From: Allocatelliglobosispora scoriae
GTDB taxonomy: Bacteria > Actinomycetota > Actinomycetes > Mycobacteriales > Micromonosporaceae
NCBI RefSeq assembly: GCF_014204945.1
Contig: NZ_JACHMN010000002.1
Coordinates: forward strand, 2,060,503-2,124,502
Reading direction: 5' to 3'
Length of the DNA stretch: 64,000 nt
The position numbers and the translations under genes were made by a program. Under the pieces are notes generated by a model. That model saw only the letters and a list, made by a program, of their open reading frames with translations, was not told the DNA's origin and made no database searches. Shown one piece after another: positions 1 to 64,000 of this stretch; position 1 is the first letter of the stretch, and every line of letters starts with the position of its first letter.

Positions 1-44
1 CATCCCTCCCCGACGGTTGGGACCGCCCCCGGTACTCGCGCTGA

Positions 45-1022
45 TCAACTCGACGTGGTGCCCGCCGGGCGCCAGCCGACACCGTAGGCGAAGCCCTGCT
101 CCAGCTGCGCGAAGTCGAGGGTGACCTCACCGGCGCCGTCGAGTTCCAGCAGCTCGCTGGTGGGCTGCCCCTCGTCGAGCTGTCTCGGTGCGAGGTGCCG
201 GAGCCGCCAGAGCGATTCCGGCCTGCGGGCCAGGTCGAAGCGGACCACCAGGTGGAACTCCTCGCACGGCACGAGCGGCACGAAGGCGTAGTGGTCGCGG
301 ATCCGCTGCCCCGCCGCGACACCGAAGACGATCGTGTAGGTGTGCTCCTCGCCGTAGTTCAACGGCCGGGGCAGGGCCAGCGTGTAGTGGAAATGGCTGC
401 GTCCCTGCCGCTCGCTGCGCTCCAGCCGGGCTCCACGCTGGACGTCGATGAGGAGGTCCGGCCCGGCCTCAGCGTCATTGGGCGTCGGAGGCAGGCTGAA
501 GCGCACCGCGATCCGGTCGAGGTCGTCGCGGAGCGCCACGATCGTGCGCTCCTCGATGAGCTCGGGTGCGTCGCCGTCCAGCCGCAGCAGGGACCGCAGG
601 CGGCGTACCTGCCATCCCTTGGCGGGATCGCCGTGCTCCTCCTCGGCCCGGTGGTTGCGCAGCGCCGTCTCGGCGAGGCGGGCGAAGGCGGTGTCCACCC
701 GCCGCCGGGCGGTGCGCTCGCTGCAGCGCAGGGTCTGTGCCAGCACCGCGATCCGGTCCCGCAGGTGGGCGAGCTGCACCCCGTGGTCGATGCCGAGGGC
801 GTGACCGATCGCGATCCGCATGTCGGCCGGGAAGTCCGCGGCGAGGCGGGTGAGCTCGCTGCCCACGTGGTGCCGGATCGCCGCGTCGTTGGGCGAGCCG
901 TGGATGTGGCAGAGCTCCGTGAGTCCGGGGCCCAGCCGGTTACGCAACCCGTCCGCCTGCAGCCCCCAGCCACGGCGCAGCCTGACGAGTTCGGTGTCCA
1001 GTTGCGCGACACTGACCTGCAC
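45..1022 (-). CDS. Hypothetical protein with helix-turn-helix segment, partner of caspase-like gene
   Basis: The 325-aa protein is not recognised as a named family. Its N-terminal third is helical. Around residues 90-115 the stretch LAQTLRCSERTARRRVDTAF looks like a sigma-region-4/LuxR-type helix-turn-helix. The C-terminal half (about 170-320) is beta-rich with charged patches and resembles a sensor or effector-recruitment domain more than an enzyme. The start is GTG with GGAGGAAGT just upstream. It lies 9 bases after the stop of the caspase-like gene on the same strand, so the two are almost certainly co-transcribed. I infer a regulator or adaptor for the protease. The 44 bases downstream hold no gene that I can see. 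Confidence 0.75.
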   Translation of the reverse strand: MQVSVAQLDTELVRLRRGWGLQADGLRNRLGPGLTELCHIHGSPNDAAIRHHVGSELTRLAADFPADMRIAIGHALGIDHGVQLAHLRDRIAVLAQTLRCSERTARRRVDTAFARLAETALRNHRAEEEHGDPAKGWQVRRLRSLLRLDGDAPELIEERTIVALRDDLDRIAVRFSLPPTPNDAEAGPDLLIDVQRGARLERSERQGRSHFHYTLALPRPLNYGEEHTYTIVFGVAAGQRIRDHYAFVPLVPCEEFHLVVRFDLARRPESLWRLRHLAPRQLDEGQPTSELLELDGAGEVTLDFAQLEQGFAYGVGWRPAGTTSS

Positions 1023-1031
1023 ACTTCCTCC

Positions 1032-2969
1032 TTAGTCGGTCCCGGTCGGTGGCGGGACGACTGTCTCCAGTCGGATGATGGTCGTTGCCCAGTCATGCAC
1101 CCGCAGGTCGGGCGTGACCGGCGGCTCGGCGAACTCGCGATGGATCGCGGCGAACCCGAGCCGGTCGATGAGTCCGGTGATCGCGAACCTGTCGCGAGCC
1201 GTCGGCAGCGGCTCACCGAGCGGCGGCATGACGAAGAACTCCGGGTTGAACGCCGCCTCGGCGACGATCAGCATCAGGTGGTCCGTCGAGCGGGCGCCCG
1301 GCGCCACGGCCCGGCCCGGTGGCAGCGACAGGTCGATCGGGTCGCCCCAGGCCACGGCGGCGCTGGAGAGCGGCGCGACCCACTCGCCGTCGAAGAGGCC
1401 GGCCTGGATCGCCAACTGGTCGGTGAGGTTCAGCAGCGCGCAGAACACCTCGCGGTCCCCGGTGTTGTCCAGCCGGAGGAAGACCGAGGGCGGGCGGCCG
1501 CGGTCGTAGGCGAGCTCATAGGCGCCGTCGGCGCGAGCCACGAGCGGTTCCCGGCCGCGGGGCAGCGCCAGCTCGGCGGGCTCGGCCGGATAGACCCTCA
1601 CCTGTACGCGGTTGGCGAGCCGCGACAGCGGATTCGTCAGCCGCCGGACGCTGCGCCACCGGACGATGTGCTCCAGAGCGGCGACGACCCGCGCCGGACC
1701 TTTCTCGTCGAGCGCGATGTCGGAGCCGAGCTGAGGCCCCTCGCGATCGACGATGCGGGCGCCCCCGGGCGCTGCGACGACCCGCAGATCGGCGGTCTCG
1801 ACCTCCTCGGCGAGGCGCAGATAGGGCGAGCCGGTCGCCCGCAGCACGGTCGCCACCGCGGCGGCCTCGGGCACGACGTCGATCGCCGCGGGTGGCAGCG
1901 GCACGCTGGTCAGGACCACGGGGTACTGCGTCGTGAGCTCCGGCCACCAGCCGATGGGCTCGACGAGGCTGCGCTCGACGAGCACCGTGACCACCCTCGC
2001 CTCGCCCGCCGGCAGGCCGGGGCCGGTCACGGCCACCCGGGCGGCGTCGGCGCCGGTGCCGGTGACGAGCCCGTGGCACGAGCCGATGTCGATCTGCCAG
2101 GCCCGGCCGGCGTAGCGCATGGTGATCGGGGAGGCCGGCGTTCGGAGGCGACCGCCGAGGAACGGCCGGTCGGCGAGGTCTCCCGGCTGTGGACGGAGGG
2201 TCGGGACCTGGTTGCGCACCGAGTTCTCCACCTCGCATCCGGCCGCCGCGAGGAGCTGTCGATAGGTGGCCTCCGGCCCGAGGCGCCCCATGGCGTGCAG
2301 GAGATGCAGGCTGAAGGCGCCGCGAGGGCCGTCGGGTGAGCGGATCTCGTAGGCGGACTCGTTCTCCCGGCAGGCCGCGAGCAGCACGTAGGAGGGCGCC
2401 TGCTCGGCGGCGGTCCGGGACCGCAGGCCCGCCAGCTCCGGCAGGAGCGAGTCGAGCCGGGGCGGACCGTCGGCGGGCGGGCCGAACCGGGACCGCAGCA
2501 TCGGCAGTCCTTCGCGGGCGATACCCGCCGAGTGGCAGGAGTCGAGCACGACGGTGACGTGCGCGCCGCTCGCCGCGACCTCACCGATGAGGACGGTGAG
2601 CTCCTTGTCGAAGAGGTCCGGTACGCCGTCGTGCCTGCTGTCGGCGCAGATCAGCGAGTGCATCCGGCGGGTGGGTTCGAGGTGCTCCCACCGGGGCGGC
2701 GCGGGTGACCACGATCCGTGGCCGCTGAACCAGAAGAGCGCGCTGTCCTCGGGCCCGGCCCGGCGCAGGTGATCACGGAATCCGGCGATGATCGCGGCCC
2801 GGGTGGCGTCCTGGTCGAGGAGCGTACGGGTCGCGAGCGTGGCGCCCGCTCCGAGCCTGCTGCGCAGCAGGGCGCCAATCGCCTCGACATCGTTGCGGCA
2901 GCCCAGGAGGGGTGGCATCGGTGCGCGATACTGATTGACGCCGACGAGCAAGGCGTAGAGGGCCTTCAC
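1032..2969 (-). CDS. Caspase-family (peptidase C14) protein
   Basis: The N-terminal 220 residues form a caspase-like domain. It opens with KALYALLVGVNQY, then NDVEAIGALLRS. The catalytic histidine is in FWFSGHGSW (His84) and the catalytic cysteine in VLDSCHSAG (Cys145), the metacaspase/CHF dyad arrangement. The remaining 420 residues are a beta-rich region of unknown family with no transmembrane segment, plausibly a sensor or substrate domain. I chose GTG at 2969 because AGGAGG lies 5 bases upstream; an open frame runs 24 codons further but adds unrelated sequence. Bacterial caspase-like proteases often act in abortive-infection or programmed-death systems. That role is inferred here from family and from the HTH partner gene just downstream. 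Confidence 0.88.
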   Translation of the reverse strand: MKALYALLVGVNQYRAPMPPLLGCRNDVEAIGALLRSRLGAGATLATRTLLDQDATRAAIIAGFRDHLRRAGPEDSALFWFSGHGSWSPAPPRWEHLEPTRRMHSLICADSRHDGVPDLFDKELTVLIGEVAASGAHVTVVLDSCHSAGIAREGLPMLRSRFGPPADGPPRLDSLLPELAGLRSRTAAEQAPSYVLLAACRENESAYEIRSPDGPRGAFSLHLLHAMGRLGPEATYRQLLAAAGCEVENSVRNQVPTLRPQPGDLADRPFLGGRLRTPASPITMRYAGRAWQIDIGSCHGLVTGTGADAARVAVTGPGLPAGEARVVTVLVERSLVEPIGWWPELTTQYPVVLTSVPLPPAAIDVVPEAAAVATVLRATGSPYLRLAEEVETADLRVVAAPGGARIVDREGPQLGSDIALDEKGPARVVAALEHIVRWRSVRRLTNPLSRLANRVQVRVYPAEPAELALPRGREPLVARADGAYELAYDRGRPPSVFLRLDNTGDREVFCALLNLTDQLAIQAGLFDGEWVAPLSSAAVAWGDPIDLSLPPGRAVAPGARSTDHLMLIVAEAAFNPEFFVMPPLGEPLPTARDRFAITGLIDRLGFAAIHREFAEPPVTPDLRVHDWATTIIRLETVVPPPTGTD

Positions 2970-3572
2970 GATCCCCTCCTGACGGACAGGCTCACCGCCC
3001 TCGCGGCCAGTCCGGCCGAAGAACGGCACGCGATTGGCCACTCATCGATGCATCGACAAACCACCATGACTGACACGTCAATGACATGGTGCAGCCCCTC
3101 GATGCCTCACCGTAACCGGTGACGGCCGGACTCGTCGTGGCCACCGCCGCAGAATTGGCCCGCACATGGCCACTGCGGCGGCCTGTCTCGCGCGAGGATT
3201 GCGCATCATCCCAGTAGCCCCGCACAGCCCCTCATCACTCGCTCCACATTGGTGGGACGAGCTGAAGCCGCACACAACGACAAACCGACCAACTTACCGC
3301 AATGGACAGCGGCATGGTCCATGTAGCCCATTCGGGCTACGCCAACGCGTCGATGGCGGATGGCGATTCCGCGTTGTCGTGCCGTCCGGAACCCGACCGT
3401 CAGGGGCGTTCCGGGCACCGACGACCAACCGGCCATCGACCGTGAGTGACGAAGGAATCACCTTGTGGAGCCGCGAGATTCAGCGACCGACCCGTAAGGG
3501 CGTGGTCAGGCACAGGCGTCCGCAGGCAAGCTCATGTGCGTTCGTCAATGAGATCCGCAAAGGAGCCATATC
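2970..3572. other. Intergenic region between divergent genes
   Basis: About 600 bases separate the caspase-like gene (minus) from the 344-aa gene (plus). I see no convincing coding frame. A small hairpin, GTAGCCC with loop ATTC, sits at 3323-3340. Promoters for both directions must lie here, but I could not pick convincing -35/-10 boxes. Confidence 0.5.
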
Positions 3573-4607
3573 GTGAGCGAGCGACCCCAGGGTGCGGGCT
3601 CATCGAACCAGATCCGGCTGAGGAAGTTGGCCACCGACGGCCGACTCACCGAATACGCCATGGCGGCGCCCGCCGACGACCGGGCGCTGCTGGTGAGCGC
3701 GGCTTACGAGATCACCTGGCCGATCGTCTTCGGCCGCGTCACCCGCCGGGTCGAGCTCGCTCGCGGGCACCTGGCCTGCTACAGCTCGATCCGACACCTC
3801 GCCGACGAGTGCCTCGACGGCTTCCACGACGACGTCGAAGCCGTCGTCGAGGACCTGCTCACGCACTCGACCAAGCCGATCATCAACCTCGAGGCCTGGA
3901 TCACCAGCCGGCTCAACGCGGCGACAGTGGATGCATATCGCCGCAGACGCGGGCAAAGAGGAGCATTGCAGCGCCCGCGATTGCCGAAGTGGCTGGCCGA
4001 GGCGGTCGGCAACGACCCCTGGCTGACCGAGCTCGCCACCCAGATCCTGGTCTGGGTGGGCGTCGACGCCACCGCCGGTGCCGCGATCTGGCCGCTCGAC
4101 AGCTGGTCCCAGCGCCGCGCGGCGATCACCGGTGATCAGTCCGGCAGCGACGCCGCGACTGTCGCCCGCGAGATCGAATTCGTGCTGCGGGCGATGCGCC
4201 GCAAGCACGAGTGGTTCACCCAGTACGTCGAGGAACCCCAGGGACGCAAGCAGCCGCCGATCGGCGGTGGCGTCTACCTCGCCGACCACGACATCGGAGA
4301 CCAGGCCATGCCAACCACCGCTCGCGACGACGTCGACGACGGCCGGCTGATGGAGCTCGCCGCCACCGCGGTCGACGTCATCGCCCACCGACTCGCCCAG
4401 GGCGAGGACATCACCACCATCGCCGCCGAGGTGGTCAAGAAGGTCTTCTGCCTCGGCACCGGGGCGGGCGACATCGATCGCGCACCACTGGAGGGCCGAA
4501 CCGACGACGAGCAGATCTCAACCTTCATGACCGACCCTGCCGTCATCCAGCGCATCATCGACGCGGTCCACAGCATCGCCGCGCTGCAAGGCAGCACCAC
4601 CACCTAG
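3573..4607 (+). CDS. Hypothetical protein, possibly sigma-70 region-2-like
   Basis: 344 aa with GTG start and AAAGGAG 8 bases upstream. Residues about 60-140 are helical. They include HLADECLDGFHDDVEAVVED and later NLEAWITSRLNAATVDAYRR, which resembles the way ECF sigma factors run from an acidic helix to an 'AW...R..DAYRR' recognition helix. The rest (150-344) is helical with no known motif, and no clear region-4 helix-turn-helix is visible. It is divergent from the caspase/HTH pair and might regulate it. The assignment is tentative: the gene is clearly coding, but function is unproven. Confidence 0.7.
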   Translation: MSERPQGAGSSNQIRLRKLATDGRLTEYAMAAPADDRALLVSAAYEITWPIVFGRVTRRVELARGHLACYSSIRHLADECLDGFHDDVEAVVEDLLTHSTKPIINLEAWITSRLNAATVDAYRRRRGQRGALQRPRLPKWLAEAVGNDPWLTELATQILVWVGVDATAGAAIWPLDSWSQRRAAITGDQSGSDAATVAREIEFVLRAMRRKHEWFTQYVEEPQGRKQPPIGGGVYLADHDIGDQAMPTTARDDVDDGRLMELAATAVDVIAHRLAQGEDITTIAAEVVKKVFCLGTGAGDIDRAPLEGRTDDEQISTFMTDPAVIQRIIDAVHSIAALQGSTTT

Positions 4608-4781
4608 CCCATCGCCGGAATCCTCGCTCACACCCAGTGCCCGCAGGCGCTGGGTGATCAGCTCGTCCAGGGCTGCCGCGCTCATCCCCTGCGCCGCCAG
4701 GCCGTCAACGGCCTGGCGGAGTTCGGTGGTGAGCAGGCGGAGCAGTTCCTCGCGCTGCTGCGGGGTAAGCACTACAGACAT
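4518..4781 (-). CDS. Small hypothetical protein, tail overlapping the neighbouring gene
   Basis: 87 aa. The first 50 residues (MSVVLTPQQREELLRLLTTE, then a run ending near LITQRLRALGV) look like a real helical protein. The last 30 residues read antisense through the 3' end of the 344-aa gene and are low-complexity. The gene converges on the 344-aa gene with a 90-base overlap, which is unusual. It could be a small accessory protein with a read-through tail, or a false frame. Confidence 0.35.
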   Translation of the reverse strand: MSVVLTPQQREELLRLLTTELRQAVDGLAAQGMSAAALDELITQRLRALGVSEDSGDGLGGGAALQRGDAVDRVDDALDDGRVGHEG

Positions 4782-4988
4782 GCTGATCCGCCACGGCTGT
4801 CAGCGTCCGCCTTCGTGCCCATGGTCATTTCCGATCATCCCATCGCCGATCCGGCGAAACCGGAAGCTCCGGTCTCCTAGTCCTGACGGACGTCTCCCGA
4901 ATGACGACCCGTCCAAGCATCGCATCCGTTCGCGTTACCCGGTCAGGGCCCACTCAAAACAGTCCTGGCCTGCGCGTAAGGTGCTCCC

Positions 4989-5768
4989 GTGCCGTTCACC
5001 CTCAGCCATGTCGCCGCCGTCCTGCCGCTCCTGCGCCCGGTGGCGCGGGTGCCCTATGCCGCGAGCGCGCTGGTGATCGGCTCGATGGTGCCGGACACGG
5101 CGATGTTCGTCCCCGGCTGGCCCGGTTACGACACGACGCACTCGGTCACCGGGATCCTCACCGTGGACACGCTCGCGACGTGTTCGATGGTTGTCGTTTT
5201 CCATCTGCTTTTTCGGGCGCCGCTCACAGCGCTGCTCCCGGCCTCGGCCGGCCGACGGATCCCGAGCCCGCCGCCCCTGCGCCGGCCGGTGCTGCTGCTC
5301 CTGGTGCCGCCGGCCGCCGCGGTCGGCGCCGCCACCCATACCCTCTGGGACAGCTTCACCCACGCGCGCAGCAGCACCATCTGGGGTTGGCAGTGGCTCA
5401 CGGCGACGCCGGTCGCCGGACTGACCGCCTACCACCTGCTGCAGTACGCGTCGACCGTGATCGGTCTCCTCGCCGTGGTCGGGTGGTCGCTGCTGAAGCT
5501 GCGCGGCCTGCCCGCCGCCGGGTCCGCGCCGAGGATGCCGTCCGCCGTCCGGGTCGCCGTGTGGGCCGCGCTGACAGCGGTCACGGCGGGCTGCGCGGCG
5601 CTCTGGCCGACCCGCCTGCACCAGCCGCGGAGCTTCGCCTCAGCGGTCTTCTGGACCGGGATGGGCGCGCTTACCGGCCTGGTGGTAACGCTCACCGTTT
5701 ACTGCGCGGCCTTCATACTGATCAAAATCCTCGCCGGTACGCCGACCGCCGCGCCCTCAGCCCGCTGA
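4989..5768 (+). CDS. DUF4184 family integral membrane protein
   Basis: 259 aa. It begins MPFTLSHVAAVLPL, followed by GSMVPDTAMF, the typical opening of DUF4184 proteins, which resemble membrane-bound metal-dependent hydrolases such as YdjM. Conserved polar residues (SH at 6-7, PD near 36, THTLWDSFTH near 118-127) may bind metal. Six or seven hydrophobic segments are visible. It stands alone on the plus strand and overlaps the end of the convergent methyltransferase gene by 12 bases. No substrate is known for the family. Confidence 0.85.
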   Translation: MPFTLSHVAAVLPLLRPVARVPYAASALVIGSMVPDTAMFVPGWPGYDTTHSVTGILTVDTLATCSMVVVFHLLFRAPLTALLPASAGRRIPSPPPLRRPVLLLLVPPAAAVGAATHTLWDSFTHARSSTIWGWQWLTATPVAGLTAYHLLQYASTVIGLLAVVGWSLLKLRGLPAAGSAPRMPSAVRVAVWAALTAVTAGCAALWPTRLHQPRSFASAVFWTGMGALTGLVVTLTVYCAAFILIKILAGTPTAAPSAR

Positions 5769-6794
5769 CCCGCCCAGACCCTCGCGGAACTCACGTTTGC
5801 GCTGCTCCCGAAGCTCTCTGTCGCGCCGCCGCCACTCCTCCATGTCCGTCTCGGACCGCTGCCGCAGCTCCTCGCGGGGATCCCAGTCCGGATCGAGCCC
5901 CTCCAGCTCCCGATAGATCAGCTCGACCGGGACCTTCATCTTCAGCAGCTCGACCAGGAGCTGGGGCGGGCTCATCCCGAACGGGGACTCGACCAGCTCC
6001 GACGTGTCATAGGCGACGGTCGCGAAGTAGCCGGCGGGCGAGGTCCCGTGGACGCGGACGTCGAGCACCCGGCGGGGCGTGGCCGCGGTGGCGAGGAAGT
6101 AGAGGTCCGGTGCGCCGCTGTCCATCGGATCGACGTGGAACCCGGCGTCGGCGAGCGCGTGGATCAGCCAGGCGTACGACCGGAACCGCAGCTCGTTGTG
6201 GGAGACGAGCTCCTCGCCGCCGGGCAGGAGGTAGTGGATGTCATAGGTGACGAGGTCACCGCTGACCTCCGTGTCCTGGGACCACACCTGCACACCGCTC
6301 GCCAGGGTCCGCCGGGTCGCCGCCGGGGTCCACTGCGTCCAGCAGCGGGCGGCCGGGTTGCGGCTGTCGAAGGTGAGCCGGCCGCCCGGGCGCAGTGCCT
6401 TTCGGAGCGCGGCGAGGGTGGCGATCAGTGCACGGTCGTCGGTGATGATCTGGACCACGTGACCGGAGAGGACCGCCAGGTCGAACTGGCCGTCGAACTC
6501 GGGGTCGCGAAGGACCGTCGCGTCGCCGTGCACCCACCGGACCTGGTCACCGTCGGGACGGTTGCGGGCGAAGTCCAGCATCGCCGTCGACGGATCGATC
6601 GCGGTGACGCGGTGACCGCGTTTCGCCAGCTCGACGGCGAGCAGGCCGGTGCCGCAGCCGAGATCGAGGACCGAGGCGGCGTTGACGTGCGAGGCGAGGT
6701 CGATGAGGAAGGGTATGTCGGGACGATCCGGATCCCAGCTGTCATAGACGGCAACCAGCCGGGGATCGATGAACTCCGCAAACGTCCCGGTCAC
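5757..6794 (-). CDS. Class I SAM-dependent methyltransferase
   Basis: 345 aa. Motif I is VLDLGCGTGLLAVELAKRG (about residues 43-61), followed by the acidic AIDPSTAMLDFAR that contacts the SAM ribose, and then VRWVHGDATVL. This is a Rossmann methyltransferase of the methyltransf_25/11 type. An extra C-terminal domain ends in a highly charged helix (EEWRRRDRELREQRKREFRE). Its start overlaps the Hsp70 stop by 4 bases, so the two are translationally coupled. The substrate is unknown; the context suggests it modifies a component or target of the Hsp70/KAP system, or is simply co-transcribed. Confidence 0.88.
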   Translation of the reverse strand: MTGTFAEFIDPRLVAVYDSWDPDRPDIPFLIDLASHVNAASVLDLGCGTGLLAVELAKRGHRVTAIDPSTAMLDFARNRPDGDQVRWVHGDATVLRDPEFDGQFDLAVLSGHVVQIITDDRALIATLAALRKALRPGGRLTFDSRNPAARCWTQWTPAATRRTLASGVQVWSQDTEVSGDLVTYDIHYLLPGGEELVSHNELRFRSYAWLIHALADAGFHVDPMDSGAPDLYFLATAATPRRVLDVRVHGTSPAGYFATVAYDTSELVESPFGMSPPQLLVELLKMKVPVELIYRELEGLDPDWDPREELRQRSETDMEEWRRRDRELREQRKREFREGLGGSAG

Positions 6795-8320
6795 GCGGAC
6801 AGTCTAAGGTCTGCCCCGGTCACATGCCCCTCGTAGGCACCGCCGGCGTCGATCAGCCGGATGCGCCCGTCCGGGAAGATCGAGAACTCGAACGCCTGGT
6901 CGCTCAGCGCCACCGGGAAGCCGTCGAGGTCGGTGCCGCCGAGGGTCGCCGGGACACCGTCATCGGCGTACGCCACGACCCGCAGCCTGCCCGTACCGGA
7001 TGGGGGCAGATCGAGTTCCCGGCCGGTGCGGATGAAGCGCAGGTCCCGTCCGCCCCGGCTGAGCTGCCCCGGTGCGATGAGCGGCGTGTAGGCGTCGTAG
7101 ACCGTGCGGGATTGCTGCCCCCCGTCCCATTCCAGCAGGATGTCGAGGGCGGGGCGATACATGTTGATCCGGCCGTACCGGGTGGCCTGGGCCAGGCCGA
7201 GGGCGACCGCGTTCTCCGACGGCGTGCAGGCCGTCTCGATCCTGGTCGTGGGCGGGAAGAGGGCCGCCAACCGCTGCGCGACATAGGGAATCTGGCTCAT
7301 ACCGCCGGAGAGGACCACCACGTCCACATCCTCGACGAGCTCGTCGATCGACATCCGCAGCACGTCGTGGGCGGAGGCGGCACCCCGCTCCGTCAGGCGG
7401 GCGGCCCGCAGGGCGGCGCCGACGTAGAGCTCGGCCCGGTCCATCTGCGGCTCGAAGGCCTCGTCGAGCTGGTCCCGGCGGTAGCCGACCGAGGCGATCC
7501 CGAACTCCCGCCGCGACAGCTTGACGTCGAACTCCGTCTCCGTGGTCAGACCGATCTTCGCAGCTCGTGCGGCATAGGGCAGGCGAGCCCTCGCCCGGCG
7601 CGGGTTGGCGAGGCCGCCGATGTCGACACCGGCGGCGGCGAGCACGAATTCGAGGTCGTCCGCGATCGCGTCGTCGAGGGTGTCGCCCGCCTCGTCGATG
7701 CCGATCGCGGCGAGCACGGCGACGTCGTGGTGTTCGGCTCCGCTCACGTCGAGCACGGCGATGTCGAGGGTGCCGCCGCCCATGTCGAAGACGACCACCC
7801 GCAGCGGTCCGGCGGCGTCGGCGGGGCGGCCCGCGAGCCAGGCGATGCCCGCCGCCACCGGTTCGTCGACGAGGCTGGCGAGCGTCACCGGCAGGCCCGC
7901 CCGACGGGCCAGTTCCACCAGTCGCCGCCGCTGGCCGCCGTCCCACATGGCGGGGCAGCCGAGCCGCAGGGCGTCCGGGTCGCTCATCTCCTGGCCCCGA
8001 GCACTGCCACGCGCGGCGGCCTCCCGCATGATCGCGATGATCAGATCGTCGGCGCGGACATTGCCGGGCCCGTTCGGCGAATCGACCCGGACGAATTCAC
8101 TTCCCTCGGTGATCGCCCGCTTGACGGATCGGACCACCTGCTCTTGGCGCAGCTCAAGGGCCTGCTCGCCGACGACGGCGGTGCCGCTGTCGTCGTGGCC
8201 CACCACGGACGGCATCCACGTCGAGGTGTCGCCGATCGGCACGACGCCGTGAGGGGAGGCGACGAGGGTGGTGGAGGTGCCGAAATCAAGCCCGACCCCT
8301 GGCGTCTTCTCGCTCTTCAC
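6791..8320 (-). CDS. Hsp70-family protein (short, non-DnaK)
   Basis: About 509 aa from GTG at 8320. Actin-like ATPase signatures are all present: phosphate-1 loop VGLDFGTSTTLVA (residues 8-20), DEPVAAGIAWL, phosphate-2 loop VVFDMGGGTLDIAVLDV (about 175), and adenosine motif VVLSGGMSQIPYV (about 338). The ATPase domain is followed by only about 130 residues, with no recognisable DnaK substrate-binding domain or EEVD tail, so client binding must differ from DnaK. The gene lies 43 bases after the GrpE-like gene and overlaps the methyltransferase gene. I infer that it is the chaperone partner of the upstream WD40-KAP protein, with the GrpE-like protein as exchange factor. Confidence 0.9.
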   Translation of the reverse strand: MKSEKTPGVGLDFGTSTTLVASPHGVVPIGDTSTWMPSVVGHDDSGTAVVGEQALELRQEQVVRSVKRAITEGSEFVRVDSPNGPGNVRADDLIIAIMREAAARGSARGQEMSDPDALRLGCPAMWDGGQRRRLVELARRAGLPVTLASLVDEPVAAGIAWLAGRPADAAGPLRVVVFDMGGGTLDIAVLDVSGAEHHDVAVLAAIGIDEAGDTLDDAIADDLEFVLAAAGVDIGGLANPRRARARLPYAARAAKIGLTTETEFDVKLSRREFGIASVGYRRDQLDEAFEPQMDRAELYVGAALRAARLTERGAASAHDVLRMSIDELVEDVDVVVLSGGMSQIPYVAQRLAALFPPTTRIETACTPSENAVALGLAQATRYGRINMYRPALDILLEWDGGQQSRTVYDAYTPLIAPGQLSRGGRDLRFIRTGRELDLPPSGTGRLRVVAYADDGVPATLGGTDLDGFPVALSDQAFEFSIFPDGRIRLIDAGGAYEGHVTGADLRLSA

Positions 8321-8363
8321 CCGTCCCCATCTCTCGGCAGTGCTGCATGCTGTGCCACGTCGA

Positions 8364-9164
8364 CTACTCCTCGACGATGGCCTTGCCGATGAGTACATCC
8401 GTGCCGGGCGTCTTCCAGACATACCCGGGTCGGACAACAATGACAGGCGCTCCGTCGCCGATAGCAGGCCCGATCGGTTTGTGCAGCTTCCGATCGAAGG
8501 TGGTTTCCTCGCCCGCGCGATCGATCGGTTCCAGGCCGCTGCGCTTCACCCACGCCCTGACCTGACGGGTCATCACGGCGGGTTCGGTCTCGTTGGCGAG
8601 CAGCTCCTCCACCTCGCTGGCGAGCTCCGCGAGCGCCCGGACGCCGTCGATCTCGGCCTGCCGCTGCCGGGCCGCCGCTTCTGCGCCTTCCGGGCCGACA
8701 GGCTGCGTATCGGCGGGCTTCGGGTCGGCGGGCTTCGGGTCGGCGGGCTTCAGCAGCGCGGTGCGGACGATCTCGGCGAGGGCCGCCTTGCGCGCGGCCG
8801 CCAGCTTGCCGCTGAGCAGCAGCTCCAACGCCTCCTCGGCGGAGAGCTCGGCGGATGGTTCGGGGTCGGGCTCCGGCACCGGAGCGCTCTGCTCCACCCA
8901 GCGGTAGCGTGCACCCTCGACACTCACCTGGCCAAGCGTTTTGAGCCGCTTCTGCACGACCGGCCAGGCCCGGTCCGCATCGACCTTCGCCACCCCGACG
9001 ACGAGCAGCGCCGCCTTCACCTCGGCCGCCGTGAGCGCCCGGCCGGCCTGCCGGAGGACACCGAGCACGGCCGCGTCGGCATCGACGGCGAAGAGCCCGG
9101 CGAGGGTCTGATCGCGGGGAGGCTTGCCCGGTCGAGTCACGACAGCACTGTAAAGCCTTGACAA
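8364..9164 (-). CDS. Winged-helix-like protein with GrpE-like C-terminal domain
   Basis: 266 aa. Residues about 25-90 form a helical, possibly winged-helix unit (LGVLRQAGRALTAAEVKAAL). Residues 95-180 hold a flexible Pro/Glu-rich linker with the repeat KPADPKPADPKPAD. Residues about 195-266 read VRAWVKRSGLEPI, then FDRKLHKPIG, then VRPGYVWK, then GKAIVEE. This spacing matches the beta-wing of GrpE (GLEPI / FDP.LHE / V..V..GY..... / LRPA.V). GrpE is the nucleotide-exchange factor of DnaK, and this gene immediately precedes an Hsp70 gene. The role as a dedicated exchange factor is inferred; the N-terminal GrpE coiled coil is not obvious. Confidence 0.75.
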   Translation of the reverse strand: MSRLYSAVVTRPGKPPRDQTLAGLFAVDADAAVLGVLRQAGRALTAAEVKAALLVVGVAKVDADRAWPVVQKRLKTLGQVSVEGARYRWVEQSAPVPEPDPEPSAELSAEEALELLLSGKLAAARKAALAEIVRTALLKPADPKPADPKPADTQPVGPEGAEAAARQRQAEIDGVRALAELASEVEELLANETEPAVMTRQVRAWVKRSGLEPIDRAGEETTFDRKLHKPIGPAIGDGAPVIVVRPGYVWKTPGTDVLIGKAIVEE

Positions 9165-9201
9165 TGCCGAGTGGAACGGTCGCTCGGACCTAACGGGATC
9201 G

Positions 9202-12200
9202 CTACATCAGGCGGGCCGCGAGGTCGGCGATCCGTTGGCCGTCGTGCTCGCGCAGCAGCGATCGCAGGTTGACCAGCGCCCGGCCGCTCTCCGGGATGAA
9301 GCCGAGCTGCTGCACGATGCGCCGCCAACTGTCGTCGTCGTCGACCGCGGCGGCGAGCAGCTGCAGCCCGCGCCGGGAGCCGACGAGCTGGTGCAGGCCG
9401 CGTTGCAGGGCCGGCCAGCGGGTGACGATCTCGGAGAGGCCGAGCAGCCGCTGCGCCCGGGTCAGCGCGTCGGCCGGATCGCTCACCGGATCGATGTCGT
9501 CGAGCATCCTGACATAGAGCTGCCATACGTTGAGCAGCCTCTTCGCCTCCCGAAGGCTGCGGTCGGGTTGTGCGACGATCCGGCGTACCAGCAGATCTCC
9601 CACGCCGGGATGCAGCTCGAGTGAGGGCCAGGCGGGGTTGGTCGGCGGCGACGGCGCGAGAGGGGCCGCAGCCTCGGCGAGGCGGGTCGGCTCGGCGGCG
9701 GCCTCGGCCGACGGCGCAGCCGGTGCGGCCGGGACCGGCGGATGCTCGGTGGCGGCGTCCGCGACCGGTGGCGGTGCCGGTGCGTCCGCGACCGGCGGCA
9801 GCGGATCACGGCCGGTGACCGAGTCGACGAAGGCCCTGATCCCGTCGTCGAGGATGAGCGGCACCACGACCGGGAGCTGGATCAGCTTGCGCAGGAACGC
9901 CCACCCGGGCGACGGGTCGTCGGCGTGCAGCCCGGCCACCGCGCCCTGCTGGTTGCCGTAGACGCTGTCGAGGTGCGCCACGACGACGGTGGAGTCGAGA
10001 CCGACGACGAACCGGGCCCGCAGCCCGCTGCGCGAGGTCACGTTGGCGAGGAAGAGGTTGATCGCCTCGAAGACGTCGGCGGTCGTGGAGGCGCGGCACC
10101 GGTCCAGGTCGTCGACGAAGACGACCAGGTCGTAACCGGCGGTGTCGAGGTCGTCGACGATGTCGCCGATGTTGTGCTGGTAGAGGTAGAGCGACCCGGC
10201 CCGGGCCCGGCGCAGCGGATCCGGGGCCGGGTCGACCGTTCCGTCGTCGTCGCCGACGTTGAGCCCGTCGAGCACCGGCCCCTGCAGCAGTTCGCTGGGC
10301 AGGTAGTGGGCGGCCTTGCCGAAGCGGCGGCGCAGCGCGGTGTGGACCACGCCGCCGATGACCGTGGCCACCGCGACCAGGATCGCGATCCAGGACGGCG
10401 GGACATCCTCGTGCCCGATCCGCAGCGGCGCACCGAGCTGCGCGATCGCGATCGCCACCGGCGCCACCACCGCCGCGCTCGTGGCGAGCCCGAGGATCGA
10501 CGACCGCGTACGCCGCTGCAGGGTGAGCCGGATCGCGTGCCGGTCGATCCGCCCGAGGTTGCGGGCGAGCCAGTAGCGTTCCCGTTCCCGCTCCGTGGGG
10601 TAGAGCACGACCGCGGCGGCCTCGATGATCTCGTTGGCGAGACCGGCCCAGACCTGCTCGCCGGACTGGTGCGCCCACGGGTTGAACCACGCCGTCACCA
10701 CGCCCCGGGGCCGGGCCTCGGGCCGCGTCGGCAACACGGGTGCCGCGTCGCTGTAGCGGTGGATCTGGCGCAGCACCTGGTCGACGGTGAGCTGCTCGCG
10801 TGCGCCGCCGTTCGGCGGTTCGGGCATCGGCGGCGGCAGGTGCCGGCGCACCAGGTACATCAGGGTCGTCTTGCCGCAGCCCCAGGGCCCGTCGATCCCG
10901 ATCACCGTCGGTGCCGGGCTGCTGCCGCCGGCGTCCGCGGGCCGGCGCAGCTGATCGGCGAGGACCCGGGCCATCCGGTCCCGGCCGACGAGGTCATTCT
11001 TGGTGGGTGCGTCCGAGATGCCCCACATGGACACCGGACCCACCTCGATGGTGCGGATCACCCGGCCGCGCTGCGGATCCCACAGCCGCACGGCACCGTC
11101 GTGCCCGGCCGAGGCGAGCCGGACATCGTTCCCCTCCGACCAGCAGATCAGCGACCAGATCCCGCCGCGATGGCCGGTCATCGGCTCGCCGATCTGCTCA
11201 CCGGTCTCGATGTCCCACACCCGGATCGTGCCGTCCAGCCCGGTCGACGCGAGCCGCGACTCCCCGCTCGGCATGACCCACGCGGCCAGCGCCGCGACCC
11301 GGCCGACGTGGCCGAGCAGCGGCGCGCCCACCGGTTCGCCGGACTCGGCGTCCCACCGGCGGATCGAGCCGTCGTAGCTCGCGGAGATCAGGAGGGTACG
11401 CCCACCGCGGTCGACCGTCGTGATCAGCGCACGCACCCAGCCCGTATGGCCCGTCAGCGGCTCCCCGATCGGCGATCCCGTCTCCGGGTCCCAGCGCCGG
11501 ATCGTCCCGTCGGCGCTGCCCGAGGCGAGGCAGGGACCCGCCGAGCCGGACCATGTGGTCACCGCCATCACCCAGCCCGTATGCCCCAGCAGCGGCTCGC
11601 CGAGCTGGACACCGGCGGTCGGGTCCCACCGCCGGACGGTCCCGTCGAGCCCGCCGGAGACCAGCGCCACCTCGCCGCTGGGCCGCCGCCACGAGGCGAG
11701 CGCGGGAACCCAGCCGTCATGACCGGTCAGCGGCCGACCGAGAACCTCCGACGTGTCCGGACGCCAGATGCGGATCGTGCCGTCGTCACCCGTCGAGGCG
11801 AGCCGCCGCGGACCGGCGTGATCGCGCCAGCTCACCAGTCCCCAGACACCGGCGGTGTGCCCCACCAGCGGCCGCCCGACCAGGTCACCGGTCTCGACGT
11901 TGACGATGCGGATCACGGCGTCGTCGCCGCTCACGGCGAGCACCCGGCCGTGCATGCCCGCGTCCCAGCTCGCCAGCGCCCACAGCCCCGCCGTATGCCC
12001 GACCAGCGGCTCCCCCTGCAGGACACCGGTCTCCAGATCACAGGTACGGATGGCACCCCGGGCACCGACGAAGGTGAGCCGCCCCCGGCCGTTGGAGGCG
12101 GTCCACAGCGTCAGGGTCGGCAGCGATCCGGCGAACTCGGCGAAGGGCTCGCCGACCGGCTGACCGGTCTCCACGTCCCAGCTCCGGATCGTCCCGTCGG

Positions 12201-13005
12201 TTCCGGCCGAGACGAGCCGGGTGCCCCCGTCCGGCAGCGCCCAGGTGACCAGGGTCGGCACCCAACCGCTGTGACCGCGCAGCGGCTCGCCGACCGGTGC
12301 GCCCGTGTCCGGGTTCCAGACCCTGATCAGCCCGTCGTTGCCGGCCGAGGCGAGGCGGGGTGAGCCGTCGGCGGCGATCCAGGCGACCATGGTCCACAGG
12401 CCGGCGCCGTGTTCGAGCCGGACATCGGTGACCTGCCGCCGCAGCTCGGGGTCCCAGATCCGGATCGCGCCGTCGTTGTCGGCGACCGCGAGCCGGGTGC
12501 CCTCGGTGCCGTGCCAGCTCGCCATCGCCGCCAGGCCGTCATGCCCCTCGACCAGTGGTTTCCCCACCATCGTGCCGCGCAGCGGATCCCAGATCCGGAC
12601 CGCGCCGTCCGTGCCCGCCGAGGCGAGCCGAGGGCTGCCGCCGACGCCGTTCCACATGGCTACCGCTCGCACCCACCCGTCATGGCCGGCCACGGGAGCG
12701 CCGATCGGTTCACCGGTGGTGTCGCCCGAGCCGAGACTCCAGGTACGGATGGTGCCGTCCTCACCGGTCGAGACGAGGATCTCGCCGCCGGACCAGCGCC
12801 ACATGGTGAGCAGCCAGACCGCAGCCGTGTGGCCGATCAGCGGTGTTCCGATGCCGACTCCGCGTTCGGGGTCCCAGATCCGGATGGTGCCGTCCGTGCC
12901 GGAGGAGGCGAGGCGGGGTTCACCGTCGAGCGTGTTCCAGGAGGCGAGCGTGCCGACCCCGCCGGGGCGCGGGGCGAGCAGCGGAGTGGTGGCGCCGTCG
13001 AACAT
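9202..13005 (-). CDS. WD40-repeat protein fused to KAP-family P-loop NTPase
   Basis: 1267 aa. Residues 1-650 contain 14 WD-like repeats, each ending in forms such as GTDGTIRIWDPERG, enough for two seven-bladed propellers. A KAP-type NTPase follows: Walker A IDGPWGCGKTTLMYLV near residue 710 and Walker B DLVVFVDDLDRC near 962. Two hydrophobic segments (about 835-890) lie between the Walker motifs, the classic KAP arrangement that tethers the ATPase to the membrane. After a Pro/Ala-rich linker (about 1070-1125) a helical C-terminus remains. The next gene encodes the GrpE-like protein 37 bases on. I infer a membrane sensor whose propellers bind ligands or partners. Confidence 0.92.
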   Translation of the reverse strand: MFDGATTPLLAPRPGGVGTLASWNTLDGEPRLASSGTDGTIRIWDPERGVGIGTPLIGHTAAVWLLTMWRWSGGEILVSTGEDGTIRTWSLGSGDTTGEPIGAPVAGHDGWVRAVAMWNGVGGSPRLASAGTDGAVRIWDPLRGTMVGKPLVEGHDGLAAMASWHGTEGTRLAVADNDGAIRIWDPELRRQVTDVRLEHGAGLWTMVAWIAADGSPRLASAGNDGLIRVWNPDTGAPVGEPLRGHSGWVPTLVTWALPDGGTRLVSAGTDGTIRSWDVETGQPVGEPFAEFAGSLPTLTLWTASNGRGRLTFVGARGAIRTCDLETGVLQGEPLVGHTAGLWALASWDAGMHGRVLAVSGDDAVIRIVNVETGDLVGRPLVGHTAGVWGLVSWRDHAGPRRLASTGDDGTIRIWRPDTSEVLGRPLTGHDGWVPALASWRRPSGEVALVSGGLDGTVRRWDPTAGVQLGEPLLGHTGWVMAVTTWSGSAGPCLASGSADGTIRRWDPETGSPIGEPLTGHTGWVRALITTVDRGGRTLLISASYDGSIRRWDAESGEPVGAPLLGHVGRVAALAAWVMPSGESRLASTGLDGTIRVWDIETGEQIGEPMTGHRGGIWSLICWSEGNDVRLASAGHDGAVRLWDPQRGRVIRTIEVGPVSMWGISDAPTKNDLVGRDRMARVLADQLRRPADAGGSSPAPTVIGIDGPWGCGKTTLMYLVRRHLPPPMPEPPNGGAREQLTVDQVLRQIHRYSDAAPVLPTRPEARPRGVVTAWFNPWAHQSGEQVWAGLANEIIEAAAVVLYPTERERERYWLARNLGRIDRHAIRLTLQRRTRSSILGLATSAAVVAPVAIAIAQLGAPLRIGHEDVPPSWIAILVAVATVIGGVVHTALRRRFGKAAHYLPSELLQGPVLDGLNVGDDDGTVDPAPDPLRRARAGSLYLYQHNIGDIVDDLDTAGYDLVVFVDDLDRCRASTTADVFEAINLFLANVTSRSGLRARFVVGLDSTVVVAHLDSVYGNQQGAVAGLHADDPSPGWAFLRKLIQLPVVVPLILDDGIRAFVDSVTGRDPLPPVADAPAPPPVADAATEHPPVPAAPAAPSAEAAAEPTRLAEAAAPLAPSPPTNPAWPSLELHPGVGDLLVRRIVAQPDRSLREAKRLLNVWQLYVRMLDDIDPVSDPADALTRAQRLLGLSEIVTRWPALQRGLHQLVGSRRGLQLLAAAVDDDDSWRRIVQQLGFIPESGRALVNLRSLLREHDGQRIADLAARLM

Positions 13006-13089
13006 CGAGCGCTCCGATCATCAGCGGAGGCTCCATTGTCGACGATGAATGCGACTAACCCTGCAAGTCTGCTATGCCATGTCGCATTG

Positions 13090-14058
13090 CTAGACGGGCG
13101 CCGGGACCAATTCCCGCTTCACGGAGCGCTCTTCCTCAGCACTGAGCATGGTCATCGGATTGTCGACGCAGCGGGCGGTCACCGTCGATGTCAATGGCGA
13201 AGAACTGGCCTGATATGTCAGGCCGATCTCGCACTCCTGCTCGGCGACGACGTCGACCGGCTGATCCAGGAAGACGATCTGCGGATTGAGCAGGAAGTCC
13301 GTCGGCTCAGATGACCAGTCCCCGCCCTCGACGAACTGCAGCCGGTAGCCGATCTGGACGGCATTGGCCACGCCGTCCCTGGTGGCGACCACCCGTGCGG
13401 TCTCCCGGATGCCGAAGTCCTGGGGCGCGACATCACCGAAGGTCGTCTTCAGGTAGGTCGCGCGCTCGGTCAGCGACACATCGCCGGGAAGGGTTCGGAA
13501 GCGGGAGTCATAACTGAACGTGAGCCCGTACAGCTTGTCCTCGGCGCTGATCAGCTGAACGTCGTTCTCCATCGCGTACGGGATGACGGCGCCGCCCGGT
13601 TTCAGGAAATGCTTGAGGTTGGCGACGATCTGCAGCTGCGGCTCATAGAAGAACCCGGCGCTGATGACCTCGCTGATGATGACGTCGACTTCCTCGCTGA
13701 GCCGCACCGTGGTGGCGTCGGCCTGGATCGCGATGATCCGGTCCTGGAGGTTGTTGCGCTTGGCGTTCTCATTGATGACGTCTATGTAGTCCTTGTTGAG
13801 CTCCACGCAGTAGACACGGGCGGCACCCGCCTGTGCCGCGAGCAGTCCGAGCAGCCCGGTACCGCTACCGCCGTCGACGACCACATCGCCCGGCTTGACG
13901 ACCGCGCGTATCGCCTCCTGGAAGAGTTCCACCCGCCGCACGTCATAGAGGCAGGACTGGATGTCGTAGGAGGTGAATATCTTCTCCCGGTCATTGCGGC
14001 GGGAGGCCGACAATCTGCGAATCAGACCGGCCGACATCCTGCCGATGAACCTCAACAC
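13090..14058 (-). CDS. PRMT-like SAM-dependent methyltransferase
   Basis: 322 aa, GTG start with GAGGAA upstream. Motif I is VVVDGGSGTGLLGLLAAQAG (about 58-77), followed by VYCVELN. Motif III and the 'double-E' loop appear as DVIISEVISAGFFYE, which matches the SE(x)nE pattern of protein arginine methyltransferases. A beta-barrel-like C-terminal half follows, as in PRMTs. It lies 84 bases upstream of the WD40-KAP gene on the same strand and may be co-transcribed with it. Many bacterial PRMT-like enzymes methylate small molecules or peptides, so protein arginine methylation is unproven. Confidence 0.85.
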   Translation of the reverse strand: MLRFIGRMSAGLIRRLSASRRNDREKIFTSYDIQSCLYDVRRVELFQEAIRAVVKPGDVVVDGGSGTGLLGLLAAQAGAARVYCVELNKDYIDVINENAKRNNLQDRIIAIQADATTVRLSEEVDVIISEVISAGFFYEPQLQIVANLKHFLKPGGAVIPYAMENDVQLISAEDKLYGLTFSYDSRFRTLPGDVSLTERATYLKTTFGDVAPQDFGIRETARVVATRDGVANAVQIGYRLQFVEGGDWSSEPTDFLLNPQIVFLDQPVDVVAEQECEIGLTYQASSSPLTSTVTARCVDNPMTMLSAEEERSVKRELVPAPV

Positions 14059-14749
14059 AATTCCTCCATGCCAAGAGCCACGGCAGGGCCGCGCCGTTCG
14101 ACGTACCTACTGTTGTGCGGCCAAAGCCCCGGAACGGTAAACGACAAAACATCCCGTAAGTGACTAGATAGGCTAAAGCTAGCCAAAGCGCACTCACGGG
14201 ATCAGCCGCTTCCCGTCGATGGCATCGACATGTGTGGCTATCACAATAGAACATAAGCTGTCCGGGGCTCATCCCCTAACGGGTCGATTCCCGGGCCTAC
14301 CGAGCCGCCGACAGCAGCGAGCCGTGGGCCGGCGAGCCGGCAGGCAACGATAGGACACCTGGTAAAGGCCGGTGTTCACACGACAGTTCGATCATCGGCT
14401 GAACGATGGTTCATTAGTGCCGACCTTCAGTACCCCACCGGATGGCGAATTGATGCATCCATGCGGACGAGCGCTTATGGCTACCGGCGTACTGGAGATT
14501 GATGACTGGCCACTTCCTGCCAACGGCCGCAGCGACGGGTCTCGCCTCAGCGGTTCACGGCTCGGGGATGAAGCCCGCACCTCCTCGTCAACGACCGGAC
14601 CCGTCGAAGACCACGGAACAGTCCGGATGAGTACACATCCGGCCCACGAGCGGCCGTAGCCCCGAGATTTCAGCCTAGAAGGGCTCTCCACCACTTTCTT
14701 CTCCTCGACGGTGCTGCGATACCCGCGAGCCACACCCCTTGTCGGCGAC
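14059..14749. other. Long intergenic region upstream of PRMT-like gene
   Basis: About 690 bases between the stop of the permease-monooxygenase gene and the start of the PRMT-like gene, both minus strand. No frame looks coding. It must contain the promoter of the methyltransferase and perhaps of the whole downstream KAP/Hsp70 block. AT-rich stretches near 14150-14260 are the likeliest place. Confidence 0.4.
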
Positions 14750-17560
14750 CTACGCCGTGACGGTCTCCGTTGTCCGGACCGGGGCCGCCGCGCCTGGCGT
14801 GTAACCGAACCGGTCGCACACATCGCGCAGCAGCACCTGGTAGGCATGGTCGTCGACGAAGTACTCGTGCTTGGGCGAGTCCACGAACCGCTTGCCGCCG
14901 CGCAGGTCCGGCCGGTCGATCTGCTTCGACGCCCGCCAGGCCCGCCACTCCACGCCGCCGAGTTCCCGCAGGGTGATGTCGACGATCGCGGCACTCGCCA
15001 TGTCGTCGAAGCGCGGGAACGCCGCTCCGGCGAAGTCGCTGAGCCCGAGCACCGTGAGCCCGTCATGGCTGCGGCTGAACATGTTGAGGTAGAGGTCGGG
15101 TCGGCCGGTGGAGCCCTGGTAGAGGGTCGGTGCCAGGAACGGGAGCTGCCGCTCGAAGCCGGTCGCGGCGATGATGATGTCGATCTGCTCGGCTGTCCCG
15201 TCGGCGTAGCGGACCCCGTGCGGGAGGAGTTCCGCGATGTCGGGACGGGCCGCGATGTGCCCCTGCGCCAGGTAGCCCAGCAGGTCGCTGGTGATCGTCG
15301 GGTGGCCGTGGAGCACCGTGTGATCCGGGGCCGGCAGCCCCAGCCCGGTGACGTCCCCGGCGAGCTTCTCGATCAGCTCCGCGGTGTCCGGCGGCAGCGT
15401 CATGGCGTCGGGAAGGTCGAGGATGCCGGCGAGGATCGCGTCGGTCGGCACGTCGCCGACGTGTCGGGGGATGAAGCGGTGGCCCCGGCGTACCGACAGG
15501 CAGACCGCCGCTCCGGCCCGGGCCACCTCGCAGGCGATCTCGGCGCCCGCGTTGCCCGCGCCGACCACCAGCACCCGCTTGCCGGCGAGCCCGGACGCCG
15601 ACTGATAGCTCGCCGAGTGCCAGACCTGGCCCTGGAACTGCTGCAGACCGGGCCAGGACGGCAGCGTCGGGTTCCAGGCCGTCCCCGGTGCCGCGATGAC
15701 GCCGGAGTAGTAGCGGAAGTCGCCGTTGGTCAGGGTCACCAGCCAGCCGATGCCGTCGGGCTTGACCCAGGTGACCGCCGTGTTGAACGTGACGCGCCGG
15801 GTCAGGTCGAAGGCGTCGGCATAGGCGCGGACGTAATCGCGCACCTGCGGCCACGAGGGGTAGTCCGGGTATCCGCTCGGCATGGGGAAGTCGGCGAATC
15901 CCGAGGTGAGCTTCGAGGAGATCGCGACGCAGCCGTCGTAGACCGGGCTGCCGAACCGCTCGGAGTTCCAGATGCCGCCGATCTCGTGGTGGCTCTCGAA
16001 CCAGTCGAACGGGATGCCCTCCTCGGTGAGGCGGCGGGCCATCGCCAACCCGGCCGGACCCGCCCCGATCAGGCAGTAGCGGCGGGTCCACTGCGGGGGT
16101 CGGCGTACCTCGCGGGCCTGCGGGCGCATGCGGCTCTCGGCGATGCGGGCATAGCGGGCGGGACGCCGGGCCCGGATCACCAGGCCCGTCACCACACCAC
16201 CGGCCATCACGGCGACGAAGAACCAGGGCAGGGCCGTGACGATGGCGGACGGGCCGCCCATCAGGCCGGTGAAGTTGAGCAGCAGGAAGATCGTCGCACC
16301 GAGCAGGCCGACCGCACCGACTCCGGGCAGGATCAGCGTCTTCCAGTAACGGCCCTGGCCCCGACGGCGGAAGAAGGCGACGATCGCCACCGCCGCCACC
16401 GACTGGAGACCGACGATGCCCAGCGTGGCGAGGGTGACCGCACCCTGGGCCAGGACCCGGTAGGGGTCGAGGTCGGCCAGGACGGCGACGCCGACGATGA
16501 CCGCCGAACCGATGCTCACCACCACGCTGCCGAGCTGCGGGCTGCGGTGGCGGGAGTGCAGCTGCCCCAGCGCGGCGGGCAGGATCCGGTCCCGGCCGAG
16601 AACGAAGAGGTAGCGGCTGGCGGCGTTGTGGAACGCCAGCATCCCCGCGCACGCCGCCACGATGAAGAGCACGGCCGCGGCCGAACGAAGGGCCTCCCCG
16701 CCGTACGCGGCCATCTGGTCGAAGACGAGGGCGGACTGCCCCGACACCTTCTCCTCGATCTCGTCGCCGCCGATGGAGCCGACGAGGATCCAGGTGCTGA
16801 GCACGTAGAACAGGCCCATGCAGGCCACGGCGGCATAGATGGCCCTCGGCACGGTCCGTTCCGGCTCGACCGTCTCCTCGCCGTAGAGCGCGGCGGTCTC
16901 CAGCCCCACGAAGCTCGTGAAGGCGAACATCACCGCGATCCCCGGCGAGCCGGAGAAGACCGTCCCCGGCGAGAACGAGGTCGCCGGGAAGGCGTCGAGG
17001 CCCTTGGAGAAGATGACCGCCACGTCGAAGACCGCGATCACCGCGAACGCCAGCACCATGGCGGTGCCGAGGACCTTCGCCGACAGGTGCAGGGACCGGT
17101 AGCCCATGAGGCTCACGAACGCCAGTGCCGCGACGCTGCCCCAGACCCAGCTGATCTGCGCACCGAACTCGGCGGCGATGACGGTGAGGAAGTACCCCGT
17201 GGCGCCGGCGATCCCGGCGACGTTCACCGTGTAGGCGACGATGGCGAGCAGGGCCGCACCGATCGCCGGTGGACGCCCGATGCCTCGCGCGATATAGGTG
17301 TAGAACGCACCCGTGTTGATCACCCGGCGGCTGATCGCGGCGTACCCGACTGCGAAGCAGAGCAGGACCACCGTGACCGCGAGGTAGGCGGCGGGGTATC
17401 CCGCACCGTTGCCCTGGTCCAGCCCGAGGGATGCCCCGCCGACGAAGGATGTCAGCGGCGAGGCCGCCGAAATGACGAGGAAGAAGATCCATGCCGTGCT
17501 CAGCCGCCGGTGGCTGGAGACTTTGCCTTGCGGCGCCGAACCTGGTCGCGAACGTGTCAT
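14750..17560 (-). CDS. APC-family permease fused to flavin-containing monooxygenase
   Basis: 936 aa. Residues 1-480 are an amino acid-polyamine-organocation permease with about 12 hydrophobic segments and APC features (ISAASPLTSFVGG near the start, GLETAALYGEE near 220). From about residue 490 a flavin-containing monooxygenase begins: FAD fingerprint CLIGAGPAGLAMARRL, then WFESHHEIGGIWN, an NADPH fingerprint VLVVGAGNAGAEIACEV near 663, and the late ATGFERQLPF motif. A single uninterrupted frame with AAGGAGG before the ATG supports a true fusion. I infer that it imports an amine or amino acid and oxidises it at the inner membrane face. Both halves look complete. Confidence 0.93.
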   Translation of the reverse strand: MTRSRPGSAPQGKVSSHRRLSTAWIFFLVISAASPLTSFVGGASLGLDQGNGAGYPAAYLAVTVVLLCFAVGYAAISRRVINTGAFYTYIARGIGRPPAIGAALLAIVAYTVNVAGIAGATGYFLTVIAAEFGAQISWVWGSVAALAFVSLMGYRSLHLSAKVLGTAMVLAFAVIAVFDVAVIFSKGLDAFPATSFSPGTVFSGSPGIAVMFAFTSFVGLETAALYGEETVEPERTVPRAIYAAVACMGLFYVLSTWILVGSIGGDEIEEKVSGQSALVFDQMAAYGGEALRSAAAVLFIVAACAGMLAFHNAASRYLFVLGRDRILPAALGQLHSRHRSPQLGSVVVSIGSAVIVGVAVLADLDPYRVLAQGAVTLATLGIVGLQSVAAVAIVAFFRRRGQGRYWKTLILPGVGAVGLLGATIFLLLNFTGLMGGPSAIVTALPWFFVAVMAGGVVTGLVIRARRPARYARIAESRMRPQAREVRRPPQWTRRYCLIGAGPAGLAMARRLTEEGIPFDWFESHHEIGGIWNSERFGSPVYDGCVAISSKLTSGFADFPMPSGYPDYPSWPQVRDYVRAYADAFDLTRRVTFNTAVTWVKPDGIGWLVTLTNGDFRYYSGVIAAPGTAWNPTLPSWPGLQQFQGQVWHSASYQSASGLAGKRVLVVGAGNAGAEIACEVARAGAAVCLSVRRGHRFIPRHVGDVPTDAILAGILDLPDAMTLPPDTAELIEKLAGDVTGLGLPAPDHTVLHGHPTITSDLLGYLAQGHIAARPDIAELLPHGVRYADGTAEQIDIIIAATGFERQLPFLAPTLYQGSTGRPDLYLNMFSRSHDGLTVLGLSDFAGAAFPRFDDMASAAIVDITLRELGGVEWRAWRASKQIDRPDLRGGKRFVDSPKHEYFVDDHAYQVLLRDVCDRFGYTPGAAAPVRTTETVTA

Positions 17561-17667
17561 GGATCCTCCTTGACCAGGAAATGTGCAACCGTCGATGGCA
17601 AAATTCCATGGTCATAATGACGACCAGCAGACCCTACGAGCCCGCAAGCTCACCGCACCTCATACAT

Positions 17668-18632
17668 ATGGACCCAGATGATCAACGATCGCCCAATACG
17701 TCCGTGAAATGCCCAGCATGCGGGCTCGAAACGGAGTGGCCGACCGGGGTTCGGTCGCCGATGATGGCCGTGATGACATCCCCGCAGCAGTCCCGGCACT
17801 ACGCCGACCCCGCGACGCTGGAGGGCGGCCTGCAGATCGGCCACGGCCGCGCCGCCTACCAGGCACAGCACACCGACGCGGCCGGTCCGGCGGTCTACCG
17901 CTGCAGTGGCAGCCCTTCGCCGGTGCCAGCGCGACCCGGCCCCGGCCGCTGCGGGAGTCCGCCGACCGGGCGCTGCTGGACCTGATCGCCGATCGGGCGG
18001 CGAAGACCGACGATCTCCGCACGGCGCTGGCCGAGCTGCGCCATCGACAGGCGAGCAGCGAGCTGCTCGGCATCGTCGACGAACGCGGCCCCGGCTGGTG
18101 GGTCCCCGGACTGGGCCGAGCCGTCGAGCACGCCGCCACCCGCGACCCGATCCGGGCGGTCCCCCTCGCCCGCGGCTGGATCGTCAGCGGCGATCTCCAG
18201 CTGAGCTGGTTCGGCGGCGTGATCCTGGCGCGGTTCGGCGCCGTCGCGGACACGGCGCTGGTGGTGGCCGAGATGGAGCGGATGTGGCAGCGCGACGACC
18301 TGTGCCATGAACGGCTCATCGAAGCGCTGGCCAGGCACGGGCCTGCGGGCTCGGAGGCGCTGCCGTTCATCCGCATGCTGTGGCGGCGGTCGCCCCACGC
18401 TCGGGTACGCGTCGAGTGCCTGCGAGCCTGGCTGGCGATGGATCCGGCGACGACCGACGAGCCGCTGACGCACGGTCTGCGCGACAGCCAGGAGGACGTC
18501 CGATTGCTGGCGGTCACGCACAGCCCTCGGCATATGCCGGCCCGGGGTCAGCTGGCCTACCTGCGCGACGATCCGCTGGAGGCCGCCGAGGTGCGCGCCG
18601 CCGCCCGCGCCCGCCTGCTGGCCCTCGGCTGA
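17668..18632 (+). pseudogene. Zinc-ribbon/HEAT-like hypothetical protein with an apparent frameshift
   Basis: The N-terminal part reads in one frame from ATG 17668: a zinc-ribbon-like KCPACGLETEW, then HYADPATLEGGLQIGHGRAA and AAGPAVYR. From about 17900 the protein-like sequence continues in another frame: LQWQPFAGA, then a helical region (ADRALLDLIADRAAKTDDLR... to the stop at 18632) that resembles HEAT-type repeats. Adding one C after TACCG at about 17897 would join the two as VYRLQWQPFA. The original frame hits a stop at 17985. This is either a real frameshift mutation or a sequencing error. The family is not recognised. The start lies 107 bases from the divergent permease-monooxygenase start. 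Confidence 0.65.
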
Positions 18633-18755
18633 TCGGGCGGTCCGGCGCGGTGGGCGGTCCCGGTCAGATCAAAGCCACAAACCCTCGGGGGTACGCGGAC
18701 CGCAGCGGGCATGGCGGGCACAGCCATCGACAGATGCACCCGCCGAGATCTCGCG

Positions 18756-19277
18756 CTATACGCCGGTGTTGCCGTCGATCTGCTCGCGGATGATGTCGGC
18801 GTGGCCGTTGTGCCGGGCGTACTCCTCGACCATGTGCACGTAGACCCAGCGCAGCTCGAAGTCGCGCTCCTCGAACGGGTAGAAGAACGTCGTCTCCAGG
18901 GAGCAGTCCACCGCCGCCGCGTCGGCGAGCCGCACCTCCTCCAGGTAGAGGGCGAAGTCGGCCTCGGCATCGGCGGTGTCGACGTCGTCCAGGTCCGCGC
19001 CGGGGCTGGACTCGGTGCGGTAGATGTCGCCGAGCGGCTCGCCCTGCAGGCACCGCCGGAACCACCAGCGCTCCACCTCGGCCATGTGCCGCACGAGGCC
19101 CAGCAGGCTCAGGTTCGACGGCTTGGCCGGGCGCATGCGCAACTGTTCGATGTCCAGCCCGGAGCACTTCCACAGCAGGGTGTCCCGGTGGTGGTTGAGC
19201 CAGCTCTCCAGGACCGCACGTTCCGTGCCGATCCGCAGGGTAGGGCGTCGTTGTATGGCGGGTGCCGTCCAAGTCAT
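18756..19277 (-). CDS. DinB-like (DUF664) protein
   Basis: 173 aa from ATG 19277. It shows a DinB/YfiT-type four-helix bundle pattern: TERAVLESWLNHHRDTLLWK, then LSLLGLVRHMAEVERWWFRR, and a C-terminal VYVHMVEEYARHNGHADIIR. The histidines in RHMAEVE and EEYARHNGHAD are the usual metal ligands of this fold. Actinobacterial DUF664 relatives are often thiol-dependent transferases using mycothiol, but the substrate here is unknown. The frame is open further upstream (to 19400), but that part reads as noise through the terminator hairpin. It is a single gene facing the frameshifted gene tail to tail. Confidence 0.88.
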   Translation of the reverse strand: MTWTAPAIQRRPTLRIGTERAVLESWLNHHRDTLLWKCSGLDIEQLRMRPAKPSNLSLLGLVRHMAEVERWWFRRCLQGEPLGDIYRTESSPGADLDDVDTADAEADFALYLEEVRLADAAAVDCSLETTFFYPFEERDFELRWVYVHMVEEYARHNGHADIIREQIDGNTGV

Positions 19278-19356
19278 GGCATTGAACGTATGGGTACGGC
19301 CAGATGGGCGCTCTATTCGTTCATGCGCTGTCGGCCGCCGGACAACAGGGAAAGCG

Positions 19357-19398
19357 GAACCGGCACCGACCAGGCGATCGTCTGGTCGGTGCCGGTTC
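19357..19398. terminator. Rho-independent-type hairpin, 17-bp perfect stem
   Basis: Arms 19357-19373 (GAACCGGCACCGACCAG) and 19382-19398 pair perfectly around an 8-base loop. It lies 23 bases past the stop of the minus-strand ThuA/galactose-oxidase remnant and upstream of the DinB-like gene, so it probably ends transcription of the former. No clear T-run follows, which is common in actinomycetes. Confidence 0.75.
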
Positions 19399-19420
19399 AA
19401 CTCAGGCTAGAACGGCATGC

Positions 19421-21920
19421 TCATCGGCGGCCCGCATACAACTGCGTCACGTGATCGGCGCTGAGCTCGTAACCGTAGAGCCGGAAGTCGTCGATCAAGC
19501 CGTCGAACCGGTCGTCACCCCAGCTCGTTCCACCGATGAAGTTGGCCGTGGTGTTGCCGCCCACGCCCACGTCACCCGTGTTCTCGTCGAAGGTGTAACG
19601 GACCGAGACGCCCTCGTTGTACATCGCGACGATGTCCGCCGAGGTCAGCGCCGACGGGTAGACCCGGACGTCGTCGATCAGGCCGTCGAAGGCCGCGTCG
19701 CCGTATCCGTTGCGGCCCAGCCAGTTGTTGGCCGTCGGACCGATCTCGGTCATCCCGATGGTCAGGTCGGTCCGGGTCGCGATCACCACGCCGTTGAGGT
19801 AGAGCGTGCCGATCGAGCCCTGGCGGGTGAAGGCCACGTGGTTCCACTGGCCCGCGACCACGTCCTGCGCGGGACTCGCGTAGACCCGCTCCTCGGGACC
19901 GGTCTTCGCCTTGAAGGTGACGGCGAGGCCGGTGCTCCCGTTGGCCTGGGTCTGCATCTGGATCTGGTAATAGCTCCCGGCGGAGCCGAGTCCGTCACCG
20001 ATGTGGAACAGGCCGGTCCAGTTGTTCTTGACATCGGGACGCACCCAGAACCCGGTGGAGAAGTTCACCGCGCCCTGGAGCAGGTTGTCCGGCAGGTCGA
20101 CCGCGTTGGCGGTGCTGCCACCGGGCAGGTTGACCGCCTTGCCGATCACGCCGTTGGCGGACCAGCCGGCCGTCCCGGTCAGGACGGCGGCCCCCACCGA
20201 GGAGACGGAGCCGGTGTTGGCGGCGGTGGTGCCCGTACCCTCCTCGAACTCGTAACGGACCGGGATGCCGGTGGCCGGCGGCGGCGCGTTGTCGCCGACG
20301 ATGACCAGGTCGTCGACCATCAGGCCGACGGCGGTTCCCCGCAGCGTGAGTGTCTGGTTGGCGGTCGCCGCGGTGAAGGTGCCGACATACGTGCCGTAGG
20401 CAGCCGTCGAGGGCTGTGCCGTCGTGGCGGTGATGGTGGCGTTCAGGCTGCCGATCGCCACCGTGCCGGTCGCCGCGGCGGTCCCGGCTGCCCGGGCGTC
20501 GCGGGCGTAGCGCAGCGATAGCCGGTAGGTCGCGCCGGGGGTGAGATCGCTGACGGTACGCCTGATGTTGCCCGTGGCACCCAGCGCGAGCTGGTAACCG
20601 GTGAAGCCGAGGCCACCCTGGCCGGTCGCGTTGCCGCGCACCAGCTGGACCTGGCTGTCGACCGCCCACGGCACCATCCGGCTGTTGCCCGCGGCCACGT
20701 CGACGGTCGCGGGCGGGTTGTTGGTACGCCACTCGGCGGGCAGGCGCGGGTACTCGAATTGGTCGACGACCCTCGGGTTGAGCTGCGTCATGATGACCGC
20801 AGGATCGATCTTGATGAGCTTCGCGACCGACGGCGTACCGGCGGCGTCGAAGACGTGGAGCATGTATGACCCGGGCGGGGCGTAGTTGCCGTTGAGCGGC
20901 GAGGTGATGGTGACCGTGCCACCGGACTGGCTGAACGCCAGCTCCTGGAAGTTCTGGTCGTTGTTGAAACCGTGCGTCACGGAGCCGTTGCGGAGCAGCG
21001 TGACCCGGGAGACGGTGCCGGTCGCGGTGATCTGGAAGGAGCCGTTGTAGCCGATCTTCGCGGGCGCGGCGCTGATCACCGGACGCGGAGCGGCGTTGTT
21101 GCCGTCGAACAGGTAGTTCGGCGAGTAGTACTCCACGTCCGTGTAGTTGCGCGGACCGGGAGCGCCGCCGCCGACCATGACCCGGCCGTCGGGCAGGAGC
21201 AGGGCCGTGGAGTGGTAGAGCCGGGCGTGCTCCTGCGGGATGACGACCTCGGTCCAGTTGCCCGTGTTCGGGTCCCAGATCTCGGGGTTGGTGACATATC
21301 CGCCGTTGCCGTTGTTCTCCCGGGCACCGCCGGTGACCAGCACCCTGCCGTCGGGCAGGAGCGTCGAGGTCGCTGCGGGTGATGCTGGCCGGCACGCCCG
21401 CGACGAGCGGGTGACCGGTGGCCTTCACGAAGACGCGGCCCGGCCGGACGCCGGGGTTCTCCGGGTGCCCTTCGGAGGCGGCACCGACGAGGCGGGCGTA
21501 GAACGGGTTGACGTCGTGCTCGCTCTCCCCCACCGACCAGCCGGTGTAGTGCATGCCCATGAAGCCGCCGCCGCCGCGGATGTAGGTCTCGAGCGCGGCA
21601 CGCTGGGCGGCGTTGAACAGGACACCACCGGTCTGGACGAAGACCACGGTGTCGCAGATGGCGAGGTTCGCGGTGTTGAACGCGGCCGGGTCGTCGGTCT
21701 CCTGGATGTCGACCGGCTGGCCGTACTGCGCGCCGAGCTGGGTGGCGAGGTCGCGCACGGCCTGCCGTCCCTGCACGTTGGAGGCGTGGAAGTTGGCCTT
21801 GTAGAAGAGCAGCACGCTGAGCCGGCCGTCGTTGTCCGGTGCGGCGTGGGCCACCGCGGCGGGCATCGATCCGGCGATCAGCAGCAACGCGACGAGCGCT
21901 GTGGCGGCCCGGCCGAACAT
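19421..21920 (-). pseudogene. Secreted ThuA-like domain joined out of frame to galactose oxidase/LamG C-terminus
   Basis: From ATG 21920 a signal peptide (ATALVALLLIAGSMPAAVAHA) precedes a ThuA-like domain (VLLFYKANFHASNVQGRQAV ... GGGGFMGMHYTGW) running to about 21375. There the meaningful frame changes abruptly to STLLPDGRVLVTGGAREN, the middle of a galactose-oxidase Kelch propeller. This continues through the copper-ligand motif RLYHS and VTHGFNNDQ, a DUF1929-type Ig domain, a carbohydrate-binding-like domain and a LamG domain to the stop at 19421. The propeller's first blades, including the equivalents of Cys228 and Tyr272 that form the redox cofactor, are missing. The simplest reading is a deletion fusing two adjacent secreted-protein genes. 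As read, no full product is made; the C-terminal frame alone could start at 21343. Confidence 0.75.
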
Positions 21921-21970
21921 GCCTCCAGACGAGCGACCGGCGCGGCCCTCGTTCGACGGCGCCGCCAGCC

Positions 21971-23623
21971 ATGACCAGCCGACGGCTACTGCTGTTCCTG
22001 GTCTTCGTACCCGCGATGCTGCTCGGCTTCGCCCAGCCGGCCCACGCGCACGCGCACCTCGTCAGCACCGACCCGGCCGCGGGCGACGTGCTGCAGACCG
22101 CACCCGACCGGGTCCTGTTCACCTTCGATGAAGCCGTCCGCGGTGTCCCGGGCGGTGTCCAGGTCTTCGACTCGCGAGGAGCGCTGGACGAGGCGAGGCC
22201 GACCGCCACCGGCACCGAGCTCGAAGTCGTGCTGTCGGGAGAACTGGGCACCGGTACGACCGTGATCACCTGGCGGGTCGTCTCCGAGGACGGGCACCCC
22301 ATCAGCGGCGCCCTCACCTTCTCCGTCGGCGCGCCCACCCCCGTCATGACCCCGCCTCCGAGTGACTCGAACAGCGTCCCGCAGGTCCCCTGGACGCTGA
22401 CCCTGGCCCGGGTGCTGGGCTATCTCGGCCTGCTGCTCGCCGCCGGGCTGGTCGCGTTCGCCGCCCTGTTCCTGCCCGCCGATCCGGACATCGACCGTCC
22501 ACGGCGCCGGTTGGCCACCGCCATGCGTGCCGCTGCGGCCGTCGCGGCCGGGGCGTGGCTGGCGGCGTTGCCCATCACCGCGGTCTATCTGCTCGGCGGT
22601 GGGCCGAGCCTGCTCAGCCAGGGCGCGACGTGGTCCTCCGTGCCGCCGACCGAGTACGCCGTCACTGCGGCCGTCGTCGGCGGATTGGTGCTGGCTGTGG
22701 TCCTGCTCGGCCCCGGACGGGTATCGCGGCACCGACGCATCGCGGCGGTGGCGGCCGCCGGGATCGCGGTCATGGCCCCGGCATTGGTCGGGCACACCCG
22801 GGCGGCGAGCCCCGAACTTCTCGCCATCGGTGCCGACGCGCTGCACCTCGTCGCGGGCAGTGTCTGGCTCGGCGGACTCGTCGGGCTGGCGCTGACGTTG
22901 CCGGCCCTCGCCGGTCACGGCACCGTGGCGGCCGAGGTGCTCGCCCGATTCTCCACCGCCGCCGCCGGTGTCCTCGCTGCTCTGGTCGCCACCGGATCGC
23001 TGCTCGTCTGGCGGATCCTCGGCTCGTGGGCTGCTCTCGTCGACACCGCCTATGGTCGGCTGGTCCTGGCCAAGGTCGGCATCGTGCTGGCTGCTCTCGC
23101 CATCGCGGCGTGGAACCGGTGGTCGCTCCTTCCCCGGCTTCAGCAGGCGGCTCACAAGGCCGGCCGGCAGACGCTTGCTCGACCGGTGGTTCGGGCGACC
23201 GCGATCGAGGGCTTGATCCTTGCTGTTGCGCTGCTCTGCACCGGCTTTCTCGTCGACACGAGTCCCGAGGGAGCGCCGCCTGCTGGTGCGGCGGCCGAGG
23301 CTGATCCTGGCACGCGCACGACGACGCTGGGCGACATCCGGGTGCAGGCTTCGCTGGCGCCGCTCGTGCGTGGGTCCAACACGCTGACGCTTCGGCTGAG
23401 TTCTGCGGCCGGGGAACCTGCTGAAGGTGTTGCGCCGCCGGTGGTGCGCCTGTCCTCCGACAGGGCGACGCTGGGGGCGGTGCCGCTAACGCAGGTGTCG
23501 GCGGGCTTTTATACGGCGCAGGTGACGCTTCCGGTGGCCGGGACGTGGCGGATGCAGGTGTCACTGCGGGTCAGCGAGTTCTCCAACCCGGTGGGCGAGC
23601 TGGAGTTCGTCGTCAAAGGATGA
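21971..23623 (+). CDS. CopC/CopD copper resistance/import protein
   Basis: 550 aa from ATG 21971. A signal peptide (RLLLFLVFVPAMLLGFAQPA) is followed by a mature N-terminus HAHLVSTDPAAGDVL, the CopC copper site in which the first histidine binds Cu(II). A second ligand region is EDGHPISGALTFSV. Residues about 140-420 have eight or so membrane segments typical of CopD (including LHLVAGSVWLGGLVGLALTL and a trailing TFLV-type helix). The C-terminal 120 residues form an extra beta-rich extracytoplasmic domain, common in actinobacterial CopCD fusions and likely of YtkA type. It handles periplasmic-side copper. It starts 50 bases from the divergent ThuA-like gene. Confidence 0.93.
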   Translation: MTSRRLLLFLVFVPAMLLGFAQPAHAHAHLVSTDPAAGDVLQTAPDRVLFTFDEAVRGVPGGVQVFDSRGALDEARPTATGTELEVVLSGELGTGTTVITWRVVSEDGHPISGALTFSVGAPTPVMTPPPSDSNSVPQVPWTLTLARVLGYLGLLLAAGLVAFAALFLPADPDIDRPRRRLATAMRAAAAVAAGAWLAALPITAVYLLGGGPSLLSQGATWSSVPPTEYAVTAAVVGGLVLAVVLLGPGRVSRHRRIAAVAAAGIAVMAPALVGHTRAASPELLAIGADALHLVAGSVWLGGLVGLALTLPALAGHGTVAAEVLARFSTAAAGVLAALVATGSLLVWRILGSWAALVDTAYGRLVLAKVGIVLAALAIAAWNRWSLLPRLQQAAHKAGRQTLARPVVRATAIEGLILAVALLCTGFLVDTSPEGAPPAGAAAEADPGTRTTTLGDIRVQASLAPLVRGSNTLTLRLSSAAGEPAEGVAPPVVRLSSDRATLGAVPLTQVSAGFYTAQVTLPVAGTWRMQVSLRVSEFSNPVGELEFVVKG

Positions 23624-23649
23624 CTTCGCCCGTCGGGAGGTCAAACCCG

Positions 23650-23676
23650 GCGGGCACGCCGCACTAACGTGCCCGC
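23650..23676 (+). terminator. Hairpin after copCD
   Basis: Stem GCGGGCACG (23650-23658) pairs with CGTGCCCGC (23668-23676) over a 9-base loop, 26 bases after the CopCD stop. It is a plausible terminator. Confidence 0.55.
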
Positions 23677-23827
23677 ACGTCGACCCAGACATGGTCACAA
23701 ACCAATCTTCAGTGCCCATTCGACCAGTGCGCTGCCAGCTATTGACTCATTACGCTGAGTTGCTCGGCGAGTACATCGTGCGCTCGCATTCCAGGGCGTC
23801 AATGGCGCCGACAGCAGGAGGGCAGGC

Positions 23828-25870
23828 GTGTACGCCGACAAGGTCTCCCTTTCCGGACTTCTCCACGGACCCAAACAGTTCGTGATCCCGCCATACCAAC
23901 GCGCCTACGTGTGGTCCGAAAGGCAGGCCCGCCAACTGTGGGACGACATCCTTACCGAGGCCAAGCGCCTGGCGAACGGCGAGCGGGCGGGACACTTCCT
24001 CGGCTCACTCGTCCTGGCGCCCAGCCCGTCCTTGGCGCCGGGCGGCATACAGCAATGGCTGGTCGTGGACGGACAGCAGCGTCTCGGCACGCTGATGATC
24101 GCATTGTCAGCGATCCGAGACCATGTGATCCACTCGAACCCGCAATTGGCCGGGAGCATCAACGACAGCTTCCTGATCAGCGCAGATCACAAAGGTGACA
24201 AGCGCCCGAAGCTGCTTGCGACACTCGATGACCGCGCCGCTTTTGCGAGCGTGCTACTCAACCACGACCGCTCACACATACCGAACACAAACAAGATCAT
24301 CCGAGTGTACGAGCTCTTCCGCTCATGGATCAAAGAAGTCGATGAGCAGCCCGAAGGGCAGGAACTCGTCTTCGAGACGCAGGCCATCCAGGACCATCTT
24401 CATCTCGTCCAGATCGTCGCCCACTCCGATGACAACGCCTACCGGATTTTCCAAACCCTCAACAGCACTGGTCTCAAGCTCACCGAGACCGATCTCATGC
24501 GCAACCACCTTTTCATGCGACTGCCACATCGCATCGACGATATTCACCGCGATGTCTGGACGCCGATGCAACAGGCGATCGGGGACGACGGAATCGAGAC
24601 TCTCCTCTGGCTCGACCTGGTGCTACGGGGAAAGGACACCGCAGCACAGTCTGACGTCTTCCGCCTCCAGGTTGAGCGATTTGACGATCTCCTACACGAA
24701 GACCAGGTCGCGCAGGAGATAGTGGAACTCGCTCGCCGGTCGCGCTACCTTCGCCTCATCCTCGATCCAGGTCTCGAACCGGATGCGAACCTGCGGATGC
24801 GGCTGGCCCGCCTGAAGGAATGGAACGCAAAGACCACATATTCCACCACCATGTTCGTCCTCGAACTGCGTGACAGAGGAGAATTAAGCGTCGACGACGC
24901 AGCGAGCGCACTGCTTCTCGTGGAGAGTTTCTGCGTCCGTCGGGCGATCGCCGGAGTGCCGACGACGAACATGGGTCGGATCCTCAATGCGGTTCCGCGC
25001 GAGCTCGCCGGCAGCAAAGACCTGGTCGGAGATCTCCGTGATTACCTCTCGGCTTCCAAGAGGAACTGGCCCGATGACGCACGGCTGGTCGATGCGATTC
25101 AGACCCAACCGTTCTACCTCAACGTCAGAAGTTCGCAGAAGGCATTCGTCCTGCGCCGTTTGGAGGAGGCCTCACGGCCGAAAGAGGTCGTCGACTGGAA
25201 CGGTCCGACCCGGATGACGATCGAGCATGTGTTGCCTCAGTCACTCACGTTGGATTGGCGCCAGAGCCTCGCCGTCGAATCCGAGACGTTCGGCATCGGT
25301 GTCGACGAACTGCACGGCCTCGTCGTGCACACCCTCGGTAATCTGACCCTGAGCGCATACAATCCCAAGCTCTCCAACTCTGCGTTCCCGGAGAAGCGGG
25401 AGATACTGCGCGTCAGCGCGCTCGCCATGAACCTCGAGATTGCCGCCAGCGACACCTGGGATGGGTGGAAGATCTCCCAAAGGGGTCAGCAGCTTCTGGC
25501 TATGGCCATAGCCATCTGGCCGGGGCCGACAGCGCGCCCCGGCCAAACCGCTGATCGCGATTGGAGTCCCCTCTATCAGGCGGTCGCCGCGATCCCGATC
25601 GGGAGGTGGACCACTTTCGGCGACCTTGCCAAGGTGATCGGCAGCCATCCCGTCTCGGTGAAAGCTCACCTGGCGTCCCGACTCGTGGAGAACTCGTGGC
25701 GTGTCCTGTTGAATGACGGAATACCGTCGCCGGATCTGGCCAACGCCGTGCAGGGTGGGCAGCGTCACCGATTGGAGCATGAGGGGATCAGGTTCGGTGC
25801 GAACGGCCAGGCCTCGTCAGATCAGAGGTTGAACGCAGCCGCTATCAAGGACCTGCTCAACCAGGCTTGA
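23828..25870 (+). CDS. GmrSD-like DUF262/DUF1524 nuclease with alkyltransferase-like C-terminal domain
   Basis: 680 aa, GTG start preceded by AGGAGG. The N-terminal DUF262 (GmrS/ParB-like) has IPPYQRAYVW and VDGQQRLGTL. The DUF1524 HNH nuclease region has MTIEHVLPQ with the histidine pair and LGNLTLSAYNPKLSN (about 460-530). The last 100 residues (about 580-680) resemble the DNA-binding domain of O6-alkylguanine methyltransferase: LYQAVAAIPIGRWTTFGDLA and NSWRVLLNDG. The expected PCHR cysteine is replaced, so it is an alkyltransferase-like (ATL) module. The family includes type IV enzymes that cut modified phage DNA. I infer that the ATL domain reads modified bases. Confidence 0.9.
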   Translation: MYADKVSLSGLLHGPKQFVIPPYQRAYVWSERQARQLWDDILTEAKRLANGERAGHFLGSLVLAPSPSLAPGGIQQWLVVDGQQRLGTLMIALSAIRDHVIHSNPQLAGSINDSFLISADHKGDKRPKLLATLDDRAAFASVLLNHDRSHIPNTNKIIRVYELFRSWIKEVDEQPEGQELVFETQAIQDHLHLVQIVAHSDDNAYRIFQTLNSTGLKLTETDLMRNHLFMRLPHRIDDIHRDVWTPMQQAIGDDGIETLLWLDLVLRGKDTAAQSDVFRLQVERFDDLLHEDQVAQEIVELARRSRYLRLILDPGLEPDANLRMRLARLKEWNAKTTYSTTMFVLELRDRGELSVDDAASALLLVESFCVRRAIAGVPTTNMGRILNAVPRELAGSKDLVGDLRDYLSASKRNWPDDARLVDAIQTQPFYLNVRSSQKAFVLRRLEEASRPKEVVDWNGPTRMTIEHVLPQSLTLDWRQSLAVESETFGIGVDELHGLVVHTLGNLTLSAYNPKLSNSAFPEKREILRVSALAMNLEIAASDTWDGWKISQRGQQLLAMAIAIWPGPTARPGQTADRDWSPLYQAVAAIPIGRWTTFGDLAKVIGSHPVSVKAHLASRLVENSWRVLLNDGIPSPDLANAVQGGQRHRLEHEGIRFGANGQASSDQRLNAAAIKDLLNQA

Positions 25871-25877
25871 CCGTCCG

Positions 25878-26363
25878 TCAGAAGCGGACTGCCGAAGTCG
25901 TCAGCCGTCCCGTGACGAATATCTTCACCATCGTCTCGATGATCGTCTTGGCCGAGCTGGTTGCCGGAACCTCCAGCTCCGAAGCAACCGCCTTGAGCTC
26001 CGCCGGCTTCAGCTTGAGACCGGTGAGGTACGCGCGGGCCGATTCCTCGTCGCTCGCGGCCGAGAGGGCGCTGCGGATCTCTGAAGCGGTGGGCGGGGCA
26101 GCCTTCGCCGACGGAACCTTCGTCACCTTGTACCCCTTAGGCACCAACGCGTACGTGGCTTCGCCGTCGGCGAGCTGCTGCAACTGCTCATCGCTCAGCT
26201 TCGTCAGCTTCGTGTAGTGGCTCGCCAGCGTCTTGGGGACGAAGCGGAACTCGCCGGTGCCGGTCACGAGAGACTGAGCCTGCTCCTCGGTGAGCTTCTT
26301 GATCTGAGATAGCACTGCGCTGAGTATCGCAGCGACATCCGTTACCGCACCTGCCATGGTCAC
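25878..26363 (-). CDS. Small hypothetical protein with SAP-like C-terminus, ParA partner
   Basis: 161 aa. The N-terminus is helical (AILSAVLSQIKKLTEEQAQS). The C-terminal 55 residues (YLTGLKLKPAELKAVASELE, then SSAKTIIETMVKIFVTG) resemble a SAP helix-extension-helix DNA-binding motif. Its start overlaps the ParA stop by 4 bases (ATGA), so the two are translationally coupled. It ends 8 bases from the convergent DUF262 gene. By analogy with ParB-like or centromere-binding partners of ParA ATPases it may bind DNA or activate the ATPase. This is inference; no known ParB is recognised. Confidence 0.75.
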   Translation of the reverse strand: MTMAGAVTDVAAILSAVLSQIKKLTEEQAQSLVTGTGEFRFVPKTLASHYTKLTKLSDEQLQQLADGEATYALVPKGYKVTKVPSAKAAPPTASEIRSALSAASDEESARAYLTGLKLKPAELKAVASELEVPATSSAKTIIETMVKIFVTGRLTTSAVRF

Positions 26364-27292
26364 GATCCTCCACTGTCCTTAATACGCTTCATAAGTTCGT
26401 TCGCTATCTGTGCCAAATCGGCCGATACGTCAGGATGGATTCTCGCCATCAACGCCACCGGAATACCCAGCTCGCCGGCATCGCCGTAAAGGGCATTGTT
26501 GTACCGCATCATCGAGTCGAACACTTCGAATTCCTGGCGGATCGTCGTGATCGCAGCCTGTTGAGCAGCGAAGAGCCGCTCCCTGGTGTACTGCACCATG
26601 GTGAAGATGACGCCGAGCGCCCGTGGGTTGATCGCCCCGACGGCGTCATTACTCGACGCCTGAACGTGCAGATTATGGTTCTCGATGAGCTTGCCGTAGC
26701 TGTTGGCCAAGAACCGTAAGCCGATCGTCGACAGGTAGTCGGCACGAGCGGGTACGACATAGTGCGTACTGGCCGCCATGGCGATGCGCGTGGGCAAGCT
26801 GTAGTTCGGCGGGCAGTCAATCAAGATCAGGTCGTAGTCGGCGAACGAGTCCTGCTGTAGCGCGACGGTAAGCCGTCGGTGAATTTCGACGTAGCGCTGC
26901 GCGAGCTGCTTGACACCATTTCCCTTGAGGAGAAGTGCAGCCAGGCGCACATCGGTCTGGATAAGATCGAAGTGCGAGGGTATGAGGTCGAGCTGACCGC
27001 CCTTGTCGGCAAGTAGTTTGTTCGCCTTTGGTGGCGTGCTGATGAGCTTGCTCAGATCAGCTCCCACGCCTGTTCGATCGAACGCATCAAACCAGGTCTT
27101 CAGGGTCTTCTCCCGAAGTTCCGTGTTCCATTCCTGCGGAGAATAGAAGGAGAAGGTCAGGCTGAGCTGCGGATCGAAGTCGATCAGAAGGATCTTTCTG
27201 CCTTGAGAAGCGAGCTCAGCCGCGACATTTGCCGACAGGGTCGTCTTTCCCACCCCGCCCTTGTAGTTGATGACAGACACAACCGCCGTCAT
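26360..27292 (-). CDS. ParA/Soj-family ATPase (AAA_31)
   Basis: 310 aa from ATG 27292, with GGGAGG 4 bases upstream. The deviant Walker A is NYKGGVGKTTLSANVA (residues about 8-23), the A' aspartate is in LLIDFDPQLSLTF, and Walker B is DLILIDCPPNYS near 150. These are hallmarks of ParA/MinD ATPases with the signature first lysine. No plasmid replication gene is nearby and the pair lies outside the integrated element. With its overlapping SAP-like partner it could serve segregation of a lost element or, next to a DUF262 nuclease, a defence role. Which of these is open. Confidence 0.9.
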   Translation of the reverse strand: MTAVVSVINYKGGVGKTTLSANVAAELASQGRKILLIDFDPQLSLTFSFYSPQEWNTELREKTLKTWFDAFDRTGVGADLSKLISTPPKANKLLADKGGQLDLIPSHFDLIQTDVRLAALLLKGNGVKQLAQRYVEIHRRLTVALQQDSFADYDLILIDCPPNYSLPTRIAMAASTHYVVPARADYLSTIGLRFLANSYGKLIENHNLHVQASSNDAVGAINPRALGVIFTMVQYTRERLFAAQQAAITTIRQEFEVFDSMMRYNNALYGDAGELGIPVALMARIHPDVSADLAQIANELMKRIKDSGGS

Positions 27293-27681
27293 GGTCCTCC
27301 CTGGACGTTCACGCTCGCATCGGCAAGCTTCACCATCGTGGACGTTAAACCACTGCCTCGGCGAAGGCACTCAGCCTAAAGTCGCTACATCGCACACGGG
27401 TGGCGCCATCATTGCCACCGATCGAGGTACCGTCGATCAGTGGCCGTGTGTCGTCAGCCGAGGCTATGCAGATCTCGCCGTGACGTAACAGGCAACAAAT
27501 CGATCAGGCAACGCTCGTATGTCAACCGCATCCGTCAGCAGGCGGATCATCGTTCCCACTCACGGCCGGGCATGAATTCTGGACCCCTGTCGCGCCGCTG
27601 CGAGTATGCGATCTTGAGCTACTCCAGTGCCGCTTCACGCGAGGTCGCATCGCTACGAGACTTGGGTAGAACCCTGATATC

Positions 27682-27727
27682 GGTGCTGGTCACGGTGGCC
27701 TTTCTATCAGCCGCCGTGACCAGCACC
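27682..27727. terminator. 18-bp hairpin in the 27293-27761 gap
   Basis: Arms 27682-27699 (GGTGCTGGTCACGGTGGC) and 27710-27727 pair with one G-T mismatch over a 10-base loop. It lies 35 bases past the stop of the minus-strand radical-SAM-like gene, so it is a likely terminator of that operon. The rest of the gap (27293-27681) holds no gene I can support, but must contain the parA promoter. Confidence 0.65.
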
Positions 27728-27761
27728 ATGAGTCGGCTGCTTGCCTCCGACTGGCTCCTGT

Positions 27762-28808
27762 TCACCAGGCCTGGTGGCGTAAGGCATGTTGAAGGACGTA
27801 GCGGCTTTCCACACTCAGCCCGCCGATCCGCACATGGCCGTCCTCAACCAGGTAGTCGCCCTCAAAGCCGTACTCGGCGAGGGCACCATCCAGTTCGGTC
27901 GAGGTGGGTTCCCGGTAGCCGCCAGCGCACCGCAATCGCTGGGCCGCCGGACAGATGTCACAGAGTGTCGGTATGCCGAACTGGTCGTTGTAATCGGCGG
28001 TCCGGTGGGCGAAGGAGACCCCGCAGGAGGTCTTGCGAAACAGCGGCGTGCTGATGCCCGACCTCCGCCAGGCTGCGACGACCCTATCGTCCAGCACAGC
28101 CGGGTCGCCCAAGCTGTCGAGCTGGTGTCCGGTGAAGACGATGGCGTCGGCGAACCGGGCAGCATTGAAGACGAGGCTCATCTGCTCATCCGAGTCGTTC
28201 CAGCCGGGCACGATCGGCCGCCAGTCCAGCACGACACCGGTCCGGCGTTCCCCGTCTGCGGCGGCCCGCTGGAGCGAGGCGAGGACGGCGGCGGGTTCCA
28301 CCCGAGTGTCGGCGAGGCCCGAGTAGCGGAAGAGCAGCGTGACCCTCAGATGTCGCATCGCTCCTAGCTCCGCCAGGTCCTCGGCGGTGACCTCGCCGCC
28401 GGTGGTGATCTGGACGTGGTTGGTCCAGCCTCGCCGGTCGAGGTCGCGGACGACGTGGAGGAGATGCTGCGCCACTCCGGGCTGGAACGGCTCGACCTTG
28501 TCGAGAAGCCGGATCGGCGTCGCGTGAGGTCGGAACGCCTGATGGCTGATGAGCTGGTCAACGGCCTCGCCGGTGGCACAACGCACGTGCGGAGTGCCAG
28601 CACCGTCGATCGGCCACTCGACCATGTGATCGAGGCTCAGCCCCATTTCTCCGTAGCGGAGGATCGGCGCCGTGCGCGGATCGAGATCAACTGCCACCTC
28701 GGGCGGCAGGGTTGGTAGGTCCTGTTGCGGGTCCTCGGTCTGCATGGGCCCAGCGAACGCGATAATAGTGATGCTCAGGAATGTCCCACCGGTGAATTCG
28801 CGGGGCAC
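27762..28808 (-). CDS. Radical-SAM-family protein lacking the cluster-binding cysteines
   Basis: About 348 aa from GTG 28808. The flanking sequence matches an actinobacterial radical SAM family: FAGPMQ, LRYGEMGLSLDH, DWRPIVPGWNDSD, FRKTSCGVSFAH and LCDICPAAQRLRC near the C-terminus. Where the family has its CX3CX2C cluster motif after SLDH.V, this protein reads VEWPIDGAGTPHVRCATGE. The three spaced cysteines are gone and the loop is about 12 residues shorter. A second shortening occurs after VFTGHQ. It is therefore likely catalytically dead as a radical enzyme, a structural or regulatory paralogue, or decaying. Its start follows the flavoprotein stop within 3 bases. Confidence 0.8.
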   Translation of the reverse strand: MPREFTGGTFLSITIIAFAGPMQTEDPQQDLPTLPPEVAVDLDPRTAPILRYGEMGLSLDHMVEWPIDGAGTPHVRCATGEAVDQLISHQAFRPHATPIRLLDKVEPFQPGVAQHLLHVVRDLDRRGWTNHVQITTGGEVTAEDLAELGAMRHLRVTLLFRYSGLADTRVEPAAVLASLQRAAADGERRTGVVLDWRPIVPGWNDSDEQMSLVFNAARFADAIVFTGHQLDSLGDPAVLDDRVVAAWRRSGISTPLFRKTSCGVSFAHRTADYNDQFGIPTLCDICPAAQRLRCAGGYREPTSTELDGALAEYGFEGDYLVEDGHVRIGGLSVESRYVLQHALRHQAW

Positions 28809-28810
28809 CC

Positions 28811-29374
28811 TCAGGGCAAGCGGCGCTCCGCCATCGCCGATGCCGCCAGGAATGCCGCCTCCCAGGGGAAAGCGGTCTGTGCCTCCGGCCCGGTCCCCGG
28901 CGCATGCGGCTCCCATCCCGCACTCCGCCCGGACATGACGTGCACGCCCTCACCCCGCAAGGAGGCCACCGCGCGTGCGAACGGTTCGCGGCTCGCGAAC
29001 GCTGAGTTGGCGAAGGGCACCACCACGGTGGGTACGCCACGACCGATCATCTCCGCCGCCAGCGTCAGTGCATAAGTGTCCGCGATTCCAAGCGACAGCT
29101 TGGCGACGGTGTTGGCCGTCGTGGGAGCGATGATGAGCGCGTCCACGGGCGGGAGTGCCCGACCGCCCTGCTGCGGCTCGGACCAGCGGAAATCACTGCG
29201 GACTCGGCTACCGGTGAGGCGCTCCAGCGCAGTCGTGTCGATGAAGTGCAGGGCTGCTGCTGTCGCCGCCACTGCGGTTGTCCACGAGTGCCGATGCGCG
29301 ACTGCGATCAGCCGATCCAGGTCGGCCGCCGGCCCGGCACCGCAGGCGATGATGAGCAGGTGACCGCTGGTCAC
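28811..29374 (-). CDS. HFCD-family flavoprotein (phosphopantothenoylcysteine decarboxylase-like)
   Basis: 187 aa, GTG start overlapping the regulator stop by 4 bases. The N-terminus LLIIACGAGPAADLDRLI forms a flavodoxin-like strand-loop, and residues about 80-130 contain PPVDALIIAPTTANTVAKLS, the FMN-binding PAT/TAN motif of the HFCD family, followed by GIADTYALTLAAEMIGRGVP. This family includes CoaC, EpiD and Dfp-type oxidative decarboxylases. The active-site histidine and substrate clamp are not clear, so a peptide-cysteine decarboxylase activity is not claimed. It is the middle gene of a three-gene overlapping operon with the XRE-TPR-type regulator and the radical-SAM-like protein. Confidence 0.88.
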   Translation of the reverse strand: MTSGHLLIIACGAGPAADLDRLIAVAHRHSWTTAVAATAAALHFIDTTALERLTGSRVRSDFRWSEPQQGGRALPPVDALIIAPTTANTVAKLSLGIADTYALTLAAEMIGRGVPTVVVPFANSAFASREPFARAVASLRGEGVHVMSGRSAGWEPHAPGTGPEAQTAFPWEAAFLAASAMAERRLP

Positions 29375-30714
29375 AGTGCCATCCCCGCCGCAGCGGCGAA
29401 AGCATCCACCTCGGCACGGATATGACCGCGAGTCCGGGCGGCGAGGTCTGTGACCGTCCGGCGTACGGCGGGCCGGGAACGGATCTCTTCGGGGGCGATG
29501 CGGTCGGCAGTGTGCAGCGCCGAAAGCGCCTGCTCATAACGACCCCACTGCGTGTAAGCCTGTGCCACGTTCGTGAAGAGGCTGACCTTGCGCTCGGCGA
29601 GCGTGACCCGGTCCAGCTCGACCTGACGCGCGAGCGCGATCGCCGTACCGGCGTCTCCTAAGCTCAACGCCACCTCCACCCGGTGGAGCAGGACGTTGGT
29701 CGGGCCGAACCCGGTCCACCTGTCGTTGCCGTCATGACCGAATCGGGCTGCTGCTCGGGAGGCCTCCCCCAGCAACGTGTGGGCGGTGTCGCGATCTTCG
29801 TTTCTCGCCGCGCCGACTGCTCCCATCAGGGCCAGCGCACCGTAGGTGGCCGCAGCGTCACGCGTACCGAGGCCGCTGGACCGATCGAGTGCCTGCGCCG
29901 CACTCTCCACGACCTCGATGGCCCGGAGCGAGTGCTTGTTGCTCATCAACGCATGCGCCATGACCCGAGCGCTGCCCGCCACCGCGATCGGATCACCGCT
30001 GGCCCGGGCGTACCGCACGCTGCGCTCGGCTGCGAGCAGCGCCAAGGGCGGGTCACCTCGTTTCAGCAGTACACTGCCGGTCACGTGATAGGCCTCCGCA
30101 GCCAGGACCCGAACCTCGCGAAGGTCGTCTGCACCGGCCCTGGCCTCGGCGCTGGAGACTGCGGCCAGAAGCGGAGTCAGCAGGCTGACGACTCGCTCGT
30201 AGTGGCATGCCTGATAGCTGACCTTCGCGCTCGCGACCGCCTGTCGCAGCTCGGCCACGGTCCACGGCGTGGCGTCGTCCACCTCGTGCGTCGGCACCAT
30301 CGCGTCGAGCAGGCTGATCACCGACGGTGCCGCCATGGCCTGCGCCATCGCCGTCACCGCAAACGGGAGGAGGTTCCTGCGTCGCACGTCGCCTTCCAGG
30401 TCGAAGGTGCATAGCCCGGTGCGTTCAGTATCTACCAACTTCGGGTCGGCGATGACCGTCGCCTTTGTGCCGCTGGTGTCCGCTGCCAGCAGACGCTCGA
30501 AGCGCTCGGCTACCTCCGCCGATGCGCGGCTGAGGACGGTGTCCATCGCGGCCTGCATGTCCGGTCGGAGGGTGACCTGCGTACCTCGGGTGCTCCACTT
30601 GACCACCGTCCGGCGAGCGGCGCCGACGTGCTCGGAGAAGTCGGTCACGCTCATGCGATGGGCCTTGCGCAGAGCGTTGGCTTCGCGGCCTGTCCAGGTC
30701 GGAACCGTGATCAT
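29371..30714 (-). CDS. XRE-type helix-turn-helix regulator with TPR-like C-terminal region
   Basis: 447 aa. The N-terminal HTH (REANALRKAHRMSVTDFSEH then GAARRTVVKW) resembles XRE regulators. The rest (130-447) is a series of helical hairpins resembling tetratricopeptide repeats (for example EALSALHTADRIAPEEIR near the end, and repeated ALA..A/RxA patterns). Such HTH-TPR proteins are frequent in streptomycetes and often sense a signal peptide or partner. It is the first gene of the operon with the flavoprotein and radical-SAM-like protein, so it may autoregulate that operon. It ends 142 bases from the left end of the integrated element. Confidence 0.85.
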   Translation of the reverse strand: MITVPTWTGREANALRKAHRMSVTDFSEHVGAARRTVVKWSTRGTQVTLRPDMQAAMDTVLSRASAEVAERFERLLAADTSGTKATVIADPKLVDTERTGLCTFDLEGDVRRRNLLPFAVTAMAQAMAAPSVISLLDAMVPTHEVDDATPWTVAELRQAVASAKVSYQACHYERVVSLLTPLLAAVSSAEARAGADDLREVRVLAAEAYHVTGSVLLKRGDPPLALLAAERSVRYARASGDPIAVAGSARVMAHALMSNKHSLRAIEVVESAAQALDRSSGLGTRDAAATYGALALMGAVGAARNEDRDTAHTLLGEASRAAARFGHDGNDRWTGFGPTNVLLHRVEVALSLGDAGTAIALARQVELDRVTLAERKVSLFTNVAQAYTQWGRYEQALSALHTADRIAPEEIRSRPAVRRTVTDLAARTRGHIRAEVDAFAAAAGMAL

Positions 30715-30856
30715 CCGTCATGTCCTTCCGGGTCATGACCATGATGCCGGTCAGCAGATGTCCACGTCATCAGGAGTGCACCGGAAGTGCACCACCGGCC
30801 GCAGCAGCATGGTCACTCCCCGCGCTTCATTACGGGGATGGCTATGCAATTGACGT

Positions 30857-30902
30857 CTGGTGGGGCGGGCGGGGCTCGAACCCGCGACCGAGGGATTATG
30901 AG
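30857..30902. repeat. attL: 46-base direct repeat (partial tRNA 3' end)
   Basis: It is identical to 47067-47112. It encodes the 3' half of the tRNA from the anticodon loop through the CCA, on the minus strand, without the 5' half. Bases before (T versus G) and after (G versus T) differ, so the repeat ends are sharp. This marks the chromosome-element junction on the left. Confidence 0.92.
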
Positions 30903-31395
30903 GCCAGCTTTCGCGGTCCAACATAGCCTCTACCAGCACCTATAGACACACGGAAGATCCCCAAGGCCGCCCCTGACCGCCCCCGTCATCACCATTTCGC
31001 GTCACAACTCGTGTCACGGCGTGTCGTCTGTTCCAACCACGAGCATTGCCGGAGCGAGGACCGCCTGGAGTATGCACAGGCGGTCCACACTCAGAAGCCG
31101 TTAGAGCTGCGGGGTTTGCGGCTCCTGTCGACATCGGGCGCACAGCGGACGCGACGCTAGACCAATGCATGACATACCGTGCGGCGCTCGATTTGCAGGG
31201 CGGTGCTTGAGGCTCGGGCCAAGGCCCGGGACACACGAGAGCGCCACACGTCGTCAGCGAGCGACCGATAGCGGCAGGACGCGTAAGCAAGCCGACAAGC
31301 TGAACCTGGCGTTGCGGGAGGCGGTCGCTCCGCTGCCCGGAGCTCCGCTTCAACATCAGGGTGCGGTGACCCATCGCCTCAGTAGAGTTCGCAAT
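30903..31395. other. Left end of the element without a clear gene
   Basis: About 490 bases. An open frame extends the next gene upstream to 31165, but its codons read as noise and no ribosome site supports it. I see no transposase or transfer gene. This terminal region may be unused or hold a transfer or replication site; nothing identifies one. Confidence 0.4.
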
Positions 31396-31743
31396 ATGGA
31401 GATCTCTAACTCTGATGGCGAGACCTACCCGATCGTCGCAGGATTCCTGCACCGACAGGAGCAAGGCCTACGCCTTCGTGTCTGGTGCCTGTACTGCTGT
31501 GTCTGGCACACGCACGGTGCCGATCCAGTGGGCAGCGAAGAACACCGGCACGCCCACTGCTTCGCTCCCGACTCGGAGTACCGCCAAAACGGTGGATACA
31601 TCGTCCAGGTGTCAGGTCGATCATTTACGTCCGTTCGCAGCAAGGTAAAGGCAGCGACACCTTCCCAACAGGAGGCGATCCGGGACGGACGCCTGTCTGA
31701 AGCGATCTGGAAGTTGCGAGCGCAGGTCCCACCAGCAGCATAG
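31396..31743 (+). CDS. Small zinc-binding-like protein of AICEs
   Basis: 115 aa from ATG 31396. Residues about 20-55 carry a Cys/His-rich block: RVWCLYCCVWHTHG, then SEEHRHAHC. The pattern CxxCCxWHxHG...HRxAHC looks like a metal-binding module found in short proteins of streptomycete mobile elements. The C-terminus (KAATPSQQEAIRDGRLSEAI) is helical. The role is unknown, possibly nucleic-acid binding. Confidence 0.7.
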   Translation: MEISNSDGETYPIVAGFLHRQEQGLRLRVWCLYCCVWHTHGADPVGSEEHRHAHCFAPDSEYRQNGGYIVQVSGRSFTSVRSKVKAATPSQQEAIRDGRLSEAIWKLRAQVPPAA

Positions 31744-31812
31744 GAATCGGTACATGGTGGCATGTTCCAACCGCTGGAATAGGTTCCCACCTCTCCAGCC
31801 TGGGCAAACCGG

Positions 31813-32275
31813 CTGAGAGCCACCAGGAGCCAAGATCCAGGCCAGCCGTACCTTCGCACCTCAGGCGAGCTAAGCCGGCCAACACGATGATCTTGCTTAG
31901 ATAGCTCTCTATTCGTTGGCGTGGAGAGCGTTCAGAGCCCGGGACAGAATTGACAGAATTGACAAAATTCCTGCAGGACCGGGATTTTGTCAATTCTGTC
32001 AATTCTGTCCCGGGCATCAGGCGGTCTTCTGATCGGCTGATCGCAGTGCCGTCACGGTCGCAGCGGGCCGGTACAGCTCGGGATTGACTAGATAGGTAGC
32101 TGACGGTGGGCCGTCGGCACCGGTACGCGGCGCCTGCCCGGCGGGCCGGATGTACCAGTGCAACTCCAGCGACGACAGCACCGGATCGAGATTGCAGCGG
32201 CGGGCTCTGCACCAACTCCGACGCGGCAGGTCCCGCTTCGCGAAGGTCGTTGTCAATGTGCACGAAAGCCCACGT
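31813..32275 (-). repeat. Duplicated, decayed 3' end of the DUF3987 replication gene
   Basis: On the minus strand the sequence from about 32272 to 32017 still translates as LTTTFAKRDL ... YIRPAGQAPRTGADG, then ATYLVNPELYRPAATVTAL and DQKTA plus stop. This closely matches the C-terminus of the intact replication protein at 34485-34750, but with a frame-damaging segment in the middle. The similarity continues past the stop through a hairpin to CTGAGAGCCAC at 31813. This is copy A of a direct repeat flanking the kinase gene; copy B is 34287-34750. It is not a functional gene. Confidence 0.82.
31938..32014. terminator. 31-bp perfect hairpin with tandem GAATTGACA
   Basis: Arms 31938-31968 and 31984-32014 pair perfectly over a 15-base spacer. 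Each arm contains ACAGAATTGACAGAATTGAC. It starts 2 bases past the remnant replication-gene stop at 32017. The intact gene has the same element in shorter form (34426-34482). It was probably the terminator of the ancestral gene, though the tandem GAATTGACA units could also be protein-binding sites. Confidence 0.7.
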
Positions 32276-32407
32276 GCGGCTTCCAGCATGATCGCGTGCC
32301 GACTACCTCCTGAACCTAGCCACCTGTAAGCCGGCCGCTCCGCTCCACCCGGCCGGCGGTCACCAACGCCAAGCGCGGCGTGTCGGTTCATCCCGGACAA
32401 TGAAGGC

Positions 32408-34198
32408 GTGGAAAATCCAGAAAGGATTGCGGCCGTACAGAACATCGATCAGCTGAAGCAGCTCCGGATCGACGGCCAGAACATCATCGGCGGGGGCGTT
32501 AACGCCCCAGATGCACTACGGCACCGCTACCTTCAGTGGCATGACTCGGTAGAGCGCCTGGTGGCCCATGTCTCTACGGACTCTGCTGAGGTGGTGAATC
32601 TTCACACACCACGGCATCGGTCTCTCGTTGCCGGCGCCGTCACGGTCGACCAGATGTATCGCGAGGTATCGGCCGAGGTGAACTTCGTGATCCGAGCGAT
32701 CGATGATGCCTCGCAGAGGCTGCTAACCCCAGAGCCGTCAGCCATGCAGGAACGTGAGTTCATCGGCGATTCCGGCACGACCTACAGATACGACACGATG
32801 TCTTCACTTGGTGAAGGCGGTTACGGGAAGGTCTTCTCTGGATATGACTCCAGCGGCAATCCCATCGCAGTCAAGGTTGTCCATCTCAGTAGCCGGACCG
32901 GCGATCGGCGTCTCGCCCAGCGCGAGCTTGAGATCTCACGGCAGCTCAAGAAGCAGCCAAATGATCACCTTGTCCACCTTCTTGACGCAGCCGACACCGA
33001 CGATGCACTGCTGCTGGTAATGCCGAAGGCTGAATCTAGTCTGGCCGAACGTATCGGAGCAGGTCCTATTCCTGACGACGAGGTTCGTGACATCCTCGTT
33101 CAGTTAGCACGCGGAATGGTATCGCTCTCCAAAGTGGGGGTCATACACCGAGATATCAAGCCTCGGAACGTCCTCCTGATCGCTGGCCAATGGTGCCTCT
33201 CGGATTTTGGAATCTCTCGGAACACACTGCAATCTACTGCGACTTATACGTGGCACGGAACGGGAACCCTTGAGTACCGCGCACCAGAGCTTTGGCGCGG
33301 TGATTCGGAAACAGTTGCTACCGACCTCTACGCACTGGGATGTGTCGCATTTGAAATGATCACCGGCAGCCCTCCTTTCCCGGGGCCTGACTTCCGGGAA
33401 CAGCATTTCATGAAAGCACCAGTTCTTCCCTATTCATGCGACTCCGGCCTGGTCTCGATCGTGCTAAGCCTCTTGGCTAAAGACGCTGCTGGGCGTCCCG
33501 AAGATCCAAGGCAGCTTCAAGAGCAGCTTCAGGTTAAAGGTCTATCGGCGGGGCAACATGCCCTGCGTGATCTCTTAGCACGGATGGATCGAAAAGACTT
33601 CGAGATCGAAAGCCAGAACGCCGCAACCCGCGAACATTTTGAGCGTCAGCGACAGGCGAAAGTCCGACTCATGGCTTTCTGGCAAATACTTGTCGGAAAA
33701 TTCGTGGATCTCGTCCCAGGCGCAACAGCTGAAAATGACTCAGACCAATGTCTTCTGGTTTTCCGAGGCAATCGCGTAACACTAGAGATAAAGACTACGA
33801 ACTCGCCGAGCCCTGGACGCTCCGTCGCCCACGACCTGCTGCTATTCGGAACGCTTACCGCAATTCCTCGGTCTTCGCAGAGGACTGTCCTCGAAATCTG
33901 TAACGTGCAGCTCGTTTGGCAAGACAGCCAGCCGCGAATGCAGCTAGTTAGGTTCATTGTCGACGAACGAGCGGTACCAGAGAACGACAGCGCGCGAACA
34001 GCGGCCCCTAAAGGCGTTGAGTGGTCGTTGTTTCACGACATGTGGATGGCGCGCGGAGGAAACTTCAGCTCGAACGACCTAGCTATTGTCGAAGAGGCCA
34101 ACGAAGATGCTGTTATCAGCATGATCACTGCGGCACTAAATCCATTCTTCGAGACGAAGGCCCCACCCGAGAACGCCGATCACGACGCCGAGCGCTAG
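32408..34198 (+). CDS. Ser/Thr protein kinase with novel C-terminal domain
   Basis: 596 aa, GTG start. Residues 1-120 are a helical N-terminal region of unknown family. The kinase domain (about 125-390) has GEGGYGKVF, the lysine in IAVKVV, HRDIKPRNVLL (about 247), DFGIS (264) and APELWRGDSE. The C-terminal 200 residues are unknown, beta-rich, with LLVFRGNRVTLEIKT and VLEICNVQLVWQD. There is no transmembrane or PASTA segment, so this is a cytoplasmic kinase unlike the PknB type. Visibly lower GC than its surroundings and the flanking direct repeats indicate acquired cargo. A defence-type abortive kinase is one possibility. Confidence 0.9.
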   Translation: MENPERIAAVQNIDQLKQLRIDGQNIIGGGVNAPDALRHRYLQWHDSVERLVAHVSTDSAEVVNLHTPRHRSLVAGAVTVDQMYREVSAEVNFVIRAIDDASQRLLTPEPSAMQEREFIGDSGTTYRYDTMSSLGEGGYGKVFSGYDSSGNPIAVKVVHLSSRTGDRRLAQRELEISRQLKKQPNDHLVHLLDAADTDDALLLVMPKAESSLAERIGAGPIPDDEVRDILVQLARGMVSLSKVGVIHRDIKPRNVLLIAGQWCLSDFGISRNTLQSTATYTWHGTGTLEYRAPELWRGDSETVATDLYALGCVAFEMITGSPPFPGPDFREQHFMKAPVLPYSCDSGLVSIVLSLLAKDAAGRPEDPRQLQEQLQVKGLSAGQHALRDLLARMDRKDFEIESQNAATREHFERQRQAKVRLMAFWQILVGKFVDLVPGATAENDSDQCLLVFRGNRVTLEIKTTNSPSPGRSVAHDLLLFGTLTAIPRSSQRTVLEICNVQLVWQDSQPRMQLVRFIVDERAVPENDSARTAAPKGVEWSLFHDMWMARGGNFSSNDLAIVEEANEDAVISMITAALNPFFETKAPPENADHDAER

Positions 34199-34286
34199 TG
34201 AAAACGCCATATAGGAGTCCCCCACCGCCTACATAAATGTCCAACCGCCAACAGGTGCCGCATCGCCCACAGGCAGTTAAAACGTC

Positions 34287-34750
34287 CTGAGAGCCACAGA
34301 GCCAAGATCTCGTTTACCCGCAGGCCCTTCTCTATACCCAGCTGGGGAAAATGATCATCTGGACATCTGAGGGGATTCGGCAGCGCAAGGATTCATCCGT
34401 GTCCTATCAGCCTTAGGCCGTGGACCCGGGACAGAATTGACAAATTCCGCTGCGACAGGGATTTTTATCAATTCTGTCCCGGCATCAGGCCGTCTTCTGG
34501 TCTCCTGTTCGCAGGGCCGTCACGGTGGCAGCGGGCCGGTAAAGCTCGGGATTGACGAGATAGGTAGCCGAGGCTGGGCGACCGGCGCCGGTACGCGGTG
34601 CCTGCTCGGCGGGCCGGATGTAACCGTGCAGCTCCAGCAGCGACAGCACCGGATCGAGATCCGCAGCGGTGGGGCTCTGTACCCGCACCGACCGCAGCAG
34701 GTCCCGCTTGGTGAACGCAGTGGTCAGTGTGCGCGAAAGCCAGGCCAGCA
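34287..34750 (-). repeat. Direct repeat copy B (3' end of the intact replication gene)
   Basis: This is the intact counterpart of 31813-32275. It covers the last about 265 bases of the DUF3987 gene, its terminator hairpin and about 140 bases beyond, down to CTGAGAGCCAC at 34287. Together with copy A it brackets the kinase gene. Confidence 0.82.
34426..34482 (-). terminator. Hairpin at the end of the replication gene
   Basis: CCGGGACAGAATTGA (34426-34440) pairs with 34468-34482, 2 bases past the stop of the DUF3987 gene (minus strand). It is a shorter relative of the 31938-32014 hairpin. Confidence 0.65.
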
Positions 34751-36425
34751 CGTGCCGGGCGTATTGGGTGGTGCGGTCGGCGCCCATGTCGTCGAACGCG
34801 GCCAGGGCGTGCGCGGTGAAGTAGGCGCCGATGCGCGCGGCCCGGTCGATGGTGTCGGCGCTGATCGGCTGCGCCCATCCGTCGCGCAGGTGCTCAGCAA
34901 GGTGGATCAGCCCGGCGATGCGCACGACAGCACCGACGTACTTGCTGCCCCAGTCCACGATGTGCGCCCAGGCTCCCGTGGGTGCCAGCAGCGGCTCTAC
35001 CTCCCGTTCGAGGTTCAGCACAAGCTCGTTCGCCTCCTGGGTGAGCGTGAGCACGGCCGGATCGGTCCACTCGGCGAGGCTGGCGACCAGCGCGGCGAGG
35101 TTCGTCGCGTAGACCTCGGCGACATCAGCCGGCACCGGGTCGGCACCGATCTTCCGGTGTCCGACCGTGTTCTCCGGTATTGCGAACAGGATGCGGGCGA
35201 GCAGGCCCTTTCCGCGGAATCCTGGCATCCCCGCGATGTCGCGCAACACATCTGGCTGCACGGCCAGGCCGAGGGTCAGAGCCGGCTTGTCGATATGCTC
35301 TGCTGGGCGGCCCTGCCGATCGACCCTCAGCATGTCCCCTGCGTGGCCCTTCAGGAAGACTTCGAGGTTCGGCGTACCGGAGTAGCGGCCTGCGAGCGTG
35401 GCGAAGATGCCGCCTTCCGGCGAGAGCACTGCCAGCCGGCCGCCCTGCTCGGCGAGCAGCGATGCGGCCTTCTCGCTGGTCACGTCGTCGGCGATCAGCC
35501 GTGGTACCGGGGGAACGTTGATCGCCTCGGCCTGCATCGCCGCAGCAGCCGCATCCGCGATCATCGAGTCGCGTACCGATGGATCGGAGGCGTTCGCGGC
35601 GACGTTGGCGGCCCGCTCTGCTGCCTTGCCTGCGACCTTCGCCAGCAGCTCAGTCTCGATGATGACCGGCCGCATGCGCTCCGCCAGGGCACGCTCTGCG
35701 CACAGCAACGGGGAGATCATGCACGCGAACACAGCGCTCTTGCGCGACCCGGGCGGCAGCACCGACACCAGGAACAGGTTCACCGGTTCCCGCCACGATC
35801 CGCGTACCTCCACCTCGGCCCGGCCGCCTGCGGCGGTTGAGAGAGCGGCCAGAGCGATCGACCCGGCAAGGTCGATCGGCGTCTGCGTGAACTCAGCGAC
35901 CGCCGCAACCTGGTCAGCGACCCAACCGGGCAGCATCTCGGCCGGGAACACCGGCAGATGCCGCCGCTCCCCCAGCGGAACCAGCGCCGGCCAACCCGAA
36001 CCGGTGTCGAGCTCGGCCAGCTCGGCGAGCACGCTGCCCGGGTCGCCGGTCGTCGCGGCCTGGGTGAGCTTGTGCCCGAGGGTGACGACCCGGCGCCGCT
36101 TGGCGTGGTCGGCGACGGTCCGTGCGTAGTGGCCGGCGTTGGCGACGCTCGGCACGGCCTGGATGAGCGTGTGCAGGTACGAGGCACCGCCCAAGCGCTC
36201 CAGTTCACCAGCGGTCGCGAGGTTCGCGGCCACGGTGAGCGGATCGACCGGCACACCTTCGGCGCGCATCCGGGTCAGGTGCTCCCACAGGCCAGCGTGT
36301 GCGGGCCGGTAGAAGTCGTTCGGGGTCAGCGTCTCCGCCAAGCTGTCGAGCTGGTCAGGTGCGAGCAGCACGGCACCGATGACGGCCTGTTCGGCTGCGA
36401 TGTCGTGCGTTGCGGGGGTGCTCAC
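34485..36425 (-). CDS. DnaB N-terminal/DUF3987 replication protein
   Basis: 646 aa from GTG 36425, with GGGAG upstream. Residues about 8-115 form a DnaB helicase N-terminal domain (EQAVIGAVLLAPDQLDSLAE, then DFYRPAHAGLWEHL). Then comes a DUF3987-type region with the phosphate loop LPPGSRKSAVFACM (near 230). It also has RLIADDVTSEKAASLLAEQG and RYSGTPNLEVFLKG. The last 100 residues form a winged-helix tail (TKRDLL, LLELHGYIRPAE). Proteins of this family act in replication or priming of mobile elements; the mechanism here is inferred. The 3' end was duplicated around the kinase insert. The start overlaps the upstream gene by 4 bases. Confidence 0.88.
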   Translation of the reverse strand: MSTPATHDIAAEQAVIGAVLLAPDQLDSLAETLTPNDFYRPAHAGLWEHLTRMRAEGVPVDPLTVAANLATAGELERLGGASYLHTLIQAVPSVANAGHYARTVADHAKRRRVVTLGHKLTQAATTGDPGSVLAELAELDTGSGWPALVPLGERRHLPVFPAEMLPGWVADQVAAVAEFTQTPIDLAGSIALAALSTAAGGRAEVEVRGSWREPVNLFLVSVLPPGSRKSAVFACMISPLLCAERALAERMRPVIIETELLAKVAGKAAERAANVAANASDPSVRDSMIADAAAAAMQAEAINVPPVPRLIADDVTSEKAASLLAEQGGRLAVLSPEGGIFATLAGRYSGTPNLEVFLKGHAGDMLRVDRQGRPAEHIDKPALTLGLAVQPDVLRDIAGMPGFRGKGLLARILFAIPENTVGHRKIGADPVPADVAEVYATNLAALVASLAEWTDPAVLTLTQEANELVLNLEREVEPLLAPTGAWAHIVDWGSKYVGAVVRIAGLIHLAEHLRDGWAQPISADTIDRAARIGAYFTAHALAAFDDMGADRTTQYARHVLAWLSRTLTTAFTKRDLLRSVRVQSPTAADLDPVLSLLELHGYIRPAEQAPRTGAGRPASATYLVNPELYRPAATVTALRTGDQKTA

Positions 36426-36739
36426 TGGACTCCCTTTCGATGGCTGAGCTGTTCGAGTGCGATGCAGACGGTGGCGACTGCCACGCGGGCCTGCTGCTGG
36501 GCGTGCGTGGGGTTGCTGGGGTCGAGGTCCAGGACGACGCGGACTTCGACCCGGTCGCGGCTGGCGTCGGCTCGACGGAACCGGGTGGCGACGATCCGGC
36601 CGGCGCCGGTCTGCCACACCTCGGGCACGCTGGCGTGTTCGCCAGTGCCACCCAGACGCCCCGTGGTGCAGTGGTGCCCCTCGGCGCACCAGTCCGGATG
36701 GCCAGCACTTCGCCTGCCAGCCCGGGCGGGAACGGTCAT
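36422..36739 (-). CDS. Small hypothetical AICE protein
   Basis: 105 aa. There is a Cys/His pair at the start (HPDWCAEGHHC) and a conserved-looking RVEVRVVLDLDPSNPTHAQQ with a helical tail (ARVAVATVCIALEQL). The CxxxHHC could bind zinc. It overlaps the genes on both sides by 4 bases, in an operon running from the small genes into the replication gene. No known family. Confidence 0.72.
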   Translation of the reverse strand: MTVPARAGRRSAGHPDWCAEGHHCTTGRLGGTGEHASVPEVWQTGAGRIVATRFRRADASRDRVEVRVVLDLDPSNPTHAQQQARVAVATVCIALEQLSHRKGVQ

Positions 36740-37044
36740 CGCGTACCTCTGGTGTGCTGGTCAAACAGCCGAGCGGCCCGTTCGGGCGTGTCTTGGTCGC
36801 GCCACGCGAACGGCGGCAACGTCTGCGCGAGCTCGAAGACGGCGATAGCTGCGCCGTTGACCCGGCAGGGGTAGACCCGCGCGCCGATGAGGCTGGCCAG
36901 CATGACGGCGCCATGCAGCACACACCCGGTGGAGGCGTCGCCCGCAGCTGCGCGGATCGTCACGGCATCGGCTGGGCCGATGCATGGCCGGCTGTCTTCG
37001 CAATGCTGCGCGTCGCACGTCATGGCCAGAGTCCGGGCAGTCAT
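36736..37044 (-). CDS. Small hypothetical AICE protein
   Basis: 102 aa. Cysteines are at CDAQHCEDSRPC near the N-terminus and at GCVLHGAVMLASLIGARVYPC, which suggests a small metal-binding fold. It ends FELAQTLPPFAWRDQDTP, then a short charged tail. It overlaps its neighbours by 4 bases on both sides. Function is unknown; it is probably a regulatory or replication accessory gene. Confidence 0.7.
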   Translation of the reverse strand: MTARTLAMTCDAQHCEDSRPCIGPADAVTIRAAAGDASTGCVLHGAVMLASLIGARVYPCRVNGAAIAVFELAQTLPPFAWRDQDTPERAARLFDQHTRGTR

Positions 37045-37301
37045 CGCGTACCGCCTCGGGTGCTGTCGCGGCGCAGGCGACGGGCGTGGTTGGCCAGACG
37101 CCAGCCGAGCCGCAGCCGTAGCCCGGTGGTGCGGCAGCGGTGGCAGGGCCTACTTCGGCCGAGCATCGCGCGTGTGTGGCCGGCACCGTGGCAGCGGCGG
37201 CAACGCCGGTAGGGCGCCACCGAGCAGAGAGCGGCGTAACCGAGTGTGACGATCACGGCGAGGATGAGCAGGGGCATAGCTAGGGTCGCGAGCCTGGTCA
37301 C
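37041..37301 (-). CDS. Small membrane protein with CxxC zinc-ribbon-like tail
   Basis: 86 aa. A single hydrophobic helix (LAMPLLILAVIVTLGYAALC) is followed by the motifs CRRCHGAG and CHRCRTTG, a DnaJ-type paired CxxC pattern, then a basic tail. The protein sits in the membrane with a possible cytoplasmic zinc ribbon. It is the first of four overlapping minus-strand genes ending in the replication gene. Confidence 0.7.
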   Translation of the reverse strand: MTRLATLAMPLLILAVIVTLGYAALCSVAPYRRCRRCHGAGHTRAMLGRSRPCHRCRTTGLRLRLGWRLANHARRLRRDSTRGGTR

Positions 37302-37394
37302 GGTTGGCCTCCAGAGCCGTTTTCGGGGTGCGGAAGGCTGGCGCTGCTAGGTTGCTAGCGCGCTGGCCAGGTTTGGGTTTGTGGTCCTAGGGGA

Positions 37395-37434
37395 GGTCCT
37401 AGGTCTAGGGGCTCCGGCTCCTAGACCTAGGACC
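37395..37434. terminator. 15-bp perfect hairpin after the TraB-like gene
   Basis: GGTCCTAGGTCTAGG (37395-37409) pairs with 37420-37434 over a 10-base loop. It lies 41 bases past the stop of the minus-strand TraB-like gene and 94 bases before the small-gene operon start, so it can separate the two units. Confidence 0.75.
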
Positions 37435-37474
37435 GATCCGCTGTCGTGTTCAGACGGTTATGCCGTTTTCGAGG

Positions 37475-39565
37475 TCAGGGCTTCCCGCCCCGGAAACGGT
37501 CACGCTGGGTGATGGCGTTGACGATGTCGGCCCGAGTGAGGCCCTGTCGGTTCTGGCCCTGCCGGAACACCTGCCCGGAGGTGATGCCGTACCGGCCGAG
37601 GGTTTTGGTGACCTGCTCCCCCGTCCAGCCCGCGTAAGCGTCGGGCCGGTGGTCGGCGAGCCGTTCGGCGACGGTCACGCACCACACCTTGGGCTCGCTG
37701 GCCGGGATCACGGCGAGCACGTCGTCGAGGACCCGGTGCTCGTCGGCCTTGCGGGCCGCCTGCTCCTGGGTCGGGTCCTGGGCGTACCCGGTGAGGGTGC
37801 CCGCAGCTTCGCGGGCGGCCCTTGCCCTGGCCACGACCACCTCAGCTGCGGGGCCGTCCATGTAGAAGGTGCGGGTGATCTGCGGATCGTCAGCTTCACC
37901 GGCGAGGTAGCCGATGCCCCTGTCCGACCTGGCGAACATCGTCGCCTTGATCCCTGAGCTGTGCGCGCCCGTGCCGAGCACCATGTCGTTGGGCTGGTGC
38001 CCGACCACCTTCAGGCAGAACCGCAGCACCGCGTTCGAGCTGATGCCCGTGGGCAGGCTCTTCGCGTCGACTCGCTGTGTGGCGAACAGTGCGCTGATCC
38101 CGCAGGCCGGGCCTCGCCGCACCAGGTCTTCGCAGATCTGCTCGATCTCGTCGCCGTAGACCGGGTGCTCGAACCAGCGCTGGCACTCGTCCACTGCGAC
38201 GACGATCGGGTGTAGCCGGTAGGCCGGCATCGACGCCAGCTCTGGCGTGACCTTGTTCTCCGGGCACAGCTCCCGAGGCAGCTCACGGATCACCCGCGTA
38301 CGCCGCCGCAGCTCGCCCTGAAGTTCCCGCAGGTCTTCCAGGGCGTAGAGGATGTCTTCGTCCTCGTCGCCCGCTCGGTACCGGTGCGAGACCGGGGCCA
38401 GGGCGGAGAAGTCGCCGGTTCCCTTCAGGTCGTAGGGATGCAGCTGCGCGCGAGGGTCGAGCGCAGCTGCGAGCAGGATCAGCCGCAGCGAGAACGTCTT
38501 GCCCATGCGCGGGATGGCACCGATGACCATCGACGCGAACATGAGCGTGATCGTCACGACCCGCCCGCGCGGGTCGGTCCCGAACGCGAACGGCTCGAAC
38601 AGGTCCACCTTCCCCGCCTTGGCCAGCGGCCAGACGGGCGGCTTCGCCGCCGACATCTCCTGATCGCCGACCCACAGCACCAGGCGGCCCGGATGCACAC
38701 CGGGCACCGCCTCGGGCCAGACACAGCCCAGTGGCCGGCCGAGCGCGGAGGCCAGCTCGGTGCGCTTCTCGATCACCGCCGAGGCAGTGGCACCAGCGGG
38801 CAGGTCAACGGTGGCGCGCCAGCCGTTGCCGTCCCGAGCGATAGGCGCCGGGAACCCGATGGCGTTCGGGTCCTTCGCCAGCCGAGCCGTGATCGACGAA
38901 AGGCCGAGCACGGACAGGGCGTAGACGACCCGATCCGACTCCAGGCGCGGCACGCGGGCCGAGATGACGGCCCGCCCCATCAGCGGCTTGTCGAGTGGCC
39001 GGCCAACCATGCCCAGCACGCCGACCACTGCCGTGCCGATGGCGACCAGGGCGAGCGTGCGGGTGCCCGGTTCGAGCGTCAGCCACCCGGTCAGCCCGCC
39101 GCAAATGACGAAGACCGAACCGCCAAGGAACAGCGCCGTGCGCAGCCGCACCCGGCTGTCGCGCTGCATCGACAGCTTCAGGTAGTCCTGCGGATCGTCC
39201 CGGTGCACCGCCGACAGCCGCAGCGCGTGGCCCTCCAGGTCGAGCACCCAGCGCACCAGGCCGACCCCGGCACGCCAGCCGCCACGCGGTGAGTACGCGG
39301 CCAGCTTGCCCGCGTAGACCGGCACCCGCACCAGGTGGAACCCGGCAACGTGAACGCCGTAGCCGGCCGCCCACTTCATCGTGTCGGCGAAGGTCGCTCG
39401 CGACCGCAGCCAAGGCGGTAGCACCGGCTCACGGCGTGCCGGCCGATCCGCCCACGCACCAGCAGGCAGGTTCGGTCCGTCCACCGACACCAGCGGCTCC
39501 GGCTCGTCCAGGAGTTCGGCAAGACCGGCATCCCAGTCACGCGGGTTGTCCTCGTTGGTCGTCAT
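37475..39565 (-). CDS. TraB/TraSA-like FtsK/SpoIIIE DNA translocase
   Basis: 696 aa. Two hydrophobic segments are near residues 145-200 (VFVICGGLTGWLTL and TLALVAIGTAVVGVLGM). The motor domain has Walker A GAIPRMGKTFSLRLILLA near residue 355 and Walker B HPIVVAVDECQRWFEHP near 455, followed by ISALFATQRVDAKSLPTGIS. A winged-helix-like tail (VTKTLGRYGITSGQVFRQGQ) matches the gamma domain that recognises transfer repeats in TraB. TraB-type proteins alone move double-stranded AICE DNA between mycelia. The start overlaps the SpdB-like gene stop by 4 bases, forming a transfer operon. Confidence 0.9.
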   Translation of the reverse strand: MTTNEDNPRDWDAGLAELLDEPEPLVSVDGPNLPAGAWADRPARREPVLPPWLRSRATFADTMKWAAGYGVHVAGFHLVRVPVYAGKLAAYSPRGGWRAGVGLVRWVLDLEGHALRLSAVHRDDPQDYLKLSMQRDSRVRLRTALFLGGSVFVICGGLTGWLTLEPGTRTLALVAIGTAVVGVLGMVGRPLDKPLMGRAVISARVPRLESDRVVYALSVLGLSSITARLAKDPNAIGFPAPIARDGNGWRATVDLPAGATASAVIEKRTELASALGRPLGCVWPEAVPGVHPGRLVLWVGDQEMSAAKPPVWPLAKAGKVDLFEPFAFGTDPRGRVVTITLMFASMVIGAIPRMGKTFSLRLILLAAALDPRAQLHPYDLKGTGDFSALAPVSHRYRAGDEDEDILYALEDLRELQGELRRRTRVIRELPRELCPENKVTPELASMPAYRLHPIVVAVDECQRWFEHPVYGDEIEQICEDLVRRGPACGISALFATQRVDAKSLPTGISSNAVLRFCLKVVGHQPNDMVLGTGAHSSGIKATMFARSDRGIGYLAGEADDPQITRTFYMDGPAAEVVVARARAAREAAGTLTGYAQDPTQEQAARKADEHRVLDDVLAVIPASEPKVWCVTVAERLADHRPDAYAGWTGEQVTKTLGRYGITSGQVFRQGQNRQGLTRADIVNAITQRDRFRGGKP

Positions 39566-40611
39566 CGGGTCACCTCCACCAGTTCAGCCGTGCCGACATT
39601 CGTCGATGCTGTGTCCGCGTCCACGGCGGTCGCCGTGTCCGCTCGGTTCGCCGACAGCACCCGGCGTACGGTGCGGTCGGTCGTCTTCGCCGCACGCGCG
39701 ATGTCCTTCTGGGTACCGGTCGGGTTCTCCGCCAGCGCAACCGCCACGCGAGCGGCTGCATCCGGCTTCGCCGTACGGGTACGCGGAGCGCGAGCAGGAA
39801 TCGTGCGCTGGGGTTTGTCCGCTTCTCCGTCCGTCGCTGGCTGCGCCATCGCAGCGGTCACGGAAGGCTGGCCACCATTGATGCGATCGGGGTCGATGTC
39901 CGCTGCCAGCAGGCCAGTCAATCGTCCGTAGTCCACCGATGCGGCGAGCCGCGCGGCAACCTCTTCCAGGTCGTAGGAGACCATCGCGATGTCCGCACTG
40001 ACCGAGTCGAGAGAAGCGGACAGCTTGCGCCGCAACGCTGCGGCAATCGCCCTGTGCCGATCCGTCGTGGCCTTCTCCGAGAGCGCGGCCCCGATCGAGT
40101 CGTGCACACCGAGCGCCGTGTTCGCCGTGGCGAGCGTCCGAGCGCGCCAGACCGTACGCGGCATCCGCAGCCACAGCCCCAGGCCGTAGACGGGCGGCTG
40201 CCCGGTCAGCTTGCCCGCTGCACGCAGCGAGTCACGGCGTCGAGCGTTGGTGTGCAGCACCCACACCGCGTACCCGGCGAGGCTGGCACCCGTGTAGAGC
40301 GCACAGGTACCTACCGAACCTTCGTGGCCGTAGAAGTTCATCGCCGCGACGCCGAGCGCCACCGCGACCGACAGCAGCCGGGCCGCCACCGCCTGCTCCC
40401 CATGCTGGGTACGCCGCCAGTCGGCGAACGCGAACAGCACCGCCGCCAGCAACTCCACCGCGAGGGCGACCGCCAGGGCCACGGGCCGGTTGACCCCGAC
40501 CCACGTCATCAGCCCGTCCGACTGGCCGTAGAGCGCGATGCCGGCCATCCCGACGTAGAACACGCCGAGCAGGTGAAGCGGCCCGGTCGAACGCATCTGC
40601 GTACCGTTCAT
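39562..40611 (-). CDS. SpdB-like DUF2637 membrane protein
   Basis: 349 aa. Four hydrophobic segments lie in the first 130 residues (GVFYVGMAGIALYGQ, then PVALAVALAVELLAAVLFAF, ALGVAAMNFYG, and GASLAGYAVWVLH). The C-terminal third is a Thr/Ala-rich linker followed by a helix-turn-helix-like segment (GTQKDIARAAKTTDRTVRRV). DUF2637/SpdB proteins help spread of conjugative elements through the mycelium (intramycelial transfer). It overlaps the translocase gene by 4 bases and the next small gene similarly, a single transfer operon. Confidence 0.85.
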   Translation of the reverse strand: MNGTQMRSTGPLHLLGVFYVGMAGIALYGQSDGLMTWVGVNRPVALAVALAVELLAAVLFAFADWRRTQHGEQAVAARLLSVAVALGVAAMNFYGHEGSVGTCALYTGASLAGYAVWVLHTNARRRDSLRAAGKLTGQPPVYGLGLWLRMPRTVWRARTLATANTALGVHDSIGAALSEKATTDRHRAIAAALRRKLSASLDSVSADIAMVSYDLEEVAARLAASVDYGRLTGLLAADIDPDRINGGQPSVTAAMAQPATDGEADKPQRTIPARAPRTRTAKPDAAARVAVALAENPTGTQKDIARAAKTTDRTVRRVLSANRADTATAVDADTASTNVGTAELVEVTR

Positions 40612-40868
40612 CGGGCACCTCCCGACCAGCGAGTGCCGAGCGCGAACCCGGTCACCCCAGCACCGATCACCCGGTCGGCCGGGCCGTTGCTGGTGTTCTC
40701 GTCGTCGACCCGCTCATAGAGCCAGCCGCCGGCCTTCAGGTCCACCTCGGCCGGGCCGGTCAGCGCTAGCTGAGCAGCTGGCACGCCGAGCGCTGTCGCG
40801 ATCATCGCCAGCACATCGGCTGACACTGTTACCGAATCCGGGATGAAGAGAGTGGTCACAGCCACCAC
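40608..40868 (-). CDS. Small hypothetical AICE protein
   Basis: 86 aa with a helical N-terminal half (SADVLAMIATALGVPAAQLA) and a Gly/Ala-rich tail. It overlaps the SpdB-like gene by 4 bases and starts inside the end of the upstream membrane gene. It probably belongs to the transfer operon; function unknown. Confidence 0.65.
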   Translation of the reverse strand: MVAVTTLFIPDSVTVSADVLAMIATALGVPAAQLALTGPAEVDLKAGGWLYERVDDENTSNGPADRVIGAGVTGFALGTRWSGGAR

Positions 40869-41263
40869 CGCCGAGGGCGACGGACCATCACGAACTCTTC
40901 GCCGTCATCGGTGTCGCCCATCACCGCGGCTTCATCGTCCGCAGACTTCCCGATGGCCTGACCAACAGCGACCAGCCCGAACGCGATCGCAGCGCCGATC
41001 AGCCCTGCGCGCACCGGCTGGCCCGCCAGGACTGCGCCGATCCCGCAGAGGACCAGGGCGCAAGTCGAAACCATGCCGGTCACGGTCACGTTCTCAGCCT
41101 CCGCGTCGTCGCGGATCGTCACGTATAGCAGCGCCGAGCCCCACATCAACGGGGCCGCCGGCTTTCCGAACCGCGCGACAAGCTCGGCATACGCGGCCTG
41201 GCGGTCCACACCCGGCTCGTGCGAGCCGACCAGGCGGATAACGTCTCGCATCGGCGTGCTCAT
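40856..41263 (-). CDS. Small hypothetical membrane protein of the transfer operon
   Basis: 135 aa. A soluble N-terminus (RQAAYAELVARFGKPAAPLM) is followed by two hydrophobic helices (VTGMVSTCALVLCGIGAVLA and AGLIGAAIAFGLVAVGQAIG), then a very acidic stretch (DDEAAVMGDTDDGEEF) and a basic end. It overlaps the excisionase gene by 4 bases and the next gene by 13. Topology resembles small Spd spread proteins; homology is not recognised. Confidence 0.7.
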   Translation of the reverse strand: MSTPMRDVIRLVGSHEPGVDRQAAYAELVARFGKPAAPLMWGSALLYVTIRDDAEAENVTVTGMVSTCALVLCGIGAVLAGQPVRAGLIGAAIAFGLVAVGQAIGKSADDEAAVMGDTDDGEEFVMVRRPRRWWL

Positions 41264-41532
41264 CGCGTCACCGCCGACACGAAATCGGCAGCGTCCACCA
41301 CAGTCATCGACGACCAGGCCGCATCGACCATCGCGTCGATCGCCTTGACCGGCACGCAGACCCGCCCCCGTACACGGACGGCAGGGAACTCGCCAGCCTT
41401 GATCGCCCGGTAGACGGTCATCTCGGAAAGGCCCAGCATTTCGGCGGTTTCGGCGACGCTGTAGAAGCGCCGTTCCGAAGGAGTCTTGCCCCCGCTGACC
41501 GAAGCAGCGAGAGCGCTAGCCTTGTTGTGCAT
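41260..41532 (-). CDS. Excisionase-type helix-turn-helix protein
   Basis: 90 aa with GAGGAACG before ATG. Residues about 22-70 form a MerR/excisionase winged helix: FYSVAETAEMLGLSEMTVYR, then IKAGEFPAVRVRGRVCVPVK. It probably works with the tyrosine integrase to excise the element, or regulates the transfer operon that it heads. Its position first in the tra operon is common in AICEs. Confidence 0.88.
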   Translation of the reverse strand: MHNKASALAASVSGGKTPSERRFYSVAETAEMLGLSEMTVYRAIKAGEFPAVRVRGRVCVPVKAIDAMVDAAWSSMTVVDAADFVSAVTR

Positions 41533-41674
41533 CGTTCCTCCACAGGCTCGGTGTCCAGGCCTGGGCGAGTTGCACCTCGCTCAGGCCCCTTCATTAGCCC
41601 GGTAACCATCGCTGTTTACCGGGGTTAACTTGAGTCACTAGAGCATCATGGGCACCACTGGGTTGTCAAGCCCC

Positions 41675-41692
41675 ATAAACAGATTTGTTTAT
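41675..41692. promoter_or_regulatory. Candidate operator in the divergent excisionase/regulator gap
   Basis: ATAAACA (41675-41681) and TGTTTAT (41686-41692) are perfect inverted repeats with a 4-base spacer. They lie between the excisionase/transfer operon (minus) and the HTH regulator gene (plus), where a switch for excision and transfer would be expected. Confidence 0.4.
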
Positions 41693-41773
41693 CCGGGCGA
41701 ACCACCTGGGATTTCGCTACCCCGCTACACCAACTACGCTTGCGCTAGCCCTCTTAACAGACGGAGTAGCGAC

Positions 41774-42613
41774 ATGCCGAAGGCAGGCACCGACACGCGA
41801 GCCAAGCTGCTCGCGCGGGCTCAGAGCATCAATGCAGAGATCGACGAGCACCAGGTCGCCATCGCTGAGCTTTCCCAGGAACGACGAGACTGCCTCGAAT
41901 CGCTGATCGAGGACGGCATGACACAGTCACAGCTCGCCGACCACCTTGGCATGTCTCGCGGTCGGGTCTCGCAGCTGCTCTCGGCCGGCGCCCGACCCGA
42001 GCGAGCCTTCTTCGGCACCGGAAAGGTCACGGTCGCCATCGGCGGTAAGAACGAGACAGGCCGCAAGGACGGCAAGCCGCTGGTCGTGGCCTCTGGTGAG
42101 GCCTTCGGAGCCTTCGAGCATCTGGCCACGCTGGTACGCATGCTCGGACTCGACGCCGAATCGGAGATCGTGCCGCCGCCCGGGATGGTTCAGCTGAACC
42201 GCGCCAACCTCGTCGTGCTGACGAGCCCACGGCTGCTTCCCTTCGTCGGCCAGGTCCTCGACGCCGATCCGCACCTCGGGTTCTCCCACGACGAACGCGG
42301 CTGGTTCCTCGTCGACAAGACGACGGGAACCGAGCACCGTTCACCCAGCGACGAAGGCGAGAGCGGCGACTACGCCTACGTTGGCCGGCTACCTCGACCA
42401 GACGGCAAGGGAACGTTCCTCTACCTCGCTGGCATCCACGCACCCGGCACCGTCGGCGCGGTCCACTACATCGAGAACCACCTGCCGGAGCTCTACCGCG
42501 AGGTGAAGACTCGCCGCTGGTCAGCCCTGGTCAGCTGCCAGTTCAACCCCGACACCCGGCGCATCACCAGCAGCCAGCTCGTCTCTCCGATCTACCGGCA
42601 CGAACATGCCTAA
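41774..42613 (+). CDS. Helix-turn-helix regulator of the element
   Basis: 279 aa from ATG 41774, with ACGGAG upstream; a longer frame to 41648 reads through the operator and is unlikely. Residues about 15-70 form a coiled region (KLLARAQSINAEIDEHQVAI) and a helix-turn-helix (GMTQSQLADHLGMSRGRVSQ). The C-terminal 200 residues are a separate unknown domain (NRANLVVLTSPRLLPFVGQV, YLAGIHAPGTVGAVHYIENH). It could be a ligand-sensing repressor of the AICE. The gene end overlaps the PP2C-like gene by 8 bases, so the two are coupled. Confidence 0.8.
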   Translation: MPKAGTDTRAKLLARAQSINAEIDEHQVAIAELSQERRDCLESLIEDGMTQSQLADHLGMSRGRVSQLLSAGARPERAFFGTGKVTVAIGGKNETGRKDGKPLVVASGEAFGAFEHLATLVRMLGLDAESEIVPPPGMVQLNRANLVVLTSPRLLPFVGQVLDADPHLGFSHDERGWFLVDKTTGTEHRSPSDEGESGDYAYVGRLPRPDGKGTFLYLAGIHAPGTVGAVHYIENHLPELYREVKTRRWSALVSCQFNPDTRRITSSQLVSPIYRHEHA

Positions 42614-43418
42614 CTTCAACAACCTCCAGTACGCCAGCGAACCCGGCAGCCCGACATCACCGTCCGAGGACTGGGCGCAGGCAACCGCTGACCTCATCGT
42701 GGTGCTCGACGGGGCTACCGCCCGTACCGAAACCGGCTGCTCACACGGCATATCCTGGTATGCCGAACACCTGGGCAAATCGCTGCTGTTGGCAGCTGCG
42801 GACACCACTCTGTCCTTGGTGGGGGTGGCCAAGTCCGCGATCTCCCGCGTAGCTTGCCTGCACCCCGAATGCGACCTCACTCATCCTGGTACGCCATCCG
42901 CTGGTATCGCGATGCTCCGACCCGACGGCAGATACTTCGTGCTCGGCGACGTGGCCATCGTCGCCGAGTCGACGGACGGTATTGCGGTCATAGTGGACGA
43001 ACGAGTGAGCCAGACCGGCGTCGCCGAGCGTGCCGAGGTAGACCACTACCTCATCGGCACGCCGGAAAAAGCCGCTGCGCTACTGCCCATGAAGCGGGCG
43101 GAGCTGGCGGCCCGCAACATCCCTGGCGGCTACTGGATCGCAGCGGCGGACCCAGCCGCCGCCGACCACGCGCTCGTCGGTCATCTCGGTCTCGACGACG
43201 GCGCCCCAGTCGCAGTGCTTACCGACGGGGCCGCGCGTGCCGAGGTATTCGGACTACTCGACTGGGCGGGCCTGCTTGATCTCGCCGTGGCTGCCGGACC
43301 ACTCGAACTCATACAACGAGTGCGCGCCGCAGAAAACAGCGATCCGCTGGGCGCTAAGTGGCCTCGCAACAAGGCCAGCGATGATGCAACGATGGTTACA
43401 GCGTCCGTGGCCAGCTAG
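42606..43418 (+). CDS. PP2C-like protein phosphatase
   Basis: 270 aa. It has PP2C-like acidic motifs: IVVLDGATAR (near 38), FVLGDVAIVAESTDG (around 105), AVLTDGAARAEVF (200) and the closing KASDDATMVTA. The first motif matches the metal-binding D-G of PP2C (VxDGxG), with several substitutions, so activity is uncertain. It is translationally coupled to the HTH regulator. A kinase gene on the same element suggests reversible phosphorylation, but the two genes are 8 kb apart, so the link is inference. Confidence 0.75.
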   Translation: MPNFNNLQYASEPGSPTSPSEDWAQATADLIVVLDGATARTETGCSHGISWYAEHLGKSLLLAAADTTLSLVGVAKSAISRVACLHPECDLTHPGTPSAGIAMLRPDGRYFVLGDVAIVAESTDGIAVIVDERVSQTGVAERAEVDHYLIGTPEKAAALLPMKRAELAARNIPGGYWIAAADPAAADHALVGHLGLDDGAPVAVLTDGAARAEVFGLLDWAGLLDLAVAAGPLELIQRVRAAENSDPLGAKWPRNKASDDATMVTASVAS

Positions 43419-43650
43419 CGTACCTGCTTCGCCAGCCCACGGATGCTCGTTACATCATTGACAGCTGATATCCAGATACACCTTCACACTGTTCAGCCTT
43501 GTGGGAGATGCTTGATGGCATGACCAGGACTTAGCGATCAAACTCCGTTAGACATATGAGGCGAAGCGCGACAACGTAAAGCTACGCCGATAATTATGCT
43601 TAGCCTAGTTTTCGCAGTGACCACATAGACAGACCCAGGCACTAAGGACG

Positions 43651-44961
43651 GTGAGAACGATCCTAGAACAGATTACCCTCAGAAATTTTAAGTCGTTTCG
43701 CAACGCCACCTTCGATCTCGAACCATTTTCTGTTATCTATGGCGCCAATGGAGCGGGGAAATCCAATTTCAACGACGCATTGAGATTCCTCCGAGCGATC
43801 GGCCGAGGTCAGTCAATTCGTGACGCAATCGAGGGCCACTTCGTTTCGAACTATGGTACAGCACAGGGCGACATCACCGAGGGCGTTCGCGGCGGCGCTG
43901 CTAACATTACAAACTTCAGCACTCGTTCCAAAATATTTAGCATTAACCTTTTAGCCACCATAGAAGGTATCCGATACCGCTATCACATTTCAGTAGACGC
44001 ACAAGAATATCGAATTGCGGCAGAATGGCTGCTCGCAAGCAATCACCCTGGCAACTATGTGTACGATACGCACCCTGACATTGAGACATGGGAGGACATC
44101 GAACCAATCGATGGCCCAATAGTCCATGCACACGTATTTAAGAACTCCCCCGGACGAAACCCTCGAAGGGTATTCTCCTCGGGTGAATCAATCTTAAGTC
44201 AATTTGATGGCCGCAAGGCTGAATTTGTCTACAATGAAGAACCTGCCGCTTTGTTACGAGCCGAACTTGAGTCTATCCAGCCATTGGAACTACGCCCAGA
44301 GGTGCTAAGAAACTACTCACCACTGGGCAGATCTGACATCGGCGAGCACGGCGAGTACTTTGCGTCCGGCGTATGGGCATTAATACGAGCAGCATCTGGA
44401 CACGCACTCGATAACATCGAATCGCAAGATGCAAGAATGCGTCTCGGCGCCATACAGTCCTGGCTCAATGAGCTTAGCCCTCGCGCAGTGAAAAGTATTT
44501 CGACCATCGCAGCGCCTACCGGTGAGGTCATCTTCGCCGTCAATGAGGCCCCTCACAGCAGACGACAAGTTTCTGCCCGAAGCCTTTCAGACGGAACACT
44601 TAGATTTGCCGCCTTAGCATTCGCACTTCTAGGTACTCCAGATCGGCACACATACGTCGTAGAGGAGATAGAAAACGGCATCAGTACCGCACGCCTCGGA
44701 CTTATGCTTCAAATGTTCTCAACCGCCACCAGAGAGGACAGAAGCAAGCAAGTTATCGCCACTACGCACAGCCCAACTATCCTCGACCTTGCCGAACCAA
44801 AACTGGTTAAGGGAATGCTTTTCATTTACTGGGACGAATCTGAGAAATCCTCGAAGGTAAAACCAGTATCTGCTCTCACACCTGATGAGATCGGAGATGA
44901 ACAGAGCCTAGGTGACCTCCTTACTAACGGCTATTTTCAAATGGCAGCTGATGCCGAGTGA
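43651..44961 (+). CDS. AAA15/OLD-like ATPase
   Basis: 436 aa, GTG start. The N-terminus is typical of AAA15/ABC-type ATPases (ITLRNFKSFRNATF) with Walker A VIYGANGAGKSNF. Signature LSDGTLRFAALAFALL is near 312, Walker B TYVVEEIENGI near 338, and the switch histidine in ATTHSPTILDL. It matches AbiEii/OLD-like or AAA15 proteins, often paired with DUF4276 or TOPRIM partners. Its base composition is clearly AT-richer than the conjugation genes, a sign of recent acquisition. It overlaps the next gene by 4 bases. A phage-defence function is inferred from the family and from its cargo position. Confidence 0.9.
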   Translation: MRTILEQITLRNFKSFRNATFDLEPFSVIYGANGAGKSNFNDALRFLRAIGRGQSIRDAIEGHFVSNYGTAQGDITEGVRGGAANITNFSTRSKIFSINLLATIEGIRYRYHISVDAQEYRIAAEWLLASNHPGNYVYDTHPDIETWEDIEPIDGPIVHAHVFKNSPGRNPRRVFSSGESILSQFDGRKAEFVYNEEPAALLRAELESIQPLELRPEVLRNYSPLGRSDIGEHGEYFASGVWALIRAASGHALDNIESQDARMRLGAIQSWLNELSPRAVKSISTIAAPTGEVIFAVNEAPHSRRQVSARSLSDGTLRFAALAFALLGTPDRHTYVVEEIENGISTARLGLMLQMFSTATREDRSKQVIATTHSPTILDLAEPKLVKGMLFIYWDESEKSSKVKPVSALTPDEIGDEQSLGDLLTNGYFQMAADAE

Positions 44962-45542
44962 GCTTCAAGGCTGCCATCCTCATGGAAGATCATTTGAATG
45001 ACCAATACATACTGAAGCCGTTAATCGAAAGCATGCTGGCTTCTATTGGTAAGCCGAACAGCAAGGTTACCGTCGTTACTAGTCCAAGAATTCAAGGGAT
45101 TGATCAACTAAAAAGGAACCTCTGCGGCATCGTCAATACATTCGCCGCCAAAGTGGACTTGATGGTGATTGCATTCGATCAGGACGGACAGGACGGCGCA
45201 AACGGCGGGAAGAGCAGGAACACGCAAGTAGAAGATTGGCTTTCTCAATGCGCCAACAGCAAGGTGCAACTACTGTGCGCAATTCAAGAGGTCGAGGTTT
45301 GGTGCCTTTGGGGTAATCGAAAGGATCTGGGTGTTCCTTGGAGCACTGTCAGATCAGAGCGCGATCCAAAGGAGCGATTTTTCGATAGCCTCACCACTCG
45401 CGAAGACCGCCTGAGGCCAGACAAGGGTCGCAGCCGGCTGATTACAGCATCACTCTCAGGGGGCTTTGATTCCATCGCGCAAGGATGCTCCGAACTCGCC
45501 GATCTCAGACAGCGAGTGAAGCAGATGATCGACGCGAAATAG
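44958..45542 (+). CDS. DUF4276-like (RloB/TOPRIM-type) partner of the AAA15 ATPase
   Basis: 194 aa, GTG start overlapping the ATPase stop by 4 bases. The acidic residues ILMEDHLNDQYIL near the N-terminus and LMVIAFDQDGQDG (about 65-77) correspond to the E and DxD positions of a TOPRIM-like nuclease fold. CAIQEVEVWCLWG (around 110) matches the conserved 'E.ee.WwL' motif of DUF4276. ATPase plus DUF4276 pairs resemble two-gene anti-phage modules. The exact toxin activity is not shown. Confidence 0.82.
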   Translation: MSFKAAILMEDHLNDQYILKPLIESMLASIGKPNSKVTVVTSPRIQGIDQLKRNLCGIVNTFAAKVDLMVIAFDQDGQDGANGGKSRNTQVEDWLSQCANSKVQLLCAIQEVEVWCLWGNRKDLGVPWSTVRSERDPKERFFDSLTTREDRLRPDKGRSRLITASLSGGFDSIAQGCSELADLRQRVKQMIDAK

Positions 45543-45719
45543 GCTGAAACACTAAGGCAATCGTCGCCCGGCGTTGACGGCTGTTGATGACAATGCTCTG
45601 GCTGTCCAGCTCGCCCTGACGCGCTCACATGAACCCGATCGGAAGGCATCAGAGCATGTAATACCTTCGCGCCAGAGGCTGCTGCCGAGAGGCCATAACC
45701 AAATCAAGCATCGATGCAC

Positions 45720-46988
45720 CTATTGCCCAGCAGGGCGAGGGCGAGGAGGCATGCGGGCCGCCAGCGTCGCAGCTGCACGCTGGTCAGCCTCCGATCTCCA
45801 TGCGGCATAGACCCGCAATGTTGTGGCTCCTCCGCCGCCATGCCCAAGGCGGCCCGCAACAGTACGGATATCGACGCCGGCTGTGACTAGTTCGGTCGCC
45901 GAGTAGTGCCGAAGGCTGTGCAGCACTGATGAGATGCTCAGCCGGCTAGCCATACGCCCGAACCGCTGCGTTGCCGTATCCGGCACCAACGGCACATCCC
46001 CAACCGGGCCAGTCGAGAACACGAACGCGTTAGCCGGCAGCTCGTAGTCGAGCGCCTGGGCGCGCTCGACGCACCTACCGTGGTGCTCCTCCAGCACCGC
46101 GACAGTCTCGGAGTCGAGCACGATGCGCCGCTGCTGGTGCGTCTTGGTGTCTTTCTCCTTCAGCTCCCCGTCGTCGTCAACGAACAGCGACCGCCGCAGC
46201 ACAACCACGCTGTTATCAAGGTCGAAGTCATCCCACCGCAACGCGCACAGCTCGGCCCGGCGCGCGCCGAGGTTCATCGCGCACCACACGAACGTGCCCC
46301 AGTCCGGGTCCTTCCACGCCTCGTTGACGAGCCGGGCCGCCTCCGCAGCCGTAGGCGGGTGCGGGTCAGGGTGCGGCAGCGGCGGCTTGTCAGCGGCATC
46401 AGCCGGGTTGATGGCCAGCCAATTCCACTTCACCCCGCGCGCCAGGGCGCCGCTGAGAATCCAGTGAATCTGCCGCACCGTCGAGTCAGCCAGCCCACGG
46501 CACTTGTGCGGCCCACATCGCCCATCGCACTCATGGACGGCAGCGGTCCGATGCTGAACGAACCGCTGACCGCCACAACGGTCCCGGCACTTGCGCAGCA
46601 TCGCGTAGAACGACTCCAGCAGTTCCGTGTCGACCTTCGCCACGGGCAGCTTCCCCAAGACCGGCCGCACGTGCTTGTCGAGCTTGATGACGTAGCCCCG
46701 GCGCGTCTGAACGTCGACGTCCAGCACTTCGAGCCAGCGATCGAACAGCTGGTTCATCGTCGCCTTGGTACGCGGATTGCGCTTCTCATCCACCTGCGAC
46801 AGCAGCCGAGTACGAGCCTTCTCGGCGTCACGGGCAGCCGTAGGGCCGGGCGGGATGACCTCCACAAGGTCGTGGCGCTTGCCCGTCAGCGGGTCGATGC
46901 CGGCGTGCACCCGCACGCGCATCGCTCCGCTGGGGAGGGTGTCGATGGCACCTCGTTGCCGCTTGAGCTTGCTGTTGCCCTGCGTCAT
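45720..46988 (-). CDS. Tyrosine recombinase (AICE integrase)
   Basis: 422 aa from ATG 46988; TTG at 47033 is an alternative. The SAM-like core-binding domain is near residues 75-190. A Cys-rich insert (CRDRCGGQRF and CDGRCGPHKCRG) may be zinc binding. Catalytic residues: first Arg in LGARRAELCALRWDD, HSLRHYSATELV (HxxR), GRLGHGGGG with His, and the closing Tyr in TLRVYAAW. It sits 79 bases from the tRNA attachment site and converges on the AAA15/DUF4276 pair. It catalyses integration at the tRNA 3' end. Confidence 0.93.
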   Translation of the reverse strand: MTQGNSKLKRQRGAIDTLPSGAMRVRVHAGIDPLTGKRHDLVEVIPPGPTAARDAEKARTRLLSQVDEKRNPRTKATMNQLFDRWLEVLDVDVQTRRGYVIKLDKHVRPVLGKLPVAKVDTELLESFYAMLRKCRDRCGGQRFVQHRTAAVHECDGRCGPHKCRGLADSTVRQIHWILSGALARGVKWNWLAINPADAADKPPLPHPDPHPPTAAEAARLVNEAWKDPDWGTFVWCAMNLGARRAELCALRWDDFDLDNSVVVLRRSLFVDDDGELKEKDTKTHQQRRIVLDSETVAVLEEHHGRCVERAQALDYELPANAFVFSTGPVGDVPLVPDTATQRFGRMASRLSISSVLHSLRHYSATELVTAGVDIRTVAGRLGHGGGGATTLRVYAAWRSEADQRAAATLAARMPPRPRPAGQ

Positions 46989-47066
46989 GGAGGGAAGTGT
47001 AAACGGGTTCGTGTCATGAACCGTGTCACGCAAGATCGAGAAAGCCTTGATCTGAAAGCAAAACCG

Positions 47067-47112
47067 CTGGTGGGGCGGGCGGGGCTCGAACCCGCGACCG
47101 AGGGATTATGAG
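47067..47112. repeat. attR: 46-base direct repeat inside the tRNA gene
   Basis: Identical to 30857-30902. It covers the 3' half of the intact tRNA, from the anticodon loop to just past CCA. This copy restores the full tRNA because the element integrated on its 3' side. Confidence 0.92.
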
Positions 47113-47144
47113 TCCCCTGCTCTGACCAGCTGAGCTACCGCCCC
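47068..47144 (-). tRNA. tRNA with CAT anticodon (Met, or Ile2)
   Basis: The minus-strand cloverleaf has acceptor GGGGCGG/CCGCCCC, D-arm GCTC/GAGC, anticodon stem GGGGA/TCCCT with loop CTCATAA, T-stem GCGGG/CCCGC and encoded CCA (47068-47070). The CAT anticodon is either elongator Met or lysidine-modified Ile2; sequence alone does not decide. It is the integration target of the AICE. Confidence 0.95.
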
Positions 47145-47189
47145 GGCATCAACACGTGCGACCAGCCTAGCGGCTAACGCAACCGTGAT

Positions 47190-48653
47190 CTACCGAGGCA
47201 CAGCCCCCGCCGTGTCGCCCACGACCTGCCGAGGCGAAACCCACACCGCCACCACCCGCCGCGACCACCGCCGACACCGGATCTTGACCGAATACCCCAC
47301 GTCGAACCGCGAGTTCAGCGCCGCCGGCAGCGCCCAGGCCGTCGTCCGGTCCCCCGTCCCGTCATCCACCGCCAGGTAATAGGTCACCGGCACCGAAGGC
47401 GAGTCGTCCCCGCCAGACGAAACATGCCAGCTCTCGATCCACAGAACCTGCCCCTCCACAACCACCGGAAAAGCAAGATCAAGAACCCAACGCACCAGTG
47501 AGTACGCAGCCCAGAAGAGCAGTCCGACCCCGAACAGGAATCCGCCCCACCCCACAAGATCGGCAACACTCCGATAGTCGGCGACGGACTCGAACGAGGC
47601 GACATCCTCGACAACGGGCCGCCACACCCGAGCAGCCAGGTACCCCGCGAACCCGATCATCGCCACCCGCAGCAGCAGCTTAGGTGCCGTGACGCCGTAG
47701 CGGCCGCCGCCCGGATAGCGCACTCGCACCCGGTGCCACGTCCCGCCGAACGACGACCAGACCAGCTTCCGGTTCCCCATCCCGAGGTCGACGACGGCAC
47801 TCGCGACCCGGCTCACCCCGAGCGCCGCTCCATAGCCGATGTACCGGTTCCACACGGCCACGGCAGCGGGCGGCAGCTCCCCGAAGGCCTTGTCGGCGCG
47901 GAGCTGATCGCGTACCCCCAGCCATCGCGCCGCGACCAGACGACCGGCGGGAGTGTCCCGCTCACCGACGTCGCGCAGCGCGAACGCGCCGAGGAAGAGC
48001 AGGCTCATCCCTCCGGCGACGAGGATCGTGCCGAAGTCGTCCTCGGTGTCGGTGTCCCGCAGGACGTTGTGCGCGACGGCATAGGCGATCCCCGCCGCCG
48101 CGAGCGTTGCCGCGGCGAAGAGCACTCCGATCACCACCCGGCCGAAGCGGCGCCGGGACAGGCCCCGAGCCCGCGTGTCGGCGATGATCTCCTTGCGGAG
48201 ATGCTTCCACCAGGTCTCGGCCTTGCCCTTGTCGCGGAAGGTCAGCGCGGTCATCGGCAGCACCCCGCCGACCGCGACCCGGACGACGTGGTCGAGCACC
48301 CGACGCTCATAAGAGGTCAGAGTCGACACGTCCGCTTCACTCCCGGCACTCCTCGTGCCGGCACCGGGACGCAGGTGGATCGTCGTCTGCATCGGATCGT
48401 TCGCGGGCTGGCGGAATTCGAAGAAGCCTCGCGCACCGAGGTCGAGCAGGGTTGCCTCGATCGGGTCCTCGGTGAACTTCCACCCGCCGCAGAGGAGTCC
48501 GACGACGGCGGGCGGCTCGGGGCCGAGCTCCTGGGCCGCGGGCGCGGCCCGGATCGGAAGCGGCCGCGTGACCAGGAGCATCAGCGCGTAGACGGCGAAG
48601 AACCCGGCGACGGAGATCGCGACGACGCCGAGTTCCAGGACCCACGGCCGCAT
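47190..48653 (-). CDS. DUF2207-type membrane protein
   Basis: About 487 aa from ATG 48653. A hydrophobic N-terminus (ELGVVAISVAGFFAVYALML) leads to a cytoplasmic-type segment with the DUF2207 feature of an ordered 'DLGARGFFEF' (residues near 75). Further hydrophobic segments lie around 190-260 and 330-400. A beta-rich C-terminal domain ends RRVVAVWVSPRQVV. DUF2207 proteins commonly follow LemA, as here (LemA stop 3 bases away). Their role is unknown; they are linked to envelope homeostasis. Confidence 0.82.
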   Translation of the reverse strand: MRPWVLELGVVAISVAGFFAVYALMLLVTRPLPIRAAPAAQELGPEPPAVVGLLCGGWKFTEDPIEATLLDLGARGFFEFRQPANDPMQTTIHLRPGAGTRSAGSEADVSTLTSYERRVLDHVVRVAVGGVLPMTALTFRDKGKAETWWKHLRKEIIADTRARGLSRRRFGRVVIGVLFAAATLAAAGIAYAVAHNVLRDTDTEDDFGTILVAGGMSLLFLGAFALRDVGERDTPAGRLVAARWLGVRDQLRADKAFGELPPAAVAVWNRYIGYGAALGVSRVASAVVDLGMGNRKLVWSSFGGTWHRVRVRYPGGGRYGVTAPKLLLRVAMIGFAGYLAARVWRPVVEDVASFESVADYRSVADLVGWGGFLFGVGLLFWAAYSLVRWVLDLAFPVVVEGQVLWIESWHVSSGGDDSPSVPVTYYLAVDDGTGDRTTAWALPAALNSRFDVGYSVKIRCRRWSRRVVAVWVSPRQVVGDTAGAVPR

Positions 48654-48655
48654 GG

Positions 48656-49243
48656 CTAGAACCGGACCTGGACGGGTCCGCGCTCGCCGTCGCCGGTCTC
48701 GAAGAACTCCTTGGCCCGGAAGCCCAGCATTCCGGCGATCATGTTGGTGGGGAAGGTCTGCGTGAGGTTGTTGAAGGTCTGCACCGCGCTGTTGTAGAAC
48801 TGCCGCGCGTAGGAGATCTTGTCCTCGGTGTTCGCCAGTTCGGCCTGGAGCGCGCTGAAGTTCTGGCTCGCCTTGAGGTCGGGGTAGGCCTCGGCGAGCG
48901 CGAAGAGGCGGCCGAGGGTCTGGGTGAGCGCGTTCTCGGCGGTGGCGCGCGCGGCGGGGTCGGCACTGGCGGCGGCGACCGCGGCGTTGCGCGACTGCAC
49001 GACCGCTTCGAGGGTGCCCTTCTCGTGTGCGGCGTAGCCCTTCGCGGTCTCGACGAGGTTGGGGATCAGGTCGTAGCGGCGCTTGAGCTGCACGTCGATC
49101 TGAGCCCACGAGGCCTGCACCTGATTGCGGTTACGGACCAGCTTGTTATAGGTCACGACCAGCCAGATCAACAGCACGATGACGAGCAGGCAGAAGCAGC
49201 CGCCGATCAGGCTGAGGACGGAGCCGAAGGTGAGACTGCTCAT
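48656..49243 (-). CDS. lemA: LemA family protein
   Basis: 195 aa from ATG 49243, with GGAGG upstream. One transmembrane helix (GGCFCLLVIVLLIWLVV) is followed by the LemA coiled domain: YNKLVRNRNQVQASWAQIDV, then LKRRYDLIPNLVETAKGYA, and near the end FNNLTQTFPTNMIAGMLGFR. LemA proteins are membrane-anchored with a soluble alpha-helical domain of unclear function. It is paired with the DUF2207 gene downstream. Confidence 0.92.
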   Translation of the reverse strand: MSSLTFGSVLSLIGGCFCLLVIVLLIWLVVTYNKLVRNRNQVQASWAQIDVQLKRRYDLIPNLVETAKGYAAHEKGTLEAVVQSRNAAVAAASADPAARATAENALTQTLGRLFALAEAYPDLKASQNFSALQAELANTEDKISYARQFYNSAVQTFNNLTQTFPTNMIAGMLGFRAKEFFETGDGERGPVQVRF

Positions 49244-49617
49244 GGAGATCCTCCAGGAAGGACGCCGGTAGACGTGACGATCCTTCACGCCCGACCTGAT
49301 CATGCGTACCAGGGGTGGCCCTGGCTTCTATGCGTCCGTGATCCGACAACCCGATAGGGATCTTCTGCGACCCATGTGGAGCCACGGAATCACAAAGATG
49401 GATGACCGACACGGCCTGTTCAACTGATTGCGTGGCTGCGGTCCGTGGTGATTGGGTGACACCCAAACAGCCCCAGGCGATCATCAACGGGGGTTTGAGA
49501 CTTGGTCAGCCATTCCGGCGGAGGCGGCACTCGCGGCGATGACCGGCGCGAGGGTCGGGTGGGCGGCGGGCCAATGAGGACACGACACACCAATGCCCAC
49601 AATCTAAAGGATCGTCC
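49244..49617. other. Intergenic region between divergent lemA and the next gene
   Basis: About 375 bases with no coding frame I can support. A minor palindrome CCAGGGGTGGCCCTGG lies at 49309-49324. Promoters for both directions must be here. Confidence 0.4.
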
Positions 49618-50520
49618 GTGGACTATTTCGTTTACGCGGTAGCACTGCTGCTCGTCGTGGCGGTCGCTCTCTTCATCAAGAGCGTCTTCTTCGACAAGCG
49701 CCCGCAGAAGCTCGGCCTCGCGTTCGCCGTGCTCTCGGTGCCACTGTTCATGATCTACTACGCCGACAGGTGGCCCTGGGGCAACCTGCCGATGCGCAAG
49801 CTGGTGAGCTGGCTGGACAACTTCGAGGGCGCCGACTCGTCCTTCAAGTCCGACATCTCCCCCGCCTTCGTCATCGCCGTGGTGCTGCTGATCCACCTGG
49901 TGGTGCTGCAGCGCGTCGCGGCCGGCCGTCGCCTGGAGCGACTGCAGGACCCGATCGCCACCTTCTTCGCGAGCACCTTCTTCGCGTCGTCGGCCGGCGG
50001 CGTCCTCGTCTCGACCTTCCACTGGGGCTGGACCGGCGCGGTCATCGTCGCCGTCGTCTACACCCTCGTCTACCTGGGCGCGCTCGCGCTGCTCGCGGCG
50101 ATCATCGAGGTCCTGGTCGAGCTCGTCAAGCTCGCCGTGGTCTGGCTGAAGCGCCGCGCGTTCGCCATCGCGACCGCCATCACCCGTGGTTCGAGCTTCG
50201 TCTCGTCGCTCTCCGGCCGCCTGGGCCTGACCTCGCTCGCGGACAAGATCCGGGCCGAGAAGGACGAGCAGGAGCTCACCTTCACCAACGAGTCCGACAT
50301 GCAGGACAAGGAGCTCTACGCGGCCTTCCTGCGCGACCGGGCCAGCCAGCGGCGCATGGCCGGCCGCTCCGAGGAGGAGGTCGCGGCGGAGCTCGCCGAG
50401 CTCTCCGCCCCCGAGGCGGAGGCGCCCGTCGTGGTGAAGCCTCCGCGGCAGTCGCGGAAGAAGGCAGCGGAGCCCGTGGCCGAGCAGCCCGTCGTCGAGC
50501 CGGTCTCGACCGACGCCTAG
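49618..50520 (+). CDS. Hypothetical membrane protein
   Basis: 300 aa, GTG start. Four or five hydrophobic segments are visible (AVALLLVVAVALFIKSVFF, LGLAFAVLSVPLFMIYYA, SPAFVIAVVLLIHLVVLQ, and AVIVAVVYTLVYLGALALLA). A long charged C-terminal tail holds a basic-acidic coil (RIRAEKDEQEL, DKELYAAFLRDRASQRRMA) and a Pro/Glu/Val-rich end. No family is recognised. It is followed by a strong terminator and tRNA-Asn. Confidence 0.75.
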   Translation: MDYFVYAVALLLVVAVALFIKSVFFDKRPQKLGLAFAVLSVPLFMIYYADRWPWGNLPMRKLVSWLDNFEGADSSFKSDISPAFVIAVVLLIHLVVLQRVAAGRRLERLQDPIATFFASTFFASSAGGVLVSTFHWGWTGAVIVAVVYTLVYLGALALLAAIIEVLVELVKLAVVWLKRRAFAIATAITRGSSFVSSLSGRLGLTSLADKIRAEKDEQELTFTNESDMQDKELYAAFLRDRASQRRMAGRSEEEVAAELAELSAPEAEAPVVVKPPRQSRKKAAEPVAEQPVVEPVSTDA

Positions 50521-50531
50521 CCCACCGAACG

Positions 50532-50569
50532 CGAAAGCGCCCGGCCCCTGCGGGGGCCGGGCGCTTTCG
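50532..50569. terminator. 17-bp GC-rich hairpin
   Basis: CGAAAGCGCCCGGCCCC (50532-50548) pairs perfectly with 50553-50569 over the 4-base loop TGCG. It ends the membrane-protein gene and also lies just past the minus-strand tRNA-Asn, so it may terminate both. Confidence 0.88.
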
Positions 50570-50572
50570 GTA

Positions 50573-50648
50573 TGGCTCCCTGACTTGGACTCGAACCAAG
50601 AACCTGCCGGTTAACAGCCGGCTGCTCTGCCAATTGAGCTATCAGGGA
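50573..50648 (-). tRNA. tRNA-Asn (GTT)
   Basis: Minus-strand cloverleaf: acceptor TCCCTGA/TCAGGGA, anticodon loop CTGTTAA with GTT, T-stem CTTGG/CCAAG, discriminator G, encoded CCA. Confidence 0.95.
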
Positions 50649-50801
50649 TCGATTCCGGCGGGGATATCTCCCTGCCGGGCGCGACTGGACAAGACTACAC
50701 AACGCGCGGGGTTCCGTGCGAGGGGGTTACCCCATGACTCGCCCCACAAATATTCGGGATAAAAGCCCTCCGCGTGGAAGATCAGGCCGAAAGGCGTCAG
50801 G

Positions 50802-51017
50802 ATGTGGGTCATGAGCGGAAAACTGTGGTTCGTGAGTGGCCTGGCCATCGGCTATGTGCTGGGGACGAGGGCCGGGCGTGAGAAGTACGACGAGCTGGTC
50901 GCCAACGCACGCCAGCTCTGGCAGCACCCGACGGTGCAGGAGGCGGCGGGGGTCGTCCAGGCGCAGAGTCAGCGCCTGGTCAGCGAGGGTCGCCGCCGGT
51001 TGGAGCAGCAGGCCTGA
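50802..51017 (+). CDS. Small YtxH-like membrane-anchored protein
   Basis: 71 aa. A hydrophobic N-terminus (LWFVSGLAIGYVLGTRAGRE) has the GYxLGTRAGREKYDEL motif of actinobacterial YtxH-like proteins, followed by a helical tail (ARQLWQHPTVQEAAGVVQ). AAAGG lies upstream of ATG 50802; ATG 50811 is an alternative. It overlaps the tail of the convergent EboE-like gene by 38 bases. Confidence 0.85.
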   Translation: MWVMSGKLWFVSGLAIGYVLGTRAGREKYDELVANARQLWQHPTVQEAAGVVQAQSQRLVSEGRRRLEQQA

Positions 51018-52239
51018 CGGCGGATTCACCCTGTCGGGGGGCGGGAATCTGCCCCTCGGCACTGACCGCGCCGCCGACGCCGAGCCGGCGCAGCTCGGCC
51101 CGGGCGAACTCCATCTCGGCCACGACCGAGTCGATCACGTCGTCGTGCGAAGCGCCCTCGTGGAACGCTCGCACGCCCCACGTCGCCGTCTCGACCTCCA
51201 GCTGATCCGTGCGGGCGGTGAGGCCGCCCAGAAGCTCCGCCAGCGCCGCCCGCACGACGGGGAGGGTGGAGGTCAGAGGTGGCGGCGGCTGCGTGTGCAG
51301 GGGCACGTGGAGGTGCACTCGCCATGGCCCGGGAAGGTCGTCGGTGACCGCGTCCTCCAGGTCGTCGGTGCCGGCGCCCGATGGCGTGCGAGCGGGGTGT
51401 GGGAAGCGGGTCCCGGCGAAGCCTCGCAGAGCCTCGATCGCGGTGTGCGGGTCGTCGGCGACGAGCGCGCTGGAGAGCTGGACCTTCACGATCGGCAGCC
51501 GGGCGGTCGTCAGCGTCTCGATGGCGGCCTCGGGCGACTCCCAGACGCAGGCGAGGTGGGCCAGGTCGATGCAGATGCCGAGGAACGCCGGGTCGATGTC
51601 GGCCAGATAATCCACGGCCTGGGTGGTGGTCTCGATCAGGCAGCCCGGCTCGGGCTCGAAACCCACCCGGACCAGTCGGCCCGTCTGCCAGGTGATCTCC
51701 GCCAGGCCGTCCGCCAGATCTTCCATCAGCCGGTACGCCCGGTCGGCGCGCTTGCCGTCCCACGGCTCCCGCCAGGCGATCGGGACGGTGGAGACCGAGC
51801 CCCTCTCGGCATCCGGTGGCATCAGATCGCAGAGCACCCGCGCCAGGTCCAGGGTGTATTCGAGGCGCTCCGGGCTGGTCCAGTCGGGCCGGTAGAGGGC
51901 TCGTTTCGCCGGGGCGAGCCGACCGGCCGGCTCCTCGGGCACGGGTCGCTGCTCGGTGGGCGCCCGATAGGGGAAGCCGTTGAGCGTGACGACCTCGAGC
52001 CCTCGGGCGGTGAGCTCGGCGCCGAGTCGTTGCCGGAGCCGGGCCGAGGCCGCGAGCATCCCGGCGACGGGCGCGGAGAGCCACAGGCCGAGTCCGAGCC
52101 GGTCGACTCCCAGCCGCTCGCGCACGATGACGGCGTCGCCGTCGAGTTGAGCGAGGATGCCCGGGAGGTCCGCCGCTGGGCGCACGTTGGTGCCATAGGC
52201 CAAGTGCACGGTCTGGCCGTCCCGATGGTGCAGCCTCAT
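50980..52239 (-). CDS. EboE-like metabolite traffic protein (TIM barrel)
   Basis: 419 aa with GGAGGTGG before ATG. HLAYGTNVRPAADLPGILAQ at the start and GVDRLGLGLWLS match the EboE opening. The TIM-barrel, xylose isomerase-like fold is seen in LNGFPYRAP, RVGFEPEPGCLIETT, GICIDLAHLACVWE and PIVKVQLSSAL. In ebo clusters EboE accompanies EboA-D, which traffic precursors across the membrane; here it stands alone. The last about 30 residues are low-complexity and overlap the YtxH-like gene. Confidence 0.82.
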   Translation of the reverse strand: MRLHHRDGQTVHLAYGTNVRPAADLPGILAQLDGDAVIVRERLGVDRLGLGLWLSAPVAGMLAASARLRQRLGAELTARGLEVVTLNGFPYRAPTEQRPVPEEPAGRLAPAKRALYRPDWTSPERLEYTLDLARVLCDLMPPDAERGSVSTVPIAWREPWDGKRADRAYRLMEDLADGLAEITWQTGRLVRVGFEPEPGCLIETTTQAVDYLADIDPAFLGICIDLAHLACVWESPEAAIETLTTARLPIVKVQLSSALVADDPHTAIEALRGFAGTRFPHPARTPSGAGTDDLEDAVTDDLPGPWRVHLHVPLHTQPPPPLTSTLPVVRAALAELLGGLTARTDQLEVETATWGVRAFHEGASHDDVIDSVVAEMEFARAELRRLGVGGAVSAEGQIPAPRQGESAVRPAAPTGGDPR

Positions 52240-52389
52240 GAGCCACCTCCACCAGCTCCGATGAGGTCACACCGTCGCCAAGTTGTCCACATGAGACACC
52301 TTGTCGGTGAGCTCATCTCAGCCTGCCATGCCAGGGCTGCGAAAGCAGCATCCCGTTCGGCTGAGGTCGGATGCGCGACAGAGGCTTGA

Positions 52390-53211
52390 CTACTTCAGCA
52401 GGACCTTCTCCAGTCGCCGCCCGGTGAAGAAGAGACCGATCGCCATCATTCCCGCCAGGTAGGCGGCGTGCCCGAGCGTCGCCCACCCGATCGTGCCGAG
52501 GGTGATCGCGCGAACCATCTCGACCGCGTGCCACAGCGGCGTGATCCGGATGAGCACCTCGAAGACGGTCGGGTAGTTGGAGATGGGTGCGAAGGTGCCC
52601 GAGAAGAGGAAGAGCGCGAACTGGGAGGTCATCAGGATGTCGAAGTCCTGCCAGCCGCGCAGCATCGAGCTGATCGCCATGCCGAGGGCGCCGAAGGCGA
52701 AGCCGACGAGGATCGTCGCGGGGAAGGCGAGCAGCGCGCCGCCGATCGAGGCGAGCCCCATCGCGACCATGATCATGAGGAAGACGGCGGTATAGAGCGA
52801 ACCCCGCATGATCGCCCAGGTCAGCTCGCCGAGCGCGATCTCGAAGGGACGCACCGGGGTCGCGAGGATCGCGTCGAAGGTGCGCACGTATTTCATCTTG
52901 AAGAAGAAGTTGAAGGTCGTCTCCGCCATCGCCCCCGACATCGCCGAGGTGGCGAGCATCGCCGGGGCGACGAACATGGCGTAGCTGACGACCGAGCCGT
53001 CGCGCAGGGTCAGGTCGCCGACGAGCGCGCCCACCCCGATGCCGATCGAGAGCAGGTAGAGCAGCGGCTCGAAGAAGCCGGAGACGAGGACGAGCCAGTA
53101 GGACGGGCCGGAACGCAGGGCACCGATGTTGCGGTTGATGACCGCGCCGATCCGGCTGGGCGAGACGAGCCCGGCACGGACGGCGGTCCCGGTGATGAGG
53201 GTGGTGACCAT
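52390..53211 (-). CDS. ABC-2 type transporter permease
   Basis: 273 aa from ATG 53211; a longer open frame upstream reads through the other permease gene and is rejected. Six hydrophobic segments include LVLVSGFFEPLLYLLSIGIG and ALLAFPATILVGFAFGALG. FKMKYVRTFDAILATPV matches the ABC-2 'LxxtPv' signature of DrrB/NodJ-type permeases. It is the third gene of an ATPase-permease-permease operon (spacings of 3 and 5 bases). The substrate is unknown, with DrrAB-type drug or lipid export most likely. Confidence 0.9.
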   Translation of the reverse strand: MVTTLITGTAVRAGLVSPSRIGAVINRNIGALRSGPSYWLVLVSGFFEPLLYLLSIGIGVGALVGDLTLRDGSVVSYAMFVAPAMLATSAMSGAMAETTFNFFFKMKYVRTFDAILATPVRPFEIALGELTWAIMRGSLYTAVFLMIMVAMGLASIGGALLAFPATILVGFAFGALGMAISSMLRGWQDFDILMTSQFALFLFSGTFAPISNYPTVFEVLIRITPLWHAVEMVRAITLGTIGWATLGHAAYLAGMMAIGLFFTGRRLEKVLLK

Positions 53212-53216
53212 GGTCG

Positions 53217-53984
53217 TCAGTTCTCCAGCTTCCGGCGGAACGCGCGGGTCGCCAGCAGGTAGCCGACGACGAGCCAGGCCAGCAAGTAGGCGACGTGCAG
53301 CGCGACGGGCCAGGTCGGCGCGACGCCGAGGGTGGCGGACCGGCAGAGCTCCACCCCGTGCCACAGCGGCGACGCGTAGGCGACCGGCCGCACCAGCAAC
53401 GGGAGCTGATCGACGGGGAAGAAGACCCCGGCGAAGAGCGTGGACGGGATGACGCCGAAGCGGAACAGCAGCGCGAAGTAGTTGTCGTTGTCGATCGTGG
53501 CGGAGAACGCGGTCACCGGGGCGGCGACCGCGGCACCGAGCAGCCCGCAGACGAGCGGGGTGACGACGGTCCACCACGAGTGAAGGGCACCGAACAACCC
53601 CGCGACCAGCAGGAACGCGAGGCACGCGACCAGGACCCGGAAGACGATGTAGAGCAGGCCGCCGCCGACCATGTCGCGGACGCCGACCGGGGTGGCCCGC
53701 ATCGCGTGGAAGCCGCGGGTCCAGCGGAAGTCGCCGAGGATCGGGAAGGTCGACTCCCCCACCGCCATCTGGAACGCCGTCGAGGCGAGCACGCCCGGCG
53801 CGATGAAGGAGAGGTAGTCCATTCCGTCGAGGCCGCCGTTGGCATTGACGTAGCCGCCGACCCCGACACCGATGCTGAGCACGAAGAGGACGGGCAGCAC
53901 GAAGGCGGAGAAGGCGGACGCCCAGAAGAGGCGCCGATAGCTGGTGAGCTGCCGCTCGAGGACGGCGATGGTGGGGTGTGCCAC
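53217..53984 (-). CDS. ABC-2 type transporter permease
   Basis: 255 aa. Six hydrophobic segments; signature GFHAMRATPVGVRDMVGGGL matches the ABC-2 family. LFAGVFFPVDQLPLLVRPVAYASPLWHGVEL is typical of NodJ/DrrB-type permeases (segment 180-210). It overlaps nothing but lies 3 bases from the ATPase gene stop. With the other permease it forms a heterodimeric exporter channel. Confidence 0.9.
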   Translation of the reverse strand: MAHPTIAVLERQLTSYRRLFWASAFSAFVLPVLFVLSIGVGVGGYVNANGGLDGMDYLSFIAPGVLASTAFQMAVGESTFPILGDFRWTRGFHAMRATPVGVRDMVGGGLLYIVFRVLVACLAFLLVAGLFGALHSWWTVVTPLVCGLLGAAVAAPVTAFSATIDNDNYFALLFRFGVIPSTLFAGVFFPVDQLPLLVRPVAYASPLWHGVELCRSATLGVAPTWPVALHVAYLLAWLVVGYLLATRAFRRKLEN

Positions 53985-53987
53985 GGC

Positions 53988-54917
53988 CTAGTCCACCAGC
54001 GTCCGGCCGGTGAGGTGCAGGAACACGTCCTCCAGTGTGGAGCGGCGGACCAGCACGCTGGTCGGGGCCAGCTCGCGCAGGTGCACCTCTCCCACGGCGG
54101 CGTCGCCGTCGGATGCGTAGAGCAGGATGCGGTCGGGCAGCACGTCGGCCCGCTCGCCGATCCCGGCCAGCTTGCCTGCGTACTCCTCCAGCGGGCCGTC
54201 GCCGAAGCGCAGCTCGACGACCTCGCGGGTGGAGTACTTCTCGATCAGGGAGCGGGGCGAGCCCTCAGCCACGATCTTGCCCGCGTCCATCACGACGAGC
54301 CGGTCGCAGAGCTGCTCCGCCTCATCCATGTAGTGGGTGGTGAGCACCAGGGTGACGCCGCGCTGCTTGAGCCGGAAGAGCCGCTCCCAGAGCAGGTGCC
54401 GGGCCTGCGGGTCGAGGCCGGTGGTGGGCTCGTCGAGCAGGACCAGGTCCGGCTCGTTGACCATGGACCGGGCGATGGTGAGCCGCCGCTTCATGCCGCC
54501 CGACAGCGGCTCGACCTTGCTGTTGGCCCGGTCGGTGAGCTGCACGAACTCCAGCAGCTCGTCGGCGCGGCGGCGGCCCTCGGTGCGGCTGATGCCGAAG
54601 TAGCGCGCATAGGTCGTGAGGTTTTCCCGGACCGTGAGGTCGGGGTCGAGGTTGTCGAGCTGCGGGCACACCCCGAGCCGCGCCCGGATCCGGGTGCCGT
54701 CGCGCACCGGGTCCATCCCGAGGATGCTCAGCTCGCCCTCGGTGGGCCGCGAAACGCAGCTGATCATGCGCATGGTGGAACTCTTGCCCGCGCCGTTGGG
54801 CCCGAGGAAGCCGAATGCCTCGCCCGGTGCCACGTCGAGGTCGATGCCGTCGACGGCGGTGAAATCGCCGAAGCGTTTCACTAGGCCACGGGCGCGAATC
54901 AGGGGCTGCTCTGTCAC
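53988..54917 (-). CDS. ABC transporter ATP-binding protein (DrrA-like)
   Basis: 309 aa, GTG start. Walker A is FLGPNGAGKSSTMR (around 36-49), signature VEPLSGGMKRRLTIARSM near 140, Walker B LVLLDEPTTGLDPQARH near 160, and switch TTHYMDEAEQLCDR. The C-terminal extension (LRELAPTSVLVRRSTLEDVFLHLTGR) is the DrrA-type DUF4162 region. This is the first gene of a three-gene exporter operon, resembling self-resistance or drug-efflux systems. Confidence 0.93.
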   Translation of the reverse strand: MTEQPLIRARGLVKRFGDFTAVDGIDLDVAPGEAFGFLGPNGAGKSSTMRMISCVSRPTEGELSILGMDPVRDGTRIRARLGVCPQLDNLDPDLTVRENLTTYARYFGISRTEGRRRADELLEFVQLTDRANSKVEPLSGGMKRRLTIARSMVNEPDLVLLDEPTTGLDPQARHLLWERLFRLKQRGVTLVLTTHYMDEAEQLCDRLVVMDAGKIVAEGSPRSLIEKYSTREVVELRFGDGPLEEYAGKLAGIGERADVLPDRILLYASDGDAAVGEVHLRELAPTSVLVRRSTLEDVFLHLTGRTLVD

Positions 54918-54962
54918 ATGCGCGACCCTAGACCTAACGTCCGACAGTCGAGCAACCGGATT

Positions 54963-55391
54963 TCACTCCGCAGGCAGGTGCAGCATCCAGACCGTGCCGT
55001 CCAGGCCGGGGATCCGGCGCCGGACCAGCCGGGACCCGTCGTCCTGCAGCTCCGAGCTGAGAATCGTGGCCGTGACGCGTTGCCGGATCGCGTCTGGTAC
55101 GCCACCCGGCCGCTCCAGCACCACGCGCTGCGAGGCCAGATCGCGCAGCACGGTCACGTGCTCCCGCTCCTCGACGACCTCGGTCGGCGTGACGATCATC
55201 GCCCGGCCGTCCCAGACCGCCTTGCTGATCTCGTGCCAGCCGATCCGGCGCCCGGCGAGCCACAGGCCCCGGTTGGTGGCGACGGCTGCGCCGCCGTCGG
55301 TCACCGGCGCCCACGCGAGCACGCGCTCCTCGGGGGCGAGCTTCGGCCGCAGCTCGGCGGGGATCCTGTCCCGCCCGAATAGCTTGATCAC
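54963..55391 (-). CDS. Hypothetical protein coupled to dnaG
   Basis: 142 aa, GTG start overlapping the primase stop by 4 bases. Beta-strand pattern: EERVLAWAPVTDGGAAVATN, GLWLAGRRIGWHEISKAVW, then REHVTVLRDLASQRVVLERP. This is a small all-beta protein resembling actinobacterial proteins found next to dnaG. Function is unknown. It is translationally coupled to primase but may act elsewhere. Confidence 0.8.
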   Translation of the reverse strand: MIKLFGRDRIPAELRPKLAPEERVLAWAPVTDGGAAVATNRGLWLAGRRIGWHEISKAVWDGRAMIVTPTEVVEEREHVTVLRDLASQRVVLERPGGVPDAIRQRVTATILSSELQDDGSRLVRRRIPGLDGTVWMLHLPAE

Positions 55392-57241
55392 CAAGCACCA
55401 CCCACTGCCGTCTCCTTCAGCGCCCGTGCGGTCGCCTCCAGCGAGACGAGCTCGCTGAAGAGCGCGAAGTAGTCGTCCTTCTGCGAGACCGGGTTGACCC
55501 GCTGCAGCTTGGACTTGAGCGTCGCGACCCGCCGGTTGACCGCGGCGAGCTGCAGCCGGGCGACCGTGACGTTGACGTAGTGCGGGTCGGGTTCGCCGTC
55601 GTAGCGGACCTGCTCCACGGCGAGCTGCATCACCATCGACTGCGCGGCGAGATCGTTGCACTCGGTCCGGATCGCGTCGATCCAGACCGGTCCGGCGGCA
55701 CCCCGCGCCGCACCGCCGACCGCCGCGATCGCCTCACGGACGGCGATGTGGACCGGATCGGTGTAGCACTCGACCTCGGTGTTGTCGAAGAGCGGACCGG
55801 CGAGCGCGGGTGCCTGGATCGCGAGCTTCAGCGCCTCGCGCTCGACCAGCAGCATCGGGTCGTCGGGGCGGGTGGCGGGCTGGGGGCGCTGCCCCTCGGC
55901 GGGGCCGCCCTTCGTGGCGTCGGTGACGGCCCGCTGGACCACCTCGACCTCCATGCCGAGGCGTCCGGCGAGCAACCGGCCGTACTCCGGGCGCAGGGAG
56001 CGGTCCTTGATCTGCGCGACCAGCGGTGCGGTGGCCCGCAATCCGCCGATCCTGCCCTCCGGACTGTCCAGGTCGAATTTGGCGAGCGTCGTGCGCAGGG
56101 CGAAGGCGACCAGCCGCTCGCGGGAGGCGACGAGATCGCGTACCGCCAGATCGCCCTTGGCGAGGCGCAGCTCGCAGGGGTCCATCCCGTCCGGGCCCAC
56201 GGCGATGAACGTCTGGGCCACGAAGCGCTGGTCGTCCGCGAAGGCCCGCAGCGCGGCCTTCTGCCCGGCGGCATCGCCGTCGAAGGTGAAGATGATCTCG
56301 CCGGAGAAGGTGTCGGTGTCCATCAGCATCCGCCGCAGGACCGAGATGTGGTCGGAGCCGAAGGCGGTGCCGCAGGTCGCGACAGCGGTGGGTACGCCGG
56401 CGAGGTGGCACGCCATCACGTCGGTGTAGCCCTCGACGATCACTGCCTGCCCCCGCTTGCCGATCTCGCGACGAGCCTGGTCGATCCCGTAGAGCACGTG
56501 CGACTTCTTGTAGAGCGGGCTCTCCGGCGTGTTGAGGTATTTCGGCCCGTCGTCGTCCTCGAAGAGTTTGCGGGCGCCGAAGCCGATCACGTCGCCCGAC
56601 GAGTCCTTGATCGGCCAGAGCAGCCGCCGCCGGAAGCGGTCGATCATGCTGCCGGAGCGGGCCGGTTTGGCGAGGCCGCCGGTCTCGATCTCCTGTGCGG
56701 TGAATCCGCGCTGCCGGAGGTGCTTGGTGAGCTGGTCCCAGGCGTCGGGGGCGAAGCCGCAGCCGTAGCGCTCGGCGGCCTCCCGGTCGAAGCCGCGCTG
56801 GGCGAGGAACTCCCGCGCCATCCGCGCACCCGGCGTCAGCAGCTGCTCGGCATAAAACTCGGCGGCGGCGGCGTGCGCGGCGATGAGGCGCTGGCGCAGA
56901 CCCTGGTTCTGCTGGATCGGGGCGGAGCCGCCCTCGATGTAGCGCAGCTGGATGCCGACCTTGGACGCGAGCTTCTCGACCGCCTCGCTGAAGCGCAGGT
57001 GGTCGATCTCCATGATGAAGGTGATCGCGTCGCCACCCTTGCCGCAACCATGGCAGAAATAGACATTCCGCCCGGCAGCCACGGTGAACGACGGGGTCTT
57101 CTCATCATGAAACGGGCATAGGCCCTTGAGGTTGGAGCCGCCGCCCGGACGCAGCGTGACGTGCTCGGAGACGACATCGGCGACGTTGGCCCGCTCACGC
57201 ACGAGCGCCACGTCCTCGTCCCTGATCCGACCCGCCGCCAT
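55388..57241 (-). CDS. dnaG: DNA primase DnaG
   Basis: 617 aa from ATG 57241, AGG 10 bases upstream. The zinc domain is CPFHDEKTPSFTV with Cys42/His45 and YFCHGCGKGGD (Cys63, Cys66), the CHC2 type. The catalytic RNA-polymerase core (120-330) includes the TOPRIM motifs VIVEGYTDVMA and IIFTFDGDAAGQKAA. A C-terminal region binds the DnaB helicase. It synthesises RNA primers at the replication fork. The first four codons of the open frame (57250) precede it; the inner ATG has better ribosome-site spacing. Confidence 0.95.
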   Translation of the reverse strand: MAAGRIRDEDVALVRERANVADVVSEHVTLRPGGGSNLKGLCPFHDEKTPSFTVAAGRNVYFCHGCGKGGDAITFIMEIDHLRFSEAVEKLASKVGIQLRYIEGGSAPIQQNQGLRQRLIAAHAAAAEFYAEQLLTPGARMAREFLAQRGFDREAAERYGCGFAPDAWDQLTKHLRQRGFTAQEIETGGLAKPARSGSMIDRFRRRLLWPIKDSSGDVIGFGARKLFEDDDGPKYLNTPESPLYKKSHVLYGIDQARREIGKRGQAVIVEGYTDVMACHLAGVPTAVATCGTAFGSDHISVLRRMLMDTDTFSGEIIFTFDGDAAGQKAALRAFADDQRFVAQTFIAVGPDGMDPCELRLAKGDLAVRDLVASRERLVAFALRTTLAKFDLDSPEGRIGGLRATAPLVAQIKDRSLRPEYGRLLAGRLGMEVEVVQRAVTDATKGGPAEGQRPQPATRPDDPMLLVEREALKLAIQAPALAGPLFDNTEVECYTDPVHIAVREAIAAVGGAARGAAGPVWIDAIRTECNDLAAQSMVMQLAVEQVRYDGEPDPHYVNVTVARLQLAAVNRRVATLKSKLQRVNPVSQKDDYFALFSELVSLEATARALKETAVGGAW

Positions 57242-57344
57242 GGGATACATCCTGCCCCGTCGCGATGATCATCGCCAGCTCAACCCTGCCGGGTGTGACT
57301 TCATGATCACCTAGACCTGGCCCGGAGCCGATACCCTCTGCGAC

Positions 57345-58046
57345 GTGTCCTCTCCAGACTGTGTGCCGGACGACCTGACGATCGCGCTCGCCGAATACCA
57401 GCAGCTCGCCGACGCCGGTCGCAAGGTGACCGAGCAGTCCGGTGCCCGGTTCAACTTCTTCCTCGTCGTCGCCACTGCCGTCGCGGCGGTCTCGGCGGGC
57501 ATGGTCTCCGGCGGTGGCATGACGGATGCCAAGCTCGGCGCGATCGGCACACTCGGCGTACTCACGCTGATCATGGGTTTGGCGATCTTCGTGCGGCTCG
57601 TCGAGTTCTCCAAGCGCGGGATGCGCTACGGTGCGGCACACGAGGCGCTGCGAACCTATCTCGCGCGGCGATCACCGCAGCTCGCACCCTATATGATCAT
57701 GCCGATCATCGGTGATCACGCCGTGCTGCGGACCCGGCCGGGCTGGCGGCGCGACGCGATCAGCCTCGCCGGGACGGTCGGCCTGCTCAACAGCATGCTC
57801 CTCGCGCTCGCCGGTGGGCTGCTCGCCGGCGGCACGATCACCGGCTGGGTGCCGGTCGCGGTCACGATCGCCCTTTTCACCGCCTCCTATGTCCTGCACC
57901 TGCGGTATGTCCGGCGCGCGATGCGGACCTGCGCCCGCGAGATCGCCGACCTGATCCGCGAGCGCGGACTCGATGAGCCCGCCGCGCCTGCCGCTGCCGC
58001 CGTCGCCGCTTCGGAGATCACGTCTGGTTCGAGGAATCAGACGTGA
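57345..58046 (+). CDS. Hypothetical membrane protein with four hydrophobic segments
   Basis: 233 aa, GTG start. A helical N-terminus (LAEYQQLADAGRKVTEQSGA) is followed by pairs of hydrophobic segments (FFLVVATAVAAVSAGMVSGG, LGVLTLIMGLAIFVRLV, and, after a soluble stretch, LLNSMLLALAGGLLAGGTIT and VAVTIALFTASYVLHL). The pattern of soluble coil plus paired membrane helices recalls SLATT-type proteins of conflict systems, but the match is not certain. Its last residues lie inside the palindrome at 58016. Confidence 0.7.
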   Translation: MSSPDCVPDDLTIALAEYQQLADAGRKVTEQSGARFNFFLVVATAVAAVSAGMVSGGGMTDAKLGAIGTLGVLTLIMGLAIFVRLVEFSKRGMRYGAAHEALRTYLARRSPQLAPYMIMPIIGDHAVLRTRPGWRRDAISLAGTVGLLNSMLLALAGGLLAGGTITGWVPVAVTIALFTASYVLHLRYVRRAMRTCAREIADLIRERGLDEPAAPAAAAVAASEITSGSRNQT

Positions 58047-58090
58047 TCAACGACCAAGGTCGCGTCTGATTCCCCGAACCAGACGTGATC
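58016..58090. repeat. Long palindrome, 27-bp arms
   Basis: Arms 58016-58042 and 58064-58090 pair with one mismatch over a 21-base loop. Outer ends are GATCACGTCTGGTTCG and its complement. It overlaps the end of the membrane-protein gene and sits between convergent genes, so it can work as a two-way terminator. A complex internal layout (CAGACGTGATC also recurs inside at 58038-58048) hints at a REP-type repeat. Confidence 0.75.
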
Positions 58091-58119
58091 TTCCACCAGG
58101 CGACGCGGCCCGGGCGCTG

Positions 58120-59322
58120 CTAGCGGACCAGGCGCTTGTGCCAGGAGACCGCGCCCAGGTCCGTCAGGGACGCGACCTGGTCGATCACCACCCGCAACCT
58201 CGCCGCGTCGTCGGCGGCTTCCTTCCACAGCGACGCGAAGACCGGGTCGAGTGCCGCCGGTCCCCGCTGCACCAGCACCGAGACGAGGTCGGTGAGGATG
58301 ACGCGCTGGCGGGCCGGCTCGTCGCCTCGGCGGTTCATCACGTAGCGCCACGCGATGCCCTTGAGCAGCGCGCACCGCACCCGGTCGGCGAAGGGCACGA
58401 TCAGGTCCGCGTCGTAACGCGACAGCGTGTCGTCGCCGAACCGCTCCCGGGTCGCCGCGACCGCACCGTTGACGAACCGTCCGGTCAGGACAGACGTGAC
58501 GCCCTTCAGCGCGGCCTGGGCCCGGTGCGAGCCGTCGTAGTCGCGCAACCGCAGCAGCACCGGATCGGCGAGCAGCTCCCGCAGTGCCTCGCCGAGCGTC
58601 GCGGTGGACTCGCCCGAGTAGAGCGCTGCGACATCGGCGCAGACCGCCGCCTGCTCATCGGGGTCGCGCAGCTTCTCGAAGAGGATGAGCCCGCAGAAGA
58701 CGCCGTCCTCCACGTCGTGCACCGAGTAGGCCACGTCGTCGGACCAGTCCATCACCTGCGCTTCGAGGCATTGGCGCTGGTCGGGGGCACCCTCGCGGAG
58801 GAAGGCGAAGACGGGGGCGTCGTCGGCGTACACGCCGAATTTGCGTTTGCCCTCGACCCGGAACCACGGGTATTTGCAGATGGCGTCGAGCGAAGCACGG
58901 GTCAGGTTGAGACCGGCGCCCTCGACCTTGGCCTCCAGCCGGGAGATGACCCGCAGCGTCTGCGCGTTGCCCTCGAAGCCGCCGCACCGGCGCGAGACCG
59001 CGTTGAGCGCGTCCTCGCCGTTGTGGCCGAAGGGCGGGTGGCCCAGGTCGTGGGCGAGCCCGGCGACATCGACGACATCGGGGTCGCAGCCGAGCCGGGC
59101 GCCGAGCTCCCGGGCGATCTGCGCGACCTCCAGGGAGTGCGTCAGCCTGGTCCGCAGGAAGTCGTCGCGGCCGTCAGCGGTGTGCACCTGCGTCTTCGCG
59201 GCGAGGCGGCGGAACCCGGCCGAGTGCAGCACCCGGGCGCGGTCGCGTTCGTAGGGGCTCCGCGCGCCGCCGGTGTCCTTGGCCGGCTCGCTGACGAACC
59301 GGGCCGCGCCGTCCGCATTCAC
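58120..59322 (-). CDS. dgt: Deoxyguanosinetriphosphate triphosphohydrolase
   Basis: 400 aa from GTG 59322. HD domain: RTRLTHSLEVAQIARELGAR (His62) and VAGLAHDLGHPPFGHNGEDA with the H91-D92 pair, as in dGTPase. DWSDDVAYSVHDVEDGV (about residue 200) supplies another metal-binding Asp, and the N-terminus RSPYERDRARVLHSAGFRRL is characteristic. It hydrolyses dGTP to deoxyguanosine and triphosphate and tunes the dNTP pool. Neighbours dnaG and ppdK are common in actinomycetes. Confidence 0.93.
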   Translation of the reverse strand: MNADGAARFVSEPAKDTGGARSPYERDRARVLHSAGFRRLAAKTQVHTADGRDDFLRTRLTHSLEVAQIARELGARLGCDPDVVDVAGLAHDLGHPPFGHNGEDALNAVSRRCGGFEGNAQTLRVISRLEAKVEGAGLNLTRASLDAICKYPWFRVEGKRKFGVYADDAPVFAFLREGAPDQRQCLEAQVMDWSDDVAYSVHDVEDGVFCGLILFEKLRDPDEQAAVCADVAALYSGESTATLGEALRELLADPVLLRLRDYDGSHRAQAALKGVTSVLTGRFVNGAVAATRERFGDDTLSRYDADLIVPFADRVRCALLKGIAWRYVMNRRGDEPARQRVILTDLVSVLVQRGPAALDPVFASLWKEAADDAARLRVVIDQVASLTDLGAVSWHKRLVR

Positions 59323-59332
59323 CTGTTTGACT

Positions 59333-59692
59333 CTAGTCAATGATCGGGTCGGGCGCCTTGAGCACGCAGAACTCGTTGCCCTCCGGATCGGCGAGCACCA
59401 CCCACGGCACGGTCCCCTGACCGATGTCGACGTGCCGGGCACCCATGTTGACGAGGCGCTCGATCTCGGCATCCTGGTCGTCGGGGCTGAGGTCGAAGTG
59501 CAGCCGGTTCTTGCCGGCCTTGCCCTCGTGCGCGGGGGTGAAGTAGAGGCAGGGCATGCCCAGATCGGCACCGATCATGATCTCGCCGTTGCCCTCGTGC
59601 AGGATCGGATAGCTCAGCACCTCGGCCCACCATCGGCCGAGCCTCGCCGGATCCGCCGCATCGACGACCACTCCGTACCACCGCAGCCCCAA
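59333..59692 (-). CDS. VOC (glyoxalase-like) family protein
   Basis: 119 aa from TTG 59692, which has GGAGGTG upstream; no ATG/GTG fits better. VVVDAADPARLGRWWAEVL at the start and RLHFDLSPDDQDAEIERLV, then WVVLADPEGNEFCVL at the end, match VOC/DUF glyoxalase-like domains. The metal-site histidine in LHFD and glutamate in GNEFCVL are present. The substrate is unknown. It ends 10 bases from dgt and may be co-transcribed with it. Confidence 0.87.
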   Translation of the reverse strand: MGLRWYGVVVDAADPARLGRWWAEVLSYPILHEGNGEIMIGADLGMPCLYFTPAHEGKAGKNRLHFDLSPDDQDAEIERLVNMGARHVDIGQGTVPWVVLADPEGNEFCVLKAPDPIID

Positions 59693-59762
59693 GACACACC
59701 TCCGCCGCAATCCCGCATGGCTGGTCCGACCCAGGCTACTTGTTTCCGACGGGTTGCACAGC

Positions 59763-62435
<2,673 letters not shown>

Positions 62436-62612
62436 TGCTGGCCTCCCATGGCGCCTTAACGCTCCCTTAGGCCGGACGTTATATCCGATGGGTCCGGGCG
62501 GGAAACGCTTGGTGATACATGGCACAGCTGTCACCTTTGTCGCGTTCATACTAGTTCATGGACACGCTCCCACGAGCACAAACAAGCCGATATGTTGCCG
62601 CCGGAGCAGGCC

Positions 62613-62695
62613 CCCCAAGATCGCCGCAACTCTTCAAGAGTTGGTCCTAAAACCCCGTTAGGACCAACTCTTGAAGAGTTGCGGCGATCTTGGGG
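62613..62695. repeat. 38-bp perfect inverted repeat (REP-like)
   Basis: Arms 62613-62650 and 62658-62695 pair perfectly over a 7-base loop. Each arm also contains the smaller palindrome AACTCTTCAAGAGTT, and the outer part reads CCCCAAGATCGCCGC. It lies between divergent genes, upstream of both ppdK and the P450 gene, where a terminator makes little sense. A dispersed mobile repeat is more likely. Confidence 0.85.
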
Positions 62696-62778
62696 CGGCC
62701 GCGGACCGTGAGGACGACGTGTCTCACGGAACGATCTCCGTCTGGCGTGGGGATCGATGATCGTGGAGACTCTGTGGC

Positions 62779-63963
62779 ATGGATTTCAGCGAGGCCGAGC
62801 TCACCGCCAACCCGCACGAGGTGCTCACGCGGCTGCGTGAGGCCGGACCGGTGCACCGGTTCGATCTCATGCCGGGCACGGACGGCTGGCTGATCACCGG
62901 CTATGACGACGCGCGCCGTGCGCTCACCGATCCCCGCCTCTCCAAGACCGCGATGATCAACGGTCGGCTCGGCGGCGGCGTCTTCCCCGCCGAGATCCAG
63001 CGGGCGATCAGCCTGCACATGCTCAACGCCGACCCGCCCGATCACACCCGGCTGCGCCGCCTCGTCTCGGCCGCCTTCACCGCCCGCCGGATGGAGGGGC
63101 TGCGGCCGAGGGTCCAGGAGATCACCGACGCGCTCATCGCCGACCTCGCCGGCCGGGAGACCGCCGACATCATCGACGACTTCGCCTTCCCGCTGCCGTT
63201 CACGGTGATCTGCGAGCTCATCGGCGTACCGCAGGTCGACCGGGACAACTTCCGGGCCTGGTCCAACACCCTCGTCGGCGGTGCGACCGATCCCGAGCAG
63301 GCGTTCCACGCCATCACGTCGATGACCTCATATGTCCGCGGCCTCGTCGAGCTCAAGCGCAGCGAGCCCGACGACGCGCTGCTCAGCGCCATGATCGACG
63401 TGACCGACAGCGGTGACCGGCTCAGCGAGGACGAGCTCACCTCGCTCGTCTTCCTGCTCCTCGTCGCCGGGCACGAGACGACGGTCAACCTGATCGGCAA
63501 CGCGATGTTCCTGCTGCTCTCCCGGCCCGACGACGCGGCGGCGCTGCGGGCGGACGAGTCGCTGCTGCCGGCGGCGGTCGAGGAGTTCCTCCGCTATGAG
63601 AGCCCGGTGAAGACGACGACCTACCGGATGACGACCGAGCCGGTCACCGTCGGCGACGTGACGATCCCGGCCGACGCGATCGTCATCGTCTCGCTGCTCT
63701 CGGCCAACCACGACAGCGGGACCTTCGCCGACGCCGAGGTCTTCGACCCGGCCCGCGTCGACGCCCAGCAGCACATCGCGTTCGGCTACGGCATCCACTA
63801 CTGCCTCGGCGCTCCGCTGGCCCGGCTGGAGGGGCAGATCGCGGTCGGCTCGCTGCTGCGGGCGTTCCCAGCGCTGGCTCCGGCCGAGCCGCTCGACGAG
63901 CTGACGTGGCGCCCGGGCATCCTGCTGCGCGGGCTCAACCACCTGCCGGTGAGACTGTCATAG
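62779..63963 (+). CDS. Cytochrome P450
   Basis: 394 aa, ATG. The I-helix oxygen-binding motif is LLLVAGHETTVNL near residue 230. The K-helix ExxR is EEFLRY, and the heme-binding loop is FGYGIHYCLGAPLARLE (Cys near 343), as in bacterial CYP105/107-like monooxygenases. No redox partner lies nearby in the window; a ferredoxin or reductase gene may follow past 64000. The short tail after 63964 shows a possible new GTG start at 63985 but is too short to call. Confidence 0.94.
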   Translation: MDFSEAELTANPHEVLTRLREAGPVHRFDLMPGTDGWLITGYDDARRALTDPRLSKTAMINGRLGGGVFPAEIQRAISLHMLNADPPDHTRLRRLVSAAFTARRMEGLRPRVQEITDALIADLAGRETADIIDDFAFPLPFTVICELIGVPQVDRDNFRAWSNTLVGGATDPEQAFHAITSMTSYVRGLVELKRSEPDDALLSAMIDVTDSGDRLSEDELTSLVFLLLVAGHETTVNLIGNAMFLLLSRPDDAAALRADESLLPAAVEEFLRYESPVKTTTYRMTTEPVTVGDVTIPADAIVIVSLLSANHDSGTFADAEVFDPARVDAQQHIAFGYGIHYCLGAPLARLEGQIAVGSLLRAFPALAPAEPLDELTWRPGILLRGLNHLPVRLS

Positions 63964-64000
63964 CCTGGTCGTAGCGTTGTCGGTGTGAACGATCTGATCA

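Follow-up and report, generated by a model that had tools for sequence, protein, structure and literature searches.

A predicted radical-SAM-derived pseudoenzyme variant with a retained C-terminal four-cysteine site in Allocatelliglobosispora scoriae

The protein encoded at 27762..28808 of the window (the whole 64,000-nucleotide stretch of DNA that was analyzed) has lost the catalytic loop of its radical-SAM parent family and keeps a second cysteine site near its C-terminus, and we rather favor the reading that it is a radical-SAM-derived pseudoenzyme variant with a retained C-terminal metal site, as predicted here. Comparison with its homologues firmly marks it as a true descendant of a radical-SAM family, with common descent over the full length. 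The features on which the argument draws, all on the minus strand, are as follows.

27682..27727, minus: terminator-like hairpin with 18-nt arms (inverted repeat; RNA fold −39.2 kcal/mol, z = −7.2)
27762..28808, minus: cluster-less radical-SAM-derived protein (open frame; ~50% identity to active homologues)
27921..28043, minus: C-terminal four-cysteine site C241, C262, C265, C273 in FRKTSCGV..CDICPAAQRLRC (cysteines invariant in 51/51 aligned sequences)
28104..28127, minus: second loss, after VFTG, with 22 residues deleted including the near-invariant RRK (alignment)
28593..28619, minus: replaced catalytic loop EWPIDGAGT, which is GCPLDCGYCVRHFWGNF.. in relatives (alignments; other frames without the motif)
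28811..29374, minus: HFCD-type flavoprotein (PF02441, 54.5 bits, cut-off 22.7)
29371..30714, minus: NsdA-like HTH/TPR regulator (NF053720, 53.2 bits, below the cut-off of 75)

The assignment to the family rests on full-length similarity rather than on domain models, as no Pfam or NCBIfam model, PF04055 (radical SAM) included, scores above its cut-off against the protein, and its active relatives reach an E-value of 0.0017 at best with PF04055. Since identity to homologues is ~50% over 320 residues and one half alone gives a tblastn E-value of 1e-57, the homology is not a matter of chance; tblastn in related genomes returned full-length homologues at about 44–50% identity. The first-pass annotation had described a radical-SAM-family protein without its cluster motif in an intact reading frame, and both parts of that description hold: the frame 28916..27762 (−) is open throughout, with no stops and no frameshifts. 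The start had been placed at the GTG at 28808; the ATG at 28745 is better matched by homology and gives a protein of 327 residues. A search for a second, active copy in the same genome found none, and defence-system models match neither the gene nor its two neighbors.

The catalytic loop was compared in two alignments, one with 26 homologues taken from related genomes and a later one with 79 from a GTDB-wide scan. The relatives carry the loop given above, with C-x3-C-x2-C in the context GCPLDCGYCVRHF in the GTDB-wide homologues once copies that are truncated at contig ends or frameshifted are set aside; at that place the cluster-less protein reads VEWPIDGAGTPHVRC, with VEWPIDGAGT 12 residues shorter and all three cluster cysteines gone, much as had been proposed from the letters alone. 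Thus neither the catalytic CX3CX2C of a functional radical-SAM enzyme nor an equivalent set of cysteines is found. The possibility raised earlier that a frameshift hides the motif was rejected because the other two frames across the loop hold no cysteine motif. The flanking motifs GLSLDH, FRKTSCGV and CDICP...C are all present.

The damage extends well beyond the loop. The loss that had been noticed following VFTGHQ is real, and the alignments show deletions beyond those of the first-pass annotation: one residue in NKATDP, three residues near residue 153 and a C-terminal tail of ~45 residues that holds the near-invariant HGR. Of the 112 near-invariant family positions the protein retains 70 and has lost 42; a second alignment gives 61 of 100 kept, against 97–100 in eight of the nine other relatives examined (the ninth, L080, was mis-trimmed and lies outside that count). 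The lost positions comprise the arginine, lysine and serine of YRKSG, the three cluster cysteines with YCVRH, N-ATD of NKATDP, the arginine of ITR, T157, the tyrosine of YWRP (Y194), the RRK loop and the C-terminal PH..HGR tail; those kept include GLSL, WRP..G.ND, A.VFTG, RKTSCGV, DYN, CDICP..Q...C and RY..QH. The residues lost from NKATDP, ITR, T157, Y194 and RRK, motifs that a functional radical-SAM enzyme has at the barrel mouth, would form the SAM-binding side, as judged from strand ends in the structural model. A clustering of losses at the barrel mouth (20/38, against 9/34 elsewhere, p = 0.03) is not significant without the cluster loop (p = 0.40) and is not relied on.

The C-terminal cysteines fared differently, with all four kept. 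Their pattern suggests that they bind an auxiliary cluster or metal, auxiliary because intact relatives carry both sites, and in the cluster-less protein a [4Fe-4S] cluster or a metal is probably still bound there. The segment 27937–28047 is also the only part of the gene with DNA matches to plasmids, being 75–79% identical to Alphaproteobacterial and Nocardia plasmid genes.

It is also important to consider whether the fold could persist. The AlphaFold2 model reaches a pLDDT of 86.8 and a pTM of 0.88 (pLDDT 91.3 for the active relative L057), and Foldseek returns pyruvate formate-lyase activating enzyme as the top match for both models, the cluster-less one being a partial TIM barrel like that enzyme (E 6e-5), with radical-SAM activating enzymes as its best PDB matches; the model was built from an alignment of active relatives, which may overstate foldedness, so that it supports the fold and is no proof of folding. 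Pyruvate formate-lyase activating enzyme and spore photoproduct lyase are among the nearest solved folds to the model and to the active relative, at ~13–15% identity, and unlike the cluster-less protein they carry the catalytic cluster and SAM.

The parent family, recognized by CPLDCxYCVRH and a C-terminal SC..CDICP..C and exemplified by Micromonospora sp. CPCC 205371 (L057) and Phytohabitans suffuscus (L058), was recovered at 116 loci in a GTDB-wide scan with one genome per species, of which 80 were kept, from Actinobacteria, Proteobacteria, Bacteroidota, Nitrospirota and Acidobacteriota. It shares with the cluster-less protein ~50% identity over the full length, the barrel and the C-terminal four-cysteine site; what sets the cluster-less protein apart is the absence of the CX3CX2C loop, the SAM-side motifs, the RRK loop and the HGR tail, and its gene lacks the usual neighbors of the family. 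These are thymidylate-synthase-like (TS-like, PF00303), NDK-like (PF00334) and DEDD exonuclease (PF00929) genes, joined in some groups by a P-loop kinase and an aldo/keto reductase. The combination of TS-like, NDK-like, radical SAM and DEDD exonuclease genes recurs at L057, L058, L061, L096, L114 and other loci; no description of this gene group was found. The core of radical SAM and exonuclease spans several phyla, and members of the family also occur on plasmids and IMG/VR contigs. Beside the cluster-less gene there is no exonuclease, TS-like or NDK-like gene; elsewhere in the source genome, single-protein searches found no relative of the TS-like partner (E 0.12 at best), and only generic weak matches for the DEDD exonuclease.

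In the maximum-likelihood tree the protein groups with Micromonosporaceae and Pseudofrankia homologues (support 72%), inside the active Micromonosporaceae clade. Its terminal branch measures 1.05 substitutions per site; no other branch is as long, the next reaching 0.59, and it exceeds the median of 0.09 by a factor of ~12. The nested position together with this branch means that the loss is derived, with fast evolution of the protein. No cluster-less close relative was found among 355 Micromonosporaceae-type relative genomes, the order and class samples, the GTDB-wide scan, or viral contigs, plasmids and phages; an initial genome scan with the single cluster-less sequence as query also gave no matches, and no intermediate between intact and cluster-less forms appeared in these searches. 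Among the other intact copies just one has a damaged motif: L073, from Actinoallomurus iriomotensis, reads CPLDYGYC with one cysteine lost; it is 96% identical to the intact paralogue L074 of the same genome, an apparently recent second loss of one cluster cysteine. Both L073 and L109 were missed or misread by a simple pattern; once aligned, L109 has an intact motif.

Selection was assessed with an F3x4 codon model (own implementation) on the cluster-less gene and ten close relatives, the dN/dS check that the first-pass annotation had called for. On the cluster-less branch dN/dS is 0.14, against 0.05 elsewhere, and dN/dS = 1 is rejected (2ΔlnL 44); with dS near 2 these values are rough, and they are averages over a branch ending in a single sequence, in which time before and after the loss is merged and cannot be separated. 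Splitting the gene at residue 218, the N-terminal part is relaxed (0.23 against a background of 0.06, p = 4e-4), and the C-terminal part cannot be told apart from its background (0.085 against 0.034, p = 0.32), with dN/dS = 1 rejected (p = 6e-6). A joint fit rejects equal dN/dS in the two parts (2ΔlnL 6.3); an equal proportional relaxation of both is not rejected (2ΔlnL 1.9). The four internal indels are all multiples of three, which would occur by chance in ~1% of cases. Together, the codon data and the in-frame indels favor a protein still under selection, with its continuation after the loss unproven.

The most serious competitor, which we hold to be possible but clearly less probable than a pseudoenzyme variant, is a decaying relic: an enzyme left without a use by the loss of its partner genes, whose frame is still open by chance, owing to high G+C and to decay that set in recently. 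The partner genes are indeed absent, the branch is very long, and catalytic and tail residues are gone. Several other family copies are broken by split frames or stops, namely L095/L186 (Pseudofrankia), L189/L199, L193, G295 and G636, so decay is not rare in the family. High G+C makes stop-free drift less rare, with simulated neutral decay of comparable size remaining stop-free in about 2–25% of runs depending on base composition, and a model of an enzyme followed by a late uniform neutral phase fits only mildly worse (2ΔlnL 4.6). Against decay stand the in-frame indels and the lack of any stop, the branch dN/dS with the C-terminal part at background rate, and the four cysteines kept along with RKTSCGV and CDICP. 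The earlier argument for selection on a non-radical function therefore stands in part: neutrality is rejected over the branch, but a recent onset of decay is undatable from one sequence. Likewise, the earlier caution that relatives might be decaying without selection applies to other family members, which do break.

Under the pseudoenzyme reading, the ancestor would have been a catalytically active member of the Micromonosporaceae branch of the family, which usually has TS-like, NDK-like and DEDD exonuclease genes beside it. The present copy stands without that module and behind a regulator–flavoprotein pair. Gone from it are the cluster loop, the RRK and HGR segments and the majority of the SAM-site residues, yet its frame is open and the protein is fast-evolving and, as a branch average, apparently constrained. 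Such a protein would fold as a radical-SAM-type barrel with no SAM-cleaving cluster and form no 5'-deoxyadenosyl radical, its four-cysteine site would hold a [4Fe-4S] cluster or metal, and it might conceivably serve a structural, redox or sensing role in partnership with another protein, the neighboring flavoprotein being one candidate.

We regard as doubtful the more specific proposal that the auxiliary cluster site was taken over, after the catalytic site was deleted, as a redox or sensing centre working with that flavoprotein. The HFCD identity of the neighbor, named in the first-pass annotation, is secure. The regulator had been called HTH/XRE; its pairing with the flavoprotein is real. 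Its score falls short for NsdA and it is best termed NsdA-like only. The genes for the regulator and the flavoprotein share 4 bp, the GTG start of the cluster-less gene lies 2 nt after the flavoprotein stop, and the hairpin begins ~35 nt past the stop of the cluster-less gene, an arrangement consistent with one transcription unit ending at the hairpin. Among the 29 Micromonosporaceae loci that hold the nearest relatives of the flavoprotein, the regulator mostly lies ahead of the flavoprotein gene, and none has a radical-SAM-like third gene. The third gene is therefore a local addition to what is a module of its own, and the intact operon, earlier taken as an argument for function, says little on that point; a functional link by way of the pair was dropped as a candidate on the same 29 loci.

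Continued catalysis, with the remaining four cysteines as the sole cluster of a non-canonical radical-SAM-like site, is improbable. The C-terminal site is invariant, and ThiC and Dph1-Dph2 are precedents for non-canonical architectures (PMC4389238, PMC11048331); however, the SAM-side residues of NKATDP, ITR, YWRP and RRK disappeared together with the cysteines, and the presence of both sites in intact relatives makes the C-terminal one auxiliary. That an assembly or sequencing error conceals an intact motif is scarcely credible, for although the cluster-less form is seen in one genome only, 36 nt are missing in frame, the motif is absent from the other frames, dozens of independent near-invariant positions have changed and the genome is in only 4 contigs.

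For the pseudoenzyme variant, the heme chaperones HemW and CgdH2 offer a parallel as radical-SAM-superfamily proteins with a non-radical job (PMC10320005), but C. jejuni Cj0992c and Cj0363c keep CX3CX2CXC, unlike the cluster-less protein, for which no counterpart of the heme link is known. The open-access literature, as far as it was covered, yielded no paper on a radical-SAM pseudoenzyme of this kind. If the protein is selected, the auxiliary cluster site of this superfamily can outlive the catalytic one. The case also points to a widespread, uncharacterized radical-SAM family linked to nucleotide genes; for that parent family only, ThmA of the 4'-thiothymidine cluster (PMC12691670), a radical-SAM enzyme beside nucleotide genes, is a lead, the two being likened by gene context, with an AbmG-like kinase and a nucleoside triphosphatase next to ThmA where the family has a TS-like protein and an exonuclease.

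Immediately next to the gene group is one end of a 16-kb integrated element, bounded by a 46-bp exact direct repeat of a tRNA-Met 3' end (30857–30902 and 47067–47112). This element carries a phage-type integrase (45720–47033) and adjoins the regulator gene directly upstream. On the other side, 23828–25870 encodes a GmrSD-type (type IV restriction) protein beside ParA-like and small genes, and its C-terminus has a weak match to PF01035 (alkylguanine-transferase DNA-binding domain; 19.4 bits, below cut-off).
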